Shown piece by piece: positions 1 through 50,062 of a stretch of DNA of 50,062 nucleotides (position 1 is the first letter of the stretch; each line of letters starts with the position of its first letter). A model generated the notes under the pieces. It ran no database searches. It was not told the origin of the DNA and saw only the letters and a list, made by a program, of their open reading frames with translations. The stretch lies in assembly GCA_024693325.1 (NCBI GenBank), contig JAILLA010000007.1, positions 1 to 50,062 of the forward strand, given 5' to 3'. This stretch comes from Solobacterium sp. (GTDB taxonomy: Bacteria; Bacillota_I; Bacilli_A; Erysipelotrichales; Erysipelotrichaceae). A program made the translations under genes and the position numbers.

Positions 1-82
1 GATACTTCACAGACCATACCACATGGTAATTGATATTACATACAGAAGTCCTATAATGAACGAGATTTTCTTTCATACACAT
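1..82 (-). CDS. tnpA: IS200-like Y1 transposase TnpA, N-terminal fragment (cut by window edge)
   Basis: This is the first 27 codons of a TnpA running leftwards out of the window. The residues (MCMKENLVHYRTSVC, then NINYHVVWSVK) match the right-hand copy at 48453 except for Gly5 to Glu. Y1 HUH transposases of this family move single-stranded DNA copies of the element. There is an extended -10 (TGGTATACT) immediately upstream of the start, as in the other copy. The catalytic HUH and Tyr regions lie outside the window, so integrity cannot be judged. Confidence 0.8.
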   Translation of the reverse strand, partial: MCMKENLVHYRTSVCNINYHVVWSVKY

Positions 83-196
83 AGTATACCATTTTTAACA
101 TTATAAATAAATACGAAAAGACTATGAGAAGCAGACTTATGGTGCGCTTTCATCTGCGGCAATTGAATTGCCGAGGATTCCCGCTTAGTGTCCTAA
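1..196 (-). mobile_element. IS200/IS605-type element, left-end part of a copy running off the window
   Basis: The reverse complement of this stretch matches the right-hand element (48339 onward) almost base for base, with about four differences. It includes the 17-base palindrome at 157-173 (CGGCAATT/AATTGCCG arms), typical of the subterminal hairpin that TnpA recognises at the left end of IS200/IS605 elements, and the first codons of tnpA. The shared block ends at TTAGGACA, just inside the racemase coding sequence. Only the left end is in view, so the state of the rest of this copy is unknown. Confidence 0.85.
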
Positions 197-769
197 TAAC
201 GGCAGGATGGCGGTCATTGAGCCCTGAGCCAGAATGACCACATCGTTTTCTGCTTCAGCCTTACGGATCGCCTTGATTACAAGTTCATTATGCTTGTCTG
301 CATCACCGCTCATTAAGATGTCCAGAGCACCGTCTACCAGATATCCGGTTACAGCAACATCCTTTCCCGCTTCTAAGGCTTTTCTTCTGACCAGATTGCA
401 GCTGGGATTAACCGTAGAACCTACGGTCGCAACAACACCGATCTTTGAACCAAGTTCAACAGCCTTTTCAGCCATTGCTTCATCGATTTTCAGAGTCTTG
501 CAGTCTGCCTGCTGTCTGGCAATGTCAAATGCTTCACCAACAGATGAGCACTGGTTGAAGATCAGATCAGGCTTTAATGTCTTGGCAACCTGTACATACG
601 AACACATTCTGCTGATGATTGCAGGGTTTATCTGTCCGTTCTTTTTTACTTCGTCCAGCAGTGAATCATCAATGATATTCACCATTTCTACTTCCGGAAT
701 GATCTCCTTGAAAAGAGCTTTCAGATCGTTCAGCGAAACCGGGCTTGTGTGAATTAATACTGCTTTCAT
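185..769 (-). CDS. Asp/Glu/hydantoin racemase family protein, C-terminus truncated by IS insertion
   Basis: The 194-residue product starts MKAVLIHTSPVSL and carries the two cysteine motifs of the family, NQCSS and NPSCN, which act as paired acid/base residues in cofactor-independent racemases. The start at 769 is preferred because a GGAAG ribosome site lies 12 bases upstream; an in-frame extension to 805 lacks one. Family members usually continue about 20-25 residues beyond the AQGSM...LLG motif with a PVL(T/S)SPR segment. Here the frame runs straight into the IS left end and stops at a TAA inside it. The final His and the stop codon are therefore probably element-derived, and the protein may be unstable or inactive. 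The substrate is unknown. Confidence 0.75.
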   Translation of the reverse strand: MKAVLIHTSPVSLNDLKALFKEIIPEVEMVNIIDDSLLDEVKKNGQINPAIISRMCSYVQVAKTLKPDLIFNQCSSVGEAFDIARQQADCKTLKIDEAMAEKAVELGSKIGVVATVGSTVNPSCNLVRRKALEAGKDVAVTGYLVDGALDILMSGDADKHNELVIKAIRKAEAENDVVILAQGSMTAILPLLGH

Positions 770-883
770 ATCTTTTGTTTTCTTCCAAAACTGTATCTTA
801 ATCATATAATACGGATATGGTTAAGGCATTGATTTTGATCAGGGACAGCTGATTTACATGGTAATCTGATAAACATTTATGAA

Positions 884-897
884 GTCAGAATTCTGAC
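884..897. repeat. 14-bp perfect palindrome upstream of the racemase gene
   Basis: GTCAGAATTCTGAC is a perfect inverted repeat about 115 bases upstream of the racemase start and 105 bases downstream of the broken higA. It could be an operator, but I could not place a convincing promoter beside it. Apart from this palindrome and the terminator at 938-970, I see nothing coding in 806-1001. Confidence 0.35.
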
Positions 898-937
898 CGT
901 TCTGAACCATAGTTACCCATTTAATATCTGCCGCATT

Positions 938-970
938 AAAAAATTATTCATCAGGATACCCGATCAATAA
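938..970 (-). terminator. Intrinsic terminator of the toxin-antitoxin cluster
   Basis: Read on the minus strand, a TTATT/AATAA stem with an inner ATC/GAT helix is followed by six T. It lies about 30 bases after the stop of the higA reading. Its 5' arm shares the run GGCTTATTGATCGG with the tRNA-Lys terminator at 2043-2078. Confidence 0.65.
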
Positions 971-1001
971 GCCATTTTTTACAATAATCAGCAAATTCCT
1001 A

Positions 1002-1290
1002 TCAAATCGTTGTCAGCGGAAAAAGTTTTACGTTCTTCAGCTCGTTCTGATATGCAGTCAAAAGAGTCAGTTTCTGCTGCATGTTCATCCAGCTTTCAGG
1101 TGAAGTGTTTGCAGCTTTAGCAATTCTGATTGCCATTTCATGACTCAATGAAGATTTTTCGTTAATCAAATCAGATAAAGCTTTTTCGGCTTACCCCAAG
1201 CAATCTGGCTGTTTCTGTAACTGACAGATTCAGCGGTTTCATAATATCTTCCAGTAGGACAGTTCCCGGATGAGTTGGTTTTCCGGTCAT
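1002..1290 (-). pseudogene. higA: HigA-family antitoxin with a +1 frameshift in an A5 run
   Basis: ATG at 1290 follows a strong AAAGGAGAG ribosome site and reads MTGKPTHPGTVLLEDIM, then a helix-turn-helix (LSVTETARLLGVSRK), the signature of HigA-type XRE antitoxins. At 1182-1186 there is a run of five A on the coding strand. As written, the frame ends a few codons later at 1171. With one A removed it continues as KALSDLINEKSSLS... through MAIRIAKAANTSPE...W to TGA at 1002, giving about 95 residues, the normal HigA length. So this is either a recent frameshift, a sequencing error, or slippage at the homopolymer. No HigB toxin lies beside it; yoeB is 61 bases upstream, so this looks like an orphan antitoxin attached to a YefM-YoeB module. 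Confidence 0.75.
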
Positions 1291-1351
1291 AATCTCTCCT
1301 TTCATTTCGGTGATTCCATATATATGATGACTGCTTTTTTCAAATATGATT

Positions 1352-1615
1352 TCAGTGGTCTGAATAGTGATATCTGCAGGCAAGAATATATATGTTATCA
1401 CCTTCGACTTTGTAAATCAGACGATCTTTATCGTTGATCCTCCGACTCCAGAACTCAGAAAGATTACCGCTCAAAGGTTCTGGCTTTCCAATTCCTTCAT
1501 TTCCATTTCTATCAATATCATCCAGTAGTTTATTGATTCTTTTTAATGTTTTTCTGTCCTCTGTCTCCCAATAGATATAGTCCAGCCGGCCGTTTTCAGT
1601 AAACATTTTATTCAT
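1352..1615 (-). CDS. yoeB: YoeB-type mRNA interferase toxin
   Basis: This is an 87-residue RelE-superfamily toxin that cleaves mRNA in the ribosomal A site and is neutralised by YefM. Visible family features are the central GKPEPLSGNLSEFWSRRI block, the DRLIYKV strand and the C-terminal CRYHY, which holds the catalytic His-Tyr pair of E. coli YoeB. The start MNKMF at 1615 overlaps the yefM stop by eight bases (ATGAATAA), which implies translational coupling. The C-terminus carries three extra residues (SDH) beyond RYHY. All catalytic positions look intact. Confidence 0.9.
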   Translation of the reverse strand: MNKMFTENGRLDYIYWETEDRKTLKRINKLLDDIDRNGNEGIGKPEPLSGNLSEFWSRRINDKDRLIYKVEGDNIYILACRYHYSDH

Positions 1616-1871
1616 CAACATCCTCAATCAGCTGGTATGCAGAATATTTTCCCTTTTCAAGCTGAGCTTTTGACTCCATCAGCCAATCATAATTAGTTTT
1701 ATTTCCCATCACATATATGTTTTCAATAAGATTGTTGTAAGTTTCTTCTGACATTATGACAACGTTTTTATTTTCTTTTCTTGTCACAACAACCGTCTCA
1801 TAAGAATCTGTCACAAGATCAAGATGGCTCTTCATTTTTTCTCTGAATTGTGAATAGTTTACTGCAATCAT
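1608..1871 (-). CDS. yefM: YefM/Phd-family antitoxin
   Basis: This 87-residue protein starts MIAVNYSQFREKMKSHL and has the YefM/Phd fold signature (VVVTRKENKNVVIMSEETYNN), with an acidic C-terminal tail that would wrap the toxin. The ATG at 1871 is preceded by GGGAGGTG at good spacing. It overlaps yoeB by eight bases. YefM proteins repress their own promoter; a perfect 20-bp palindrome with TGTAC half-sites lies 27 bases upstream of the start and is the obvious operator. The patch is visibly more AT-rich than the housekeeping genes to its right. Confidence 0.9.
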   Translation of the reverse strand: MIAVNYSQFREKMKSHLDLVTDSYETVVVTRKENKNVVIMSEETYNNLIENIYVMGNKTNYDWLMESKAQLEKGKYSAYQLIEDVDE

Positions 1872-1897
1872 AGTATTCACCTCCCAACATCAGATTA

Positions 1898-1917
1898 ACG
1901 TACAATTAATTGTACGT
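1898..1917. promoter_or_regulatory. 20-bp palindromic operator for YefM-YoeB
   Basis: ACGTACAATT followed by AATTGTACGT is a perfect inverted repeat. E. coli YefM binds palindromes with TGTACA cores; the half-sites here end in TGTAC. Its position just upstream of yefM fits autorepression. The rest of 1918-2042 shows no coding signal. Confidence 0.65.
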
Positions 1918-2042
1918 CAGTCATTTTATTGCTTATGCAGTATTTTTACGGTGGCTTAAATATTACCCGATATATTTATAAATTAGGTTTTACAAAGATC
2001 CACAAAAATATCTGCACTATTCTCAATTGTAGAGTGAAACAC

Positions 2043-2078
2043 AAAAAAACTTATCGACCAGATTTACCGATCAATAAG
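2043..2078 (-). terminator. Intrinsic terminator of tRNA-Lys
   Basis: On the minus strand, CTTATTGA pairs with TCGATAAG (8 bp, one G-T) across a 13-base loop, followed by seven T. It starts 12 bases after the tRNA CCA end. Confidence 0.75.
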
Positions 2079-2089
2079 CCTTTTCTACA

Positions 2090-2165
2090 TGGTGACCTCT
2101 TAGGGACTCGAACCCTAGACCCACTGATTAAGAGTCAGTTGCTCTACCAACTGAGCTAAGAAGTC
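2090..2165 (-). tRNA. tRNA-Lys(CTT), CCA encoded
   Basis: The cloverleaf reads on the minus strand with acceptor arms GACTTCT/AGAGGTC, a D-loop AGCTCAGTTGGTAGAGC, anticodon stem ACTGA/TCAGT with loop CTCTTAA (anticodon CTT, lysine AAG codons), and T-arm GGTTCGAGTCC. The 3' CCA is encoded (A73 then CCA). A promoter fits upstream on the minus strand: TTGCAA, 17-base spacer, TAGTAT. Confidence 0.95.
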
Positions 2166-2319
2166 ATTTAACTTGCTTAGTTATACTACTCCAAAGGAGA
2201 GAGTTTTGCAACACTTTTTTCAAATTTCTCTGTGTTTGTCATCTCATTGCCCGTAAAGTCTGAATCTGCAGCCCTGTTTCACAGTATAATGTTCTCAGTA
2301 TTGAAGGAGAACTATCATT

Positions 2320-3603
2320 ATGAAGTACGCACTCATGAACGGTATCATTCTTGACGGTACCGAGCATATGGAGCCGGTTGAGCACAAAGCGATCCTGATC
2401 AACGACGGTATCATTGAAGATATCGTAGATGACAGCTCACATATCTATGGTTATGAGAAGATCGATCTGAAGCACCGTTATGTGATGCCGGGTCTGATCA
2501 ATATGCATGTCCATCTTGCCGGGTCCGGCAAGCCTCCGAAGAAACAGAGAGACAACACAAAGCTTGTCAAACTGATCTTCAGCAACCCCGTTTCTTCCAG
2601 AGTTGCCTATCATATGGTAGCCGGTTTTGCCAGGACTGCCCTGATGAGCGGTGTAACGACAGTCAGAACAGTCGGCGGTCTGCGCGACTATGATTCCAAG
2701 GTACGTGACGAGATCCTGAACGGGACACTGGATGGTCCGCGTATCCTCAGTTCAAATGAAGGTATTTCCGTTCCGGGCGGACACATGGCCGGTTCTGTCG
2801 CAATGCCTGTCAGAAATGAAGAAGAGGCAGTTGCCATGGTACAGGCACGTGATGCCGAACATGTAGACCTCATCAAGCTGATGATCACCGGAGGCGTTCT
2901 GGATGCCAAGGAAAAAGGCGTGCCCGGCGAACTGAAGATGCCGCCTTCCATCGTCAAAGCGGCATGTGATGAAGCACACAGACTCGGCTATAAAGTAGCG
3001 GCACATACAGAGAGTGCTGAAGGCGTACGTGTTGCCCTGATCAACGGAGTGGACTCCATTGAACACGGCGGCATGCCGGATGATGACATCATCGCTCTGT
3101 TCAAAGAGAAAAACGCCTTCCTGACAACGACGCTCTCCCCTGCGCTTCCCTATTCACTGCTTGATCCTTCGATCAGTCATGTCAGTGAAGTAGAAAAGTA
3201 CAACGGCGACCTCGTATTCAACGGGATCATTGAATGCGCAAAGGCAGCTCTGGCAAACGATATCCCGGTCGCCTTGGGAAACGATGTAGGCTGTCCCTAC
3301 ATCACACAGTATGACTTCTGGCGGGAGCTTGTTTACTTCCATAAATATGTCGGCGTATCCAACCGTTTCGCACTGTATACGGCAACACTCAGAAATGCGC
3401 AGCTTGCAGGTATCGGTGACATTACCGGTTCCGTTGAACCCGGCAAGTGCGCAGACCTGATCGTCACTAAGGGAAATCCTCTGGAAGACCTGAAGGCACT
3501 GCGAAACGTCACAATGGTCATGGCACGCGGCAGATTGTACGAACATCCGGAGTTCAAGCATCTTCCTGAAGTTGAAAAACTGATGGATCCGTTTCTTGAC
3601 TGA
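2320..3603 (+). CDS. Metal-dependent amidohydrolase (imidazolonepropionase/prolidase-like)
   Basis: This 427-residue protein of the amidohydrolase superfamily probably hydrolyses a small amide or dipeptide in the cytoplasm; there is no signal peptide. All metal-site motifs are visible: the MHVH strand (residues ~63-66), a lysine in DLIKLMITGG that is carbamylated in binuclear members, His in AHTES, His in IEHGG and Asp in LGNDVG. The C-terminal GDITGSVEPGKCADLIV segment is the usual family closing motif. The start follows GAAGGAG. It stands alone, with tRNA-Lys divergent upstream and the trpS leader downstream. The substrate is not predictable from sequence alone. Confidence 0.85.
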   Translation: MKYALMNGIILDGTEHMEPVEHKAILINDGIIEDIVDDSSHIYGYEKIDLKHRYVMPGLINMHVHLAGSGKPPKKQRDNTKLVKLIFSNPVSSRVAYHMVAGFARTALMSGVTTVRTVGGLRDYDSKVRDEILNGTLDGPRILSSNEGISVPGGHMAGSVAMPVRNEEEAVAMVQARDAEHVDLIKLMITGGVLDAKEKGVPGELKMPPSIVKAACDEAHRLGYKVAAHTESAEGVRVALINGVDSIEHGGMPDDDIIALFKEKNAFLTTTLSPALPYSLLDPSISHVSEVEKYNGDLVFNGIIECAKAALANDIPVALGNDVGCPYITQYDFWRELVYFHKYVGVSNRFALYTATLRNAQLAGIGDITGSVEPGKCADLIVTKGNPLEDLKALRNVTMVMARGRLYEHPEFKHLPEVEKLMDPFLD

Positions 3604-3632
3604 TTGAACACCCGTAAGTTTTGTGCTTAAAT
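3604..3632 (+). promoter_or_regulatory. Probable promoter of the T-box/trpS unit
   Basis: TTGAAC at 3604-3609, a 17-base spacer and TTAAAT at 3627-3632 place a transcription start near 3639, at the beginning of the T-box leader. The -35 hexamer directly abuts the amidohydrolase stop codon. Confidence 0.5.
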
Positions 3633-3639
3633 AATTACA

Positions 3640-3847
3640 GCAATGATCAGGTGCGGCGACAGCAAGGCATGTGCAGAAAGATGGCGGAAGATGAAAGCCA
3701 TTCATGTGTGCTCAAGCATTGGAGCCTGGGAGCTTATTACATCGGACGGCCCGTTATCCCGTAAAGTGATCCGTACATGATGTATGGATAAGTCGGGTGG
3801 CACCGCGCATGGAAACTATGCGTCCCTTCATTTGAAGGGACGTTTTT
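3640..3847 (+). ncRNA. T-box riboswitch leader of trpS
   Basis: The leader holds the diagnostic T-box sequence GGGTGGCACCGCG (3795-3807), which pairs with the uncharged tRNA acceptor end in the antiterminator. It is followed by an intrinsic terminator, CGTCCCTTCA/TGAAGGGACG at 3821-3842 with five T. By family knowledge, uncharged tRNA-Trp should stabilise the antiterminator and turn on trpS. I could not place the TGG specifier codon in stem I with confidence. Confidence 0.9.
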
Positions 3848-3866
3848 ACTGGAAGGAGATCACATC

Positions 3867-4862
3867 ATGAAACGAATGTTAAGCGGAATCAAACCTACCG
3901 GACAGCTGCACCTGGGTAACTATATCGGTGCACTGAGACACTTTGTCGATTACCAGGATGAATATGAAATGTTTGCGTTTATCGCAAACCTGCACTGCAT
4001 CACAGTTCCCCAGGACCCGGCAGAACTGCAGAAGAACCTGAAGGACTGTGTCGCGCTGTATCTTGCGTGCGGACTGGATCCATCCAAGGCAACCATCTTC
4101 CTGCAGACAGATGTTCCCCAGCATGCACAGCTCGGCTACATCATGTGCTGCCATACATATATGGGTGAACTGAACCGTATGACACAGTTCAAGGACAAGC
4201 AGGCTCATGGTGAGACCAACCTGTCCGGCGGCCTGTATACATACCCTTCCCTGATGGCAGCGGATATCCTGCTGTATGACCCGGATTATGTTCCGGTCGG
4301 TGATGACCAGAAACAGCATGTAGAACTGACAAGAGACCTGGCGATCCGCATGAACAACCGGTACGGCGATCTCTTCAGGGTACCCGAACCGCTCGTTGCA
4401 AAGACAGGTGCCCGCATCATGTCCCTTTCCAACCCGGAAAAGAAGATGTCCAAATCCGATGAGACCAATAAGGGATGCATCTATCTGCTGGACAGCGAGA
4501 AAGTCGCCCGCAAAAAGGTCATGTCTGCGGTGACAGACTCCCTGGGACGTGTTCATTTCGACCCTGTCAACCAGCCCGGCATCTCCAACCTGATGCAGAT
4601 CCTGTCTTCCCTGCAGGATGACCGCAGTATGGCTGACATTGAGCAGGAATTCGAAGGCAAGGGCTACGGTGACTTCAAACGCGCAGTCGCTGATGCGGTA
4701 TGCGGAAAGCTGAATGAGATCCAGACCAGATACAATGAGATCATCAGCTCCGGACTGATCGAGACAACACTGGACGACGGTGCCGCAAAGGCAAGGAAGA
4801 TCGCTGCCGTTAAACTGGCAAAAGTCCAGCGTGCGATCGGAATGGAAATAATTGAAAAATAG
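3867..4862 (+). CDS. trpS: Tryptophanyl-tRNA synthetase
   Basis: This 331-residue class Ic synthetase charges tRNA-Trp. The HIGH-type signature appears as HLGN near residue 16 (KPTGQLHLGNY) and the KMSKS loop as KKMSKSD near residue 193. The length matches bacterial TrpRS (about 330). The start follows GGAAGGAG at 8-base spacing. It is expressed under T-box control and ends in its own terminator, so it is monocistronic. Confidence 0.97.
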   Translation: MKRMLSGIKPTGQLHLGNYIGALRHFVDYQDEYEMFAFIANLHCITVPQDPAELQKNLKDCVALYLACGLDPSKATIFLQTDVPQHAQLGYIMCCHTYMGELNRMTQFKDKQAHGETNLSGGLYTYPSLMAADILLYDPDYVPVGDDQKQHVELTRDLAIRMNNRYGDLFRVPEPLVAKTGARIMSLSNPEKKMSKSDETNKGCIYLLDSEKVARKKVMSAVTDSLGRVHFDPVNQPGISNLMQILSSLQDDRSMADIEQEFEGKGYGDFKRAVADAVCGKLNEIQTRYNEIISSGLIETTLDDGAAKARKIAAVKLAKVQRAIGMEIIEK

Positions 4863-4873
4863 TTTCAGAAAAG

Positions 4874-4898
4874 ATCATGCAATGCGCATGATTTTTTT
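4874..4898 (+). terminator. Intrinsic terminator of trpS
   Basis: ATCATGC/GCATGAT stem with a five-base loop and seven T, beginning 12 bases after the trpS stop. Confidence 0.85.
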
Positions 4899-4905
4899 AT
4901 GTCCT

Positions 4906-4934
4906 TTGTTTCCGCTGTATTCAAACTGTAATAA
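4906..4934 (+). promoter_or_regulatory. Probable gdhA promoter
   Basis: TTGTTT at 4906-4911, a 17-base spacer and TAATAA at 4929-4934 sit about 28 bases before the gdhA ATG. Confidence 0.45.
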
Positions 4935-4961
4935 AATAAATACGTTTTAGGAGGAAATACT

Positions 4962-6308
4962 ATGAACGGATATGTCGAACGCGTCTTGAATGAGACACGT
5001 GAAAAGAACAGCAATGAACCTGAATTTCTTCAGACAGTTGAAGAAGTCCTGACTTCATTGGAACCTGTGATCCAGGCTCACCCGGAATATGAAGACCATG
5101 CGGTACTTGAACGCATGATAGAACCTGACAGAGTGATCGAATTCAGAGTCGTCTGGGAAGACGATCAGGGAAAACCGCGTGTCAACCGCGGATACCGCAT
5201 TCAGTTCAACAGTGCGATCGGACCTTACAAAGGAGGCCTCCGCTTCCATCCGTCGGTCAACCTTTCGATCCTCAAATTCCTCGGATTTGAACAGGTGCTG
5301 AAAAACAGCTTGACAACACTGCCCATCGGCGGCGGCAAAGGCGGATCGGACTTTGATCCTCACGGAAAATCAGACAAAGAGATCATGCGCTTCTGCCAGG
5401 CATTCATGACCGAGCTGTACAGGCACATCGGCATCAACACTGACGTCCCCGCGGGAGACATCGGTGTCGGCGGCAGAGAGATCGGTTATATGTTCGGACA
5501 GTACAAGCGTATCCGTGACGCATATGAAAACGGCGTTCTGACAGGCAAGGGACTTCCTTACGGCGGAAGCCTTCTGAGACCGGAAGCTACAGGCTTCGGT
5601 GCCCTGTATTACGCGGAAGAAGTATTCAAACATGAGAATGATACGATCAAAGGCAAGACTTTCGTTCTTTCCGGATACGGAAATGTTACATGGGGTGCTG
5701 CCAAGAAGATCGCGGAGCTAGGCGGCAAGGTCGTTACGATCTCCGGTCATAACGGCTATGTCTATGATCCGGACGGCGTCGTTACAGAAGAAAAGATCAA
5801 TTATCTGCTTGAGATGCGCCTGTCCAGAAATGCCAACGTCAAGATGTATGCAGACAAGTTCGGCTGCCAGTTCTTTGAGGGACAGAAGCCTTGGGGTGTC
5901 AAGGGCGATGTATACATGCCCTGCGCAACACAGAACGAAGTCGGTATGGAAGAAGCGAAGCTGATCGCGGAAAGCGGCGCAAAGTATTACTTCGAAGTCG
6001 CGAACATGCCTACCTCCAATGAAGCGATCGAATACCTGAAGAAAGCAGGACTGATCGTAGCTCCGTCAAAGGCAGTCAATGCCGGCGGCGTTGCAGTCAG
6101 CGCACTGGAAATGTCACAGAACTCACAGAGACTCGCATGGAGCGCAGCGGAAGTTGACGAAAAGCTCCATACGATCATGAAGAGCATCCATGACTCATCT
6201 GCTTCAGCAGCTGAGAGATACGGTCTGGGATATGACCTTGTCAAAGGTGCCAATATCTCGGGATTCGAAAAAGTCGCAAATGCAATGCTGGCTCAGGGCT
6301 GGTACTGA
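4962..6308 (+). CDS. gdhA: NADP-type glutamate dehydrogenase
   Basis: This 448-residue enzyme interconverts 2-oxoglutarate plus ammonia and glutamate. It has the family blocks GPYKGGLRFHPSVN, the catalytic-lysine loop PIGGGKGGSDFDP and the dinucleotide fold LSGYGNVTWGAA. The length equals that of E. coli GdhA (447), the hexameric biosynthetic type. The ATG follows AGGAGG at ideal spacing. It is monocistronic, ending in a terminator at 6322-6350. Coenzyme specificity (NADP) is inferred from the small hexameric type, not from an explicit motif. Confidence 0.96.
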   Translation: MNGYVERVLNETREKNSNEPEFLQTVEEVLTSLEPVIQAHPEYEDHAVLERMIEPDRVIEFRVVWEDDQGKPRVNRGYRIQFNSAIGPYKGGLRFHPSVNLSILKFLGFEQVLKNSLTTLPIGGGKGGSDFDPHGKSDKEIMRFCQAFMTELYRHIGINTDVPAGDIGVGGREIGYMFGQYKRIRDAYENGVLTGKGLPYGGSLLRPEATGFGALYYAEEVFKHENDTIKGKTFVLSGYGNVTWGAAKKIAELGGKVVTISGHNGYVYDPDGVVTEEKINYLLEMRLSRNANVKMYADKFGCQFFEGQKPWGVKGDVYMPCATQNEVGMEEAKLIAESGAKYYFEVANMPTSNEAIEYLKKAGLIVAPSKAVNAGGVAVSALEMSQNSQRLAWSAAEVDEKLHTIMKSIHDSSASAAERYGLGYDLVKGANISGFEKVANAMLAQGWY

Positions 6309-6321
6309 TCAGAAAACAAAC

Positions 6322-6350
6322 AAAGGTCATCGTGTGAACGGTGACCTTTT
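6322..6350 (+). terminator. Intrinsic terminator of gdhA
   Basis: AAAGGTCA pairs with TGACCTTT over a 12-base loop, with four T at the end; it separates gdhA from the convergent nudix gene and can work both ways. Confidence 0.7.
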
Positions 6351-6358
6351 CGTTTGCG

Positions 6359-6742
6359 TTATGACTGTTTCAGATACGGTATCAGCAGCAGATCTGCCGG
6401 CAGCCATGCGACTTCATCCAGCTGGTCTCTTGTGACCCATCTGGCCGCTTCATGTTCCAGCAGGCTGATCTGTCCTTCCGTAATGTGCGCGTAAAAACAA
6501 TCCATGGACAGGTGGAAATCCGGATAGTCATATTCGACTGTCGTGATATATCTGTCCACTGCGATCGCGATATTGAGCTCTTCCCTGATCTCACGTACGA
6601 TCGTTTCTTCCGGTGTTTCCCCTGCTTCGATCTTTCCTCCGGGGAACTCCCAGCCGTCTTTATACGGTCCGTATCCGCGCTGTGTGGCGAATATCCTTCC
6701 ATCATGCACGATCACAGCCGCTGTGACTCTTACTGTTTTCAT
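6359..6742 (-). CDS. MutT-like nudix hydrolase (probable 8-oxo-dGTP diphosphatase)
   Basis: This 127-residue nudix protein starts MKTVRVTAAVIVHDG. The nudix box is clear (GGKIEAGETPEE...REIREELNI, residues ~35-58), with Asn in place of the final Gly, a change common in Bacillota MutT proteins. FATQRGYGPYKDGWEFPGG is typical of the (d)NTP-pool sanitising MutT group, so cleaning of oxidised dGTP is likely. It starts nine bases after the stop of the LURP-one-like gene, implying one transcript. Its own start has only a weak ribosome site. Confidence 0.88.
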   Translation of the reverse strand: MKTVRVTAAVIVHDGRIFATQRGYGPYKDGWEFPGGKIEAGETPEETIVREIREELNIAIAVDRYITTVEYDYPDFHLSMDCFYAHITEGQISLLEHEAARWVTRDQLDEVAWLPADLLLIPYLKQS

Positions 6743-6751
6743 AAGTCCTTA

Positions 6752-7240
6752 TCAATCTCCTGACGAGGCGGCGGCTGCCTGTGCTGCAAGAACGGCATCG
6801 ATCGCAAGCACAACTGCCACTGCATTCACTTCATCAAGAGGATCTTTTACGTCGATCTCGTAGGAATCCCCCCATGACATCCACTCTTTGTGGACCGAAA
6901 CTATGACACGGCTGTTGTCCGTGATCTCATACTCATGTTCATGCCAGCTTCCGTCCACATGCCAGTCAAGACCTTCGATCTCATACTGCGGCCTGAGAAG
7001 CGTCAGTTTTTTACTGACGACAGCGATCAGATGATTATCCACGATCACTTCATATTTCGGCATGAAGCTGAAGATCTGCCGCAGATACGCGGTCTCATTG
7101 CCTTCATGGTCAAAAATATGCAGTTTTTTCATCAATGTAAAGAATTCCCCTTCTGCCGTGTAGCAGACTTCACCGTATTCATTGACGATCGTAAACCGGT
7201 CTTTCAGAGAAAATACTTTCTGTTTCATATAAAGCTTCAT
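6752..7240 (-). CDS. LURP-one-related (YxjI-like, tubby C-terminal fold) protein
   Basis: This 162-residue protein matches the LURP-one-related/scramblase-like family: MKLYMKQKVFSLKDRFTIV at the start, then EGEFF, YLRQIFSFMPKYEV, a central LLRPQYEIEGLDW and a small-residue C-terminus (AIDAVLAAQ). The fold is a closed beta barrel around a helix; no enzymatic activity is established for bacterial members such as B. subtilis YxjI. The ATG at 7240 is preferred because AGGTG precedes it; the frame is open further upstream without a ribosome site. It is the first gene of a pair with the nudix gene. Confidence 0.75.
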   Translation of the reverse strand: MKLYMKQKVFSLKDRFTIVNEYGEVCYTAEGEFFTLMKKLHIFDHEGNETAYLRQIFSFMPKYEVIVDNHLIAVVSKKLTLLRPQYEIEGLDWHVDGSWHEHEYEITDNSRVIVSVHKEWMSWGDSYEIDVKDPLDEVNAVAVVLAIDAVLAAQAAAASSGD

Positions 7241-7252
7241 AAACGCACCTCT

Positions 7253-7277
7253 AAAAAATAGACGTGAAACCACGTCT
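7253..7277 (-). terminator. Intrinsic terminator of tRNA-Gln
   Basis: AGACGTG/CACGTCT stem with a four-base loop followed on the minus strand by TATTTTTT; it lies nine bases after the tRNA 3' end. Confidence 0.75.
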
Positions 7278-7285
7278 GTTTTAAG

Positions 7286-7357
7286 CTGCGGCAGCGCGAT
7301 TCGAACGCGCGCATGAGGGAGTCAAAGTCCCTTGCCTTACCGCTTGGCTATGCCGCA
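7286..7357 (-). tRNA. tRNA-Gln(TTG), CCA not encoded
   Basis: Acceptor arms TGCGGCA/TGCCGCA, anticodon stem AGGGA/TCCCT with loop CTTTGAC (anticodon TTG), and T-arm GCGCGTTCGAATCGCGC on the minus strand. The discriminator is G, followed by CTT, so CCA must be added by nucleotidyltransferase, unlike the CCA-encoding tRNA-Lys in this window. Confidence 0.93.
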
Positions 7358-7408
7358 ATATTGCCAGTACATTTTACAACAGATCAGTCTGTTTGACATC
7401 ATTTTTTA

Positions 7409-8236
7409 TCAGATGAGGCCAAAGTGCTTCATCGCGTTCATGATGCCGTCTTCATGCAGTCCTGTCGTAATATAGTCAGCCTTCTCCTTCAGCTCCGCTT
7501 CTCCGTCTCCCATAGCGATCCCTGTACCGCAGGCTTCCAGCATTGCCAGATCATTGAGGGAATCACCGAAGCCGTATGTATCGCTGATGTCTGCGCCAAG
7601 CTGTGTGCACAGCCATCTGAGCGCCTCACCTTTATCAACGCCGGGCATTGTGATCTCTCCGCCATTGCGGCGGTTGCCGCTGGTCGACAGCATACACACA
7701 AATGACATTGAAGGATCGATCTCCCGGCGGAACATATCGATATCCGCGTCCTTTTCAAAATAGACATCCATCTTATAGATACTGCTGCCGTCATATTTAC
7801 TGACCGGCTCTCCGCCTAACAGTACGCTGACGCGTACGGCTGCGCCTTCGGAGACCGCACGTTTCTGTTCAATGATCCATTCCGTACGCGCTGTGCTGAT
7901 CGGATCCGACCATGCCTGTTCATATCCCTGGATCAGAAGACCGGAACGGGTTCTTTCCGCAAGGGCGATCGTTTTCCGGACAGTCTCTGCCGGGATCGTC
8001 CGGGAACGGATGATCCTGCTGTTCAGTTCGATCCCCGCGCCGTTGCAGAAAATGATCCCTTCGACCGGAAGTTCCTTCAGTTCCTTCAGACTGTATACAG
8101 AGCGTCCTGTACAGAGGAACAGATGATGACCGTTTGCCGCAGCCATTCTGAGCGCTGTTTCAGCACTTTCCGGTACTGTGAGATCCCTGCTGTCCAGGAG
8201 TGTCCTGTCGACATCAAAAAACAAATACTTTTCCAT
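7409..8236 (-). CDS. Cof-type HAD-IIB phosphatase
   Basis: This 275-residue haloacid-dehalogenase phosphatase has motif I FFDVDRTLLDS (nucleophile Asp near residue 7), motif II LFLCTGR, a C2-type cap, Lys in VDKGEAL and motif IV GFGDSLNDLAML. Such Cof proteins dephosphorylate sugar phosphates or flavin/PLP intermediates; the substrate is open. Motif I has Arg where Gly is usual (DVDRT versus DIDGT). There is no convincing ribosome site before ATG 8236. An extended -10 ends eight bases before the ATG, so the message may be leaderless. Confidence 0.88.
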   Translation of the reverse strand: MEKYLFFDVDRTLLDSRDLTVPESAETALRMAAANGHHLFLCTGRSVYSLKELKELPVEGIIFCNGAGIELNSRIIRSRTIPAETVRKTIALAERTRSGLLIQGYEQAWSDPISTARTEWIIEQKRAVSEGAAVRVSVLLGGEPVSKYDGSSIYKMDVYFEKDADIDMFRREIDPSMSFVCMLSTSGNRRNGGEITMPGVDKGEALRWLCTQLGADISDTYGFGDSLNDLAMLEACGTGIAMGDGEAELKEKADYITTGLHEDGIMNAMKHFGLI

Positions 8237-8244
8237 ACCTGTGC

Positions 8245-8253
8245 AGTATAGCA
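8245..8253 (-). promoter_or_regulatory. Extended -10 promoter abutting the HAD start codon
   Basis: On the minus strand TGCTATACT is an extended -10 element (TGn plus TATACT) ending eight bases before ATG 8236. Transcription would start within a base or two of the start codon. Confidence 0.5.
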
Positions 8254-8282
8254 TAAAATCAGGTACCACAAGGATACCTGAT
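8254..8282 (-). terminator. Intrinsic terminator of the nfeD-floA operon
   Basis: ATCAGGTA pairs with TACCTGAT around a short GC-rich centre with one bulge, then TTTT on the minus strand. It starts five bases after the stop of the 103-residue protein. Confidence 0.6.
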
Positions 8283-8286
8283 CTCA

Positions 8287-8598
8287 TCAAACCATTCTGA
8301 CTGATCTTCTCTTTCTGTGTCTGCGGTAAGCAACGGGCTCTTTCAAAACTTCAGCCATCACCACTGCTTTCCTGAGTTCACTGACATCTTTCGCTGTTTT
8401 CGAAGGAGCCACCGTAACCTTGACGGGTTCAGGGTGTTCAGTCCTTCTTTTGAACTCTTCAGCCCGCTTCTTTTCTTCAAGGGTAGGTTCCTGCTTCACA
8501 GCAGGTCTGTTCCTTTTCGGCGTCATCCGCTCCAGATCAGCTGTGATCGTGCTCTGGAGCAGATCGTTCAGCATTTTCAGCGAATTTCTATTTGCCAT
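8287..8598 (-). CDS. Small basic protein of unknown function in the floA operon
   Basis: I do not recognise this 103-residue protein. It has no membrane segment; it is rich in Arg, Lys and Glu, with a charged helix in the middle ([16 protein letters not shown]) and a very basic C-terminus ([11 protein letters not shown]). Its ATG overlaps the floA stop by 11 bases, so translation is coupled, and an operon terminator follows directly. The basic tail and coupling suggest a FloA-associated cytoplasmic or membrane-surface partner, but that is inference. Confidence 0.6.
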
Positions 8599-9577
8599 CT
8601 TTCTTCGGTGCAGTCAGATTCTTGGTAGGTGCGTTGCCGCCGGCGATCTCACTGCGCATACGTGTGTCGGCCTGGATATTCTGCATATCATAGTAATCCA
8701 TAATGCCGAGCTTTCCTTCACGCAGAGCCTGTGCAAGGGCACGCGGTACTTCTGCTTCCGCGGCGACGACTTCCGCTCTCATTTCCTGTTCCTTCGCGAC
8801 AGCCATAGCCCTTCTTTCCTCGGCCTTTGCCTGCGCGATATTCTTATCGGCTTCGGCCTGCAGGCTCTGCAGATGCGCGCCTACGTTTCTGCCGACGTCG
8901 ATATCCGCGATATCGATGGAAAGGATCTCATATGCCGTACCTGAGTCCAGACCCTTTGACAATACGAGCTTGGAAATGTCATCCGGATTCTCAAGGACTG
9001 CCTTATGGGAAAGAGAGGAACCGACTGTGGTGACGATACCTTCACCGATCCTGGCGAGGATCGTAGCTTCACCGGCACCGCCTACCAGACGGTCCAGATT
9101 GGTACGTACGGTGACTCTTGCCTTGACCAGAAGTTCGATACCGTCCTTGGCGACTGCTGAGATATTGGGCGTCTCGATGACCTTCGGGTTGACCGACATC
9201 TTGACTGCTTCCAGGACATTTCTGCCTGCCAGGTCAATGGCAGCTGCCTTTTCGAATGAAAGCGCGATACCTGCGCGTTCTGAAGCGATCAGCGCGTCAA
9301 CGACACCGTCAACGTTGCCGCCTGCAAGGTAATGAGCTTCCAGTTCATTTGCGTTCAATGACAGGCCTGCTTTGGTCGCCTTGATCAAGGGCAGAACGAT
9401 CCTGGGCGGGCTTACCCTTCTCAGTCTCATACCGATAAGTGAGAAGATACCGATCCTGACGCCGGATGCCATTGCGGAGATCCAGAGTCCGACCGGAACG
9501 AACGTAAAGAACAGGATCAATATCAGGGCAACGATAATGATCGTAATGATCGGTCTAAAAATCATAGCATTTATCAT
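8588..9577 (-). CDS. floA: Flotillin-like protein FloA
   Basis: This 329-residue membrane-associated scaffold has a hydrophobic N-terminus ([16 protein letters not shown], residues ~12-27) that anchors as a hairpin. A PHB/SPFH-like domain follows ([20 protein letters not shown]), then an Ala/Glu-rich coiled coil ([20 protein letters not shown]) and the conserved [15 protein letters not shown] motif. FloA organises functional membrane microdomains in Bacillota. The start at 9577 follows AAAGGTG; the nfeD stop is four bases upstream. The C-terminal tail [13 protein letters not shown] is short and basic. Confidence 0.95.
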
Positions 9578-9581
9578 ATAT

Positions 9582-10061
9582 TCACACCTTTCTGACCACC
9601 AGCGAATTGTTGCTGACGGAAATCACTTCTACTGTTTCACCCTTCTGGATGAATTCACCTTCGGAAATTACATCGTATGTACGATCGTTGATGCTGACCT
9701 TTCCTGCAGGCCTCATATCAGAAAGCGCCTGGCCTCTCTGATACATCAGGTCTTTGGGAAGATCCCGGCTGACAAATCCCTTGTCCTTGCTGAGTGTTTC
9801 ACTCAGTACGACCGGCGGATTGATCTTGCCGCTGCTTAACAGCTTCAGCACAACGAAGATCATAACCGCAAGCAGTACTGCAAGCACTGCGATCAGCACT
9901 AGCGCTTCAGCAAGTGTATGGCTGCACATCATGATGCCTAATCCAAGCAGAACCAGTCCCGTGATGCCGGGCACGCCGAATCCGGGGATAACTGCTTCGA
10001 TCGCCAGCAGGATAAAAGCCGTAATCAGCAAAACGATTCCCATGACTGTTGTAGGTCCCAT
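9582..10061 (-). CDS. NfeD-like membrane protein, FloA partner
   Basis: This 159-residue protein has two or three transmembrane segments near the N-terminus ([50 protein letters not shown]) and a C-terminal OB-fold domain ([35 protein letters not shown]). This is the short NfeD1b form without a ClpP-like protease domain. NfeD proteins are almost always paired with SPFH proteins, as here. The start at 10061 follows AGGAGGG; an upstream in-frame ATG at 10079 lacks a ribosome site. Confidence 0.9.
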
Positions 10062-10207
10062 TTTACCCTCCTGTTCCAAACCACGGTCTTTTCTCTGCAG
10101 AAAAGAAACCGGTATATCTGTTGATAAATGATCTTTGTTCCGTTCCGTGATTTGAGAATATTATAACATACTGTCAATACCCCGTTTCTTAAGTTGCTCA
10201 GAGTACA

Positions 10208-10229
10208 GAAAAACAGGGCTGAGCCCTGT
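10208..10229 (-). terminator. Intrinsic terminator after the Xaa-Pro peptidase gene
   Basis: ACAGGGCT/AGCCCTGT hairpin with TTTTTC on the minus strand, ten bases after the peptidase stop. The remaining bases 10080-10200 probably hold the nfeD promoter (TATAAT near 10165 on the minus strand), but no clean -35 was found. Confidence 0.75.
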
Positions 10230-10238
10230 CTGTCTGAA

Positions 10239-11321
10239 CTATTCGATGATCTGCAGATCCTTCGGATACTTGTTGAGTACCTCATGGCCGTCTTCCGTGA
10301 TCAGTACAAGGTCTTCAATACGTACGCCTGCCGCCTTTGCATTATAGATGCCCGGTTCGATCGAGAAGGTGTTTCCTACCTGGGTCAGGTTCATGTTTGC
10401 CTGGGAAACATCACCGAAGTCATGATCCTGGATGCCGATGAAATGTCCGAGCCTGTGGGTAAAGTCGGGACCGTATCCGCCTTCTTCAATAATGTCCCTG
10501 GCTGTCTTGTCAATGGATGCCAGCGTAATGCCCGGTCTGCACATATCCTCCGCGGACTGGTTGGCATTGCGGACAAGCTCATAGACTCTTCTGGCTTCTT
10601 CGGAAGGTACAGTCTTATAGAAGAATGTCCTGGTCATATCCGAGCAGTAATCATGATATTTGCAGCCGACATCGATCAGTACGGTGTCGCCTTCTTTCAG
10701 CACTGTATCATCCGGTCCATGGTGCGGATCAGCCGAATTGGCACCGAACGCTACGATCGGATGGAAAGAATAACCGGAAGCCCCCAGTGACTGGTAGATG
10801 CTCAGGAACTGTGAAGCTGCTTCTTTTTCTGTAATGCCCTCACGGATGCATGCCCTGAACTGTTCCATGGCACGGTCATTGATCCTGGAGGATTCCCTCA
10901 TCCATTCGATCTCCTGCGCGTCCTTCAGCGCCCTGGCATTGTCGATCGCCAGCGATGTATTTCTGATGCCGGATGCGATCTGTGCGTCATACATCGGGAT
11001 CAGGAATTTGGCAGCCAGTTCTTTATCAACGCCCAGCGGAGCAGAATGATCTACATATGTCTTCAGCAGTGTGATCAGATCTGTCGTGTCGGTAATGGGG
11101 ACCTTGACTGCACCGATCTCCTCATCAAAGCGGAACAGGTCATTCAGGAACAGATGCGGCTGTGTGTCCGCATTCAGATACAGGCCCAGGAAACGCTCAC
11201 CGGGATGAAGCCATTTGCCAGTCAGATAAAAGATCGCGACCGGGTCAGAAACAAGCATCTGACGTACGCCCAGTTCTTCAAGCTGTCCGTACACTTTTTT
11301 CAAACGTTCTGTATTCAGCAT
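10239..11321 (-). CDS. pepQ: M24 family Xaa-Pro peptidase
   Basis: This 360-residue dinuclear metallopeptidase is a prolidase/aminopeptidase P type that cleaves X-Pro bonds in peptides taken up by the cell. An N-terminal creatinase-like domain (residues 1-125) precedes the pita-bread catalytic domain with all five metal ligands in order: IDVG Asp, SDMTRT Asp, HRLGHFIG His, SIEPG Glu and RIED Glu. The start follows TAGGAGG. It is monocistronic. Whether it takes dipeptides (PepQ) or longer peptides (PepP) cannot be decided, so the symbol is tentative. Confidence 0.9.
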   Translation of the reverse strand: MLNTERLKKVYGQLEELGVRQMLVSDPVAIFYLTGKWLHPGERFLGLYLNADTQPHLFLNDLFRFDEEIGAVKVPITDTTDLITLLKTYVDHSAPLGVDKELAAKFLIPMYDAQIASGIRNTSLAIDNARALKDAQEIEWMRESSRINDRAMEQFRACIREGITEKEAASQFLSIYQSLGASGYSFHPIVAFGANSADPHHGPDDTVLKEGDTVLIDVGCKYHDYCSDMTRTFFYKTVPSEEARRVYELVRNANQSAEDMCRPGITLASIDKTARDIIEEGGYGPDFTHRLGHFIGIQDHDFGDVSQANMNLTQVGNTFSIEPGIYNAKAAGVRIEDLVLITEDGHEVLNKYPKDLQIIE

Positions 11322-11370
11322 AGGTTAGCCTCCTATAACAGAATTAATGGTATCACAAAACTTCAATTTT

Positions 11371-11401
11371 AAAAAAGCGGCAGGACATATTTGTTCTGCC
11401 G
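11371..11401 (-). terminator. Intrinsic terminator of the csoR-copA operon
   Basis: CGGCAG(A/G)ACA/TGTCCTGCCG stem with a short loop and six T on the minus strand, 14 bases after the copA stop. Confidence 0.75.
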
Positions 11402-11414
11402 TATCTGACCGTTT

Positions 11415-11624
11415 TTACGCGATCGCTGTAACTTTGTAATCTTTTGCTTCAACAGCTGCTTTCAGGACTTCATCGCTGACTTCCTTGCTGAGAACAGCAA
11501 CTGCCTCATTCCTGGTTCTGTCTGCTGATGCGCTTTCGACTCCGTCGATCGCTTCCAGCGCCTTTTTCACGCTTGCTTCGCAATGTTCGCACATCATTCC
11601 TTCTACTGTTAATGTCTTTTTCAT
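11415..11624 (-). CDS. Possible CopZ-like copper chaperone translated from an internal start in copA
   Basis: Within copA and in its frame, ATG at 11624 is preceded by AAAGGAGG eight bases away, as good a ribosome site as any in the window. Initiation there would give a free 69-residue HMA protein ([21 protein letters not shown] at the start, reaching the copA stop), exactly CopZ-sized. E. coli makes a similar CopA(Z) from copA by frameshifting; here an internal start would do it. The layout suggests a former separate copZ joined to copA by loss of the intervening stop. Expression is not shown. Confidence 0.5.
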
Positions 11625-14456
11625 TTTCGTGGCCTCCTTTACCATTCCGACATATGTATAGTCTTTTGCTTCGATTGCCTGTCTGATCACTTCCGGATCG
11701 ACATCCTTTGTAACTGTGATCACCGCTGTTCCGGCAGTATGATCTGCCTTCGCACTTTCAATACCGTCGATCGCCATCAATGCTTTCTGTACTGTGGCTT
11801 CGCAGTGCTCACACATCATTCCTTCGATCTGTACTGTTTCTGTTTTCAGTTCACATACACAGGGTTCTTCTTCCCTCAGAATGCCAATATATTTGTAGTC
11901 TTTTGCTTCAACTGCCTGTTTGATCACTTCCGGATCGACATCCTTTGTAACTGTGATCACTGCTGTTCCGGCTGTATGGTCTGCTTTTGCGCTTTCGATG
12001 CCATCGATCGCCATCAGTGCTTTCTGTACTGTGGCTTCGCAGTGTTCACACATCATTCCTTCGATCTGTACTGTTTCTGTTTTCAGTGCACAGGAAGCAT
12101 CACATGCACATGTCTCAGCGTTCACAGGTTCTTTTTCTTCTATTTCAATCTTCTCTGCAGGCAGCGCTCTTTTCTTCAGCGGCTTATCCTTTGCGCTGCT
12201 GTGCATGTTGAAGAGATTCAGTCTCAGGGCATTCGATACGACCGTTACACTGGAAAGGCTCATTGCCGCAGCACCGATCATCGGGTTCATCTTGTACCCA
12301 TACAGACCTGCAGCCAGCGGGATGCAGATCAGGTTGTAGAAGAATGCCCAGAACAGATTCTCATGGATATTCCTGACAGTCTGTCTGGACAAGCGGATGG
12401 CTGCAGGTACATCACTCAGCTGTGATTTCATCAGCACGATATCCGCTGCGTCGATCGCTACATCTGTTCCTGCGCCGATCGCAATGCCTGTATCAGCTCT
12501 TGTCAGAGCCGGTGCATCATTGATGCCGTCTCCTACCATGGCGACTTTTCCGCGTTTCTGGAGTTCCCTGATAACAGCTTCTTTGCCGTCCGGCAGCACA
12601 CCGGCTATGACATGGTCAACGCCTGCCTGCGCACCGATCGCCTTCGCTGTACGTTCATTGTCACCCGTCAGCATCACTACTTCGATGCCCATATTCTGCA
12701 GTTCCCTGACAGCCTGCGGTGAATCTTCCTTGATTACATCAGCGACTGCGATCATACCCAGCAGACGGTCATCTTCCGTAAACAGCAGCGGTGTCTTGCC
12801 CTGTGAAGCAGCCTGTCCGGCTGTTTCTTTCATAGCCTGCGGCATCCTGCTGATGGAACTGATGTACTTCAGGCTTCCGCCCTGCAGTACATGACCGTTC
12901 AGCTTTGCCTTCAGGCCGTTTCCGGGCAGTGCGGAGAATTCCGTCACTTCATCTGCTTTGATATGCAGTTCTTCTGCTTTCTCAACGATCGCCCTGGCAA
13001 GGGGATGTTCCGATTTTGTTTCCAGCGCGAATGCTTTTCCAAGCAGTTCCGCTTCCGTAATCCCTTCAGCCGGTACGATATCCGTTACCTTCGGTTCTCC
13101 GCTTGTGATCGTTCCTGTTTTATCCAGGGCAACGATCTGTACTTCTCCTGCTGTTTCAAGTGATTCGCTTGTCTTGAACAGGACGCCGTTCCTTGCCGCA
13201 AGACCGTTGCCTACCATGATCGCTACCGGTGTCGCAAGACCAAGCGCGCACGGGCATGAGATGACAAGCACGGTAATGCCGCGTGCCAGGGCGTCCGCCA
13301 GGGAAGCTCCGGTAAGCAGCCATCCGATGACTGTGATCGCCGCAATGCCGATGACAAACGGTACAAAATATCCGGCAATGATATCCGCCTTGCGGGCGAT
13401 CGGTGCCTTGGTGGCAGCCGCGTCAGATACCATCTTGATGATCTGTGAGAGTGTCGTATCCTCGCCGACCCTGGTTGCCCGGCAGCGGATAAAGCCGGAC
13501 TGGTTGACGGTAGCCGCAGATACGGTATCGCCTTCCGATTTGTCGACCGGAACGGATTCACCTGTCAATGCTGATTCATTGACGGCACTGTTTCCTTCAA
13601 TGATCACGCCATCCGTGGGAATGCTTTCTCCGGGACGCACCACGAAGATGTCACCGGATACGACTTCATCGATATCCACTTCTGTTTCCACGCCGTTCCT
13701 GATCACGTTTGCCTTTTTGGGAGCCAGATGCATCAGGCTCTTCAGTGCATCTGTTGTCCTGCCTTTGGAGCGGGCCTCCAGCATCTTGCCGATCGTGATC
13801 AGAGCGGGGATCATGGCTGCGGACTCGTAATACAGTTCATTCTGATAGACGTCCATCACCTCAGCGGGACTGACCCCGGCAGTCACCATACCGGTGATCT
13901 TATAAAATACGAATGTACTCCAAGCAAAGGCCACTGATGAGCCGAGCGCTACCAGCGTATCCATGTTCGGGGATCCGTGGAGCAGTGACCTGAAGCCGCT
14001 TGTAAAGAAATCCTTGTTGGCGATCAGGATCACGATCGTCAGCAGCATCTGTGTGAGTGCCAGTCCTTCATGATTGTGTTCAAAGAAAGAAGGCAGGGGC
14101 AGTCCCAGCATATGGTGTCCCATCGTGAAATACATCAGTACGAGCAGGAAGCCGACCGACATCAGCAGACGACGTTTCAGTTTCGGCGTTTCCCTGTCTT
14201 TCAGCGCGTCTTCCTCGGCAGCCAGCTTGGCGGAAGCGCTGATCTTTTCCTGAGACGCACCCTTCACGGATGCCCCGTATCCGGCATCCTGTACCGCCCG
14301 GATAATATCAGCGGATGATGCCGTCCCTTCTACACCCATGGAGTTCGTCAGCAAACTGACACTGCAGGAATCGACTCCCGGTACTTTCGATACTGCTTTT
14401 TCTACTCTTGCCTGGCATGCAGCACAGCTCATGCCGGTAACGATATACTGTTCCAT
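11415..14456 (-). CDS. copA: Copper-exporting P1B-type ATPase with one N-terminal and three C-terminal HMA domains
   Basis: This 1013-residue protein pumps Cu(I) out across the membrane. An N-terminal heavy-metal domain has MSCAAC at residues ~9-14. The ATPase core then shows TGES, the transmembrane [11 protein letters not shown]u site, DKTGT phosphorylation loop, SEHPLA and GDGINDAP. After a linker (residues ~765-790) three more HMA domains follow, each with EGMMCEHC, at about 791, 872 and 945. The usual CopA is about 800 residues with HMA domains only at the N-terminus. HMA 2 and 3 are encoded by a 237-bp tandem repeat. csoR is 12 bases upstream in the same operon, and the last domain has its own ribosome site. 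Confidence 0.95.
11656..12087 (-). repeat. Tandem 237-bp repeat encoding duplicated HMA domains
   Basis: Bases 11656-11850 and 11893-12087 are nearly the same, from AGTCTTTTGCTTC to the CTGTTTTCAG end, a period of 237 bp (79 codons). The high nucleotide identity indicates recent duplication or ongoing conversion within copA, so copy number may vary between strains. Confidence 0.85.
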
Positions 14457-14468
14457 AGTATGACCTTT

Positions 14469-14783
14469 CTACTTCATCAGTTTCTGAAGGACCTTGACCA
14501 GCTCATCGATCGATTCATCCTGGCCTGCGCGGATATCCTCCGCGACACAGGATCTGATATGAGCTGCCAGCAGTTCCTTATTGAAACTGTTCAGGGCACT
14601 TGTTACGGCAGATACCTGGATGAGGATATCCGGACAGTACATATCACTGTCCACCATCTTTTCGATCCCCCTGATCTGCCCTTCTGCTTTTTTCAGTCTC
14701 AGCAGCAGTGCCTTTTTCTCTTCTTCTGTTCTTTTCTTATGTCTTGTTCCGCAATGCGGACATTCCATCATTTCTTCACTCAT
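14469..14783 (-). CDS. csoR: CsoR-family copper-sensing repressor
   Basis: This 104-residue all-helical repressor is of the CsoR/RcnR family. The Cys-His-Cys copper ligand set appears as MYCPDIL, then AAHIRSC, with the family RLKKAEGQIRGIEKM helix before it. Copper binding releases DNA and induces copA. An extra N-terminal CPHCG motif is present. It starts with ATG after GAGGT and lies 12 bases before copA. A near-perfect CsoR operator sits in its promoter. Confidence 0.93.
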   Translation of the reverse strand: MSEEMMECPHCGTRHKKRTEEEKKALLLRLKKAEGQIRGIEKMVDSDMYCPDILIQVSAVTSALNSFNKELLAAHIRSCVAEDIRAGQDESIDELVKVLQKLMK

Positions 14784-14801
14784 ATGTTACCTCGCACGAT
14801 C

Positions 14802-14830
14802 AATATATACCCCCAGGGGGTATAAGTCAA
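14802..14830 (-). promoter_or_regulatory. csoR-copA promoter with embedded CsoR operator
   Basis: On the minus strand TTGACT (14825-14830), a 17-base spacer and TATATT (14802-14807) form a strong promoter. The whole spacer is the palindrome TATACCCCC-A-GGGGGTATA (14806-14824), the G-tract type of site bound by CsoR, so binding would block RNA polymerase. Confidence 0.85.
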
Positions 14831-14879
14831 CAAAGATGATCTGCCCGGAATATTTATCTCACTGATCAGATAATAATTG

Positions 14880-14932
14880 TTGACATCAGGAATGTACTCT
14901 GTTACTATTTAGATAGTTAGTTAAGGCTAACT
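14880..14932 (+). promoter_or_regulatory. Strong promoter with an inverted repeat over the transcription start
   Basis: Consensus TTGACA (14880-14885), 17-base spacer and TACTAT (14903-14908). Directly over the predicted start lies AGTTAG-TTAAGG-CTAACT (14915-14932), an inverted repeat with perfect 6-bp arms. Its TTAG/CTAA character recalls DtxR/MntR-type metal-regulator boxes, so metal-dependent repression is possible; that link is inference. Confidence 0.65.
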
Positions 14933-15113
14933 CAACCGGAATGCAATGAACAGCAGATCAACTCCTTCACAGGCTCCATCACTCCTGATATGTTCTCCCC
15001 TGCTGCTCAGTCCATTCCCAGACATCTGCATCCGGCAAAAAGCACTGACAGCCCTGATCCGACGGCATGCGGAACGGGCAGAATTAGCGACCGTCTTCCC
15101 AACGGTCCTTTTT
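14914..15113 (+). ncRNA. Candidate ~200-nt regulated small RNA or attenuated leader
   Basis: The unit runs from the strong promoter above to an intrinsic terminator (GACCGT/ACGGTC stem, CTTTTTC tail) at 15089-15113. The open frame inside (14946-15188) runs through the terminator, has no ribosome site, resembles no protein family I know and shows no codon bias. The next gene starts 72 bases after the terminator. The unit could therefore be a stand-alone sRNA or a leader attenuating the radical-SAM gene. I recognise no riboswitch consensus in it. Confidence 0.4.
15089..15113 (+). terminator. Intrinsic terminator upstream of the radical-SAM gene
   Basis: GACCGT/ACGGTC stem, seven-base loop and five T. 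No protein-coding gene ends here on this strand, which is what marks the upstream unit as unusual. Confidence 0.65.
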
Positions 15114-15184
15114 CATTTTCCCGTGTCAAAGCAGCGGTCTGAAATGTACTTTCGTTTTTTTTCTTTTCAATGCATAATAAATGT

Positions 15185-16279
15185 ATGAAAGAACTGTCCG
15201 TACTTATCAAGCCGTCTTCCTCACTGTGCAATCTCAGATGCCGGTATTGTTTTTATGCTGACGTGAGTGAGAACCGTGAAATCGCTTCGACCGGAATCAT
15301 GCAGGATGACATGATCGGCATCCTGACGCAGCGGATCCATGAAGAGCTTGCTGAAGGCGGTACTGCCAATATCAGTTTCCAGGGAGGTGAACCGACAGTT
15401 GCCGGTGTGGACTGGTTCAGAAAGTTCGCGGAAGCACTGGATCGTTATGACAACATCAAGGTCAACTGGTCCATGCAGACGAACGCCACCCTTCTCACAG
15501 AAGAATTCTGTCAGTTCCTGCATGACAGGAAATTCCTGCTCGGCGTCAGCCTGGACGGCTACCAGACCAACCACGATCATTTCCGTTATGACGCCAAAGG
15601 AAAAGGCGCTTTCCTGCGCGTGCTCAAAGGGATCAGGATGCTGAAAAAAGCAGGTGTTGACTACAATATCCTGACGGTCGTGACACATGACCTGGCAGCC
15701 CATGCCTCAGCCCTGTATTCATTCTATAAACAGCAGCACTTTGAATACATCCAGCTGATCCCCTGCCTGCCGGCACTTGGAAGTGAAGATGATCCGCTGG
15801 CAATGAGACCGGAAGACTTTGAACGCTTCTACAAGGAATTCTTTGCCTGCTGGTTTGAAGATGCCATGAAGGGTGAATTCATGAGCATCAACCTGTTCGA
15901 AAACCTTGCCGGCATGATCAACGGTGTCCCGCCGTATCAGTGCGGACTGATCGGCCAGTGCATCGTCCAGTATGTGATCGAGTCTGACGGAAGCGTATAT
16001 CCGTGTGATTTCTACTGTCTGGATGAACTGAAGCTCGGCAATCTCCGGGACTGCAGCTTTGAACAGCTCAGGAATTCGGAAAAGGCAAAGCAGTTCATCG
16101 CTACTTCCGCCTGCCGGAAGTCCCCGTGCAGTGACTGCCCGCATGTCAACCTGTGCAGAGGCGGCTGCCGCAGGCAGAATATCTGCTATCTGAAGGATGA
16201 TTACTGCGGCTACCGCAGCTTCCTGGATGAAGCACTGCCCAGACTTGCCTGGCTGACGAGGCAGTACGGAAAAAAGTGA
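15185..16279 (+). CDS. Radical SAM/SPASM protein, anaerobic sulfatase-maturase-like
   Basis: This 364-residue protein belongs to the group that includes anSME, which oxidises a Cys or Ser to formylglycine in sulfatases. The CNLRCRYC radical-SAM cluster motif is at residues ~14-21, followed by FQGGEPT, QTNATLL and a C-terminal SPASM region. That region holds two sets of Cys for auxiliary Fe-S clusters (CGLIGQC, YPCDFYC, SPCSDCPHVNLCRGGCR). No sulfatase or other obvious substrate is encoded nearby. There is no ribosome site before the ATG, and a CATAAT hexamer ends six bases upstream, so a leaderless start is possible. Confidence 0.85.
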   Translation: MKELSVLIKPSSSLCNLRCRYCFYADVSENREIASTGIMQDDMIGILTQRIHEELAEGGTANISFQGGEPTVAGVDWFRKFAEALDRYDNIKVNWSMQTNATLLTEEFCQFLHDRKFLLGVSLDGYQTNHDHFRYDAKGKGAFLRVLKGIRMLKKAGVDYNILTVVTHDLAAHASALYSFYKQQHFEYIQLIPCLPALGSEDDPLAMRPEDFERFYKEFFACWFEDAMKGEFMSINLFENLAGMINGVPPYQCGLIGQCIVQYVIESDGSVYPCDFYCLDELKLGNLRDCSFEQLRNSEKAKQFIATSACRKSPCSDCPHVNLCRGGCRRQNICYLKDDYCGYRSFLDEALPRLAWLTRQYGKK

Positions 16280-16288
16280 GCATTTCTT

Positions 16289-16325
16289 TTGCATTCTCAT
16301 TTATATTTGATACAATATAATTGTA
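16289..16325 (+). promoter_or_regulatory. gpx-ohrR operon promoter with OhrR operator
   Basis: TTGCAT (16289-16294), 16-base spacer and TACAAT (16311-16316). The -10 is the left half of a perfect palindrome TACAAT-ATA-ATTGTA (16311-16325), nearly identical to the B. subtilis OhrR site upstream of ohrA (TACAATT...AATTGTA type). As the third gene of the operon is OhrR, autoregulation by organic peroxide is strongly suggested. Confidence 0.85.
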
Positions 16326-16350
16326 CAAAACATAAGGAGGTACACATTCA

Positions 16351-16893
16351 ATGAGTTTCTATGATTATTCCGTAACAGCACCGAAGGGCGATGTGATCTC
16401 CATGAAGGATTTTGCAGGCAAAGTCGTCATGGTCGTCAATACAGCTACAGGATGCGGCTTTACACCTCAGTATGAAGATATTGAATCCATTTATGAAAAA
16501 TATCATGATCAGGGCTTCGAAGTAGTCGATGTTCCCTGCAACCAGTTTGCCGGACAGACACCGGGCACAGATGAAGAGATCCATGAATTCTGCACACTGA
16601 GATACAACACAAAATTCCCGCAGATGAAGAAGTCCGATGTCAACGGAGAAAACGCACTTCCTCTCTTCACATATCTGAAGAGCCAGAAAGGCTTCGAAGG
16701 ATTCGGACACGGCCCCAAGGCTCTTGCCATGAGCGCTATGCTGAAGAAGCTTGACAAGAACTACAAGACAAACCCCGACATCAAATGGAACTTCACAAAA
16801 TTCGTCATCGACCGTGAAGGAAATGTTGTCGCAAGATTCGAACCGACCGCAAAGATGAAAGATGTAGAAGCATGCATCGCAGGTCTGATCTGA
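16351..16893 (+). CDS. gpx: Glutathione-peroxidase-family thiol peroxidase
   Basis: This 180-residue cytoplasmic peroxidase has the peroxidatic residue as Cys35 (NTATGCGFT) rather than selenocysteine. A second Cys at 63 sits in PCNQF, the resolving-type Cys81 in EFCTLRYNTKFP, and WNFTKF completes the catalytic tetrad. Having Cys81 makes it a 2-Cys, thioredoxin-type GPx, so it should use thioredoxin or a similar dithiol rather than glutathione. AAGGAGG precedes the ATG. It is the first gene of a three-gene operon with a flavoprotein reductase one base downstream and OhrR. Confidence 0.95.
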   Translation: MSFYDYSVTAPKGDVISMKDFAGKVVMVVNTATGCGFTPQYEDIESIYEKYHDQGFEVVDVPCNQFAGQTPGTDEEIHEFCTLRYNTKFPQMKKSDVNGENALPLFTYLKSQKGFEGFGHGPKALAMSAMLKKLDKNYKTNPDIKWNFTKFVIDREGNVVARFEPTAKMKDVEACIAGLI

Positions 16894-16894
16894 T

Positions 16895-17773
16895 ATGACA
16901 CGCTACGATATCGCAATTATCGGAACCGGTCCCGCAGGTCTGGAAGCAGCCATTACCGCCGTTGTCAGAAACAAGAATATCATTCTGTTCGGCAGTAAGG
17001 ATCTTTCCAGAAAAATGCAGGTCGTCGATCATCCGATCCTGAACTATCTCGGCCTTCCGTCCGTAACCGGAAAAGAAATGGCTGCAGCTTTTACAAAGCA
17101 GCTGGAAGAACTCAATATCAGCATTACCGAGGAAAAGATCACGACCGTATACGCTATGGGCGATTTCTTCGGACTGCAGACATCCGCCAACGAGATCGTT
17201 GAAGCGGATTCCGTCATCCTGGCGACCGGCGTCACAGCCGGCAAGCCTTATCCCGGCGAAGAAAAACTGCTGGGCAGAGGCGTCAGCTACTGCGCAACGT
17301 GCGACGCACCGCTGTACAGAGGCAAGACCGTTGCCTGCATCGGCGGCAGCGCGCATGAAGAAGAGGAAGCCGATTTCCTCGGTGAGATCTGCGAAAAAGT
17401 CTATTACTTCCCTCTTTACAAAGGTGACATCACATTCCACAGCCCGAATGTTGAAGTTGTCAGGGAACGTCCTGTCGAGATCACAGGCGGCATGAAAACA
17501 GATGCCCTTGTCACAGACCAGAACACATGGCCGGTATCCTGCGTCTTCATCCTGAGAGACAGCCAGTTCCCGGGACAGCTTGTGCCGGGTCTGGAGGTAG
17601 ACGGCAACGCAGTCAAGGTAGACCTTCAGATGGCCACAAATCTCCCCGGCCTGTTTGCGGCGGGTGACATCGCAGGCCAGCCTTATCAGTACATCAAGTC
17701 AGCCGGGCAGGGAAATGTCGCTGCTTTGTCTGCTGTCAACTACCTGGCTGCCAGAAAGCGGAGCCAGCAGTAA
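16895..17773 (+). CDS. Thioredoxin-reductase-like flavoprotein with CATC site but atypical NADPH motifs
   Basis: This 292-residue protein has a two-domain thioredoxin reductase fold. The FAD-binding GTGPAGLEAA is at residues 10-19, the redox-active disulfide CATC at 133-136, and the C-terminal FAD motif GLFAAGDIAGQPYQYIKSAGQG near 255-276. In the pyridine-nucleotide domain the usual GGGNSAxEEA and HRRxxR motifs are missing: the sequence is GGSAHEEEEAD and then YYFPLYKGD. This resembles ferredoxin- or otherwise non-NADPH-dependent flavin thioredoxin reductases. It starts one base after gpx and overlaps ohrR by one base. Its likely job is to feed electrons, directly or through thioredoxin, to the Gpx. 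Confidence 0.85.
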   Translation: MTRYDIAIIGTGPAGLEAAITAVVRNKNIILFGSKDLSRKMQVVDHPILNYLGLPSVTGKEMAAAFTKQLEELNISITEEKITTVYAMGDFFGLQTSANEIVEADSVILATGVTAGKPYPGEEKLLGRGVSYCATCDAPLYRGKTVACIGGSAHEEEEADFLGEICEKVYYFPLYKGDITFHSPNVEVVRERPVEITGGMKTDALVTDQNTWPVSCVFILRDSQFPGQLVPGLEVDGNAVKVDLQMATNLPGLFAAGDIAGQPYQYIKSAGQGNVAALSAVNYLAARKRSQQ

Positions 17774-18201
17774 TGAGCGATCCTGCGCTGATCCTTGAGA
17801 ACCAGCTCTGCTTTCCGCTCTATGCGGCTGCCAGGAAGGTGACCGGACTGTATACTCCCTATCTGAAGGAGATCGGGCTGACCTATACGCAGTATCTGGT
17901 CATGATGGTCCTGTGGGAAAAAGACGGGATCAGGATCTCCGACATCTGCGGAAGGCTGCGCCTGGATACGGGAACGGTAACCCCCATGCTGAAGAAGATG
18001 GAGGATGAAGGCCTTCTGAACAGATCGCGCTGCGCAGAAGATGAGCGTACGGTCCTCATCACACTGACGGAAAAAGGACGTGAGCTGAAAGAAAAAGCCG
18101 GAGATATTCCGGCCAGAGTAGGTCCTTGTGTTCCCTTAAACAGAGAAGAAGCAGAACTGCTGTACAGACTGCTGTATCAGATCCTTGGCGAAGAAGCGTG
18201 A
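17773..18201 (+). CDS. ohrR: OhrR, organic-peroxide-sensing MarR-family repressor
   Basis: This 142-residue winged-helix regulator opens with the OhrR hallmark LENQLCFPLYAAARKV, Cys13 being the peroxide sensor. It continues with YTQYLVMMVLWE, the recognition helix region LDTGTVTPMLKKME and the wing DERTVLITLT, very close to B. subtilis OhrR. A further Cys at 119 (GPCVPL) sits where 2-Cys OhrR proteins have their partner cysteine, so an intersubunit disulfide is possible. Start and the previous stop overlap as TAATG. The operon operator at 16311-16325 matches its known site. Confidence 0.95.
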   Translation: MSDPALILENQLCFPLYAAARKVTGLYTPYLKEIGLTYTQYLVMMVLWEKDGIRISDICGRLRLDTGTVTPMLKKMEDEGLLNRSRCAEDERTVLITLTEKGRELKEKAGDIPARVGPCVPLNREEAELLYRLLYQILGEEA

Positions 18202-18216
18202 GCTTCTTTGTTTTTT
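18190..18216 (+). terminator. Intrinsic terminator of the gpx-ohrR operon
   Basis: AAGAAGC/GCTTCTT stem containing the ohrR stop codon in its GTGA loop, then TTG and six T. Confidence 0.75.
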
Positions 18217-18796
18217 ATATATATGCCCCAAGCAGGATCTCGATGCCGATCGCGATCAGGATCACGCCGCCAAGGATCGATGCTTTCCCGGCAAGCTTTG
18301 TTCCGAACACCTTACCGATCGATACGCCGCTGATGCATATCACAAATGTTACCGCAGCGATGATCGCTGAGGCAAGCAGTGCCGCAGGCGCATTGTAATC
18401 GGCGATCGTAAAGCCTACGGACAAGGCATCGATCGATGTAGCGACACCCTGTACCATCAGTTCCCTGAGATCCACCTGATGGATCTCAGGAGCTTCCGGA
18501 TCCGCGTGCAGCCCTTCCAGCAGCATCTTTCCGCCGATCCAGCCAAGCAGTCCGAAAGCGATCCACGGGATCACAGTCTCGAATGCGGTAAAGATATTGA
18601 CGATCGTATGGACGCACAGCCATCCCATCATCGGCATGAATGCCTGGAAAAAGGCAAATGTTCCTGCGATCAGCAGGACCTTGCGGGCGCGCATGTGCGG
18701 CTCATTCAGTCCGTTTGCCATGGAAACGCTGAACGCGTCCATCGCAAGACCGACACCTAGCAGAATACTGTTGATCAGAAATACTGTATTGATCAT
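18215..18796 (-). CDS. mntP: MntP-family manganese efflux pump
   Basis: This 193-residue protein has six hydrophobic segments. The two repeats carry the conserved acidic membrane motifs GLAMDAFSVSMANG (residues ~16-29) and GVATSIDALSVGF (~115-127), the signature of MntP (YebN), which exports Mn(II). The start at 18796 follows GGAGAG; an earlier TTG lies inside the ribosome site and is not preferred. It converges with ohrR. A long structured leader with a terminator just before the ribosome site suggests metal-responsive attenuation. Confidence 0.92.
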   Translation of the reverse strand: MINTVFLINSILLGVGLAMDAFSVSMANGLNEPHMRARKVLLIAGTFAFFQAFMPMMGWLCVHTIVNIFTAFETVIPWIAFGLLGWIGGKMLLEGLHADPEAPEIHQVDLRELMVQGVATSIDALSVGFTIADYNAPAALLASAIIAAVTFVICISGVSIGKVFGTKLAGKASILGGVILIAIGIEILLGAYI

Positions 18797-18810
18797 GTGT
18801 TTACTCTCCA

Positions 18811-18961
18811 ATAAAAAACGATACAGTCCCCACTGTACCGGTTTGATCAGCGGTCCCTTACGTCAGACTATGCTGTCCATAAGTGCCGCAGGTTCAAGCA
18901 AACCTGGCTCCCCCTGCCGGTATGTTTACTTGCTGCATGAGACACAGCAGTGTCTCAATGC
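18811..18961 (-). ncRNA. Structured attenuator leader of mntP (candidate metal riboswitch)
   Basis: On the minus strand, three helices lie in series: GCATTGAGACAC/GTGTCTCATGC (18935-18961), an AGGTT/AACCT hairpin (18888-18907), and a GCGG/CCGC helix enclosing a CTTA/TAAG stem. The last element is an intrinsic terminator CGGTACAGT/ACTGTATCG with six T (18811-18840) ending 15 bases before the mntP ATG. A TTGACA about 25 bases upstream of the first helix fits a promoter. mntP genes are often under yybP-ykoY Mn(II) riboswitches. GGGGGAG, CATAGTC and GGGACC blocks are loosely like it, but I cannot align the consensus. Confidence 0.55.
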
Positions 18962-18996
18962 GGATATCATGTCACTCAATGTCAGTGTTTGTCAAG

Positions 18997-19446
18997 TCAA
19001 ATCCGCTCTGCCTTCTCGTATCTCCTGAGCATCGCGTCCAGGATATCGCATACTTCCTCTACCTGTTCCAGCGCTGCCTGGATCTGCCGCTTCGCGTCAT
19101 TGATCTTGCTCTGGACCATCATATCGATAAAGAAGCTGTCAAAGAAGAAATCAGCGAATCCCATGAAGCCGTCCAGATCAAGGTCCGTATTCATTGAACG
19201 GTCTACGTCCGCGACTTCCCTGCTGAAGCGCATCATTGCCTGTTTTGCTTTTTCCATTTCGCGCTGTGCTTCACGCATCCTGCTGCGCTTGACTGCGGAG
19301 ATGATCATGCCTCCGCCGAGGATATCGACGATGCCCCAGTTTCCGGCGCTGTTCAGTTTCTCCATGGCGCCTTCCAGGTAATAGATCGCGTCATCACCCG
19401 CTGCCATCGCTTCCATGATCTCTTTTTTCTCTTTTTCGTATGCCAT
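18997..19446 (-). CDS. Conserved-looking hypothetical protein with helical, coiled-coil character
   Basis: I do not recognise a characterised family for this 149-residue protein. It begins MAYEKEKKEIMEAM, has a glycine-rich patch AGNWGIVDILGGGMIIS around residues 28-44, a long charged helix (REAQREMEKAKQAMMRF), a Phe-rich stretch (GFMGFADFFFDSFFIDMM) and a final helix (DAKRQIQAALEQVEEVCDIL). There is no signal peptide, and the Phe-rich region is too short and broken for a sure membrane segment. The start follows GGTGAG. It is divergent from the HD-domain gene and upstream of the mntP leader. Confidence 0.65.
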   Translation of the reverse strand: MAYEKEKKEIMEAMAAGDDAIYYLEGAMEKLNSAGNWGIVDILGGGMIISAVKRSRMREAQREMEKAKQAMMRFSREVADVDRSMNTDLDLDGFMGFADFFFDSFFIDMMVQSKINDAKRQIQAALEQVEEVCDILDAMLRRYEKAERI

Positions 19447-19532
19447 ACTGCTCACCCTGCTACAGAACAAATATTACCACAAAAGTATCGGATGATATTT
19501 ATAATATAGTGGATATACACAGGAGAATGATT

Positions 19533-20186
19533 ATGCTGAGAACACAGAGCCAGATCCTTGAAGGGATCACAGAAGATATCAAAGAACTGTTTGCCTCTGA
19601 TGCAGGCGGACATGATTATGACCATACGATGCGCGTTTATAAAACGGCCATGATGCTTGCCAGGGAAGAACACGCGCGTGAGTTCATCGTCGGGATCGCT
19701 GCCCTTCTGCATGACGCGGATGACTATAAGGTCTCCCCGGATACAGAGAAGACACATGACAACGCAGTCAGGATCATGAAAAAATACGGGATCTCCGATG
19801 TACAGACAGACAACATCTGCCGGATCATCGAACAGGTCTCCTTCTCCGGCAGGGATTCCGTTGTACCGGACACCCTGGAAGGTAAGATCGTGCAGGATGC
19901 CGACAGACTGGATGCCATGGGAGCCATCGGGATCGCCCGCGCGTTTGCCTATGGCGGAAGCCATCACAGGAAGATCTGGGATCCTGCCGAAACATACAGG
20001 GCAGATCTCAGCAAGGAAGAATACAGGAACTCACAGTCGTCCACGATCGGACACTTCTATGAAAAGCTGCTGCTCCTGAAGGACATGATGAACACCTCCT
20101 CAGGAAAGATCATGGCGCAGCACAGGCATGATTTCATGGAAATGTTCCTTGATGAATTTGACGCGGAATGGGAAGGCAGAATTTAA
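19533..20186 (+). CDS. HD-domain phosphohydrolase
   Basis: This 217-residue protein has the HD metal site: HDYDHTMRV (first His), AALLHDADD (HD pair) and a later QDADRLDAMGAIG Asp, matching the YedJ/YpgQ-like group of nucleotide or dinucleotide phosphohydrolases. The start MLRTQ at 19533 is eight bases from AGGAGA; an ATG six bases earlier is too close to it. GSHHRKIWD near residue 150 is also typical of this group. It is monocistronic. Confidence 0.85.
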   Translation: MLRTQSQILEGITEDIKELFASDAGGHDYDHTMRVYKTAMMLAREEHAREFIVGIAALLHDADDYKVSPDTEKTHDNAVRIMKKYGISDVQTDNICRIIEQVSFSGRDSVVPDTLEGKIVQDADRLDAMGAIGIARAFAYGGSHHRKIWDPAETYRADLSKEEYRNSQSSTIGHFYEKLLLLKDMMNTSSGKIMAQHRHDFMEMFLDEFDAEWEGRI

Positions 20187-20208
20187 AAGATCAGTGCATG
20201 AGCACTGA
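20185..20208 (-). terminator. Terminator between the convergent HD and SDR genes
   Basis: TCAGTGC/GCACTGA stem with a four-base loop; T-rich on the minus-strand side (TCTTTT), so mainly serving the SDR gene. Confidence 0.65.
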
Positions 20209-20213
20209 CCGTA

Positions 20214-21029
20214 TTATTTGAAGAAATCCCTTTGATTGAATGGTGATGTCATGAATCTCCAGGCTGCTTTGGAATTGGTCAGCCAGGCAATGTAATCATC
20301 ATTCTTTTTCTTTTTCAGGTTCCTGATCATCCCTTCAACCAGGAACGACGCGACTGTTTCCGGTTTATCGCCCAGGATGTTGTATACCTTCTTTGTTTTC
20401 TCCGAAAGCTCCATTGTACCGTCCTGTCCGAGCGGTTTGGTGATGAAGTCCGTGATCATGATGCCGGGATTCAGCCTTCCGATCACGACCGGGCTGCCCG
20501 TCACCTCCAGTTCCTTTGCGATCCCTGCCGTCAGGTATTTGACTGCGCGCTTGGATGCCCCGTAAACTGTCAGGCCGAGCTGTACCGCGTCATTGGAGCC
20601 GAATCCTTCAATGCAGTATACGCACCCGTGTCCCTGCCGGTTCATGCCGTTGATCGCTGTCCTGCATCCGTACATGGCGCCTTTGAGATCGATATCCACG
20701 ATGATGTCCATCTGTTCCTTTGTCAGTTCCCACATCGGTACCATCGGCTGGTTGACGCCGGCATTGTTGATCCAGATATCCACCTCGCCATAAGTTTCCA
20801 CGGCCTTGTCCCAAAGATGTTCCAGATCTGTGAGGGAAGTCACATCCGCCTTCACGCCTGTTACACCGTTGAACAGTCCGTTCATATCATTCAGTTCTCT
20901 GACACCGTTGTTAAGATTGGTCTCATTGAAATCCGACACTACAACATTGAAGCCTTTCGAGCGGAATACCCTGGCCATTGCCAGGCCCAGTCCCCTTCCG
21001 CTTCCTGTGATCACTACTGTTTTTGCCAT
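20214..21029 (-). CDS. Short-chain dehydrogenase/reductase
   Basis: This 271-residue SDR has the nucleotide-binding TGSGRGLG at residues 8-15, an Asp-containing VVSDF after the second strand suggesting NAD preference, NNAG near residue 90 and the catalytic YGASK near 160. The start at 21029 follows TGGAGGAC. The C-terminus is extended by about 20 residues ending PFNQRDFFK. The substrate is unknown, and it has no operon partner. Confidence 0.87.
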   Translation of the reverse strand: MAKTVVITGSGRGLGLAMARVFRSKGFNVVVSDFNETNLNNGVRELNDMNGLFNGVTGVKADVTSLTDLEHLWDKAVETYGEVDIWINNAGVNQPMVPMWELTKEQMDIIVDIDLKGAMYGCRTAINGMNRQGHGCVYCIEGFGSNDAVQLGLTVYGASKRAVKYLTAGIAKELEVTGSPVVIGRLNPGIMITDFITKPLGQDGTMELSEKTKKVYNILGDKPETVASFLVEGMIRNLKKKKNDDYIAWLTNSKAAWRFMTSPFNQRDFFK

Positions 21030-21081
21030 ACGAGTCCTCCAGGGTTTATTATATGACATTTTATCAGGTGCATGATCCGTC

Positions 21082-21106
21082 AAAAAAATCAGCCGGAGCT
21101 GATTTT
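21082..21106 (-). terminator. Intrinsic terminator of the TSUP permease gene
   Basis: AAAATCAGC/GCTGATTTT stem with seven T on the minus strand, overlapping the permease stop region. Confidence 0.8.
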
Positions 21107-21882
21107 CAGAACAGATATTTTTTGATGTTGATCATGCAGGCAACGATGATCAGGCCCATTGCAAAGTAGAACAGCTTGTCGACGGTATTGTCATCGATCT
21201 TCTTATTGACCTTTCTGCCGATGATGCCGCCGCCGATGCCGCCGGCGATCATCAGGATCAGTGTCAGCGTATCAAACGGAGGGATCGAATTTGAGAGGAT
21301 GGTCTTTCCCAGATTCGTGATCTGTCCGAACAGGATGATGAAGATACTGCATGTGGCTGCCGATTTTGTCGTCAGTGAGAAGAAGAAATACAGGACGACC
21401 AGGTTGATCGGACCGCCGCCGATACCCAGGAAGCTTGACATCGTACCGAGGAAGAAACCGATCAGGCATGAAGCCACCGGATTTTTGACTTCCATCGTTT
21501 TGATCTTCGATTTATTGAGTGTATAGATCGTACATGCGATAACGACGATGCTGAGGCAGATGGACTGGATGCCGCTGATGATGTTCGGGTTTTCAAACTG
21601 GTTCTTCACAAACGAGAACAGCGAGTTTCCGAACAGGCCGCCGATCGCGGAGCCGATGCCCAGCGGGATCATTTTGCTGTAATCGATACTGCTCTTCCCG
21701 GATGTGACTTCCTTGATCACGGAATACAGACTCATTGAGAATACAGTACATGAAGACAGGAAATTGATCGTTGCCGAGCCGTCATTGGTCAGCAGATCAA
21801 GAACAGGTTTGATAATAACACCGCCGCCGATGCCGCATATCGCGCCGATCAGGCTGGCAAACAAACTGATTAACAGATACAT
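21106..21882 (-). CDS. TSUP (TauE/SafE) family permease
   Basis: This 258-residue polytopic membrane protein has about eight hydrophobic segments and the two repeated glycine motifs of the family, GAICGIGGGVIIKP near the N-terminus and FLGIGGGPIN at mid-protein. These transporters move small sulfur-containing or organic anions such as sulfite or sulfoacetate; the substrate here is not predictable. A GGAGG lies close upstream. A candidate promoter (TATAAT near 21960 on the minus strand) would give a leader of about 70 bases. Confidence 0.88.
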   Translation of the reverse strand: MYLLISLFASLIGAICGIGGGVIIKPVLDLLTNDGSATINFLSSCTVFSMSLYSVIKEVTSGKSSIDYSKMIPLGIGSAIGGLFGNSLFSFVKNQFENPNIISGIQSICLSIVVIACTIYTLNKSKIKTMEVKNPVASCLIGFFLGTMSSFLGIGGGPINLVVLYFFFSLTTKSAATCSIFIILFGQITNLGKTILSNSIPPFDTLTLILMIAGGIGGGIIGRKVNKKIDDNTVDKLFYFAMGLIIVACMINIKKYLF

Positions 21883-21991
21883 ATATCTCCATCCTCCTGA
21901 CTTTTACCGTATAGTCTTGCTGTGGATCATTTGACCACGGTCATATTTGATACAATTATATAATCAACCGCTGTAAAAAAGAACCCTTACA

Positions 21992-22030
21992 GATCCTCCG
22001 GCAGTCTGCATGCATGGACTGTTAAGGATC
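21992..22030. repeat. Strong two-part hairpin in the dppF-TSUP gap
   Basis: Outer arms GATCCT/AGGATC and inner arms CAGTC/GACTG enclose TGCATGCATG. On the minus strand a T6 tract follows 13 bases later. It could be a second terminator for dppF or a regulatory site upstream of the TSUP promoter. Confidence 0.45.
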
Positions 22031-22032
22031 AT

Positions 22033-22097
22033 AAAAGGCAAGAGGTACAGATTCTCTGTTGGCGACAGGAGAATATATACGTACTCATCTTGCCTTT
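22033..22097 (-). terminator. Long imperfect hairpin ending the dppDF operon
   Basis: AAAGGCAAGA pairs with TCTTGCCTTT, and inside it GAGTAC/GTACCTC and ATTCTC/GAGAAT pair with small internal loops; TTTTATG follows on the minus strand. At about 65 bases it is much longer than the other terminators here. Confidence 0.6.
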
Positions 22098-22144
22098 CTG
22101 ATTTTAACACCTTTGATCAGGTTCGTCTTTCCCTTTGTCCGGGA

Positions 22145-23122
22145 TCAACGCTCGTACAGATGGCAGGCAACCATTCTCGTACCGACCTGGATCGGCTGCG
22201 GCATTTCCTTGTGGCATCTTTCCGTTGCCTTCTGGCATCTCGTGCAGAACGGGCATCCTGCGGGAGGATTGATCGGGCTGGGAATTTCGCCTTCCAGAAT
22301 GATCCTGCTCTTTGCCTTGGCAACATCCGGATCGGGGATCGGGATGGCTGACAGCAGAGCTGTTGTATACGGATGCAGAGGTCTGTGATAGACATCGTTT
22401 CCGGGACCCATTTCAACCATGTGGCCCAGATACATGACGCCGATACGGTCGGAAATATGCTTGACCATGGAAAGGTCATGCGCGATGAACAGATATGACA
22501 GACCGAGTTCCTTCTGAATGTTCTTCAGCAGGTTGACGACCTGTGCCTGGATGGAAACGTCCAGCGCGGAGATCGGTTCATCGCAGACGATGAACTTCGG
22601 GTCTACCGCAAGCGCTCTGGCGATACCGATACGCTGTCTCTGTCCGCCTGAGAATTCAGCCGGATAACGGCGGATATGGTCAGGCTTCAGGCCGACGATC
22701 TTCAGCAGTTCGACAACACGCGCTTCACGTTCTGCGTCTGTGTCATAAATATTGTGGATGATCATCGGTTCCTTAATGATCTCACCGACCGTCATACGGG
22801 GGTTCAGTGATGCATAAGGATCCTGGAAGATCATCTGCATGTTCTTTCTGTAGGCCTTCAGCTCGGCACCCTTGATCTTGGCGATATCCTGTCCTTCAAA
22901 TGTAATGGAACCGTCAGTCGGTTCATATAATTTGACGATCGTTCTGCCAAGCGTGGTCTTGCCGCAGCCTGATTCACCGACCAGACCGAATGTCTCGTTC
23001 GGCATGATGTCAAAGCTGACATCATCAACTGCCTTTACGATCTGCTTTTTGGTAAATAATCCTTTTGTGACGTCAAAATATGTTTTCAGATGGCTGACGC
23101 TCAGAATCGGTTTCTCACTCAT
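22145..23122 (-). CDS. dppF: Oligopeptide/dipeptide ABC transporter ATPase, DppF/OppF type
   Basis: This 325-residue ATPase energises peptide import. Walker A is GESGCGKTT (residues ~49-57), signature FSGGQRQR, Walker [13 protein letters not shown] and H-loop IAHDLSM. The C-terminal oligo_HPY region ends in a cysteine set (CPFCTRC...RCH...CH) typical of Opp/Dpp ATPases that bind an Fe-S cluster. Its ATG overlaps the dppD stop (ATGA). No permease or binding-protein gene is adjacent, so it probably works with membrane subunits encoded elsewhere. Confidence 0.93.
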
Positions 23123-24120
23123 TTTGCTACCACCCTTTCATCATACAGCCAGCAGGAGCTGACATGTGTATCACTGAATCTGATCTCTTTCGGAGGATAA
23201 TTCTTGCAGACATTCATAGCCTTGTCGCATCTGTCTACAAACGGGCATCCCTTCGGAGGATTCAGAAGATCCGGCGGGGAACCCGCGATCGGATGAAGTT
23301 CTTCTTCGTCATCATCTTCCGGATTGGCAATGCATCCGAGCAGACCTTCCGTATACGGATGCTTCGGATCGTAGAAGATATCCTTGTCCGTACCGAATTC
23401 AACGATCTTTCCGCCGTACATGATTGCGATCTTATCACAGAGCTTCGCAACGACACCAAGGTCATGTGAGATCATGATGACAGCGGAGTTGCTCTTGTTC
23501 TTCAGTTCATCGATCAGTTCCAGCACCTGTGCCTGGATCGTAACGTCCAGAGCTGTCGTCGGTTCGTCCGCGATGACAAGCTTCGGGTTGTTCGCCAGCG
23601 CGATCGCGATAACGATACGCTGACGCATACCGCCTGAGAATTCGAACGGATACTGTTCAATACGTTTTTCAGGTGAAGGGATACCGACAAGCGTCATCAG
23701 TTCGATAGCGCGTTTCTTGGCATCTTCCATGGAGATCTTATTGTGGTTCAGGATCGGTTCAGTCAGCTGTGTGCCGATCTTCAGTACCGGGTTCAGGAAT
23801 GTCATAGGATCCTGAAAGATCATACCCATCGTGTTGCCGCGGATATCTTTCATGACATCCTCGTACTCTTTCTGACTTTTGAAGTTTTTTGGTGAAATAT
23901 CTTTTCCGTCAAATGTAATATCACCGCTTTCTACTCTGCCGTTCCCGGCCAACAGACCGATCACAGAGTACATCGTCTGGCTCTTCCCTGAACCGGACTC
24001 CCCTACGATACCGAGTGCTTCGCCTTCACTCAGTGAGAAGGAAACATCGCGTACCGCTCTGACGATACCCTGATCTGTTGTAAATACTGTTTCCAGGTTT
24101 TTTACGTCAAGTAATGGCAT
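23119..24120 (-). CDS. dppD: Oligopeptide/dipeptide ABC transporter ATPase, DppD/OppD type
   Basis: This 333-residue ATPase starts [13 protein letters not shown], with Walker [11 protein letters not shown], signature FSGGMRQR, Walker [14 protein letters not shown]-loop ISHDLGVV and a C-terminal Cys set (CPFVDRC...CKNYPP...SCW). The start at 24120 follows GGTGGGAG; the frame is open upstream to 24234 but without a ribosome site. It is the first gene of the two-gene dppDF operon. A promoter and an upstream palindrome lie in the divergent gap before the S9 peptidase. Confidence 0.92.
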
Positions 24121-24205
24121 TCTCCCACCTGCTCTTTCTTTTTCAGCCGCCTTGGCCGAAACAATACAAACCCATCCTGCAGTTCTCTGCAGGAAAGATG
24201 ACATT

Positions 24206-24273
24206 AAATTACAACATATCGGGACTGTTTTCAAGAATATTTCACCAATTGTTACATGAAAATACTTTCATGT
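24206..24273 (-). promoter_or_regulatory. dppDF promoter and upstream 20-bp inverted repeat
   Basis: On the minus strand TTGAAA (24229-24234), 17-base spacer, TAATTT (24206-24211). Just upstream at 24254-24273 is ACATGAAA-ATAC-TTTCATGT, a perfect inverted repeat with 8-bp arms, placed between the divergent dppD and S9 peptidase genes. It may be an operator shared by both. Confidence 0.55.
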
Positions 24274-24338
24274 TTTGATGTGAATGAAATGTATTTTCAC
24301 TTATGTTAGGATTGTGTAGTAATCAAACAGGAGAGTTT

Positions 24339-26282
24339 ATGAAACCGGTAGAACGAGATTTATTTACTGAATTCCACTATTTATCGGATCTGCAGATCAG
24401 TCCCGATAAATCAAGGCTCTATTTTGTCGAGACGCAGTGCGACATGAAAGAGAACGGATACAGGCACCGTTTATGGTCAATGGACCCCGAAACAAACGAG
24501 AGCCGTCCTCTCACACCATGGGCTCCGGGCTGCAGTTATACGGTCAATGAAAGAGGTCTGTACCTGCTGGAGCCGGTCAAGGAAAAGCACGGCACTGTCA
24601 TCAAAACGCTTTGTCCGGACAACGGTGAAACAAGAGGTTCCTTCACACTGCCCCTCAGGGTCATGGATCTCAGAACATTCGGGGACAGCGGCTGGCTCGT
24701 TACGGCAGCCTGCAGTACAGACTGTCCCGACTATCACCTGCTGACGGAAGGCGAGCGGCAGGAATACCTTGACGCGAAAGCGGAAGACGCCGATTACCAT
24801 GTAGTGACCGAATATCCGTTTGTCTTCAATGGCAGAGGCTTCATCAACGGTAACAGGAACAGACTGTTCACAGTAGATGAAAACCAGAAGATCAGGGCAC
24901 TCGTATCCGGTAACACCAATGTTTCTTCCGCCGACATCTGTGATACGAAAGTCGTATACAGCGGTGCAGAATATGAATACGTACAGAAGTTCACTTCAAA
25001 GATCTGGCTGTATGACCGTACAGCGGATGAGACGAGCGTTCTTTATGATAAGGATGACATGTCCGTCAGGAAGGTATGGTTCTCTGAGGGAAGAGTTATG
25101 GCGATCGCGTCGATAGACGGAACGAATGACAACCCGAAGGTCTACGAAGTCAGGGACGGTGAAATGGAACTGGTGATTGATTGCGATGTGAGCTTCGGAA
25201 GCTCACTGGCTACAGACGCCCAGTTCGGCAAGCTGAACGGCATGTATAAAGATCAGGAGGACCTGCTGTTCAACGGTTCCGACTGTGATGAAGTATCCCT
25301 GTTCAGGATCCATGGCAATGAGCTCAGCATGGAGTATCAGTGCGGCGGCAGCGTCGATACAGCTGTTGCGGGAGACGGCGTCCTGTACGCGATCATGATG
25401 AAGGGCCAGGCACTGCAGGAGGTCTACAGGATCACGGGCAGCCAGGCTGAATGTCTGACAGACTTCAATGAAGCAGTGCTGAAGGACCGCTATGTAGCAG
25501 AGCCTCAGCCTGTCGTACTTGATAAGGAAACACCGATCCACGGATGGGTTTTGCTTCCGAAAGACTATGATCTTCAGAAAACATACCCGGCCATCCTGGA
25601 TATCCACGGCGGCCCGGAGGCCATCTACGGCACCGTTTATTACCACGAGATGCAGTACTGGGCAAGCCTCGGCTACTTTGTCTTCTTCTGCAACCCGAGA
25701 GGCTCGGCAGGACGCGGTACGGCATTTGCCGACCTGAGACCTGCATGGGGTACGATCGATTATGAAGACATCATGGACTTCACCGATGCAGTCCTTGCAA
25801 AGTATCCCGCGATCGATCCGAAGCGCGTCGGCGTGACCGGCGGAAGCTATGGCGGATACATGACCAACTGGATCATCGGCCATACGGACAGGTTCGCGGC
25901 AGCCGCATCCCAGCGTTCCATTTCCAACTGGATCTCGGAACTGCTCGTCTCAGATATCAGCGTGGGCTTCATCCACAACATGATGAGCTTTGAGGATATC
26001 CGTCATTGTGAAAAAGAGCTGTGGGATATGTCACCGCTCAAATATGTCAACAATGCTGTTACCCCTACCCTGTTCATCCATTCGACAGAAGACTACAGAT
26101 GCCCGATGCCCGAGGCCGTACAGATGTTTACAGCACTCAGGCTGGTCGGTGTCGATACGAAACTGGTGATGTTCAACGGTGAAAACCACGGGCTGTCACG
26201 CGGCGGAAAACCGAAGCACAGGATCCGCAGGCTGAAAGAAATCACCGGATGGATGAATCATTATCTTGAAAACAACGAATAA
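24339..26282 (+). CDS. S9 family prolyl-oligopeptidase-like serine peptidase
   Basis: This 647-residue cytoplasmic peptidase has a beta-propeller N-terminal half (residues ~1-390) and an alpha/beta-hydrolase domain. The catalytic Ser is in GVTGGSYGGYM (near residue 505), Asp in FIHSTEDYRCPM and His in NGENHGLSRGG. This is the acylaminoacyl-peptidase (S9C) pattern, cleaving short peptides, and it fits the peptide-import ATPases encoded divergently. The ATG at 24339 follows AGGAGAG; an upstream in-frame ATG at 24303 lacks one. Confidence 0.92.
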   Translation: MKPVERDLFTEFHYLSDLQISPDKSRLYFVETQCDMKENGYRHRLWSMDPETNESRPLTPWAPGCSYTVNERGLYLLEPVKEKHGTVIKTLCPDNGETRGSFTLPLRVMDLRTFGDSGWLVTAACSTDCPDYHLLTEGERQEYLDAKAEDADYHVVTEYPFVFNGRGFINGNRNRLFTVDENQKIRALVSGNTNVSSADICDTKVVYSGAEYEYVQKFTSKIWLYDRTADETSVLYDKDDMSVRKVWFSEGRVMAIASIDGTNDNPKVYEVRDGEMELVIDCDVSFGSSLATDAQFGKLNGMYKDQEDLLFNGSDCDEVSLFRIHGNELSMEYQCGGSVDTAVAGDGVLYAIMMKGQALQEVYRITGSQAECLTDFNEAVLKDRYVAEPQPVVLDKETPIHGWVLLPKDYDLQKTYPAILDIHGGPEAIYGTVYYHEMQYWASLGYFVFFCNPRGSAGRGTAFADLRPAWGTIDYEDIMDFTDAVLAKYPAIDPKRVGVTGGSYGGYMTNWIIGHTDRFAAAASQRSISNWISELLVSDISVGFIHNMMSFEDIRHCEKELWDMSPLKYVNNAVTPTLFIHSTEDYRCPMPEAVQMFTALRLVGVDTKLVMFNGENHGLSRGGKPKHRIRRLKEITGWMNHYLENNE

Positions 26283-26323
26283 ACATATGATAAGATTGGT
26301 TTAGCAATTAGGAGGAGAATGTT

Positions 26324-26896
26324 ATGTCTAAAGGACTTGTATTGATTCTGAGCGGCGCCAGCTCAGTCGGAAAAGGAGATATCCGTGAAGCGCTTCTGAA
26401 CGATCCCGATATGAAACTGTTCTATTCCATCTCCGAAACAACAAGACCTCAGCGTCCTGATGAAGTAGACGGCAAAGACTATTACTTCGTTTCACACAAT
26501 GAATTTGCAGAGTCTGTCAAGAAGCATGAGCTTCTCGAATATACAGAGTTCAACGGTTATTATTACGGCACACCGAAGCCGCAGATCGACTTCCTGATCA
26601 ACAAAGGAAAGAACGTCCTGATCGAAGTTGAAGCACAGGGTGTCGGTCCGATCAAGCTGAATATTCCTGAAGCAGTCGCGTTCTTTGTCATGCCGGAAAG
26701 CTTTGAACAGCTGGAAAAGCAGGTATCCGAACGTTATAAGGATGATGAAGCATCCATCCAGAGACGTCTGAACAAGGCAAAGATGGATATGGAGATTGCT
26801 CCCCTGTTCAAGCATGTTGTTTCCAACGCTGATACAGAGGCTGCAGTCGCCGAGATCAAACGTGTCTTCATGGAAGAACTCGAAAAGAATCAGTAA
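26324..26896 (+). CDS. Guanylate-kinase-like protein with altered P-loop
   Basis: This 190-residue guanylate-kinase fold protein has SETTRPQRPDEVDGKDYYFVS (split GMP-binding motif), EFNGYYYGTP and VLIEVEAQG. The P-loop reads GASSVGKGD where the family has GPSGVGKGT: the Thr/Ser after GKG that helps hold Mg-ATP is Asp. The lid region (SERYKDDEASIQRRL) lacks the usual RL.RRGT arginines. It may be a divergent Gmk or a paralogue with another role. It follows the S9 peptidase by about 40 bases with its own AGGAGG site and ends in a terminator. Confidence 0.8.
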   Translation: MSKGLVLILSGASSVGKGDIREALLNDPDMKLFYSISETTRPQRPDEVDGKDYYFVSHNEFAESVKKHELLEYTEFNGYYYGTPKPQIDFLINKGKNVLIEVEAQGVGPIKLNIPEAVAFFVMPESFEQLEKQVSERYKDDEASIQRRLNKAKMDMEIAPLFKHVVSNADTEAAVAEIKRVFMEELEKNQ

Positions 26897-26899
26897 CGC

Positions 26900-26929
26900 A
26901 AAAATGAACTGCTCCGGCAGTTCATTTTT
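26900..26929 (+). terminator. Intrinsic terminator after the guanylate-kinase-like gene
   Basis: AAATGAACTGC/GCAGTTCATTT stem with a TCCG loop and five T. Confidence 0.85.
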
Positions 26930-26964
26930 ATAAACACCATGGCGGGTCTTCGGATCCGCTTTTA

Positions 26965-27888
26965 TTATTTCCAGGCATTCAGCTCTTCTGTCAGTTTTGC
27001 CGCAATATCCCTGCGTGCTTCCAGGCATTCCTTCGGATACTTTTTTGCGTCCTTGAAGCATAAGCCGATCAGTGCGGAAGAACCGAACGGGATGATCCCG
27101 TCCAGCATATCCTGCGGGAATACAAAGTGTGTCGCATGTTCATACTTCAGCACCCTGTACGTACTGTCGTGGGGCAGCCTTTCCAGACGCTCCGTCATTC
27201 TGTCGATATACCTGCAGGTGTCCCAGAGCGCGTCATCCTGCGCACCGATCAATACGATCCTTCCGCGGATCCGTTCCACTTTGATCAGCTCTTCTTCCTG
27301 CAGGGGGTGGAGACGTTCCGATTCATCAAACATATCCCTGCATGCGATCATTTCACCTTTCCGCTTCGACTCTTCCTGTATCTTCTGCCAGTACTCAGGA
27401 TGCCTGTAGGCGTATGGAAGATACGGGAGCGGTCTGCCCTCCCAGCTGAGAGATGACTCATTGTCACCGGGACGTTCCTCCGCCCCGTCCTTTCCGTCAC
27501 GGTAGAAGCCTTCCATGACAAAATCACAGGGTGTCAGGGCAAACGTCAGGGTGATATCCGGATAATACGATGCCGCGACAAGCGACAGCATGCCCGTAGT
27601 AGACGCCCCGCAGATCCCGATCTTTCTGAATCCCAGACGTTTCAGCCATGATACTGCCCTGCCGATCCGTTCGAGCGGGTAATTGTGGTGTCCGTAATCC
27701 TTCTGCGCAGGCGACATTGCCAGGGCGCTGAGGCCATGTCTGTGCACCCATCTGACTGCTGCTTTTACCAGCATGTCATCCGGAGAGTCACCGATCATGA
27801 GGATCATTGCGCGGTCAGTGCTTCTGCTGTTCGGATAATAGCACCCGTAAAAACCGTCTCTGGCTATGCTGAAATCAAACTTTCTCAT
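26965..27888 (-). CDS. Alpha/beta hydrolase of the acyl-CoA thioesterase/BAAT C-terminal type
   Basis: This 307-residue hydrolase has the nucleophile elbow GICGASTTGM (Ser near residue 95), an acid in LIGAQDDALWD and the catalytic His in EHATHFVFP. The arrangement matches bacterial BAAT-C-like esterases/thioesterases. There is no signal peptide. It overlaps the upstream HAD gene by four bases (ATGA), so the two are co-expressed. The substrate is unknown. Confidence 0.78.
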   Translation of the reverse strand: MRKFDFSIARDGFYGCYYPNSRSTDRAMILMIGDSPDDMLVKAAVRWVHRHGLSALAMSPAQKDYGHHNYPLERIGRAVSWLKRLGFRKIGICGASTTGMLSLVAASYYPDITLTFALTPCDFVMEGFYRDGKDGAEERPGDNESSLSWEGRPLPYLPYAYRHPEYWQKIQEESKRKGEMIACRDMFDESERLHPLQEEELIKVERIRGRIVLIGAQDDALWDTCRYIDRMTERLERLPHDSTYRVLKYEHATHFVFPQDMLDGIIPFGSSALIGLCFKDAKKYPKECLEARRDIAAKLTEELNAWK

Positions 27889-28691
27889 TTCAGGAAATTC
27901 TCCTCGATAAAGACACCGATGCCGTCATCGTTGTTGGAGACTGTATGGTATTTTGCGACGTTCTTGATGCGTTCATCCGCGTTGCCCATGGCAACACCGA
28001 CATAGTCACGGATCATGTCAAAGTCATTCATCATGTCGCCGAACGTCATGACCTGGTCTGCCCTGAGACCGAGCTGTTCCAGCAGGATGGCGATCCCTTT
28101 GGACTTGGACAGCTGGGGATGGATGACCTCCAGACGGACATCTGCCGATCTGGCAGGCTTGTAATTCCGCGGTTTGGGATCCTGTTCAAAGAATGCCACG
28201 ATACGGTCCATCTCATCAGCTTCCGCCGTTACCAGCACCTTGTTGACGCCGCTGTGCCTGTATCCCTCAAAGTCATCCACGATCAGTTCCAGCTTGTTCA
28301 TTTCGGCAGTCCTGATCATCAGCTTGTCTTCCCTGAGGGTATGCAGCGTGTCCTTGTCGTAGATACACGCATTGAATTTATAATCCTTCAGGTCATCCAG
28401 GAGTTCAAACACAGTCTCTCCGTCCAGCATGAAGTTCGAGCTCATTTCCTGCGTATGAACGTTGTAGATACTGCCGCCGTTGAAACCGATGATGTAGTCT
28501 GTCGCATCAGCCAGTCCCCAGTCCTTCAGCAGCCTGCGTACCGCATAGGGTGTCCTGCCGGTCGAAATGCCGAACCGGATATTTACATCCTTGAGCCTGT
28601 GGATCGCTTCGCGCGTCAGGGGCGTTACCTGGCCTGCATCATTCAGCAGTGTACCGTCAATGTCCGCCAGGATCAGTTTAATATCTTCCAT
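27885..28691 (-). CDS. Cof-type HAD-IIB phosphatase
   Basis: This 268-residue protein has motif I LADIDGTLLND, motif II FGISTGR, a Cof cap domain with a NGGSIYN segment, Lys in LSKSKGIAI and motif IV TFGDMMNDFDMI. It resembles sugar-phosphatase YidA-like proteins. The start follows CAAGGAG. It is the first gene of a pair with the BAAT-like hydrolase, and the second Cof phosphatase in this window. Confidence 0.9.
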   Translation of the reverse strand: MEDIKLILADIDGTLLNDAGQVTPLTREAIHRLKDVNIRFGISTGRTPYAVRRLLKDWGLADATDYIIGFNGGSIYNVHTQEMSSNFMLDGETVFELLDDLKDYKFNACIYDKDTLHTLREDKLMIRTAEMNKLELIVDDFEGYRHSGVNKVLVTAEADEMDRIVAFFEQDPKPRNYKPARSADVRLEVIHPQLSKSKGIAILLEQLGLRADQVMTFGDMMNDFDMIRDYVGVAMGNADERIKNVAKYHTVSNNDDGIGVFIEENFLK

Positions 28692-28703
28692 ACTTCACTC
28701 CTT

Positions 28704-28732
28704 GAAAACTGCCCCTTCCGAGGCAGTTTTTT
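28704..28732 (-). terminator. Intrinsic terminator of glgB
   Basis: AAACTGCC/GGCAGTTT stem between glgB and the HAD gene, with T tracts on both sides. Confidence 0.7.
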
Positions 28733-28738
28733 CAGTTC

Positions 28739-30712
28739 TTATTTTTCGTTGAACCTGAATACCGCACATCCGTATCCCGGCAGAGGATAGCTGATGCGGT
28801 AAGGCAGTTTGTCGCACTCACCCTTCTTGGCAGTGAATACACGCGGCTTTTCGGTCGACGGTGCAACTTCACCATCCTGGTCCAGGACAAGCGTATACTT
28901 TCCTTTCACAGGAGCGCCTACCATGTAGTCGTCATATCCGACAGGCGTCATGTTTACGACAAACAGCAGGCTGTTCTTTCCTGTACCGTCCCTGCGGATA
29001 AAGCTGAAGATACTGCGGGATGCGTCATCCGCATTGACCCAGCTGAATCCGTTCCAGGAATCATCCAGCTTATACATTGCAGGATACTTGCGGTACATGT
29101 GGAGCAGGTCCCTGACAAAGTTCTGCATGTCCTTGTTCAGAGGCTCATCACACAGATACCAGTCAAGCGCGACCTTTTCATCCCACTCATGATACTGGGC
29201 GAAATCCTGGCCCATGAAGAGCAGCTTCTTGCCGGCATGACCGAACATGAAGAAGTATCCGCACTTCAGGTTCCTGAACTTGTCACCGTCGAGTCCCGGC
29301 ATCTTGTTGATCATGGAACACTTCAGGTGAACGACCTCATCATGCGACAGTACGAGGATGAACTTCTCGCTTGTCGCGTAGCTCATGCCGAATGTCATCT
29401 TGTTATGGTTGTCCTTGCGGAAATACGGGTCAAGCTTCATGTAATCCAGGAAGTCATGCATCCAGCCCATGTTCCACTTGTATGTAAAGCCAAGACCGTC
29501 GTTTTCCGGTGTTTCCGTGACCTTCGGCCATGCGGTAGATTCTTCCGCAATAATGATCGCTCCGTCTTTTCTGCCGCGGATGACGCTGTTGAGATGCTTG
29601 AAGAATTCCATCGCATCCAGGTTTCCGTTTCCGCCGTATTTGTTCGGGATCCACTGACCGTCTCTTCTGCCATAGTCCAGATACAGCATGGAAGCGACAG
29701 CGTCAACTCTCAGTCCGTCAACGTGATACTCGTCATACCAGTACAGCGCGTTGCCGATCATGAAGTTCTTGACTTCCGGTTTGGAATAGTCAAAGCACTT
29801 TGTGCCCCAGTCAGGATGTTCTCCCATTCTCGGGTCGGCATATTCGAACAGCGCTTCGCCGTCAAAATCAGCCAGACCATGCGCATCCTTCGGGAAGTGG
29901 GCAGGGACCCAGTCGAGAATGACGCCGATGTTGTGCTGGTGCAGGTAATCGACCAGATACATAAAGTCCTTCGGATCGCCGTATCTGCTGGTCGGCGCGT
30001 AATAGCCTGTTACCTGGTAGCCCCAGGAACCGTCAAACGGATATTCAGCGATGCCCATCAGCTCAACATGCGTGTAGCCCATGTATGTGACATAGTCGAC
30101 CAGTTCCTTTGCGTATTCACGGTAGTTCAGGAATCCGCCGTTCACATCCGGATTATCGGATTTGAACCAGCTGCCGAGCTGAACTTCATAGATCGCCATA
30201 GGCTGGTCGAACGTACCGGATTCAGCACGGTGCTTCATCCATTTCGCGTCATGCCACTTATAGTTTTCGATGTCAGCTGTTCTGCTGGCTGTTCCGGGTC
30301 TGAATTCCGCAGAGAATCCGTACGGGTCAGCCTTATAAAGGATCTCATCCTTCTTGGTCAGGATCGCGTACTTATAGATCTCACCGAAACCCATACCCTC
30401 GATAAAGCCTTCAAATACACCGCTCTTTTCCAGCGGCAGCATATAATTGGCTGTCGGATCCCAGTTGTTCCTGTCGCATACGATCGAAACTGCTTTGGCA
30501 TGCGGTGCCCATACAGCAAAATGCATGCCCTGTTTTCCATCCAGTTTTGCAGGATGTGCCCCCATTTTCTTGTAGACCTTGTAATTCGTCGCCTGTGCCA
30601 ACAGATATCTGTCAAAACCGGTCAGAAAAACAGGATCAAGCGGCTTCTGTTCCGCTTTCTTTTTGGCAGCGTTTTTTTTGTCCGTGCCTGTCTTTTTCAT
30701 TGTTTTTGCCAT
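28739..30712 (-). CDS. glgB: 1,4-alpha-glucan branching enzyme (GH13 with CBM48)
   Basis: This 657-residue enzyme forms alpha-1,6 branches in glycogen. A Lys-rich N-terminal tail (residues 1-23) precedes a CBM48 domain (HFAVWAPHAKAVSIV). The GH13 barrel has DWVPAHFPKD, GLRVDAVASMLY (nucleophile Asp), IIAEEST (acid Glu) and LSHDEVVH (Asp), followed by the C-terminal beta domain. No glgC, glgA or glgP lies nearby, so it is a lone gene here. ATG follows TGGAGAG. Confidence 0.93.
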   Translation of the reverse strand: MAKTMKKTGTDKKNAAKKKAEQKPLDPVFLTGFDRYLLAQATNYKVYKKMGAHPAKLDGKQGMHFAVWAPHAKAVSIVCDRNNWDPTANYMLPLEKSGVFEGFIEGMGFGEIYKYAILTKKDEILYKADPYGFSAEFRPGTASRTADIENYKWHDAKWMKHRAESGTFDQPMAIYEVQLGSWFKSDNPDVNGGFLNYREYAKELVDYVTYMGYTHVELMGIAEYPFDGSWGYQVTGYYAPTSRYGDPKDFMYLVDYLHQHNIGVILDWVPAHFPKDAHGLADFDGEALFEYADPRMGEHPDWGTKCFDYSKPEVKNFMIGNALYWYDEYHVDGLRVDAVASMLYLDYGRRDGQWIPNKYGGNGNLDAMEFFKHLNSVIRGRKDGAIIIAEESTAWPKVTETPENDGLGFTYKWNMGWMHDFLDYMKLDPYFRKDNHNKMTFGMSYATSEKFILVLSHDEVVHLKCSMINKMPGLDGDKFRNLKCGYFFMFGHAGKKLLFMGQDFAQYHEWDEKVALDWYLCDEPLNKDMQNFVRDLLHMYRKYPAMYKLDDSWNGFSWVNADDASRSIFSFIRRDGTGKNSLLFVVNMTPVGYDDYMVGAPVKGKYTLVLDQDGEVAPSTEKPRVFTAKKGECDKLPYRISYPLPGYGCAVFRFNEK

Positions 30713-30812
30713 AATCTCTCCAATTCAATGATATTGATCATTATGTGCTGCATTAACTACTATCTCTATTTTATGTGAAAACGCTGTTTTAAACAACACT
30801 TTATCATGCATA

Positions 30813-30837
30813 CAAAAAGCTCCCTGTTCAGGAGCTT
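30813..30837 (-). terminator. Intrinsic terminator of the P-loop/CYTH gene
   Basis: AAGCTCC/GGAGCTT stem with a seven-base loop and TTTTTG on the minus strand. Confidence 0.75.
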
Positions 30838-30848
30838 CGGGGTATTGG

Positions 30849-31940
30849 TCAGGCAACGCGCATTGCCAGATAGTGATTGCGGAATTCCTCTTCATCGGTG
30901 ATCTCCCTGACCACATGGATCTCTTCCGGGAAACGGATCTCTGCATCCTCGGAAGGGATCTGTACAGAGAGGATCGCCTGCTCGTGCCAGAACGGGAACA
31001 GGTCGATGACAAAGTACTGTCTGTCATAGGCAAGGAAGTACCTGGTCTTGTACAGGGTGCGAAGCGATGTATCCACATCCTCCAGCAGTTCCAGATAATG
31101 ATCCTCTGTCAGCCTGCGTTCAAGCTCCAGTGACTTGACGCCGGCCTGCCTGATCTTCTTTGTGGCGACTGCTGTCCAGTGACCGTTCTCACCGGTCTGC
31201 TTGATATGATATGTGCTTCCTTCAGGAGCCTTCAGGTAGGTCTCGATCACATCCAGTTTCCTGGTCAGAGGATGGCTGTCGAGCCAGTCAAGATCCGGAT
31301 ATTCGATCAGGAATTTCCTGCGCATCGCAACAGGCTCGGGTTCCCCGAGGAATGAGATGATCGCATTGAGGAGGCGCATCATCTTGTGTTCAAAATCCGT
31401 GGAATTGTCGATGATCGTAAAGTGCGGATGTCCCATCCAGGCAGAGATCAGACGGTTGTCCAGATCGATCGCTTCTTCAGCGCTCTCATATCTGGCCGCA
31501 TTGTTTTCATTGGAATAGAATTCTTCGGCACCGTTGGCTGCGGTCACAAGATGGAATACAGCATCATAACGGTCTCTCAGTTCATGAATATTGCCGTTGA
31601 CGGACGCGGCCGCTTCGGCAAATTCCTCTTCTGTCATATAGGCTTTGTTGTCCATAAAGCCCCTGTCGCATACGATCAGGATCTTATCCTGCTTCATGGT
31701 GCGGGCTGCCTGTTCAAACAGTTCCTCTTTTGTCAGCTGCAGCTTGACCTGTACTTTCTGGTAATCCAGGTTCGTACCGCAGGTCCACGGCGCAACACCG
31801 CCGCTGATCAGTTCGGTCGCTGTTTCCGGCACGAACAAAACGCACCAGCCCATTCTGGTAAGGTTGTTCATGACCCAGCTCATCGCTGTCGTCTTACCGG
31901 CACACGGTCCTCCGGTGATCACGATCTTCTTCAGTTCCAT
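30849..31940 (-). CDS. P-loop NTPase (AAA_28-like) fused to a CYTH-like triphosphate-tunnel domain
   Basis: This 363-residue protein has two parts. The first (residues 1 to about 190) has Walker A GGPCAGKTTAM at 10-20 and DRGFMDNKAYM, as in NadR-type kinase-like AAA_28 proteins. The second (from about 207) begins RRKFLIEYPD and continues with charged beta strands (GENGHWTAVATKKIRQ, LELERRLTEDHY, TRYFLAYDRQYFVIDLF), the layout of CYTH domains that bind polyphosphates or nucleoside triphosphates with metal. The function of such fusions is not established. It follows AGGAGAA and is monocistronic. Confidence 0.75.
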   Translation of the reverse strand: MELKKIVITGGPCAGKTTAMSWVMNNLTRMGWCVLFVPETATELISGGVAPWTCGTNLDYQKVQVKLQLTKEELFEQAARTMKQDKILIVCDRGFMDNKAYMTEEEFAEAAASVNGNIHELRDRYDAVFHLVTAANGAEEFYSNENNAARYESAEEAIDLDNRLISAWMGHPHFTIIDNSTDFEHKMMRLLNAIISFLGEPEPVAMRRKFLIEYPDLDWLDSHPLTRKLDVIETYLKAPEGSTYHIKQTGENGHWTAVATKKIRQAGVKSLELERRLTEDHYLELLEDVDTSLRTLYKTRYFLAYDRQYFVIDLFPFWHEQAILSVQIPSEDAEIRFPEEIHVVREITDEEEFRNHYLAMRVA

Positions 31941-32350
31941 AGTAAAATTCTCCTGTTTATACAGTCTTTATCTGATACCGGTCAGCAGATACGGAAACAC
32001 AGGCCATGCCGGGATCCGGTTTTTGTGATCCGGGCCCTTCCCGGTCAGGTTTTTTCCTGCGCTGTCAGTCCATCTTTTGTTCCGGTATACTTTCTGCATG
32101 CTTTTATCAAATGAATGCCGCAGCATCCGATCCCAACTACAGTATACAATTTCCGCACCGTTTCGGGCAAAGAATCCCGCAGGAATCATCGTTCAGTCTG
32201 TAAAAAATACAAAGCATGCTGCCCAGCGGTCGGCTTTGCAAATAACGCATCATTGGCGGATCCTGCCAAATGGTTCACGGTCATTTCATTTGAATCCCAG
32301 GCCGTTATTCAAATATACTTGTTACAGAAAGAAAAAGAGGTAAACATCAT
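31941..32350. other. 410-bp intergenic region between divergent genes
   Basis: It holds the probable promoter of the P-loop/CYTH gene (TATAAA about 20 bases before its ATG on the minus strand) and a GC-rich inverted repeat near 32009-32037 (CCGGGATC/GATCCGGG). It also has a CCGGG/CCCGG hairpin followed by six T near 32030-32057. No open frame here has a ribosome site or a recognisable product. The nitroreductase site AAAGAGG is at its right edge. Confidence 0.4.
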
Positions 32351-32875
32351 ATGAAAGATGTATTGAAAGCGATCGCTGACAGAAGCTCGACCCGCAGTTA
32401 TACCGGGGAAGCACTGAGTGAAGAAGAACTGGAGATCCTGATCAACGCAGGTCTGCAGGCACCGACTGCAGCCAATAAGCAGGAGATCCATTTTACCGTG
32501 GTGAAAGGTGATAATCCGATCCTGAGTGAGATCCAGGATGAACTGGTAAAGGAAAGAAAGCCGAACGGTCACAATTTCTATTATGAAGCTCCTGTTGTCT
32601 TCATCCTCAGCGGAGACAGCGGATTCCACTGGTCCGGAGTTGATGCGGGCATTGCCGCTCAGAGCCTCGCCCTGGCTGCAGAAGGACTGGGTCTTGGCAG
32701 CCTGATCATCGGCTGCATCAGAAACGTTATGACCGGTGAAAAGATGGCTTATTTCAATAACGCCCTGCAGATCCCGGAAGGATATGTATATGAGATTGCG
32801 GTAGCTGTCGGACACAAGGCAGCAGAGAAGATCCCTCATTCATACAGCGCAGTCAAAAACGTAACATGCCTCTGA
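32351..32875 (+). CDS. Nitroreductase-family flavoprotein
   Basis: This 174-residue FMN protein has RSSTRSYTGEALSEEEL (FMN phosphate site), APTAANKQ, DAGIAAQSLALAAEGLGLGS and a C-terminal VAVGHKA. It probably reduces quinones, nitro compounds or similar electrophiles with NAD(P)H. It is shorter than many homologues (about 190-220), with a compact central region. It is monocistronic. Confidence 0.9.
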   Translation: MKDVLKAIADRSSTRSYTGEALSEEELEILINAGLQAPTAANKQEIHFTVVKGDNPILSEIQDELVKERKPNGHNFYYEAPVVFILSGDSGFHWSGVDAGIAAQSLALAAEGLGLGSLIIGCIRNVMTGEKMAYFNNALQIPEGYVYEIAVAVGHKAAEKIPHSYSAVKNVTCL

Positions 32876-32949
32876 GCATTCATTGAAAAGAACCTCCCTC
32901 TTTTCCGGCAGAAGCTGTTGTCCGCTTCTGCCTTTTATCATGCGCCTGT

Positions 32950-32982
32950 AAAAAAAAGACATCCCGGCCCGTCCGGAATGTC
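32950..32982 (-). terminator. Intrinsic terminator of the glycerate kinase gene
   Basis: GACATTCCGG/CCGGGATGTC stem with eight T on the minus strand. Confidence 0.8.
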
Positions 32983-32994
32983 CTCGTTCTTCTG

Positions 32995-34230
32995 TTATTC
33001 GCCGATCAGGCCGACTGTCACGTCATTGACGTTCGTGCCGGTAGGACCGGTCATGATCAGCCCGTCACATGCTTTCAATGCATGGTATGCATCGTTGTCA
33101 TCCAGTACAATGGCGATCTTCAGGCCCTGTTCCAGAAGCGTTTCAGCCGTGTCTCCGTCACTGTATCCGCCAGCCGCGTCTGTCGGACCATCAGTACCGT
33201 CACTGCCGAATGAGAACAGCGCAGCATTGGGCAGTCCGGCGATCTGTGCCGCTGCGGAAAGCGCGATCTCCTGGTTTCTGCCGCCGAGCCCCATGCCCTT
33301 CAGATGAACGACCGTCTCTCCTCCGGCAATGAAGGCCATCTTTTTCCCGTCGTTTGCGTGTGTCCTCAGAACAGAACCGAGCAGGCTGCCCGCATCCCTT
33401 GCTTCACAGTTCATCAGATCTGTCAGGAGGAACGTTTCATAACCCAGTTCTTCACATTTTTCCTTTGCGGCTGCGCACAGTTCCCTGACGCTTCCCGTGA
33501 TCCTGGTCGTAACATTGTCCAGCTGCTTTGCGGTCTCGGTATGAAGCAGTATGTCAGCTTCTTCCGTCAGCCTCAGACGGTACTTTTTCACGATATTCAG
33601 CGCGTCTTCGCATGTCGATGTATCGGGTGACGCAGGACCGCTGGCGATCATATCGAGCGGGTCGCCGAGAATATCACTGAGCACGATGCTGAAGATCTTT
33701 GCCGGGGCAGCCGCATCAGCGAACTTTCCGCCCTTGACCGCGCTCAGACGTTTGCGGATCGTATTCATCTCAACGATATCCGCGCCTGATGCGAGCAGCT
33801 GGTTCGTGATATCCTGCAGCTCTTCTCCCGGAATGAGCGGTTTTTCAAACAGCGCGCTTCCGCCGCCTGAGATCAGGAAAATGACATTGTCTTCTTCCTT
33901 CAGTCCGCTGACCATATCCAATGCCTTCTGGGTCGCGGAAAAACTGTTCTCGTCCGGAACAGGATGTCCTGCCTCAAAGCATCTGACACCCGGGATCTCT
34001 CCCATGACATGATCGTATTTTGTGATAACGATGCCGTCGTCTACATGATCAAGGCATTTGACTGCTGCCGCAGCCATCTGCCAGGCAGCCTTGCCGATGG
34101 CGACAAGCAATGTTTTACCGGAGGAAGGACGGAACTCTTTCAGAGCCCGTTCTACTGCAGTGTCGGGCAGAACAGCGCGAATACTCGCATCGATGATCTG
34201 CTGGGCGTCATTTCTTAGATTTTTGTTCAT
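32995..34230 (-). CDS. Glycerate 2-kinase (MOFRL/GckA type)
   Basis: This 411-residue kinase phosphorylates glycerate to 2-phosphoglycerate. It has the GckA/TtuD pattern: LLVAIGKAAWQMA near residue 40, FLISGGGSALFE, a central VLSDILGDPLDMIASGP, FIAGGETVVHLKG with GLGGRNQE, and the C-terminal MOFRL-type block FGSDGTDGPTDAAGG. It is the last step of the sugar-acid locus. Start after CAGGTGA. A terminator separates it from the aldolase gene upstream, so it may have its own promoter. Confidence 0.92.
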   Translation of the reverse strand: MNKNLRNDAQQIIDASIRAVLPDTAVERALKEFRPSSGKTLLVAIGKAAWQMAAAAVKCLDHVDDGIVITKYDHVMGEIPGVRCFEAGHPVPDENSFSATQKALDMVSGLKEEDNVIFLISGGGSALFEKPLIPGEELQDITNQLLASGADIVEMNTIRKRLSAVKGGKFADAAAPAKIFSIVLSDILGDPLDMIASGPASPDTSTCEDALNIVKKYRLRLTEEADILLHTETAKQLDNVTTRITGSVRELCAAAKEKCEELGYETFLLTDLMNCEARDAGSLLGSVLRTHANDGKKMAFIAGGETVVHLKGMGLGGRNQEIALSAAAQIAGLPNAALFSFGSDGTDGPTDAAGGYSDGDTAETLLEQGLKIAIVLDDNDAYHALKACDGLIMTGPTGTNVNDVTVGLIGE

Positions 34231-34345
34231 AATTCACCTGCAAAACGTTAAAGAATGGAAATGAATGATTCAGTTACTGCTTTGAATATATTCTAACAAT
34301 TAAATATACTTCTTACCGCTGTCATGACCGATAAACTGATATGAC

Positions 34346-34381
34346 AAAAATATACGATCCCCGCAGCCTGCGGGGATCGTA
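34346..34381 (-). terminator. Intrinsic terminator after the DapA-family gene
   Basis: ACGATCCCCGCAG/CTGCGGGGATCGT, a long GC-rich stem followed by TATATTTTTG on the minus strand, six bases after the aldolase stop. Confidence 0.85.
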
Positions 34382-34389
34382 TGTTAAGT

Positions 34390-35289
34390 TCAGATCAGTC
34401 CTGCTTCTTTCATTGCCTTCCGCATAGCTTCCAGCTGAGGTCCTTCCTCTGTAGGCAAACCGGGCAGATAAGGAACGCCTGCTTCCCTGCCTTCCAGACG
34501 GATCATGTCCTTTGCGGCATTCGGGAAAGGTACAAGATCCATGGACAGACGCACAGGGTTCAGTTTGAACTGTGCTTCCAGGGAACCTTTCAGATCCCCC
34601 GCCACAAACTTCTCATATACATCGCCGATCAGTTCCGGCATAAAGTTTCCGGCTGTGCAGACACCGCCTGCAGCACCGACGCACAGGCTGGCATACAGCA
34701 GCGTGTCTTTTCCGCCGAACACCTTGAAGTCAATGTCTCTTGTTCTGCGGATGCATTCTTCTGTCAGGGTAATGTCTCCGGATGTGTCCTTCATACCGAC
34801 GATGTTCGGTACTTCGTGGGCAAGACGGTCGACAAACGCGGCAGTCAGGCCATAGCCGACACGGCCGGGATTGTTGTAGATCAGGACCGGTGTTTCCGGA
34901 ACTGCTTCCGCGATCGATTTGAAGTGATTAAAGAGTTCGCGTTCACTGGGCTTCAGGAACATCGGCTGAAGGATGGAAACAGCGTCAGCGCCTTTGGATA
35001 CCGCCATTTTTGCAAGACGGATGCACTTCTTCGTGTTGATCGCACCGATACCGAAATATACAGGTACACGTTTCTTTGTCTGGTCGATGATGATCTCAAG
35101 CGTTCTTTCCATCTCATCTTCTTCTGCCTGGAAGAACTCTCCGTTGGATCCAAACGCGAGGATCCCGTGCATCCCGTGGCTGATGACATACTCTGTCTGT
35201 TCTCTCATCAGTTTCTCATCGACTTTTTCATTCTCATCGATGGGTGTAACGATCGGCACGACCACACCCTTCATAAATTCTGTGTTCAT
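34390..35289 (-). CDS. DapA-family Schiff-base aldolase in the sugar-acid pathway
   Basis: This 299-residue class I aldolase/dehydratase forms a Schiff base through Lys167 (GMKDTSGD), with Tyr138 in IYNNPG. In the substrate pocket it has GSNGE (residues 47-51) rather than the GTTGE of dihydrodipicolinate synthase. GSNGE is also found in 4-hydroxy-2-oxoglutarate aldolases, which do retro-aldol cleavage. Next to tartronate semialdehyde reductase and glycerate kinase it most likely splits a keto-deoxy sugar acid into pyruvate and tartronate semialdehyde. Its ribosome site is weak (GAAGATC); it follows garR by 27 bases. Confidence 0.85.
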   Translation of the reverse strand: MNTEFMKGVVVPIVTPIDENEKVDEKLMREQTEYVISHGMHGILAFGSNGEFFQAEEDEMERTLEIIIDQTKKRVPVYFGIGAINTKKCIRLAKMAVSKGADAVSILQPMFLKPSERELFNHFKSIAEAVPETPVLIYNNPGRVGYGLTAAFVDRLAHEVPNIVGMKDTSGDITLTEECIRRTRDIDFKVFGGKDTLLYASLCVGAAGGVCTAGNFMPELIGDVYEKFVAGDLKGSLEAQFKLNPVRLSMDLVPFPNAAKDMIRLEGREAGVPYLPGLPTEEGPQLEAMRKAMKEAGLI

Positions 35290-35316
35290 ATTCTGATCTT
35301 CGTTTATTATGTGTTC

Positions 35317-36216
35317 TTATCGTCCAAGCTTGATGCCTGTCAGCTTCTCATAGTAGAGTTCGATCGCACTGTGGTCGAAGGAACCTGCTTCGTTGTTGTG
35401 GAGCCACTGCAGGACTTCCTGGACAGCTGCTGTCATCGGGACAGGTGCGCCGACTGTATGTGCAGCGTCAAGCGCATTGTTCAGGTCTTTGATATGCAGA
35501 TCGATCCTGAAGCCCGGCTTTGTATTGCCTTCCAGCATCATCGGTACTTTAGCGTTCATGACTGTTGAACCGGCCAGTCCGCCTCTGATCGCCTGGAACA
35601 CGAGTTCCGGATCAACGCCTGCCATCTGGGCAAGTGTGAACGCTTCTGCGCATGCCTGGATGTTGCATGCGACGATGATCTGGTTGGCAAGCTTTGTTGT
35701 ATTGCCGGCACCGACTTCACCGCATCTGACAACGGAAGCACCCATGACTTCCAGCATCGGTTTTGCTTCGTCAAACAGATCCTGAGGACCGCCTACCATG
35801 AAGCTCAGTGTACCGTCGATTGCTTTCGGTTCGCCGCCGGATACCGGTGCATCAAGCATCGGGATATTTCTCTTTGCCAGTTCAGCGCTGATCTCTTTGG
35901 AAGCGATCGGGTTGATGGAAGAGCAGTCAATGAAGCAAGAGCCTTCCTTCATATCGTCTGCGATTCCCTGGGGGCCGAAGAGAACATCTTTTACCTGAGG
36001 GCTGTTCGGAACCATCGTAATGATGACATCACATGTCTGTGCCAGTTCTTTGTTGGATGAAGCTGAATGTCCGCCGGCCTCAACTACTGCAGCCATGTTT
36101 TCTTCTTTTCTGTCATAAACATGTACTTCATATCCTGCTTTGACAAGGTTGATTGCCATGGGTCTGCCCATGATGCCGAGACCGATAAAACCGATCTTTT
36201 TATCTTTAATGCTCAT
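35317..36216 (-). CDS. garR: 2-hydroxy-3-oxopropionate (tartronate semialdehyde) reductase
   Basis: This 299-residue beta-hydroxyacid dehydrogenase has the N-terminal Rossmann motif GFIGLGIMGRPMA, substrate motif DAPVSGGEPKA and catalytic Lys in GNTTKLANQ. It reduces tartronate semialdehyde to glycerate with NAD(P)H. The GarR/GlxR assignment within the family is supported by the adjacent glycerate 2-kinase. The start at 36216 follows GGAGG; an upstream in-frame ATG at 36240 does not fit the ribosome site. Confidence 0.9.
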   Translation of the reverse strand: MSIKDKKIGFIGLGIMGRPMAINLVKAGYEVHVYDRKEENMAAVVEAGGHSASSNKELAQTCDVIITMVPNSPQVKDVLFGPQGIADDMKEGSCFIDCSSINPIASKEISAELAKRNIPMLDAPVSGGEPKAIDGTLSFMVGGPQDLFDEAKPMLEVMGASVVRCGEVGAGNTTKLANQIIVACNIQACAEAFTLAQMAGVDPELVFQAIRGGLAGSTVMNAKVPMMLEGNTKPGFRIDLHIKDLNNALDAAHTVGAPVPMTAAVQEVLQWLHNNEAGSFDHSAIELYYEKLTGIKLGR

Positions 36217-36412
36217 ATTATTGTTCCTCCATTTTGTCATCTTAATCGTATGTTTGTTACTGATTTTATTCTAGCCGTCGCCTAATAAATATGACCGGTT
36301 TTTTCATCGTCAGGTTGAAGAATTCCAGTCGTTGAAATGATCTGTTTCAGAACAGCTTTCTGATTTCATTTTATTTCATAATCTCTGAAACTCAGCATTT
36401 CAGTTCTTCCTG

Positions 36413-36441
36413 TGAAAGAGTCCGCAGATGTGCCGCGGACT
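36413..36441 (-). terminator. Probable terminator after the dehydratase gene
   Basis: AGTCCGC/GCGGACT stem with a nine-base loop and a weak CTTTC tail on the minus strand. If it works, garR-aldolase would need readthrough or their own promoter in 36217-36412. That stretch also contains CTGAAA/TTTCAG repeats but no clear promoter. Confidence 0.5.
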
Positions 36442-36462
36442 TTATTTCATGCTGTGAGCAGA

Positions 36463-37614
36463 TCACATGATATGCGGTGCACCGTCTGATGTATATGCAC
36501 GGGGTGAATTCAGATTCACTCTGCTCCAGACGATCGCTTCATGTTCCTTCAGGAAGTCATAGTTGAGGTCCATGCCCCAGCCCGGTTTGTCATTTGGCTT
36601 GATGAATCCATCTTCGACCTTGAGGACATCTGTAACGAGTTCAGCGTCAAGACCTTCTTCTCTCGGTTCGTTCTCGAGGAATGTCGTGTTGTATGTGCTC
36701 ATGCAGAAGTGGACGTTGATGCAGTTGGCCAGTGTGCTGAGCGGGTTGTGAGGTGAGATCAGTCGGAAAGAAGGTTCTGCCATAGCTGCGATCTTTCTCA
36801 TACCTGTCATACCGCCTACCAGCAGGATATCCGGCTGCAGGATCGTGACTGCATGGGACTGGATCAGTTCTTCAAACAACTGAGGTGTGAAGATCTGTTC
36901 GCCTGTTGCCAGTCTGACATTTGTCTTTGATGCATATTCAACCCAGTTCCTGAGGTTGTCGGGACGGATCGCTTCTTCAACGAAGAACGGACGGTACGGT
37001 TCGATCGCATTTGTGATGTTGATCGCTTCTGCAGGTGTGTAGATCTTTGTCTGCAGGTCTGTTCCGATCTCAAATGCATCACCAAGTGCTTTTCTGAGGC
37101 CGCTGAACATTTCAACTGCTTCATTGATTGCTTCGCCTTCCGGAAGGTACCCAGCGCCGCGGATGCCTACCTTGACAGCTTTATATCCGTATTTATCGAT
37201 CTTGGGCTGGAGGTTTTCCAAAGTTTCCTGACTGTTTCTGCCCATTGCGTGGCAGTATACGGGAACCTTATCCCTGACTGCACCGAGCAGTTTGTAGACA
37301 GGGAGGCCAGCAACTTTACCAGCGATATCCCAGAGTGCCAGGTCGATGCCGGACGCTGCTGTACGAAGAACGGAACCGCCTTCAAATCTTGAATAGTTCA
37401 GAATACGCTTCTGGATGCGTTCCCTGTCCAGCGGATCCATGCCGATGACCCATTCGGATACATAGTGAACCATTTCAGCCACTGCAGCATCTGCGCCGAC
37501 GCAGAAGAGTTCTCCAACGCCGTGGACACCTTCGTCTGTATCGATCCTGACAAAGTTGAAGTTTCTGAACTGTGTGGTGTGTACTGAGTATGTTGTAACA
37601 TCCGTGATTTTCAT
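36463..37614 (-). CDS. Enolase-superfamily sugar-acid dehydratase (mandelate racemase group)
   Basis: This 383-residue enzyme abstracts the proton alpha to a carboxylate and eliminates water, giving a 2-keto-3-deoxy acid. Metal ligands are visible in order: Asp in EIGTDLQ, Glu in FFVEEAI and Glu in ATGEQIF. The His motif SPHNPLST resembles the galactonate-dehydratase type. The N-terminal capping domain ends near residue 120. It is adjacent to the permease and shares its direction, 28 bases downstream. The exact substrate (galactonate-like or hexarate) is open. Confidence 0.88.
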   Translation of the reverse strand: MKITDVTTYSVHTTQFRNFNFVRIDTDEGVHGVGELFCVGADAAVAEMVHYVSEWVIGMDPLDRERIQKRILNYSRFEGGSVLRTAASGIDLALWDIAGKVAGLPVYKLLGAVRDKVPVYCHAMGRNSQETLENLQPKIDKYGYKAVKVGIRGAGYLPEGEAINEAVEMFSGLRKALGDAFEIGTDLQTKIYTPAEAINITNAIEPYRPFFVEEAIRPDNLRNWVEYASKTNVRLATGEQIFTPQLFEELIQSHAVTILQPDILLVGGMTGMRKIAAMAEPSFRLISPHNPLSTLANCINVHFCMSTYNTTFLENEPREEGLDAELVTDVLKVEDGFIKPNDKPGWGMDLNYDFLKEHEAIVWSRVNLNSPRAYTSDGAPHIM

Positions 37615-37642
37615 AGCATTGCACCTCTTTCTTTTTGATCTA

Positions 37643-38959
37643 TCAGCGGCCGCCGATCAGTCCGCTTGTACCGTTCATTCCGTACAGAACAAGGATCGTG
37701 ACAAATACGACTGCTGTATGGATGATCCACGGCATGATCGAAGCTTTGAGAACTTCTTTCTGAGTATATCCGCCGGCACCATATGCGATCGCTACTGACG
37801 GTGAAGACATCGGTGTCAGCATGGCTGCTGTTGTCATTGCGGACAGCGCCAGGACACATGCGACAGGATTGAAGCCCATCTGCATAGCTGTAACGATGGA
37901 CAGCGGGCAGAATACGTTATATGTAGCTGTATTGGACATGAACTGTGTCAGGATGCCGCCTACCAGCATGAATGCGAGAATGAATACCGGGAAGGAAGGA
38001 TTTCCGCCGAGCATGCCGACGATCGCATTTGCGACGATCTGGGCTGCGTTGGACTTCTGCATAGCTGTTGCCAGAGGGAGAACGCCGCACAGCATGAACA
38101 GTGCATCGATATTCATTGCATTTCTGACATCCGGAACCTTCATGACGCCTGCCAGCAGGAGAATGATATCAGCGATTGCCGGAATGACATACATGTCGAT
38201 CGGGAAGCCCTTGACCATGTTGGCAACGACGATCAGGACCATAACTGCGCAGAAGACTGCATAGATCAGTTTTTCCTGAGCAGGAGTAATGTCGGATTTC
38301 TTTTCGTTGAATTCTTTGATCTTGGATGTATCGATCTTATGAACAGGGTAGTGCTTCCAGCCGACCAGTACCAGGTACAGATATGTCGCAAGGCATGCCG
38401 GGAAGACAACGAATACTTTATCGAGAACGCCTGCTTCAGCAGTGGAACCGTTGGCAGCGAGCATTGCGTTGATCGTTACGAACGCTGTCAGTGTGTTTCC
38501 GAAAGGCAGGGAGTTCTGAGCTGCGTGAGCCATGATGGAACCCGGATAGAGCAGATGTGAAGGCTGGACCTTGGAATCTTCACCAAGTGCGTTCATCATC
38601 GGGAGCAGCAGTGAGATCAGAGCCAGCGGTGAAACGAAGTGGACCATCAGCCAGCATGCGCCGAAGTAGATCGCTACGATCGTTGTCGGGTTGTTTGCAT
38701 GTGACAGCATCCATGCCCTGAGTTTGGAAACGATGCTTGTTTTTGCGAGTGCGCCGGAGAGAATGAACATACCTCCGATCATGATGATGTTGTTGGATGA
38801 GAAGTACGCAAAGGCTTCACCGAATTCCAGAACCTTTGTTACTTCCAGGATGATCAGGCCTGTCATGGCAACAGTGCCCATAGACCACTTTCCTGACATG
38901 AACCCGATAATGATCCATAACAGTACGAGCAGCGTGACGATCGTGTTGAAATCAAACAT
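37643..38959 (-). CDS. DASS/ion-transporter superfamily carboxylate permease
   Basis: This 438-residue membrane protein has about 11-12 hydrophobic segments and two repeats with family motifs PFGNTLTAF and SNTATYNVF, each in a re-entrant loop region. DASS transporters take up di- and tricarboxylates or related acids with sodium. As first gene of the sugar-acid operon it is the likely uptake system. The start MFDFN at 38959 follows CAGGAGG; the frame extends upstream to 39058 but crosses the promoter. Confidence 0.87.
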   Translation of the reverse strand: MFDFNTIVTLLVLLWIIIGFMSGKWSMGTVAMTGLIILEVTKVLEFGEAFAYFSSNNIIMIGGMFILSGALAKTSIVSKLRAWMLSHANNPTTIVAIYFGACWLMVHFVSPLALISLLLPMMNALGEDSKVQPSHLLYPGSIMAHAAQNSLPFGNTLTAFVTINAMLAANGSTAEAGVLDKVFVVFPACLATYLYLVLVGWKHYPVHKIDTSKIKEFNEKKSDITPAQEKLIYAVFCAVMVLIVVANMVKGFPIDMYVIPAIADIILLLAGVMKVPDVRNAMNIDALFMLCGVLPLATAMQKSNAAQIVANAIVGMLGGNPSFPVFILAFMLVGGILTQFMSNTATYNVFCPLSIVTAMQMGFNPVACVLALSAMTTAAMLTPMSSPSVAIAYGAGGYTQKEVLKASIMPWIIHTAVVFVTILVLYGMNGTSGLIGGR

Positions 38960-38993
38960 ACTATCCTCCTGTAAGCCGGATAAATTACTTTTT

Positions 38994-39110
38994 CTTATAT
39001 AATTTTCTTTTATATAAGTATTTTCTATAATGTATCCGCTTTCTTTTGACAATTTCACTATAATTAATCACTTGATTTTATACAAACAGGTATCTATTAT
39101 ATGATTAATC
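38994..39110. promoter_or_regulatory. Divergent promoters and two inverted repeats between permease and lysR genes
   Basis: For the permease (minus strand): TTGTCA (39047-39052), 17-base spacer, TATAGA (39024-39029). CTTATATAA-7-TTATATAAG (38994-39018) lies just after the start. For lysR (plus strand): TTGATT (39072-39077), 17-base spacer, TATTAT (39095-39100), bracketed by ATTAATCA (39063-39070) and TGATTAAT (39102-39109). The region is very AT-rich, as LysR control regions often are. Confidence 0.7.
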
Positions 39111-39136
39111 AGATTTATTTATAAAAGGAGGTTATC

Positions 39137-40054
39137 ATGGATGTACGTTCCCAGACTTACATGATCGCCCTTGCCGAGCAGGGTTCCCTGCAGAACGCTG
39201 CCCGGGAGCTGGGTATTTCCCAGCCGGCCCTCAGTGCCTGGCTGAACAATCTGGAACAGGAGCTGGATGTCCAGCTGGTGATCCGCAATCGCAGCGGCAT
39301 CATTCTGACACCGGCCGGCAGGCTGTACCTCGAAGGTTCCCGGAAAATGATCGCAGAACGGGACAGATTTTATCGTGAAGTCAAACTGCTCGCATCTTCT
39401 GATGAAGAGATCATACGGATCGGCGGGACCCCTTCCGGCGGAACAAGAGTATTTGCCCGCTTCTATAAACACTTCCGCAATGTCATGCCGTCCGCTACCC
39501 TCCAGTTCGTCGAATGCTACAACCGCGACATGCTGGAGCTTGTCCGCAAGGGAAAGATCGACTTCGGGATCGGCAGTATCTCCGATCCGGACTTCCCTGA
39601 TATCGAATGCTGTACTGGCCGCCCGAACGAACTGATCCTGCTGATCCCCGAGGGCTTTGCCGGTTACTATGACCCGTCCGGCCTGGTAAAGGACGCCCAG
39701 TTCCCTGCCGTTGACTTTGACCTGATACAGAATCAGCCGTTCATCATGCCTTCCGAGCAGGTATCCTTCTGCGAAGCTCTGCATCATTTATTTGAACAGG
39801 CAGGATACAAGCCGAATATCGTCTTCCGTTCGTCAAATACCGGAGCGATCGGCGCGATGATCAAAGCAGGCAACGGGATCGGTGTGGTCTCAAGGAGAAA
39901 CTTCTCTCCGCTTGAGCATATTGCGCCATACAGCTTTGACCCGCCTTTCATCGTCTATCCGATCCTTGCTTACCGGAAAGACCGCGTGCTTTCCAAAGCC
40001 GATAAAGAGCTGATCCGCTTCCAAAACGAACAGCTGATATCATTAAGAGGCTGA
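39137..40054 (+). CDS. LysR-family regulator, divergent from the sugar-acid operon
   Basis: This 305-residue LysR regulator has an N-terminal winged helix (GSLQNAARELGISQPALSAWLNNLE, residues ~17-41, cut here by the helix turn) and a periplasmic-binding-like effector domain (IRIGGTPSGG onward). It is divergent from the permease gene with a shared control region, the classic arrangement for a LysR activator of the adjacent pathway. Start after AAAAGGAGG. A second LysR follows two bases downstream. Confidence 0.9.
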   Translation: MDVRSQTYMIALAEQGSLQNAARELGISQPALSAWLNNLEQELDVQLVIRNRSGIILTPAGRLYLEGSRKMIAERDRFYREVKLLASSDEEIIRIGGTPSGGTRVFARFYKHFRNVMPSATLQFVECYNRDMLELVRKGKIDFGIGSISDPDFPDIECCTGRPNELILLIPEGFAGYYDPSGLVKDAQFPAVDFDLIQNQPFIMPSEQVSFCEALHHLFEQAGYKPNIVFRSSNTGAIGAMIKAGNGIGVVSRRNFSPLEHIAPYSFDPPFIVYPILAYRKDRVLSKADKELIRFQNEQLISLRG

Positions 40055-40056
40055 AT

Positions 40057-40932
40057 ATGAATACGAACAATTACGAATATATGCTTGCGATCGCCAGGGA
40101 AGGAACGATCCTGAAAGCGGCAGAAAAGCTCAATATTTCCCAGTCCGCCCTTTCCCAGGCACTCGCAAAAGAAGAAAAAGAAGCCGGCGGCCAGCTGTTT
40201 GAGCGCACCCGCGGCAAAAAAGTAACCGTCACGCCGCTTGGTGAACTGTACCTGAGAACAGCTGAGACAATGATCCGGATCAAAAACGAAACGTACGAAG
40301 GCATTGAAAGACTGGCGCATGATACTTCCAGAACAATACGGATCGCTATATGCAACCAGGCATACAATTCCATTTCCGACCGGATCCTGACTGTTCTGAA
40401 GGATCGGTTCCCTGACATCAACATTTACTTTTACCGTTCCGATTCCAGCCAGTCCCTTCAGCTGCTGAAAAACGGCAATGTTGACCTGGCGATCCTGGCA
40501 GCCAGGCAGATCCGGGACAGCGTCATTGAAACATCCCTTCTGTATCATGAACATCTTGTTCTCGCAGTCTCACAGGGTTATCCGCTCGATCACGATGCCC
40601 CGCTGATCAGACAGCTCAGAGCGATCCCGTTCATCTATTACGCGAAAGATACATTCCTGGAACCGCTGATCCCGGAAGAAATGAGCATCGACCGGCTGAA
40701 GCCGCCGGCAGTTTATAAATCCCCAAGCGCGGAAGAAACATTGAGGCTCGTTGAAAACGGATACGGCGCCGGACTGGTCCCTTCCCATCTGATCAAAGCG
40801 GAACATGGATTTACCGTGATCGAAACAGATCCGCCTGTCTGCTATGACATCATGATCGCGATCCCCAAATACAGCAGGAACAAAGAAAACCTGTATGATA
40901 TTTTCCGGATGATCAAAGAACTGAAATGCTGA
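40057..40932 (+). CDS. Second, tandem LysR-family regulator
   Basis: This 291-residue LysR protein has the helix-turn-helix GTILKAAEKLNISQSALSQAL and linker FERTRGKKVTVTPLGELYL, then an effector domain starting TIRIAICNQAYNS. It starts two bases after the first LysR stop with no separate promoter visible, so the two are co-transcribed. It is clearly divergent from its neighbour, so this is not a recent duplication. The pair may respond to different intermediates of the pathway or form hetero-oligomers; both are inference. Confidence 0.9.
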   Translation: MNTNNYEYMLAIAREGTILKAAEKLNISQSALSQALAKEEKEAGGQLFERTRGKKVTVTPLGELYLRTAETMIRIKNETYEGIERLAHDTSRTIRIAICNQAYNSISDRILTVLKDRFPDINIYFYRSDSSQSLQLLKNGNVDLAILAARQIRDSVIETSLLYHEHLVLAVSQGYPLDHDAPLIRQLRAIPFIYYAKDTFLEPLIPEEMSIDRLKPPAVYKSPSAEETLRLVENGYGAGLVPSHLIKAEHGFTVIETDPPVCYDIMIAIPKYSRNKENLYDIFRMIKELKC

Positions 40933-40942
40933 AAAACCGGAA

Positions 40943-40987
40943 AGAAAAAATGCTGTCTGTTTTGTTATCAAACAGGCAGCACTTTTT
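40943..40987. terminator. Bidirectional terminator between lysR and the M20 peptidase gene
   Basis: ATGCTGTCTGTTT pairs with AAACAGGCAGCAC over a short loop, with A tracts on the left and T tracts on the right, serving the two convergent genes. Confidence 0.8.
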
Positions 40988-41007
40988 ATCGTACTGATTC
41001 CGGCGGT

Positions 41008-42282
41008 TTATTTTGTCTGTGTTTTTGAGATCAGCGGTCCGCAGAGACCTTCCACACCGGTCAGTGCAAGCACGCACAGCAGGTTCTTTTGGACGCCTTT
41101 GTATGCGTCAGTGGGATCATACCATTCACTGATATCATGCGTTCCGCCGCTCTTTCCGCCGCTGCAGATCGTTGCGGCAGGGATGCCTTTGGACAGAGGG
41201 ATATTCGCGTCTGTGGAGGACAGGCTTCTCAGGACGGGCTGAACGCCCGACACTTCAAATGCATTCTTCAGGATCGTTACGATCTCACAGTCCTCATCCT
41301 GTATTCCTCCCATGGATCCGCCCAGTACTTCCGTGCTGATCTGTATGCGTGCATCCAGATCAAAATTCTTCCGTCTTCCGTTTGCGGCAGACCAGTTCCG
41401 TTCTTCTTCCCATCTTGCATATTCTTCATCAGCACATTCATGAGCGATATCCAGGCACTTCTGATGGAACGCCTTCATCACCTCACCGTCCGCGCTTCTG
41501 ACATCCATGGTAAATGAACATTCGCTGGCTATGGAAGTAACACCGGTGCCGCCTTTGACCGTTGATACATTGAAGATCGTAAACGGATCATTCGGTACGC
41601 GCTGTTCAGCGATCCTGGCGATCGTCCTGCCCATGCACATGATCGGGTTGACCAGTCCGAAGGCACCCATGGAATGACCGCCGGGTCCGCAGAATGTGAT
41701 GCGGTACTGGACATCGGATACGCCTCCGTATGTCAGCTGGTCCCCGCAGCCGTCGATCGAGATGAACGCGTCAACCTTCGTATTCTTTGTTTCAAAGATA
41801 TGGCGCATGCCCCGGAAGTTTCCGACGCCTTCTTCACCGACATCCCCGCCGATGATCAGCGTACATGCCGGTCTGATATCCGCTTCCTTCATTGCCCTCA
41901 GCAGTGCCAGCACTTCCGCACATCCTCTTGTATCGTCGCAGATCCCGGGAATACAGATGCGTGAGCCTTCCCTTCTGAGCTTCAGTTCCGTATCCATCGG
42001 GAATACAGTGTCAAGGTGCGCGCTGACCCATACGACCGGACTGTTTTCTGGTCCGGGGATGACCGTATAGGTATTCAGGACTTCATCCTGCACAGCTTCA
42101 TATCCCATCTCTTCGATCAGTTCTTTGAATCTGGCTGCTTTCTGTTCCTCGTGGTTGGAATACGCAGGGATCAGTGCCAGTTCGATCTGCTGTTCTGTAA
42201 TGTGATCTGCGTCCTGTTCGATGAATGCCAGTGCTTTCTGTACGCACGCGCTGTCGTGAAGTTTCCTGATCTGTTCTTTCAT
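41008..42282 (-). CDS. M20 family metallopeptidase (peptidase T-like)
   Basis: This 424-residue co-catalytic zinc hydrolase has VSAHLDTVFP (His-Asp), GICDDTRGCAE (bridging Asp), GGDVGEEGVGN (Glu-Glu) and ISIDGCGD, with a dimerisation domain from about residue 205. M20 enzymes trim di-/tripeptides or deacylate amino acids. It starts 14 bases after the GH13 stop, on the same strand, so it is the second gene of a GH13-M20 operon; the metabolic link between the two is not obvious. Confidence 0.88.
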   Translation of the reverse strand: MKEQIRKLHDSACVQKALAFIEQDADHITEQQIELALIPAYSNHEEQKAARFKELIEEMGYEAVQDEVLNTYTVIPGPENSPVVWVSAHLDTVFPMDTELKLRREGSRICIPGICDDTRGCAEVLALLRAMKEADIRPACTLIIGGDVGEEGVGNFRGMRHIFETKNTKVDAFISIDGCGDQLTYGGVSDVQYRITFCGPGGHSMGAFGLVNPIMCMGRTIARIAEQRVPNDPFTIFNVSTVKGGTGVTSIASECSFTMDVRSADGEVMKAFHQKCLDIAHECADEEYARWEEERNWSAANGRRKNFDLDARIQISTEVLGGSMGGIQDEDCEIVTILKNAFEVSGVQPVLRSLSSTDANIPLSKGIPAATICSGGKSGGTHDISEWYDPTDAYKGVQKNLLCVLALTGVEGLCGPLISKTQTK

Positions 42283-42296
42283 GTGTGACCTCTTTT

Positions 42297-43838
42297 CTAT
42301 TGCAGTATGATGAACGCGCTTTTCGCGGGAATGATCTGTTCATGGATCTCTTTCTGCGCAAAGCTGTAGAGTACGGTACCTGCGGTACCGGTATCCAGAT
42401 GGATATCGTTTTCAGAAGGATTCAGGATGACCAGGATCCGTTCTGTATCAGAACTGCGCTCATATACAAGCGGATAACCGTGGTAATTGATCATTCTGAA
42501 GTCAGACCTTCCGGACAGGGAAGGATGCTGTTGACGAAGGGCGATCAGCTTACGGACTTCGTTCCATATGGAATCCGGATCATTCATTTCCGTTTCTGCG
42601 TTGATCTGATCCATATGTGCTGTGTCCTGCGGCACATACAGCATGGATGCCGGCGCAGCCGAGAAGCCGGCGTTGACCGAATGGTCCCACTGCATCGGGG
42701 ACCTGGATCCGGTACGGTAATAGCCGCCCTCTTTGGAATGCAGGCCCTCCACATAATTCATACCCAGTTCATCCCCGTAGTAGATGAACGGAATGCCCGG
42801 CATGGTGAGCAGGAAGGCAAACGCGATCCTGATCTCATCGGGTGTTAAAGTTCTTGCCAGGCGGTACATATCATGGTTGCCTGACGGGATGCAGATCAGT
42901 CCGTTCCCGTCTTTTGTCTTTGCCAGGTTTTTCAGGTATACGTCAAAGAATGCCTCCGCGCTGCCGTGACCCGCAAAATACGGATGATCTGTCCGGAACA
43001 GGTCCGGATAATGGGAAGGACCGAAGTGCAGGACAAAGTCCATGTCAAATCCAGCTTCCAGCGCTTTCTCTGCGTCACCCCATTCCGAAACGATCACAGC
43101 ATCGGGATATTCCCGATCCAGCCATTTTCGGATATCCTGCCAGAGACTGATCGTGCCTTTACTGTCGGGATCGTTCTTTACAAGCGAACCAGCCATATCG
43201 ACACGGAAGCCGTCCACGCCCATATCCAGCCAGAATTTCATAATGTTTTTCAGTTCTGCCCTTGTGGACATCGGACCCTCATCATCCACCGACTGTTCCC
43301 AGTCACAGCCTTCATCCTTAACGGCAAAGCCGTAATTCAAAGCAGGCTGTGCAGTGAAGAAGTTGACGGCAGCTGCCCCGTCGCGGTCATAGCCGCCTCT
43401 CAGCCATCCCATGATATTGCCGACGTTGTTCGGGGCGTTCCAGACCGTATCCGTCCAGACATATCTGTCGGTATATTTGTTTTTCTCAGGCAGACAGGAC
43501 TGACGGAACCATTCACATTCAACGCTTGTATGTCCGGCAACAAGGTCCAGGATCAGGTGCATGCCCTTTTCATGCATCGCCGTGCAGAGACGCTTCAGGT
43601 CTTCGTTGGTGCCGTACCGTTCCGCCACTTTGTAAAAGTCGCGCACATCGTATCCGGCATCCACGAACGGGGAATCAAAGCAGGGATTCATCCAGACCGC
43701 ATCACAGCCAAGTTCCCTGATATAGTCCAGTTTTTCAATAATGCCATTGATATCACCGATACCGTCCGCGTTCGTATCTTTGAAAGACTGCGGGTATATT
43801 TCGTAAAACACCGCTTCATCGAGCCATTTTCCAGCCAT
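42297..43838 (-). CDS. GH13 alpha-glucosidase-type enzyme
   Basis: This 513-residue glycoside hydrolase has the full GH13 set: ADGIGDINGIIEKLDY, DLVAGHTS, GFRVDMAGSL (nucleophile Asp), VIVSEWG (acid Glu) and SGNHDMYR (Asp). The domain order and NADGIGD start match oligo-1,6-glucosidase and trehalose-hydrolase relatives. It acts in the cytoplasm, with no signal peptide. The start MAGKW at 43838 is eight bases from AAGGATGG. It is divergent from a GPH sugar symporter gene, suggesting it hydrolyses an imported alpha-glucoside. Confidence 0.9.
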   Translation of the reverse strand: MAGKWLDEAVFYEIYPQSFKDTNADGIGDINGIIEKLDYIRELGCDAVWMNPCFDSPFVDAGYDVRDFYKVAERYGTNEDLKRLCTAMHEKGMHLILDLVAGHTSVECEWFRQSCLPEKNKYTDRYVWTDTVWNAPNNVGNIMGWLRGGYDRDGAAAVNFFTAQPALNYGFAVKDEGCDWEQSVDDEGPMSTRAELKNIMKFWLDMGVDGFRVDMAGSLVKNDPDSKGTISLWQDIRKWLDREYPDAVIVSEWGDAEKALEAGFDMDFVLHFGPSHYPDLFRTDHPYFAGHGSAEAFFDVYLKNLAKTKDGNGLICIPSGNHDMYRLARTLTPDEIRIAFAFLLTMPGIPFIYYGDELGMNYVEGLHSKEGGYYRTGSRSPMQWDHSVNAGFSAAPASMLYVPQDTAHMDQINAETEMNDPDSIWNEVRKLIALRQQHPSLSGRSDFRMINYHGYPLVYERSSDTERILVILNPSENDIHLDTGTAGTVLYSFAQKEIHEQIIPAKSAFIILQ

Positions 43839-43925
43839 ATTCAAAACCATCCTTACCGTAATCATACCCCATATGAGCCCGCTGATGAGTTTTGTGACTA
43901 TAATAATTTATACGAGGTGTTTATC

Positions 43926-45422
43926 ATGCACAGCAATCAGACAATGAAAAAGAACCTGATCATGTTTCCGCTCGGCACTGTCGGCAGGGATATGGTCTAC
44001 ACACTGGTCACAAACTATCTTCTGACATTCATCCTGTTCACAAAGCAGCTGACAAACGGACAGCTCGGAGCGATCACGGCGATCATGGTAGGCGCCAGGA
44101 TCTTCGACGCGCTGAACGATCCCATCATGGGAGACATCATTGAGCATACCCGTACGAAATGGGGCAAGTTCAAGCCGTGGCTGGTCATCGGCATCCTGAC
44201 GACATCCGTTGTCGTATGGACTGTTTTCAATGTGAATCTTACCGGCTGGAAGTTCGTCGTCCTGTTCGGTTTCTTCTATTTCTTCTACTCGCTGACCTAC
44301 ACGATGCATGATATCTCCTACTGGGGCATGATCCCTGCCCTGAGCTCTGACGCGGATGCCAGGAACAGGTTCACTGCCAAGGCAACGCTGTTTGCCGGTA
44401 TCGGAAGCACGCTGGCGGGAATTGCCATACCGATGCTGACGACGGGCAGGTATGCGCTCGGGGGAAATGCCAAAACGGCATACGGCATCATTGCCGGGAT
44501 CGTCTGCGTACTGGCACCGCTGTTCCTGTCATTTACGATCTTCGGTGTACGGGAACGCCGTGATAATTTCACCGATGATGAAAACTCATTCAGCCTGAAG
44601 GCGATATTCAATACGATCAAGGCAAATGATCAGTTAAGCTGGATCGCTGTGATCTTCCTGATCCAGCAGATCGGCAACGGACTGATCATCGGAGGGCTTG
44701 GCTCCACATATATCTATATCGAGTTCGGCTACAACGGAGGACTGTATTCCCTGTTCACAACGATCGGAATGGCTGCGACAGCCTTCCTCATGATCTTCTA
44801 TCCGGCGATCTCAAAGAGGATCCACAGGAAGCCGCTCATGAAGATCATGCTGTATATCTCTATCGCGGGATATGTCCTGATGCTGGGAAGCGGTCTGCTT
44901 CTGCCGGCAGGCGATATGGCGAAATACGCATGCATCGTCTTAGGTTACATGATCTCCAATTTCGGCCAGTACTGCTACTACCTGATCATGATGATCTCGA
45001 TCATCAATGCGGTCGAATACAACGAATACAAAACAGGCAGAAGAGATGAAGCGATCATCACATCATTGAGACCGTTCATCACCAAGCTCAGTTCAGCCCT
45101 GACTGCCGTTCTGACATCCGGAGCCTACATGATCTTCGGCATCACCCGGTTCACCAACAGGATCTCCGAATATGAGAGCGCGGCCGCCACGGGAACGATC
45201 AGTGAGACCGAGAAGATGGATCTGATCTCACAGGTCCTGACCAACGTACAGCGTTCACAGGCATCCGGCCTGCTGATCCTGATGACGGTGCTGCCATGCC
45301 TCATGATGATCATTTCCTACCTGCTTTATATCAGGCACTATATTCTTGACGAAGATGAGTATGTGCGGATCTGCAATATCCTGGAAGAGAGGCAGTGGGA
45401 GGAATCCTATGAGCATAACTAA
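43926..45422 (+). CDS. GPH (glycoside-pentoside-hexuronide):cation symporter
   Basis: This 498-residue transporter has 12 predicted membrane segments and the melibiose-carrier signature ARIFDALNDPIMGDIIEHT, then TKWGKFKPWL. GPH symporters import glycosides with sodium or protons. The start at 43926 follows CGAGGTG; the same frame is open upstream to 42966, but that part is antisense to the GH13 gene. Its last codons overlap the start of the PIG-L gene by 14 bases. Confidence 0.92.
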   Translation: MHSNQTMKKNLIMFPLGTVGRDMVYTLVTNYLLTFILFTKQLTNGQLGAITAIMVGARIFDALNDPIMGDIIEHTRTKWGKFKPWLVIGILTTSVVVWTVFNVNLTGWKFVVLFGFFYFFYSLTYTMHDISYWGMIPALSSDADARNRFTAKATLFAGIGSTLAGIAIPMLTTGRYALGGNAKTAYGIIAGIVCVLAPLFLSFTIFGVRERRDNFTDDENSFSLKAIFNTIKANDQLSWIAVIFLIQQIGNGLIIGGLGSTYIYIEFGYNGGLYSLFTTIGMAATAFLMIFYPAISKRIHRKPLMKIMLYISIAGYVLMLGSGLLLPAGDMAKYACIVLGYMISNFGQYCYYLIMMISIINAVEYNEYKTGRRDEAIITSLRPFITKLSSALTAVLTSGAYMIFGITRFTNRISEYESAAATGTISETEKMDLISQVLTNVQRSQASGLLILMTVLPCLMMIISYLLYIRHYILDEDEYVRICNILEERQWEESYEHN

Positions 45423-46179
45423 GCTGGCATTGAGATTCGCGGCACCCCTGCCTGATATCTGTTCATTTGACAGATACCTGTTCTTCGGCCCGCATCCGGA
45501 TGATATTGAGATCGGAGCAGGTGCCACGGCCGCAAAGCTTGCCGCGGAAGGCAAACAGATCTGCTTTGTCATCTGTACGGACGGACGGTTCGGAGGCGGT
45601 TATGTACCGGACATGAAGCCTTCGCAGCTGGCTGAAAAAAGAAAACTGGAAGCTTCTGATTCCGCGCATCTGCTCGGCGTCCATGATGTACGTTTCCTTG
45701 ACTTCAGTGACGGAGGTTTCTATAAGTACAAAGATCTCAAGCGGGAGATCGCCGGAGTCATCGGTGACTTCAAACCGGATGTGATCTTCGCGCCGGATCC
45801 CGATGTTTCCAGTGAGTGTCATATCGACCACCTGAATACGGGAAACGCAGTCAAACAGATCGGCTTGTTCGCGCCGTTTGCGGGCATTATGAAAAAATAT
45901 GATGCTGAATGTGCTGATGTAAAGGCAGTCGCACTGTATATGACAGCGAAGCCGAACCAGTATATCAGCACGGGAAAATACATGTACCTTCAAGACAGGG
46001 CGGTATTTCAGTGCCATAAAACACAGTTTCCCGAAGGTGCTTCAGAGACCGGTGCGATCCGTGCCTACTGGAAGCTAAGAGCCATTGACTTTGGGATCCG
46101 GAGTCTCAAAGGACAGGCAGAAGGCTTCCGTGTGCTTGGTCCGACACAGATGCACTGCCTGCCGGAAGCTGGACTCTGA
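45409..46179 (+). CDS. PIG-L/LmbE-family deacetylase
   Basis: This 256-residue zinc-dependent N-deacetylase has the family site GPHPDDIEIGAG (residues ~25-36) and HIDH further on (near 140), which together hold the metal and base. Family members remove acetyl groups from N-acetylglucosamine conjugates. ATG at 45409 follows GGGAGGA and lies inside the symporter gene, so expression is coupled. The pairing suggests the imported glycoside carries an N-acyl sugar, a testable inference. Confidence 0.88.
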   Translation: MSITKLALRFAAPLPDICSFDRYLFFGPHPDDIEIGAGATAAKLAAEGKQICFVICTDGRFGGGYVPDMKPSQLAEKRKLEASDSAHLLGVHDVRFLDFSDGGFYKYKDLKREIAGVIGDFKPDVIFAPDPDVSSECHIDHLNTGNAVKQIGLFAPFAGIMKKYDAECADVKAVALYMTAKPNQYISTGKYMYLQDRAVFQCHKTQFPEGASETGAIRAYWKLRAIDFGIRSLKGQAEGFRVLGPTQMHCLPEAGL

Positions 46180-46246
46180 ACGATTCCATATGAAATGAGA
46201 CTTCACAGCGACTGTTGAAAATGAAGTCCCGGAAAAACAGCGGTAT

Positions 46247-46283
46247 GAAAACAGGGAAGAAATGTGACTTCTTCCCTGTTTAT
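46247..46283. terminator. Bidirectional terminator after the PIG-L gene
   Basis: AAACAGGGAAGAA/TTCTTCCCTGTTT stem with a short loop, between convergent PIG-L and ion-channel genes. Confidence 0.8.
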
Positions 46284-46317
46284 TCAGCCGGTTTTCTGCG
46301 TCATGAGGTTTGTGTAT

Positions 46318-48141
46318 TTATTCTTTGCCGATCATGATCAGCCGGTCGTTTTCAGCGATTTTGATCGGCAGGACAGACCCTGCGATGATCTTGAAAGGAT
46401 TGTCTTTAGTCCGGATCCCCATCAGGATACCACCGCGGGCATATACATATTTAAGCAGTTCTTTATAAGTCATTTCTACACCGGCAAGAGCCATCTCGGA
46501 TGCCGGTTTCATATATGCTTCCGAGCCTTCTTCCGACAGCAATTCATTGAAGACAGGTGCCCTTCTGACATCAGCGCTGATCTGTGACAGCATCATCGAG
46601 GAGAGATCCGTGGCAACGATAAAGTCTTCGGAGTCCTCCATGTTGATCAGATCGCGGTTATTCTCACAGCGCATTTCCGCGGTGATGGTAAACGACCACT
46701 TGTATTTTTTCTTGATATTGCGCAGCCGGATGATCCGCAGCATGGTTTCGGTATCGGAATCTTCTTCCTTTTTGCGGTGATCGGACAGGATGCAGACGTG
46801 GCTGGCATCCCTGACCATATCCAGGAGATTGCGGTCGTATTCGGTGCTTCGGAAATCAGCTGTCAATTCGGAAACGAATTTTTCATTCTCCGGAATGAAA
46901 GCTGCTTTATCCTGCTGGGAAACACCGATCAGTTTGATGCGTTGGATATTGTCAGGCAGTTCCTGCATGATCGTTAAGATCGATGAGTTGATCCCGAAAA
47001 TCACAACTTCCTCGATCGGTTTCGAAGGAATCTCGATAAACTCGGAGGGGATCCGTGACTCCTGAAGATCCTCAAGAATCAGATCTCCGGGATCTTCCTC
47101 AAATGTGATCAGGATGTCATTTTCCTTTATGATGGTATCCGGTGCCGGGTTGATCAGCGCCCTTTCATTGCGGAACAGACCTGTGACGATTCCTTTTCGC
47201 CCGGACAGCACGACTGATCCGAACGGCAGCCCGGCTGTTTCCGGTCTCCGCTCAAAATAGAATTCATAATTGTCAAAGTCGATCATGTCGAGAAGCGCTT
47301 CAAAGATACCGGTCTGCGTCGTCGAACGGGCGATGATGCGGGCGACAATATCACCGGAATACAGCATTGTGATCCCGCTTTCTTTCATCATTTCCCTTGA
47401 GAACACACGGGTATTTGAATCGACGGAAGCAACGATCCTCGGACGCCTGCTGCTGCCCATCATCAGGATCTCAGCCGCCAGCAGAGTCTTGATCGTACGG
47501 CCGCGGTTTCTGGTATTTACCACAAGTGTCGAACAATCCGGGATCGCGCAGCAGCGCAGATCGTTGGGACTGGTGGTATCGCCCTTGATCGTGATCAGCC
47601 GGATGTTATTGGGGACAGCAACATTCTTTCTGATCGCCTGCTCCATATCCTGGCGCTCCATATCCTCAACAATGACGATCGTGCGTCTGTCTTTCCAGGT
47701 AGACTTGATCATCTCCTTCAGCAGAGCGTATTCACCGCTGCGGAAACCGAGAATGACGGTATGATTTTCTTCAATGATCTCCGGGTTTTCCTCCTGCAGG
47801 GCAATGATGCGTCCGCGGATGGTGCTGGAAAAGATACCTATGAGCATGCCGGTAAATACCATACCGGTGAGGCCCAGCAGAGTATACAGGACAATATACA
47901 GAAGCGAGCCGGAATCAGAGGACGGGAAAGACGAGGACATTGCCGATCTGAGATTGTCCCAGAATATGGCAATGACACTTTTCCCTTCAGCCTGCAGGTT
48001 AAACAGCAGGACCAGCGCTGTTACAAAAACGACAGCGGTCAGAACAAGTGTCAGAAGAAGCTTGACCATACTTGCTGTTCCCGACGCCATTCGATAATCC
48101 AGCCAGTAGCGGATCTTTTGACGAAGTGTTACCTTTCTCAT
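46318..48141 (-). CDS. CASTOR/POLLUX-family ion channel
   Basis: This 607-residue membrane protein has one transmembrane helix near residues 27-49 (LLLTLVLTAVVFVTALVLLF), a loop segment, and a second helix near 80-105 (LLYIVLYTLLGLTGMVFTGMLIGIFSSTIRGRI). Two tandem RCK/TrkA-N-like Rossmann domains follow (NHTVILGFRSGEYALLKEM; EEVVIFGINSSILTIM). This is the architecture of plant nuclear CASTOR/POLLUX channels and their little-studied bacterial relatives. The ion is unknown, potassium or calcium by analogy. ATG follows GTGGGGG. Confidence 0.85.
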   Translation of the reverse strand: MRKVTLRQKIRYWLDYRMASGTASMVKLLLTLVLTAVVFVTALVLLFNLQAEGKSVIAIFWDNLRSAMSSSFPSSDSGSLLYIVLYTLLGLTGMVFTGMLIGIFSSTIRGRIIALQEENPEIIEENHTVILGFRSGEYALLKEMIKSTWKDRRTIVIVEDMERQDMEQAIRKNVAVPNNIRLITIKGDTTSPNDLRCCAIPDCSTLVVNTRNRGRTIKTLLAAEILMMGSSRRPRIVASVDSNTRVFSREMMKESGITMLYSGDIVARIIARSTTQTGIFEALLDMIDFDNYEFYFERRPETAGLPFGSVVLSGRKGIVTGLFRNERALINPAPDTIIKENDILITFEEDPGDLILEDLQESRIPSEFIEIPSKPIEEVVIFGINSSILTIMQELPDNIQRIKLIGVSQQDKAAFIPENEKFVSELTADFRSTEYDRNLLDMVRDASHVCILSDHRKKEEDSDTETMLRIIRLRNIKKKYKWSFTITAEMRCENNRDLINMEDSEDFIVATDLSSMMLSQISADVRRAPVFNELLSEEGSEAYMKPASEMALAGVEMTYKELLKYVYARGGILMGIRTKDNPFKIIAGSVLPIKIAENDRLIMIGKE

Positions 48142-48227
48142 AATGCCCCCACAGAAAAAATAAAGTTATGTCACTATTGTAACAGCAAAAACGAAAATAT
48201 CATTCAGCCTTCTCTTTTCGGAATAGT

Positions 48228-48259
48228 AAAAAAGGACACGACAAACTGCTGTCATGTCC
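48228..48259 (-). terminator. Intrinsic terminator with no upstream gene left
   Basis: On the minus strand GGACATGACA/TGTCGTGTCC with a six-base loop and six T. The only sequence upstream of it on that strand is about 80 bases before the IS begins, so the gene it served seems to have been displaced. On the plus strand 48289-48327 has a 12-codon ORF (MKTGRLTGIPAV) after GAAAGGA, of unclear meaning. Confidence 0.6.
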
Positions 48260-48452
48260 GCCGCAATATAAATGAGGTAAGAAAGGAAATGAAAACCGGC
48301 AGGCTGACCGGCATCCCGGCTGTATAGAGTCTTCTGTTTTAGGACATTAAGCGGGAATCCTCGGCAATTCAATTGCCGCAGATGAAAGCGCACCATAAGT
48401 CTGCTTCTCATAGTCTTTTCATATTTATTTATAATGTTAAAAATGGTATACT

Positions 48453-48869
48453 ATGTGTATGAAAGGAAATCTCGTTCATTACAGGACTTCTGTATGTAAT
48501 ATCAATTACCATGTGGTATGGTCTGTGAAGTATCGCAGAAAGATCCTTTCCGAAGATGTGGAACTCTATCTGAAAGAGCTTGTACAGCAGATTGCTGCAG
48601 ATAAGGGCTTTACTGTTCATCTGTTTGAATGCGGTGAAGGTGATCATGTTCACTGCTTTGTGTCCGGTCCTCCGAAACTGTCAATTACAGATATAGTGAA
48701 ATATCTGAAGGGTATTACGGGAAGGAAACTGTTCGAACAGTTTCCTGAGATCAGAGAGAAACTCTGGAAGGGACAGCTGTGGAATCATTCCTACTATGTG
48801 GAAACGATCGGCTCTGTATCTGAAGAAAACATAAGAAGGTATATTGAAAAACAGACAAAAGCATACTGA
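48453..48869 (+). CDS. tnpA: Y1 HUH transposase TnpA (IS200-like)
   Basis: This 138-residue transposase cuts and joins single-stranded element ends. The HUH motif is GDHVHCFV (near residues 66-73) and the catalytic Tyr is in the C-terminal helix (ENIRRYIEKQ). The length is typical (about 130-150). ATG codons at 48453 and 48459 are both possible; no ribosome site precedes either, and an extended -10 (TGGTATACT) ends directly before 48453. tnpB follows 20 bases after the stop. All catalytic motifs look intact. Confidence 0.95.
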   Translation: MCMKGNLVHYRTSVCNINYHVVWSVKYRRKILSEDVELYLKELVQQIAADKGFTVHLFECGEGDHVHCFVSGPPKLSITDIVKYLKGITGRKLFEQFPEIREKLWKGQLWNHSYYVETIGSVSEENIRRYIEKQTKAY

Positions 48870-48889
48870 TAAGGAAGGAGGAAGAATAT

Positions 48890-50062
48890 ATGCTGCTGAG
48901 TCATAAAACGAAAATAAAGCTGAAAAACAATGAAAGCAATATACTCGGCCATATGAACTATGCCGCATATAAGCTGTGGAATGTATGCAATTATGAGAGA
49001 CGAAACTACAGAGAACTTGAACTGAATCAGTACCCTGACTGGTATTACCAGAAGAAAGCACACAAGAATGATCTGTGGTTCAAATCACTTCCCTCGCAGA
49101 CAGCGCAGGAAGTATGCAAACAGCTGGACAAGGCATGGAAGTCATACCATGCTCTTTTAAAATCCAAAGGGATCGAGAATCCGAATCCTCCTCGCTTCAA
49201 GCAGGAGAACATGGAAATCACATACATGCAGAACGGAATCAAGCATGAAGCAGGGAGTAATGAAGTACGTCTGAGTCTTCCGGAAAAGCTGAAGAAATAT
49301 ATGAAATCGGAATATGGCATCGAAGATAAATACCTCTATCTGGAAAATGAGATTTTCCGGGAAACAGATGTCATAAAGCAGATCAAAGTATATCCTCCGG
49401 AAGACGGAGAGAGTGAGATCATAGTGATCTATGAGGTCGCTGATCCGGAGTACATGGAAGACAATGGGCAATATCTTTCTATTGACCTGGGACTGCATAA
49501 TCTTTTCACTTGTTATGACAGTACAGGGAGAAGTTTTATTGTCGGCAGACAGTACCAGAACATCTGTTACAGATATGAAAAGGAGATTGCACGTGTGCAG
49601 TCGCAATGGAGCCGGATACAGTCTTCAAAGGGAATAAAGTATCCGAAAACATCGAAGCATCTGGAAAGGCTGTACGAAAAGAAAAGCTGCAGTATCCATG
49701 ATTACCTGCATAAGATTACGAGGTATATTGCGGATTACTGTCATGACAATGATATCCATACAGTTGTCATCGGAGATATCCGGAATATCCGTAAAGGAAA
49801 GAATCTCGGAGACAGTGCAAACCTGAAACTGCACAGTCTGCCTTATGCAAAGATTTATGGCCTGCTGGAATACAAACTGCAGATATACGGGATCAGAATG
49901 GTTCGGCAGAATGAAGCATACAGCAGTCAGTGCGGACCGCATACAGAAAGAGTATGTGCAGAAGAAGCGGTAAAGAAAAACAGGATAAAGAGAGGATTGT
50001 ATCAGGAAGGCAAGGACATATACAATGCGGATGCGCTTGGTGCATACAACATTCTGAAAAAG
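48890..50062 (+). CDS. tnpB: TnpB RNA-guided nuclease, partial (C-terminus beyond window)
   Basis: The frame is open for 391 codons from ATG 48890, after AAGGAAGGAGG, to the edge. TnpB proteins are omega-RNA-guided RuvC nucleases that keep the element at its donor site. RuvC-I is SIDLGLHNLF (Asp199) and RuvC-III NADALGAYNIL (Asp381). The RuvC-II segment reads VVIGDIRNIRKG (residues 292-303), with Gly where the catalytic Glu is usual and Asp next to it. The zinc-ribbon area (SQCGPHTERVC) is poor in cysteines, as in one TnpB subgroup. The gene is probably intact, with the end missing only because of the window edge. Confidence 0.92.
   Translation, partial: MLLSHKTKIKLKNNESNILGHMNYAAYKLWNVCNYERRNYRELELNQYPDWYYQKKAHKNDLWFKSLPSQTAQEVCKQLDKAWKSYHALLKSKGIENPNPPRFKQENMEITYMQNGIKHEAGSNEVRLSLPEKLKKYMKSEYGIEDKYLYLENEIFRETDVIKQIKVYPPEDGESEIIVIYEVADPEYMEDNGQYLSIDLGLHNLFTCYDSTGRSFIVGRQYQNICYRYEKEIARVQSQWSRIQSSKGIKYPKTSKHLERLYEKKSCSIHDYLHKITRYIADYCHDNDIHTVVIGDIRNIRKGKNLGDSANLKLHSLPYAKIYGLLEYKLQIYGIRMVRQNEAYSSQCGPHTERVCAEEAVKKNRIKRGLYQEGKDIYNADALGAYNILKK

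Follow-up and report, generated by a model that had tools for sequence, protein, structure and literature searches.

A probable internal ribosome site within copA of Solobacterium and related bacteria, with a free CopZ-type copper chaperone as its predicted product

The window analysed here, that is, the whole stretch of 50,062 nucleotides, is a contig of a Solobacterium sp. assembly of 3.6 Mb that is 92% complete. Relatives carrying the same family label include G141, whose copA locus (L128) is identical over the compared part to L193 of Catenisphaera adipataccumulans, which places the organism near Erysipelotrichaceae. It carries a copA gene whose product has one HMA domain in its N-terminal part and three in its C-terminal part (Pfam HMA; Table 1). 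The protein scored 573.6 bits against the NCBIfam copper ATPase profile TIGR01511 (cut-off 397), and 658.2 against PRK10671, the profile of the E. coli-type CopA, which is under the cut-off of 1316 set for that family. The adjacent gene codes for a CsoR-like protein that scored 71.8 bits against NCBIfam RicR, under the cut-off of 175, and is preceded by the palindrome ATACCCCCTGGGGGTATAT, which we take to resemble a CsoR operator. At the other end, a hairpin with a T run lies 3' of the copA stop and could be a terminator; it was found by eye, was absent from the output of a scan that allowed loops of up to 8, and is followed by the gene for another protein. HMA domains 2 and 3 of CopA (window 11658-12074) have almost the same protein sequence, pointing to a recent tandem duplication, and the number of C-terminal HMA domains varies among 57 copA genes of the same genus (one in 16, two in 36 and three in 5).

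Table 1. Position of the copA locus features within the window and evidence for each.
Feature	Position	Strand	Evidence
copA, Cu-transporting P1B-type ATPase, 1013 aa	11415..14456	-	ORF, domain matches, TIGR01511
N-terminal HMA domain, at copA start	14277..14447	-	Pfam HMA
Second HMA domain of CopA, without preceding start codon	11892..12074	-	Pfam HMA, sequence
Third HMA domain of CopA, without preceding start codon (internal control)	11658..11837	-	Pfam HMA, sequence
Internal Shine-Dalgarno AAAGGAGG, in copA frame, within codons for V-K-E-A	11633..11640	-	sequence
Internal ATG, copA codon 945, predicted second start	11622..11624	-	sequence, conservation in homologues
Predicted 69-aa CopZ-type chaperone, ATG to shared copA stop	11415..11624	-	ORF; HMA domain at 11433-11615
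CsoR/RicR-like repressor gene (104 aa), separated from the copA start by 12 nt	14469..14783	-	NCBIfam RicR
GC-rich palindrome ATACCCCCTGGGGGTATAT, before csoR-like gene	14805..14823		sequence
Hairpin and T run 3' of copA stop, possible terminator	11371..11401	-	by eye

Between the third and fourth HMA domains, in the frame of copA, sits GGTAAAGGAGGCCACGAAAATG. An earlier note made from the sequence alone had described here an in-frame AAAGGAGG standing 8 nt before an ATG that opens a complete 69-residue HMA protein with an MxCxxC motif and shares the copA stop, and every one of these features is present. A Shine-Dalgarno and a start codon at initiation spacing and in frame with the longer gene are the arrangement seen in genes with in-frame internal initiation. 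The predicted duplex with the 16S rRNA tail reaches -11.7 kcal/mol, compared with -3.8 at copA's own start, and of the 7321 other in-frame ATGs across the copA genes compared, only 8 pair as strongly (dG <= -11.65). No match to the 16S tail was found in this 92% complete assembly, and the canonical anti-Shine-Dalgarno was present in all six relatives searched. Along the 50 kb window, AAGGAGG has a single minus-strand occurrence, at the internal copA site; the plus strand has four, of which three stand 5-10 nt before an ATG. Synonymous recoding of the gene's own linker reached the strength of the site in 3.9% of draws, and for mRNA structure the comparison of this single gene with its synonymous recodings gave 38%. 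The site of this gene is by itself modest evidence, and the case for an internal start is strong because relatives were compared, rather than through the statistics of the gene itself.

The 69-residue piece is a complete HMA domain of the size of CopZ (~70 aa), covered by Pfam HMA at model positions 1-62 of 62 (46.4 bits, cut-off 24.8), and its metal motif is MMCEHC, of the MxCxxC type. Its scores are under the cut-offs of the NCBI curated CopZ families (51.7 vs 85, 50.9 vs 91 and 40.2 vs 95). The piece resembles the solved CopZ chains 6ff2 and 2qif, its Met standing one position ahead of the segment that aligns with 2qif residue 3. The whole assembly gave 11 HMA matches, of which CopA accounts for four, a second metal ATPase for six and a membrane-anchored protein for the last; none of the 11 is a soluble free CopZ, whose gene could fall in a gap of the 92% complete assembly. 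The second ATPase, a frame of 1211 aa (G000:C59 2401-5886, loci L005-L008), has its six HMA domains before the core. Ruminococcus albus AR67 (G651) gave three matches, two in CopA and one in a DCANC-type small protein, and a separate CopZ of the MMCxHC type was found in neither of these two assemblies, where gaps are possible. Furthermore, we inspected 20 small-HMA regions among the matches listed, from the Solobacterium genome, 14 relatives (one of them twice) and 4 named genomes, and most were membrane-anchored, DCANC-type or CSMCE-type proteins. The relative G013 has a soluble GMHCIHC protein (L381) that is another possible chaperone, together with a fused copA (L014) whose internal Shine-Dalgarno is weak. 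A type of protein that recurs in the order, and is found in the Solobacterium genome too, is small and membrane-anchored and combines a CC motif with an HMA domain at its C terminus (L369, L370-L375, L377-L380).

A free chaperone could also come from a separate short transcript made from an internal promoter, or from proteolysis of CopA. A 2017 study by Drees on E. coli copA reportedly names differential transcript formation in its title, which counts in favour of a separate transcript. A simple scan of positions 11330-12350 gave no sigma-70-like site, a weak argument against an internal promoter, and if proteolysis were the source both the Shine-Dalgarno and the start codon would be needless, so that we consider an origin of this kind unlikely.

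The possibility of internal initiation was examined across homologues in four panels, all collected regardless of the presence of a ribosome site. Panel A consisted of 144 copA loci of the same order (30 + 14 + 100 regions); matches were found in 249 of 315 genomes, from which mainly the better-scoring were taken and about 105 matching genomes, mostly more distant, were left out. Panel B comprised 80 loci from genome records containing GMMC[ES]HC or GDGINDAP, which at least 594 stretches match. Panel C held all 106 places that match the C-terminal part at E <= 1e-40 (30 loci and 76 regions); they lie in 105 genomes out of 291, an even draw from the class to which Ruminococcus albus belongs. 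Panel D held 9 loci (among 30) from the same class as Solobacterium and outside its order. The total was 339 loci, 3 of them duplicates and 2 cut by contig ends. A C-terminal HMA domain was fused in the copA frame in 294 loci (A 141, B 51, C 94, D 8), and copA was unfused in 40 (A 1, B 28, C 10, D 1), the latter being under-counted in panel C because its query contains the HMA domain. Five proteins whose HMA domain is without the leading G (L089, L141, L147, L148, L149) were included as exceptions. Our strict criterion was an ATG, GTG or TTG 6-18 codons before the metal motif together with a Shine-Dalgarno dG <= -8 kcal/mol, the threshold and the window to -18 having been fixed after inspection of the first sequences. 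The start window had been widened from -6..-11, for sites and controls alike, because four loci (L099, L107, L125, L129) have an upstream Met with a Shine-Dalgarno.

Of the 294 fused genes, 264 have an ATG 6-11 codons ahead of the metal motif of the terminal HMA domain, 277 have any start codon 6-18 codons ahead of it and 227 have a start with a strong Shine-Dalgarno under the strict criterion (A 106/141, B 42/51, C 72/94, D 7/8), although the homologues are related by descent and these counts are non-independent events. Non-terminal C-terminal HMA domains of the same proteins served as controls, and they had an ATG in 5 of 67 cases, any start in 27 and a start with a strong Shine-Dalgarno in 2. 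With the initial window (-6..-11) the corresponding figures were 143/185 for terminal and 2/62 for non-terminal domains, and an earlier, smaller count found the signal in 0 of 10 second N-terminal HMA domains. By comparison, copA's own start was strongly paired in 110 of 208 genes (also an earlier, smaller count), and among 172 genes with both starts the internal Shine-Dalgarno was the stronger in 113 and the weaker in 58.

Such a stretch might be a mere by-product of a linker rich in K and E, with the Met an ordinary residue and full-length CopA the only product. The linkers are indeed K- and E-rich, recoding alone gives about 80 strong sites out of 277, and the Solobacterium gene reaches the strength of its site in some recodings, as noted above. 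However, in 500 draws of synonymous recoding with the own codon usage of each gene, a null that ignores the tree, a mean of 79.8 and a maximum of 100 strong sites were obtained, against 227 observed in 277, and the excess was found in all panels (observed vs recoded: A 106 vs 34.0, B 42 vs 18.0, C 72 vs 25.7, D 7 vs 2.0). Other in-frame ATGs reached the threshold in 159 of 7321 cases. When such ATGs were matched for a charged or polar linker (at least 5 of the 7 preceding residues being K, E, D, R, G, Q or N), 19 of 280 were strong, compared with 176 of 216 terminal sites with a linker of this type and with the 2/67 of non-terminal domains. In addition, GGAG stands in all three reading frames across the strong sites (162, 54 and 5, with 6 sites lacking GGAG), so the same nucleotides encode KEE, KGE or TGG, and it lies 8-9 nt before the start in 167 of 221. 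Within the genus, two GGAG frames are used (in 23 and 18 genes) and 39 distinct seven-residue linkers occur among 43 genes, showing that the signal persists despite changed linker residues and a shifted GGAG frame. We rejected a purine-rich linker artefact on the grounds of synonymous recoding, matched linkers and GGAG frame changes, and regard the by-product explanation as very improbable.

SD-like sequences have been proposed to slow ribosomes, and the site is located at a domain border, where a programmed pause could aid the folding of CopA without any initiation. Against this, the start codon is kept at initiation spacing, GTG and TTG included: genes with Val or Leu at residue -8 have GTG (5 genes), TTG (1) or another codon (4). 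The corresponding borders ahead of non-terminal HMA domains are without the signal. Furthermore, mRNA structure is lowered at the start, which in 275 of 276 genes is less folded than the gene's other ATGs, partly an effect of composition, and which is less folded than synonymous recodings, again a null that ignores the tree, in 107 of the 139 genes compared (every second one; mean -3.26 vs -5.02); at non-terminal domains this held in 13 of 32 (mean -11.00 vs -11.14). A pause site is disfavoured by these data and there seems very little chance that it accounts for the signal.

The earlier note had explained the internal site by a loss of the copA stop in a former csoR-copA-copZ operon, the fused copZ keeping its translation signal, and had pointed to close relatives as a source of evidence for or against it. 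A separate copZ at the copA site was sought in 60 loci of the same genus, of which 57 were fused, 2 were cut by contig ends and 1 had a frame break; none had an intact unfused copA followed by a separate copZ. Relatives that have the same fusion without a ribosome site would speak against internal initiation, and the opposite mostly applies, as 55 of the 57 fused genes of the genus have a start, 43 a strong Shine-Dalgarno and 2 no start. A recent fusion of copA and copZ that left the signal behind as a neutral relic is extremely unlikely and was rejected, since the signal of fused genes occurs across the order and in a second class, above what the protein sequence demands, and none of the 60 same-genus loci has an intact separate copZ at this position. 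In favour of a relic, a standalone copZ does follow copA in the other class where the two are unfused (e.g. L340, L346, L355, L356, L365 and L368). The dual output suggested in the note is thus strongly supported by the sequence comparison, and the stop-loss history, as a recent event, is not.

The strict criterion was missed by 67 of the 294 fused genes, 17 of them without a start in the window and 50 with a weaker Shine-Dalgarno, often of -5.9. Of 21 genes that lack a usable site (no start reaching dG <= -5.5), 6 have a separate Met-bearing HMA frame within 350 nt downstream, compared with 16 of 270 others (Fisher p 0.002, kinship being ignored and the downstream proteins being of other types). 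Such a difference would fit a situation in which a free chaperone from either source is enough. In one locus of the same genus (L098, genome G090) the copA frame ends four codons past the internal ATG and the HMA domain continues in another frame, possibly through an assembly error, decay or slippage.

Both internal in-frame starts and chaperones derived from copA are already known. E. coli copA yields a chaperone from its 5' end via frameshifting (PMC7558416, PMC5009743). The two cases are alike in that one copA gene gives a copper ATPase and a chaperone of about 70 aa, whereas the E. coli chaperone is the first part of the protein, terminated early after the frameshift, and ours would be the last part, made in frame from a predicted second start; the candidate described here is not an N-terminal chaperone ended by a -1 frameshift. 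In many bacteria copZ is typically a separate gene beside copA (PMC7558416, PMC10187127), and such genes share with the internal site an HMA domain with MxCxxC, a size of about 70 aa and their own Shine-Dalgarno and start, but here the same codons encode the C-terminal domain of CopA as well. Internal starts of this type are reported for the CTP1L endolysin of Clostridium tyrobutyricum, where an in-frame start frees the C-terminal domain (PMC4777826), and for Cas11b of Haloferax volcanii, where an internal Met of the longer cas8b ORF starts a second protein (PMC11899642). The first is a phage lysin of other function and the second part of an archaeal CRISPR complex, and both products are proven, while that of copA is predicted. 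No report of internal initiation in copA was recognised among the open-access papers listed. Programmed -1 frameshifting in E. coli copA, giving CopA(Z), was reportedly the subject of work by Meydan and by Drees, both of 2017, and the CopA of Archaeoglobus fulgidus is reported to have a C-terminal metal-binding domain, a likeness in the position of an HMA domain at the C end of a copper ATPase.

The ribosome site and the complete HMA domain of this gene, conservation beyond codon constraint and lowered mRNA structure across the homologues, and the lack of another soluble CopZ-type protein among the HMA matches of the assembly are observed directly, and together they make it very probable that this copA is a two-product gene giving the pump and, by way of the internal start, its last 69 residues as a free CopZ-type chaperone. 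We further think it probable that copA is such a two-product gene across much of the gut Bacillota, as well as in scattered other phyla, its terminal domain doubling as free chaperone. This would be a widespread and overlooked counterpart of E. coli CopA(Z), sited at the other end of the gene and able to do without a separate copZ. In the mechanism that we propose, copper would lift repression by the CsoR-like protein and a single csoR-copA mRNA would be made; ribosomes entering at the copA start would produce the full-length pump, and others entering at the internal site would produce the chaperone, perhaps in excess because the internal Shine-Dalgarno is stronger than that of the copA start. 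A stable small product would then bring Cu(I) to CopA and hand it over, and selection would keep both uses of the last HMA domain.

Gene callers that allow one protein per frame would miss the predicted chaperone in many Erysipelotrichales and Clostridia-type genomes, which would then appear to be without CopZ. If confirmed, the internal start would mean that two bacterial groups use one gene as pump and chaperone via different translational routes, and would suggest that a chaperone dosage tied to the pump is itself under selection. The comparison also offers a test for internal starts, in which the last of several like domains has the signal and its sister domains are without it.

The same fused domain with a Shine-Dalgarno and a start was also seen in L174, L196, L197, L202, L205 and L207, records titled Treponema, Elusimicrobiales, Coriobacteriaceae, Anaerobiospirillum, Spirochaetia and Olsenella. 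Apart from the Olsenella record these are assemblies binned from metagenomes, in which sequences may have been misassigned. Additionally, several relatives (L015, L017, L021, L022, L023, L034, L043, L044, L047, L059, L061, L069 and L072) have a small HMA frame of a distinct type (MKQITLGIDGMMCGMCESHINDAIR...) just after the copA stop or overlapping it; this frame is absent from the Solobacterium window, and where it was read to its end it closes with KKKGLFGF.
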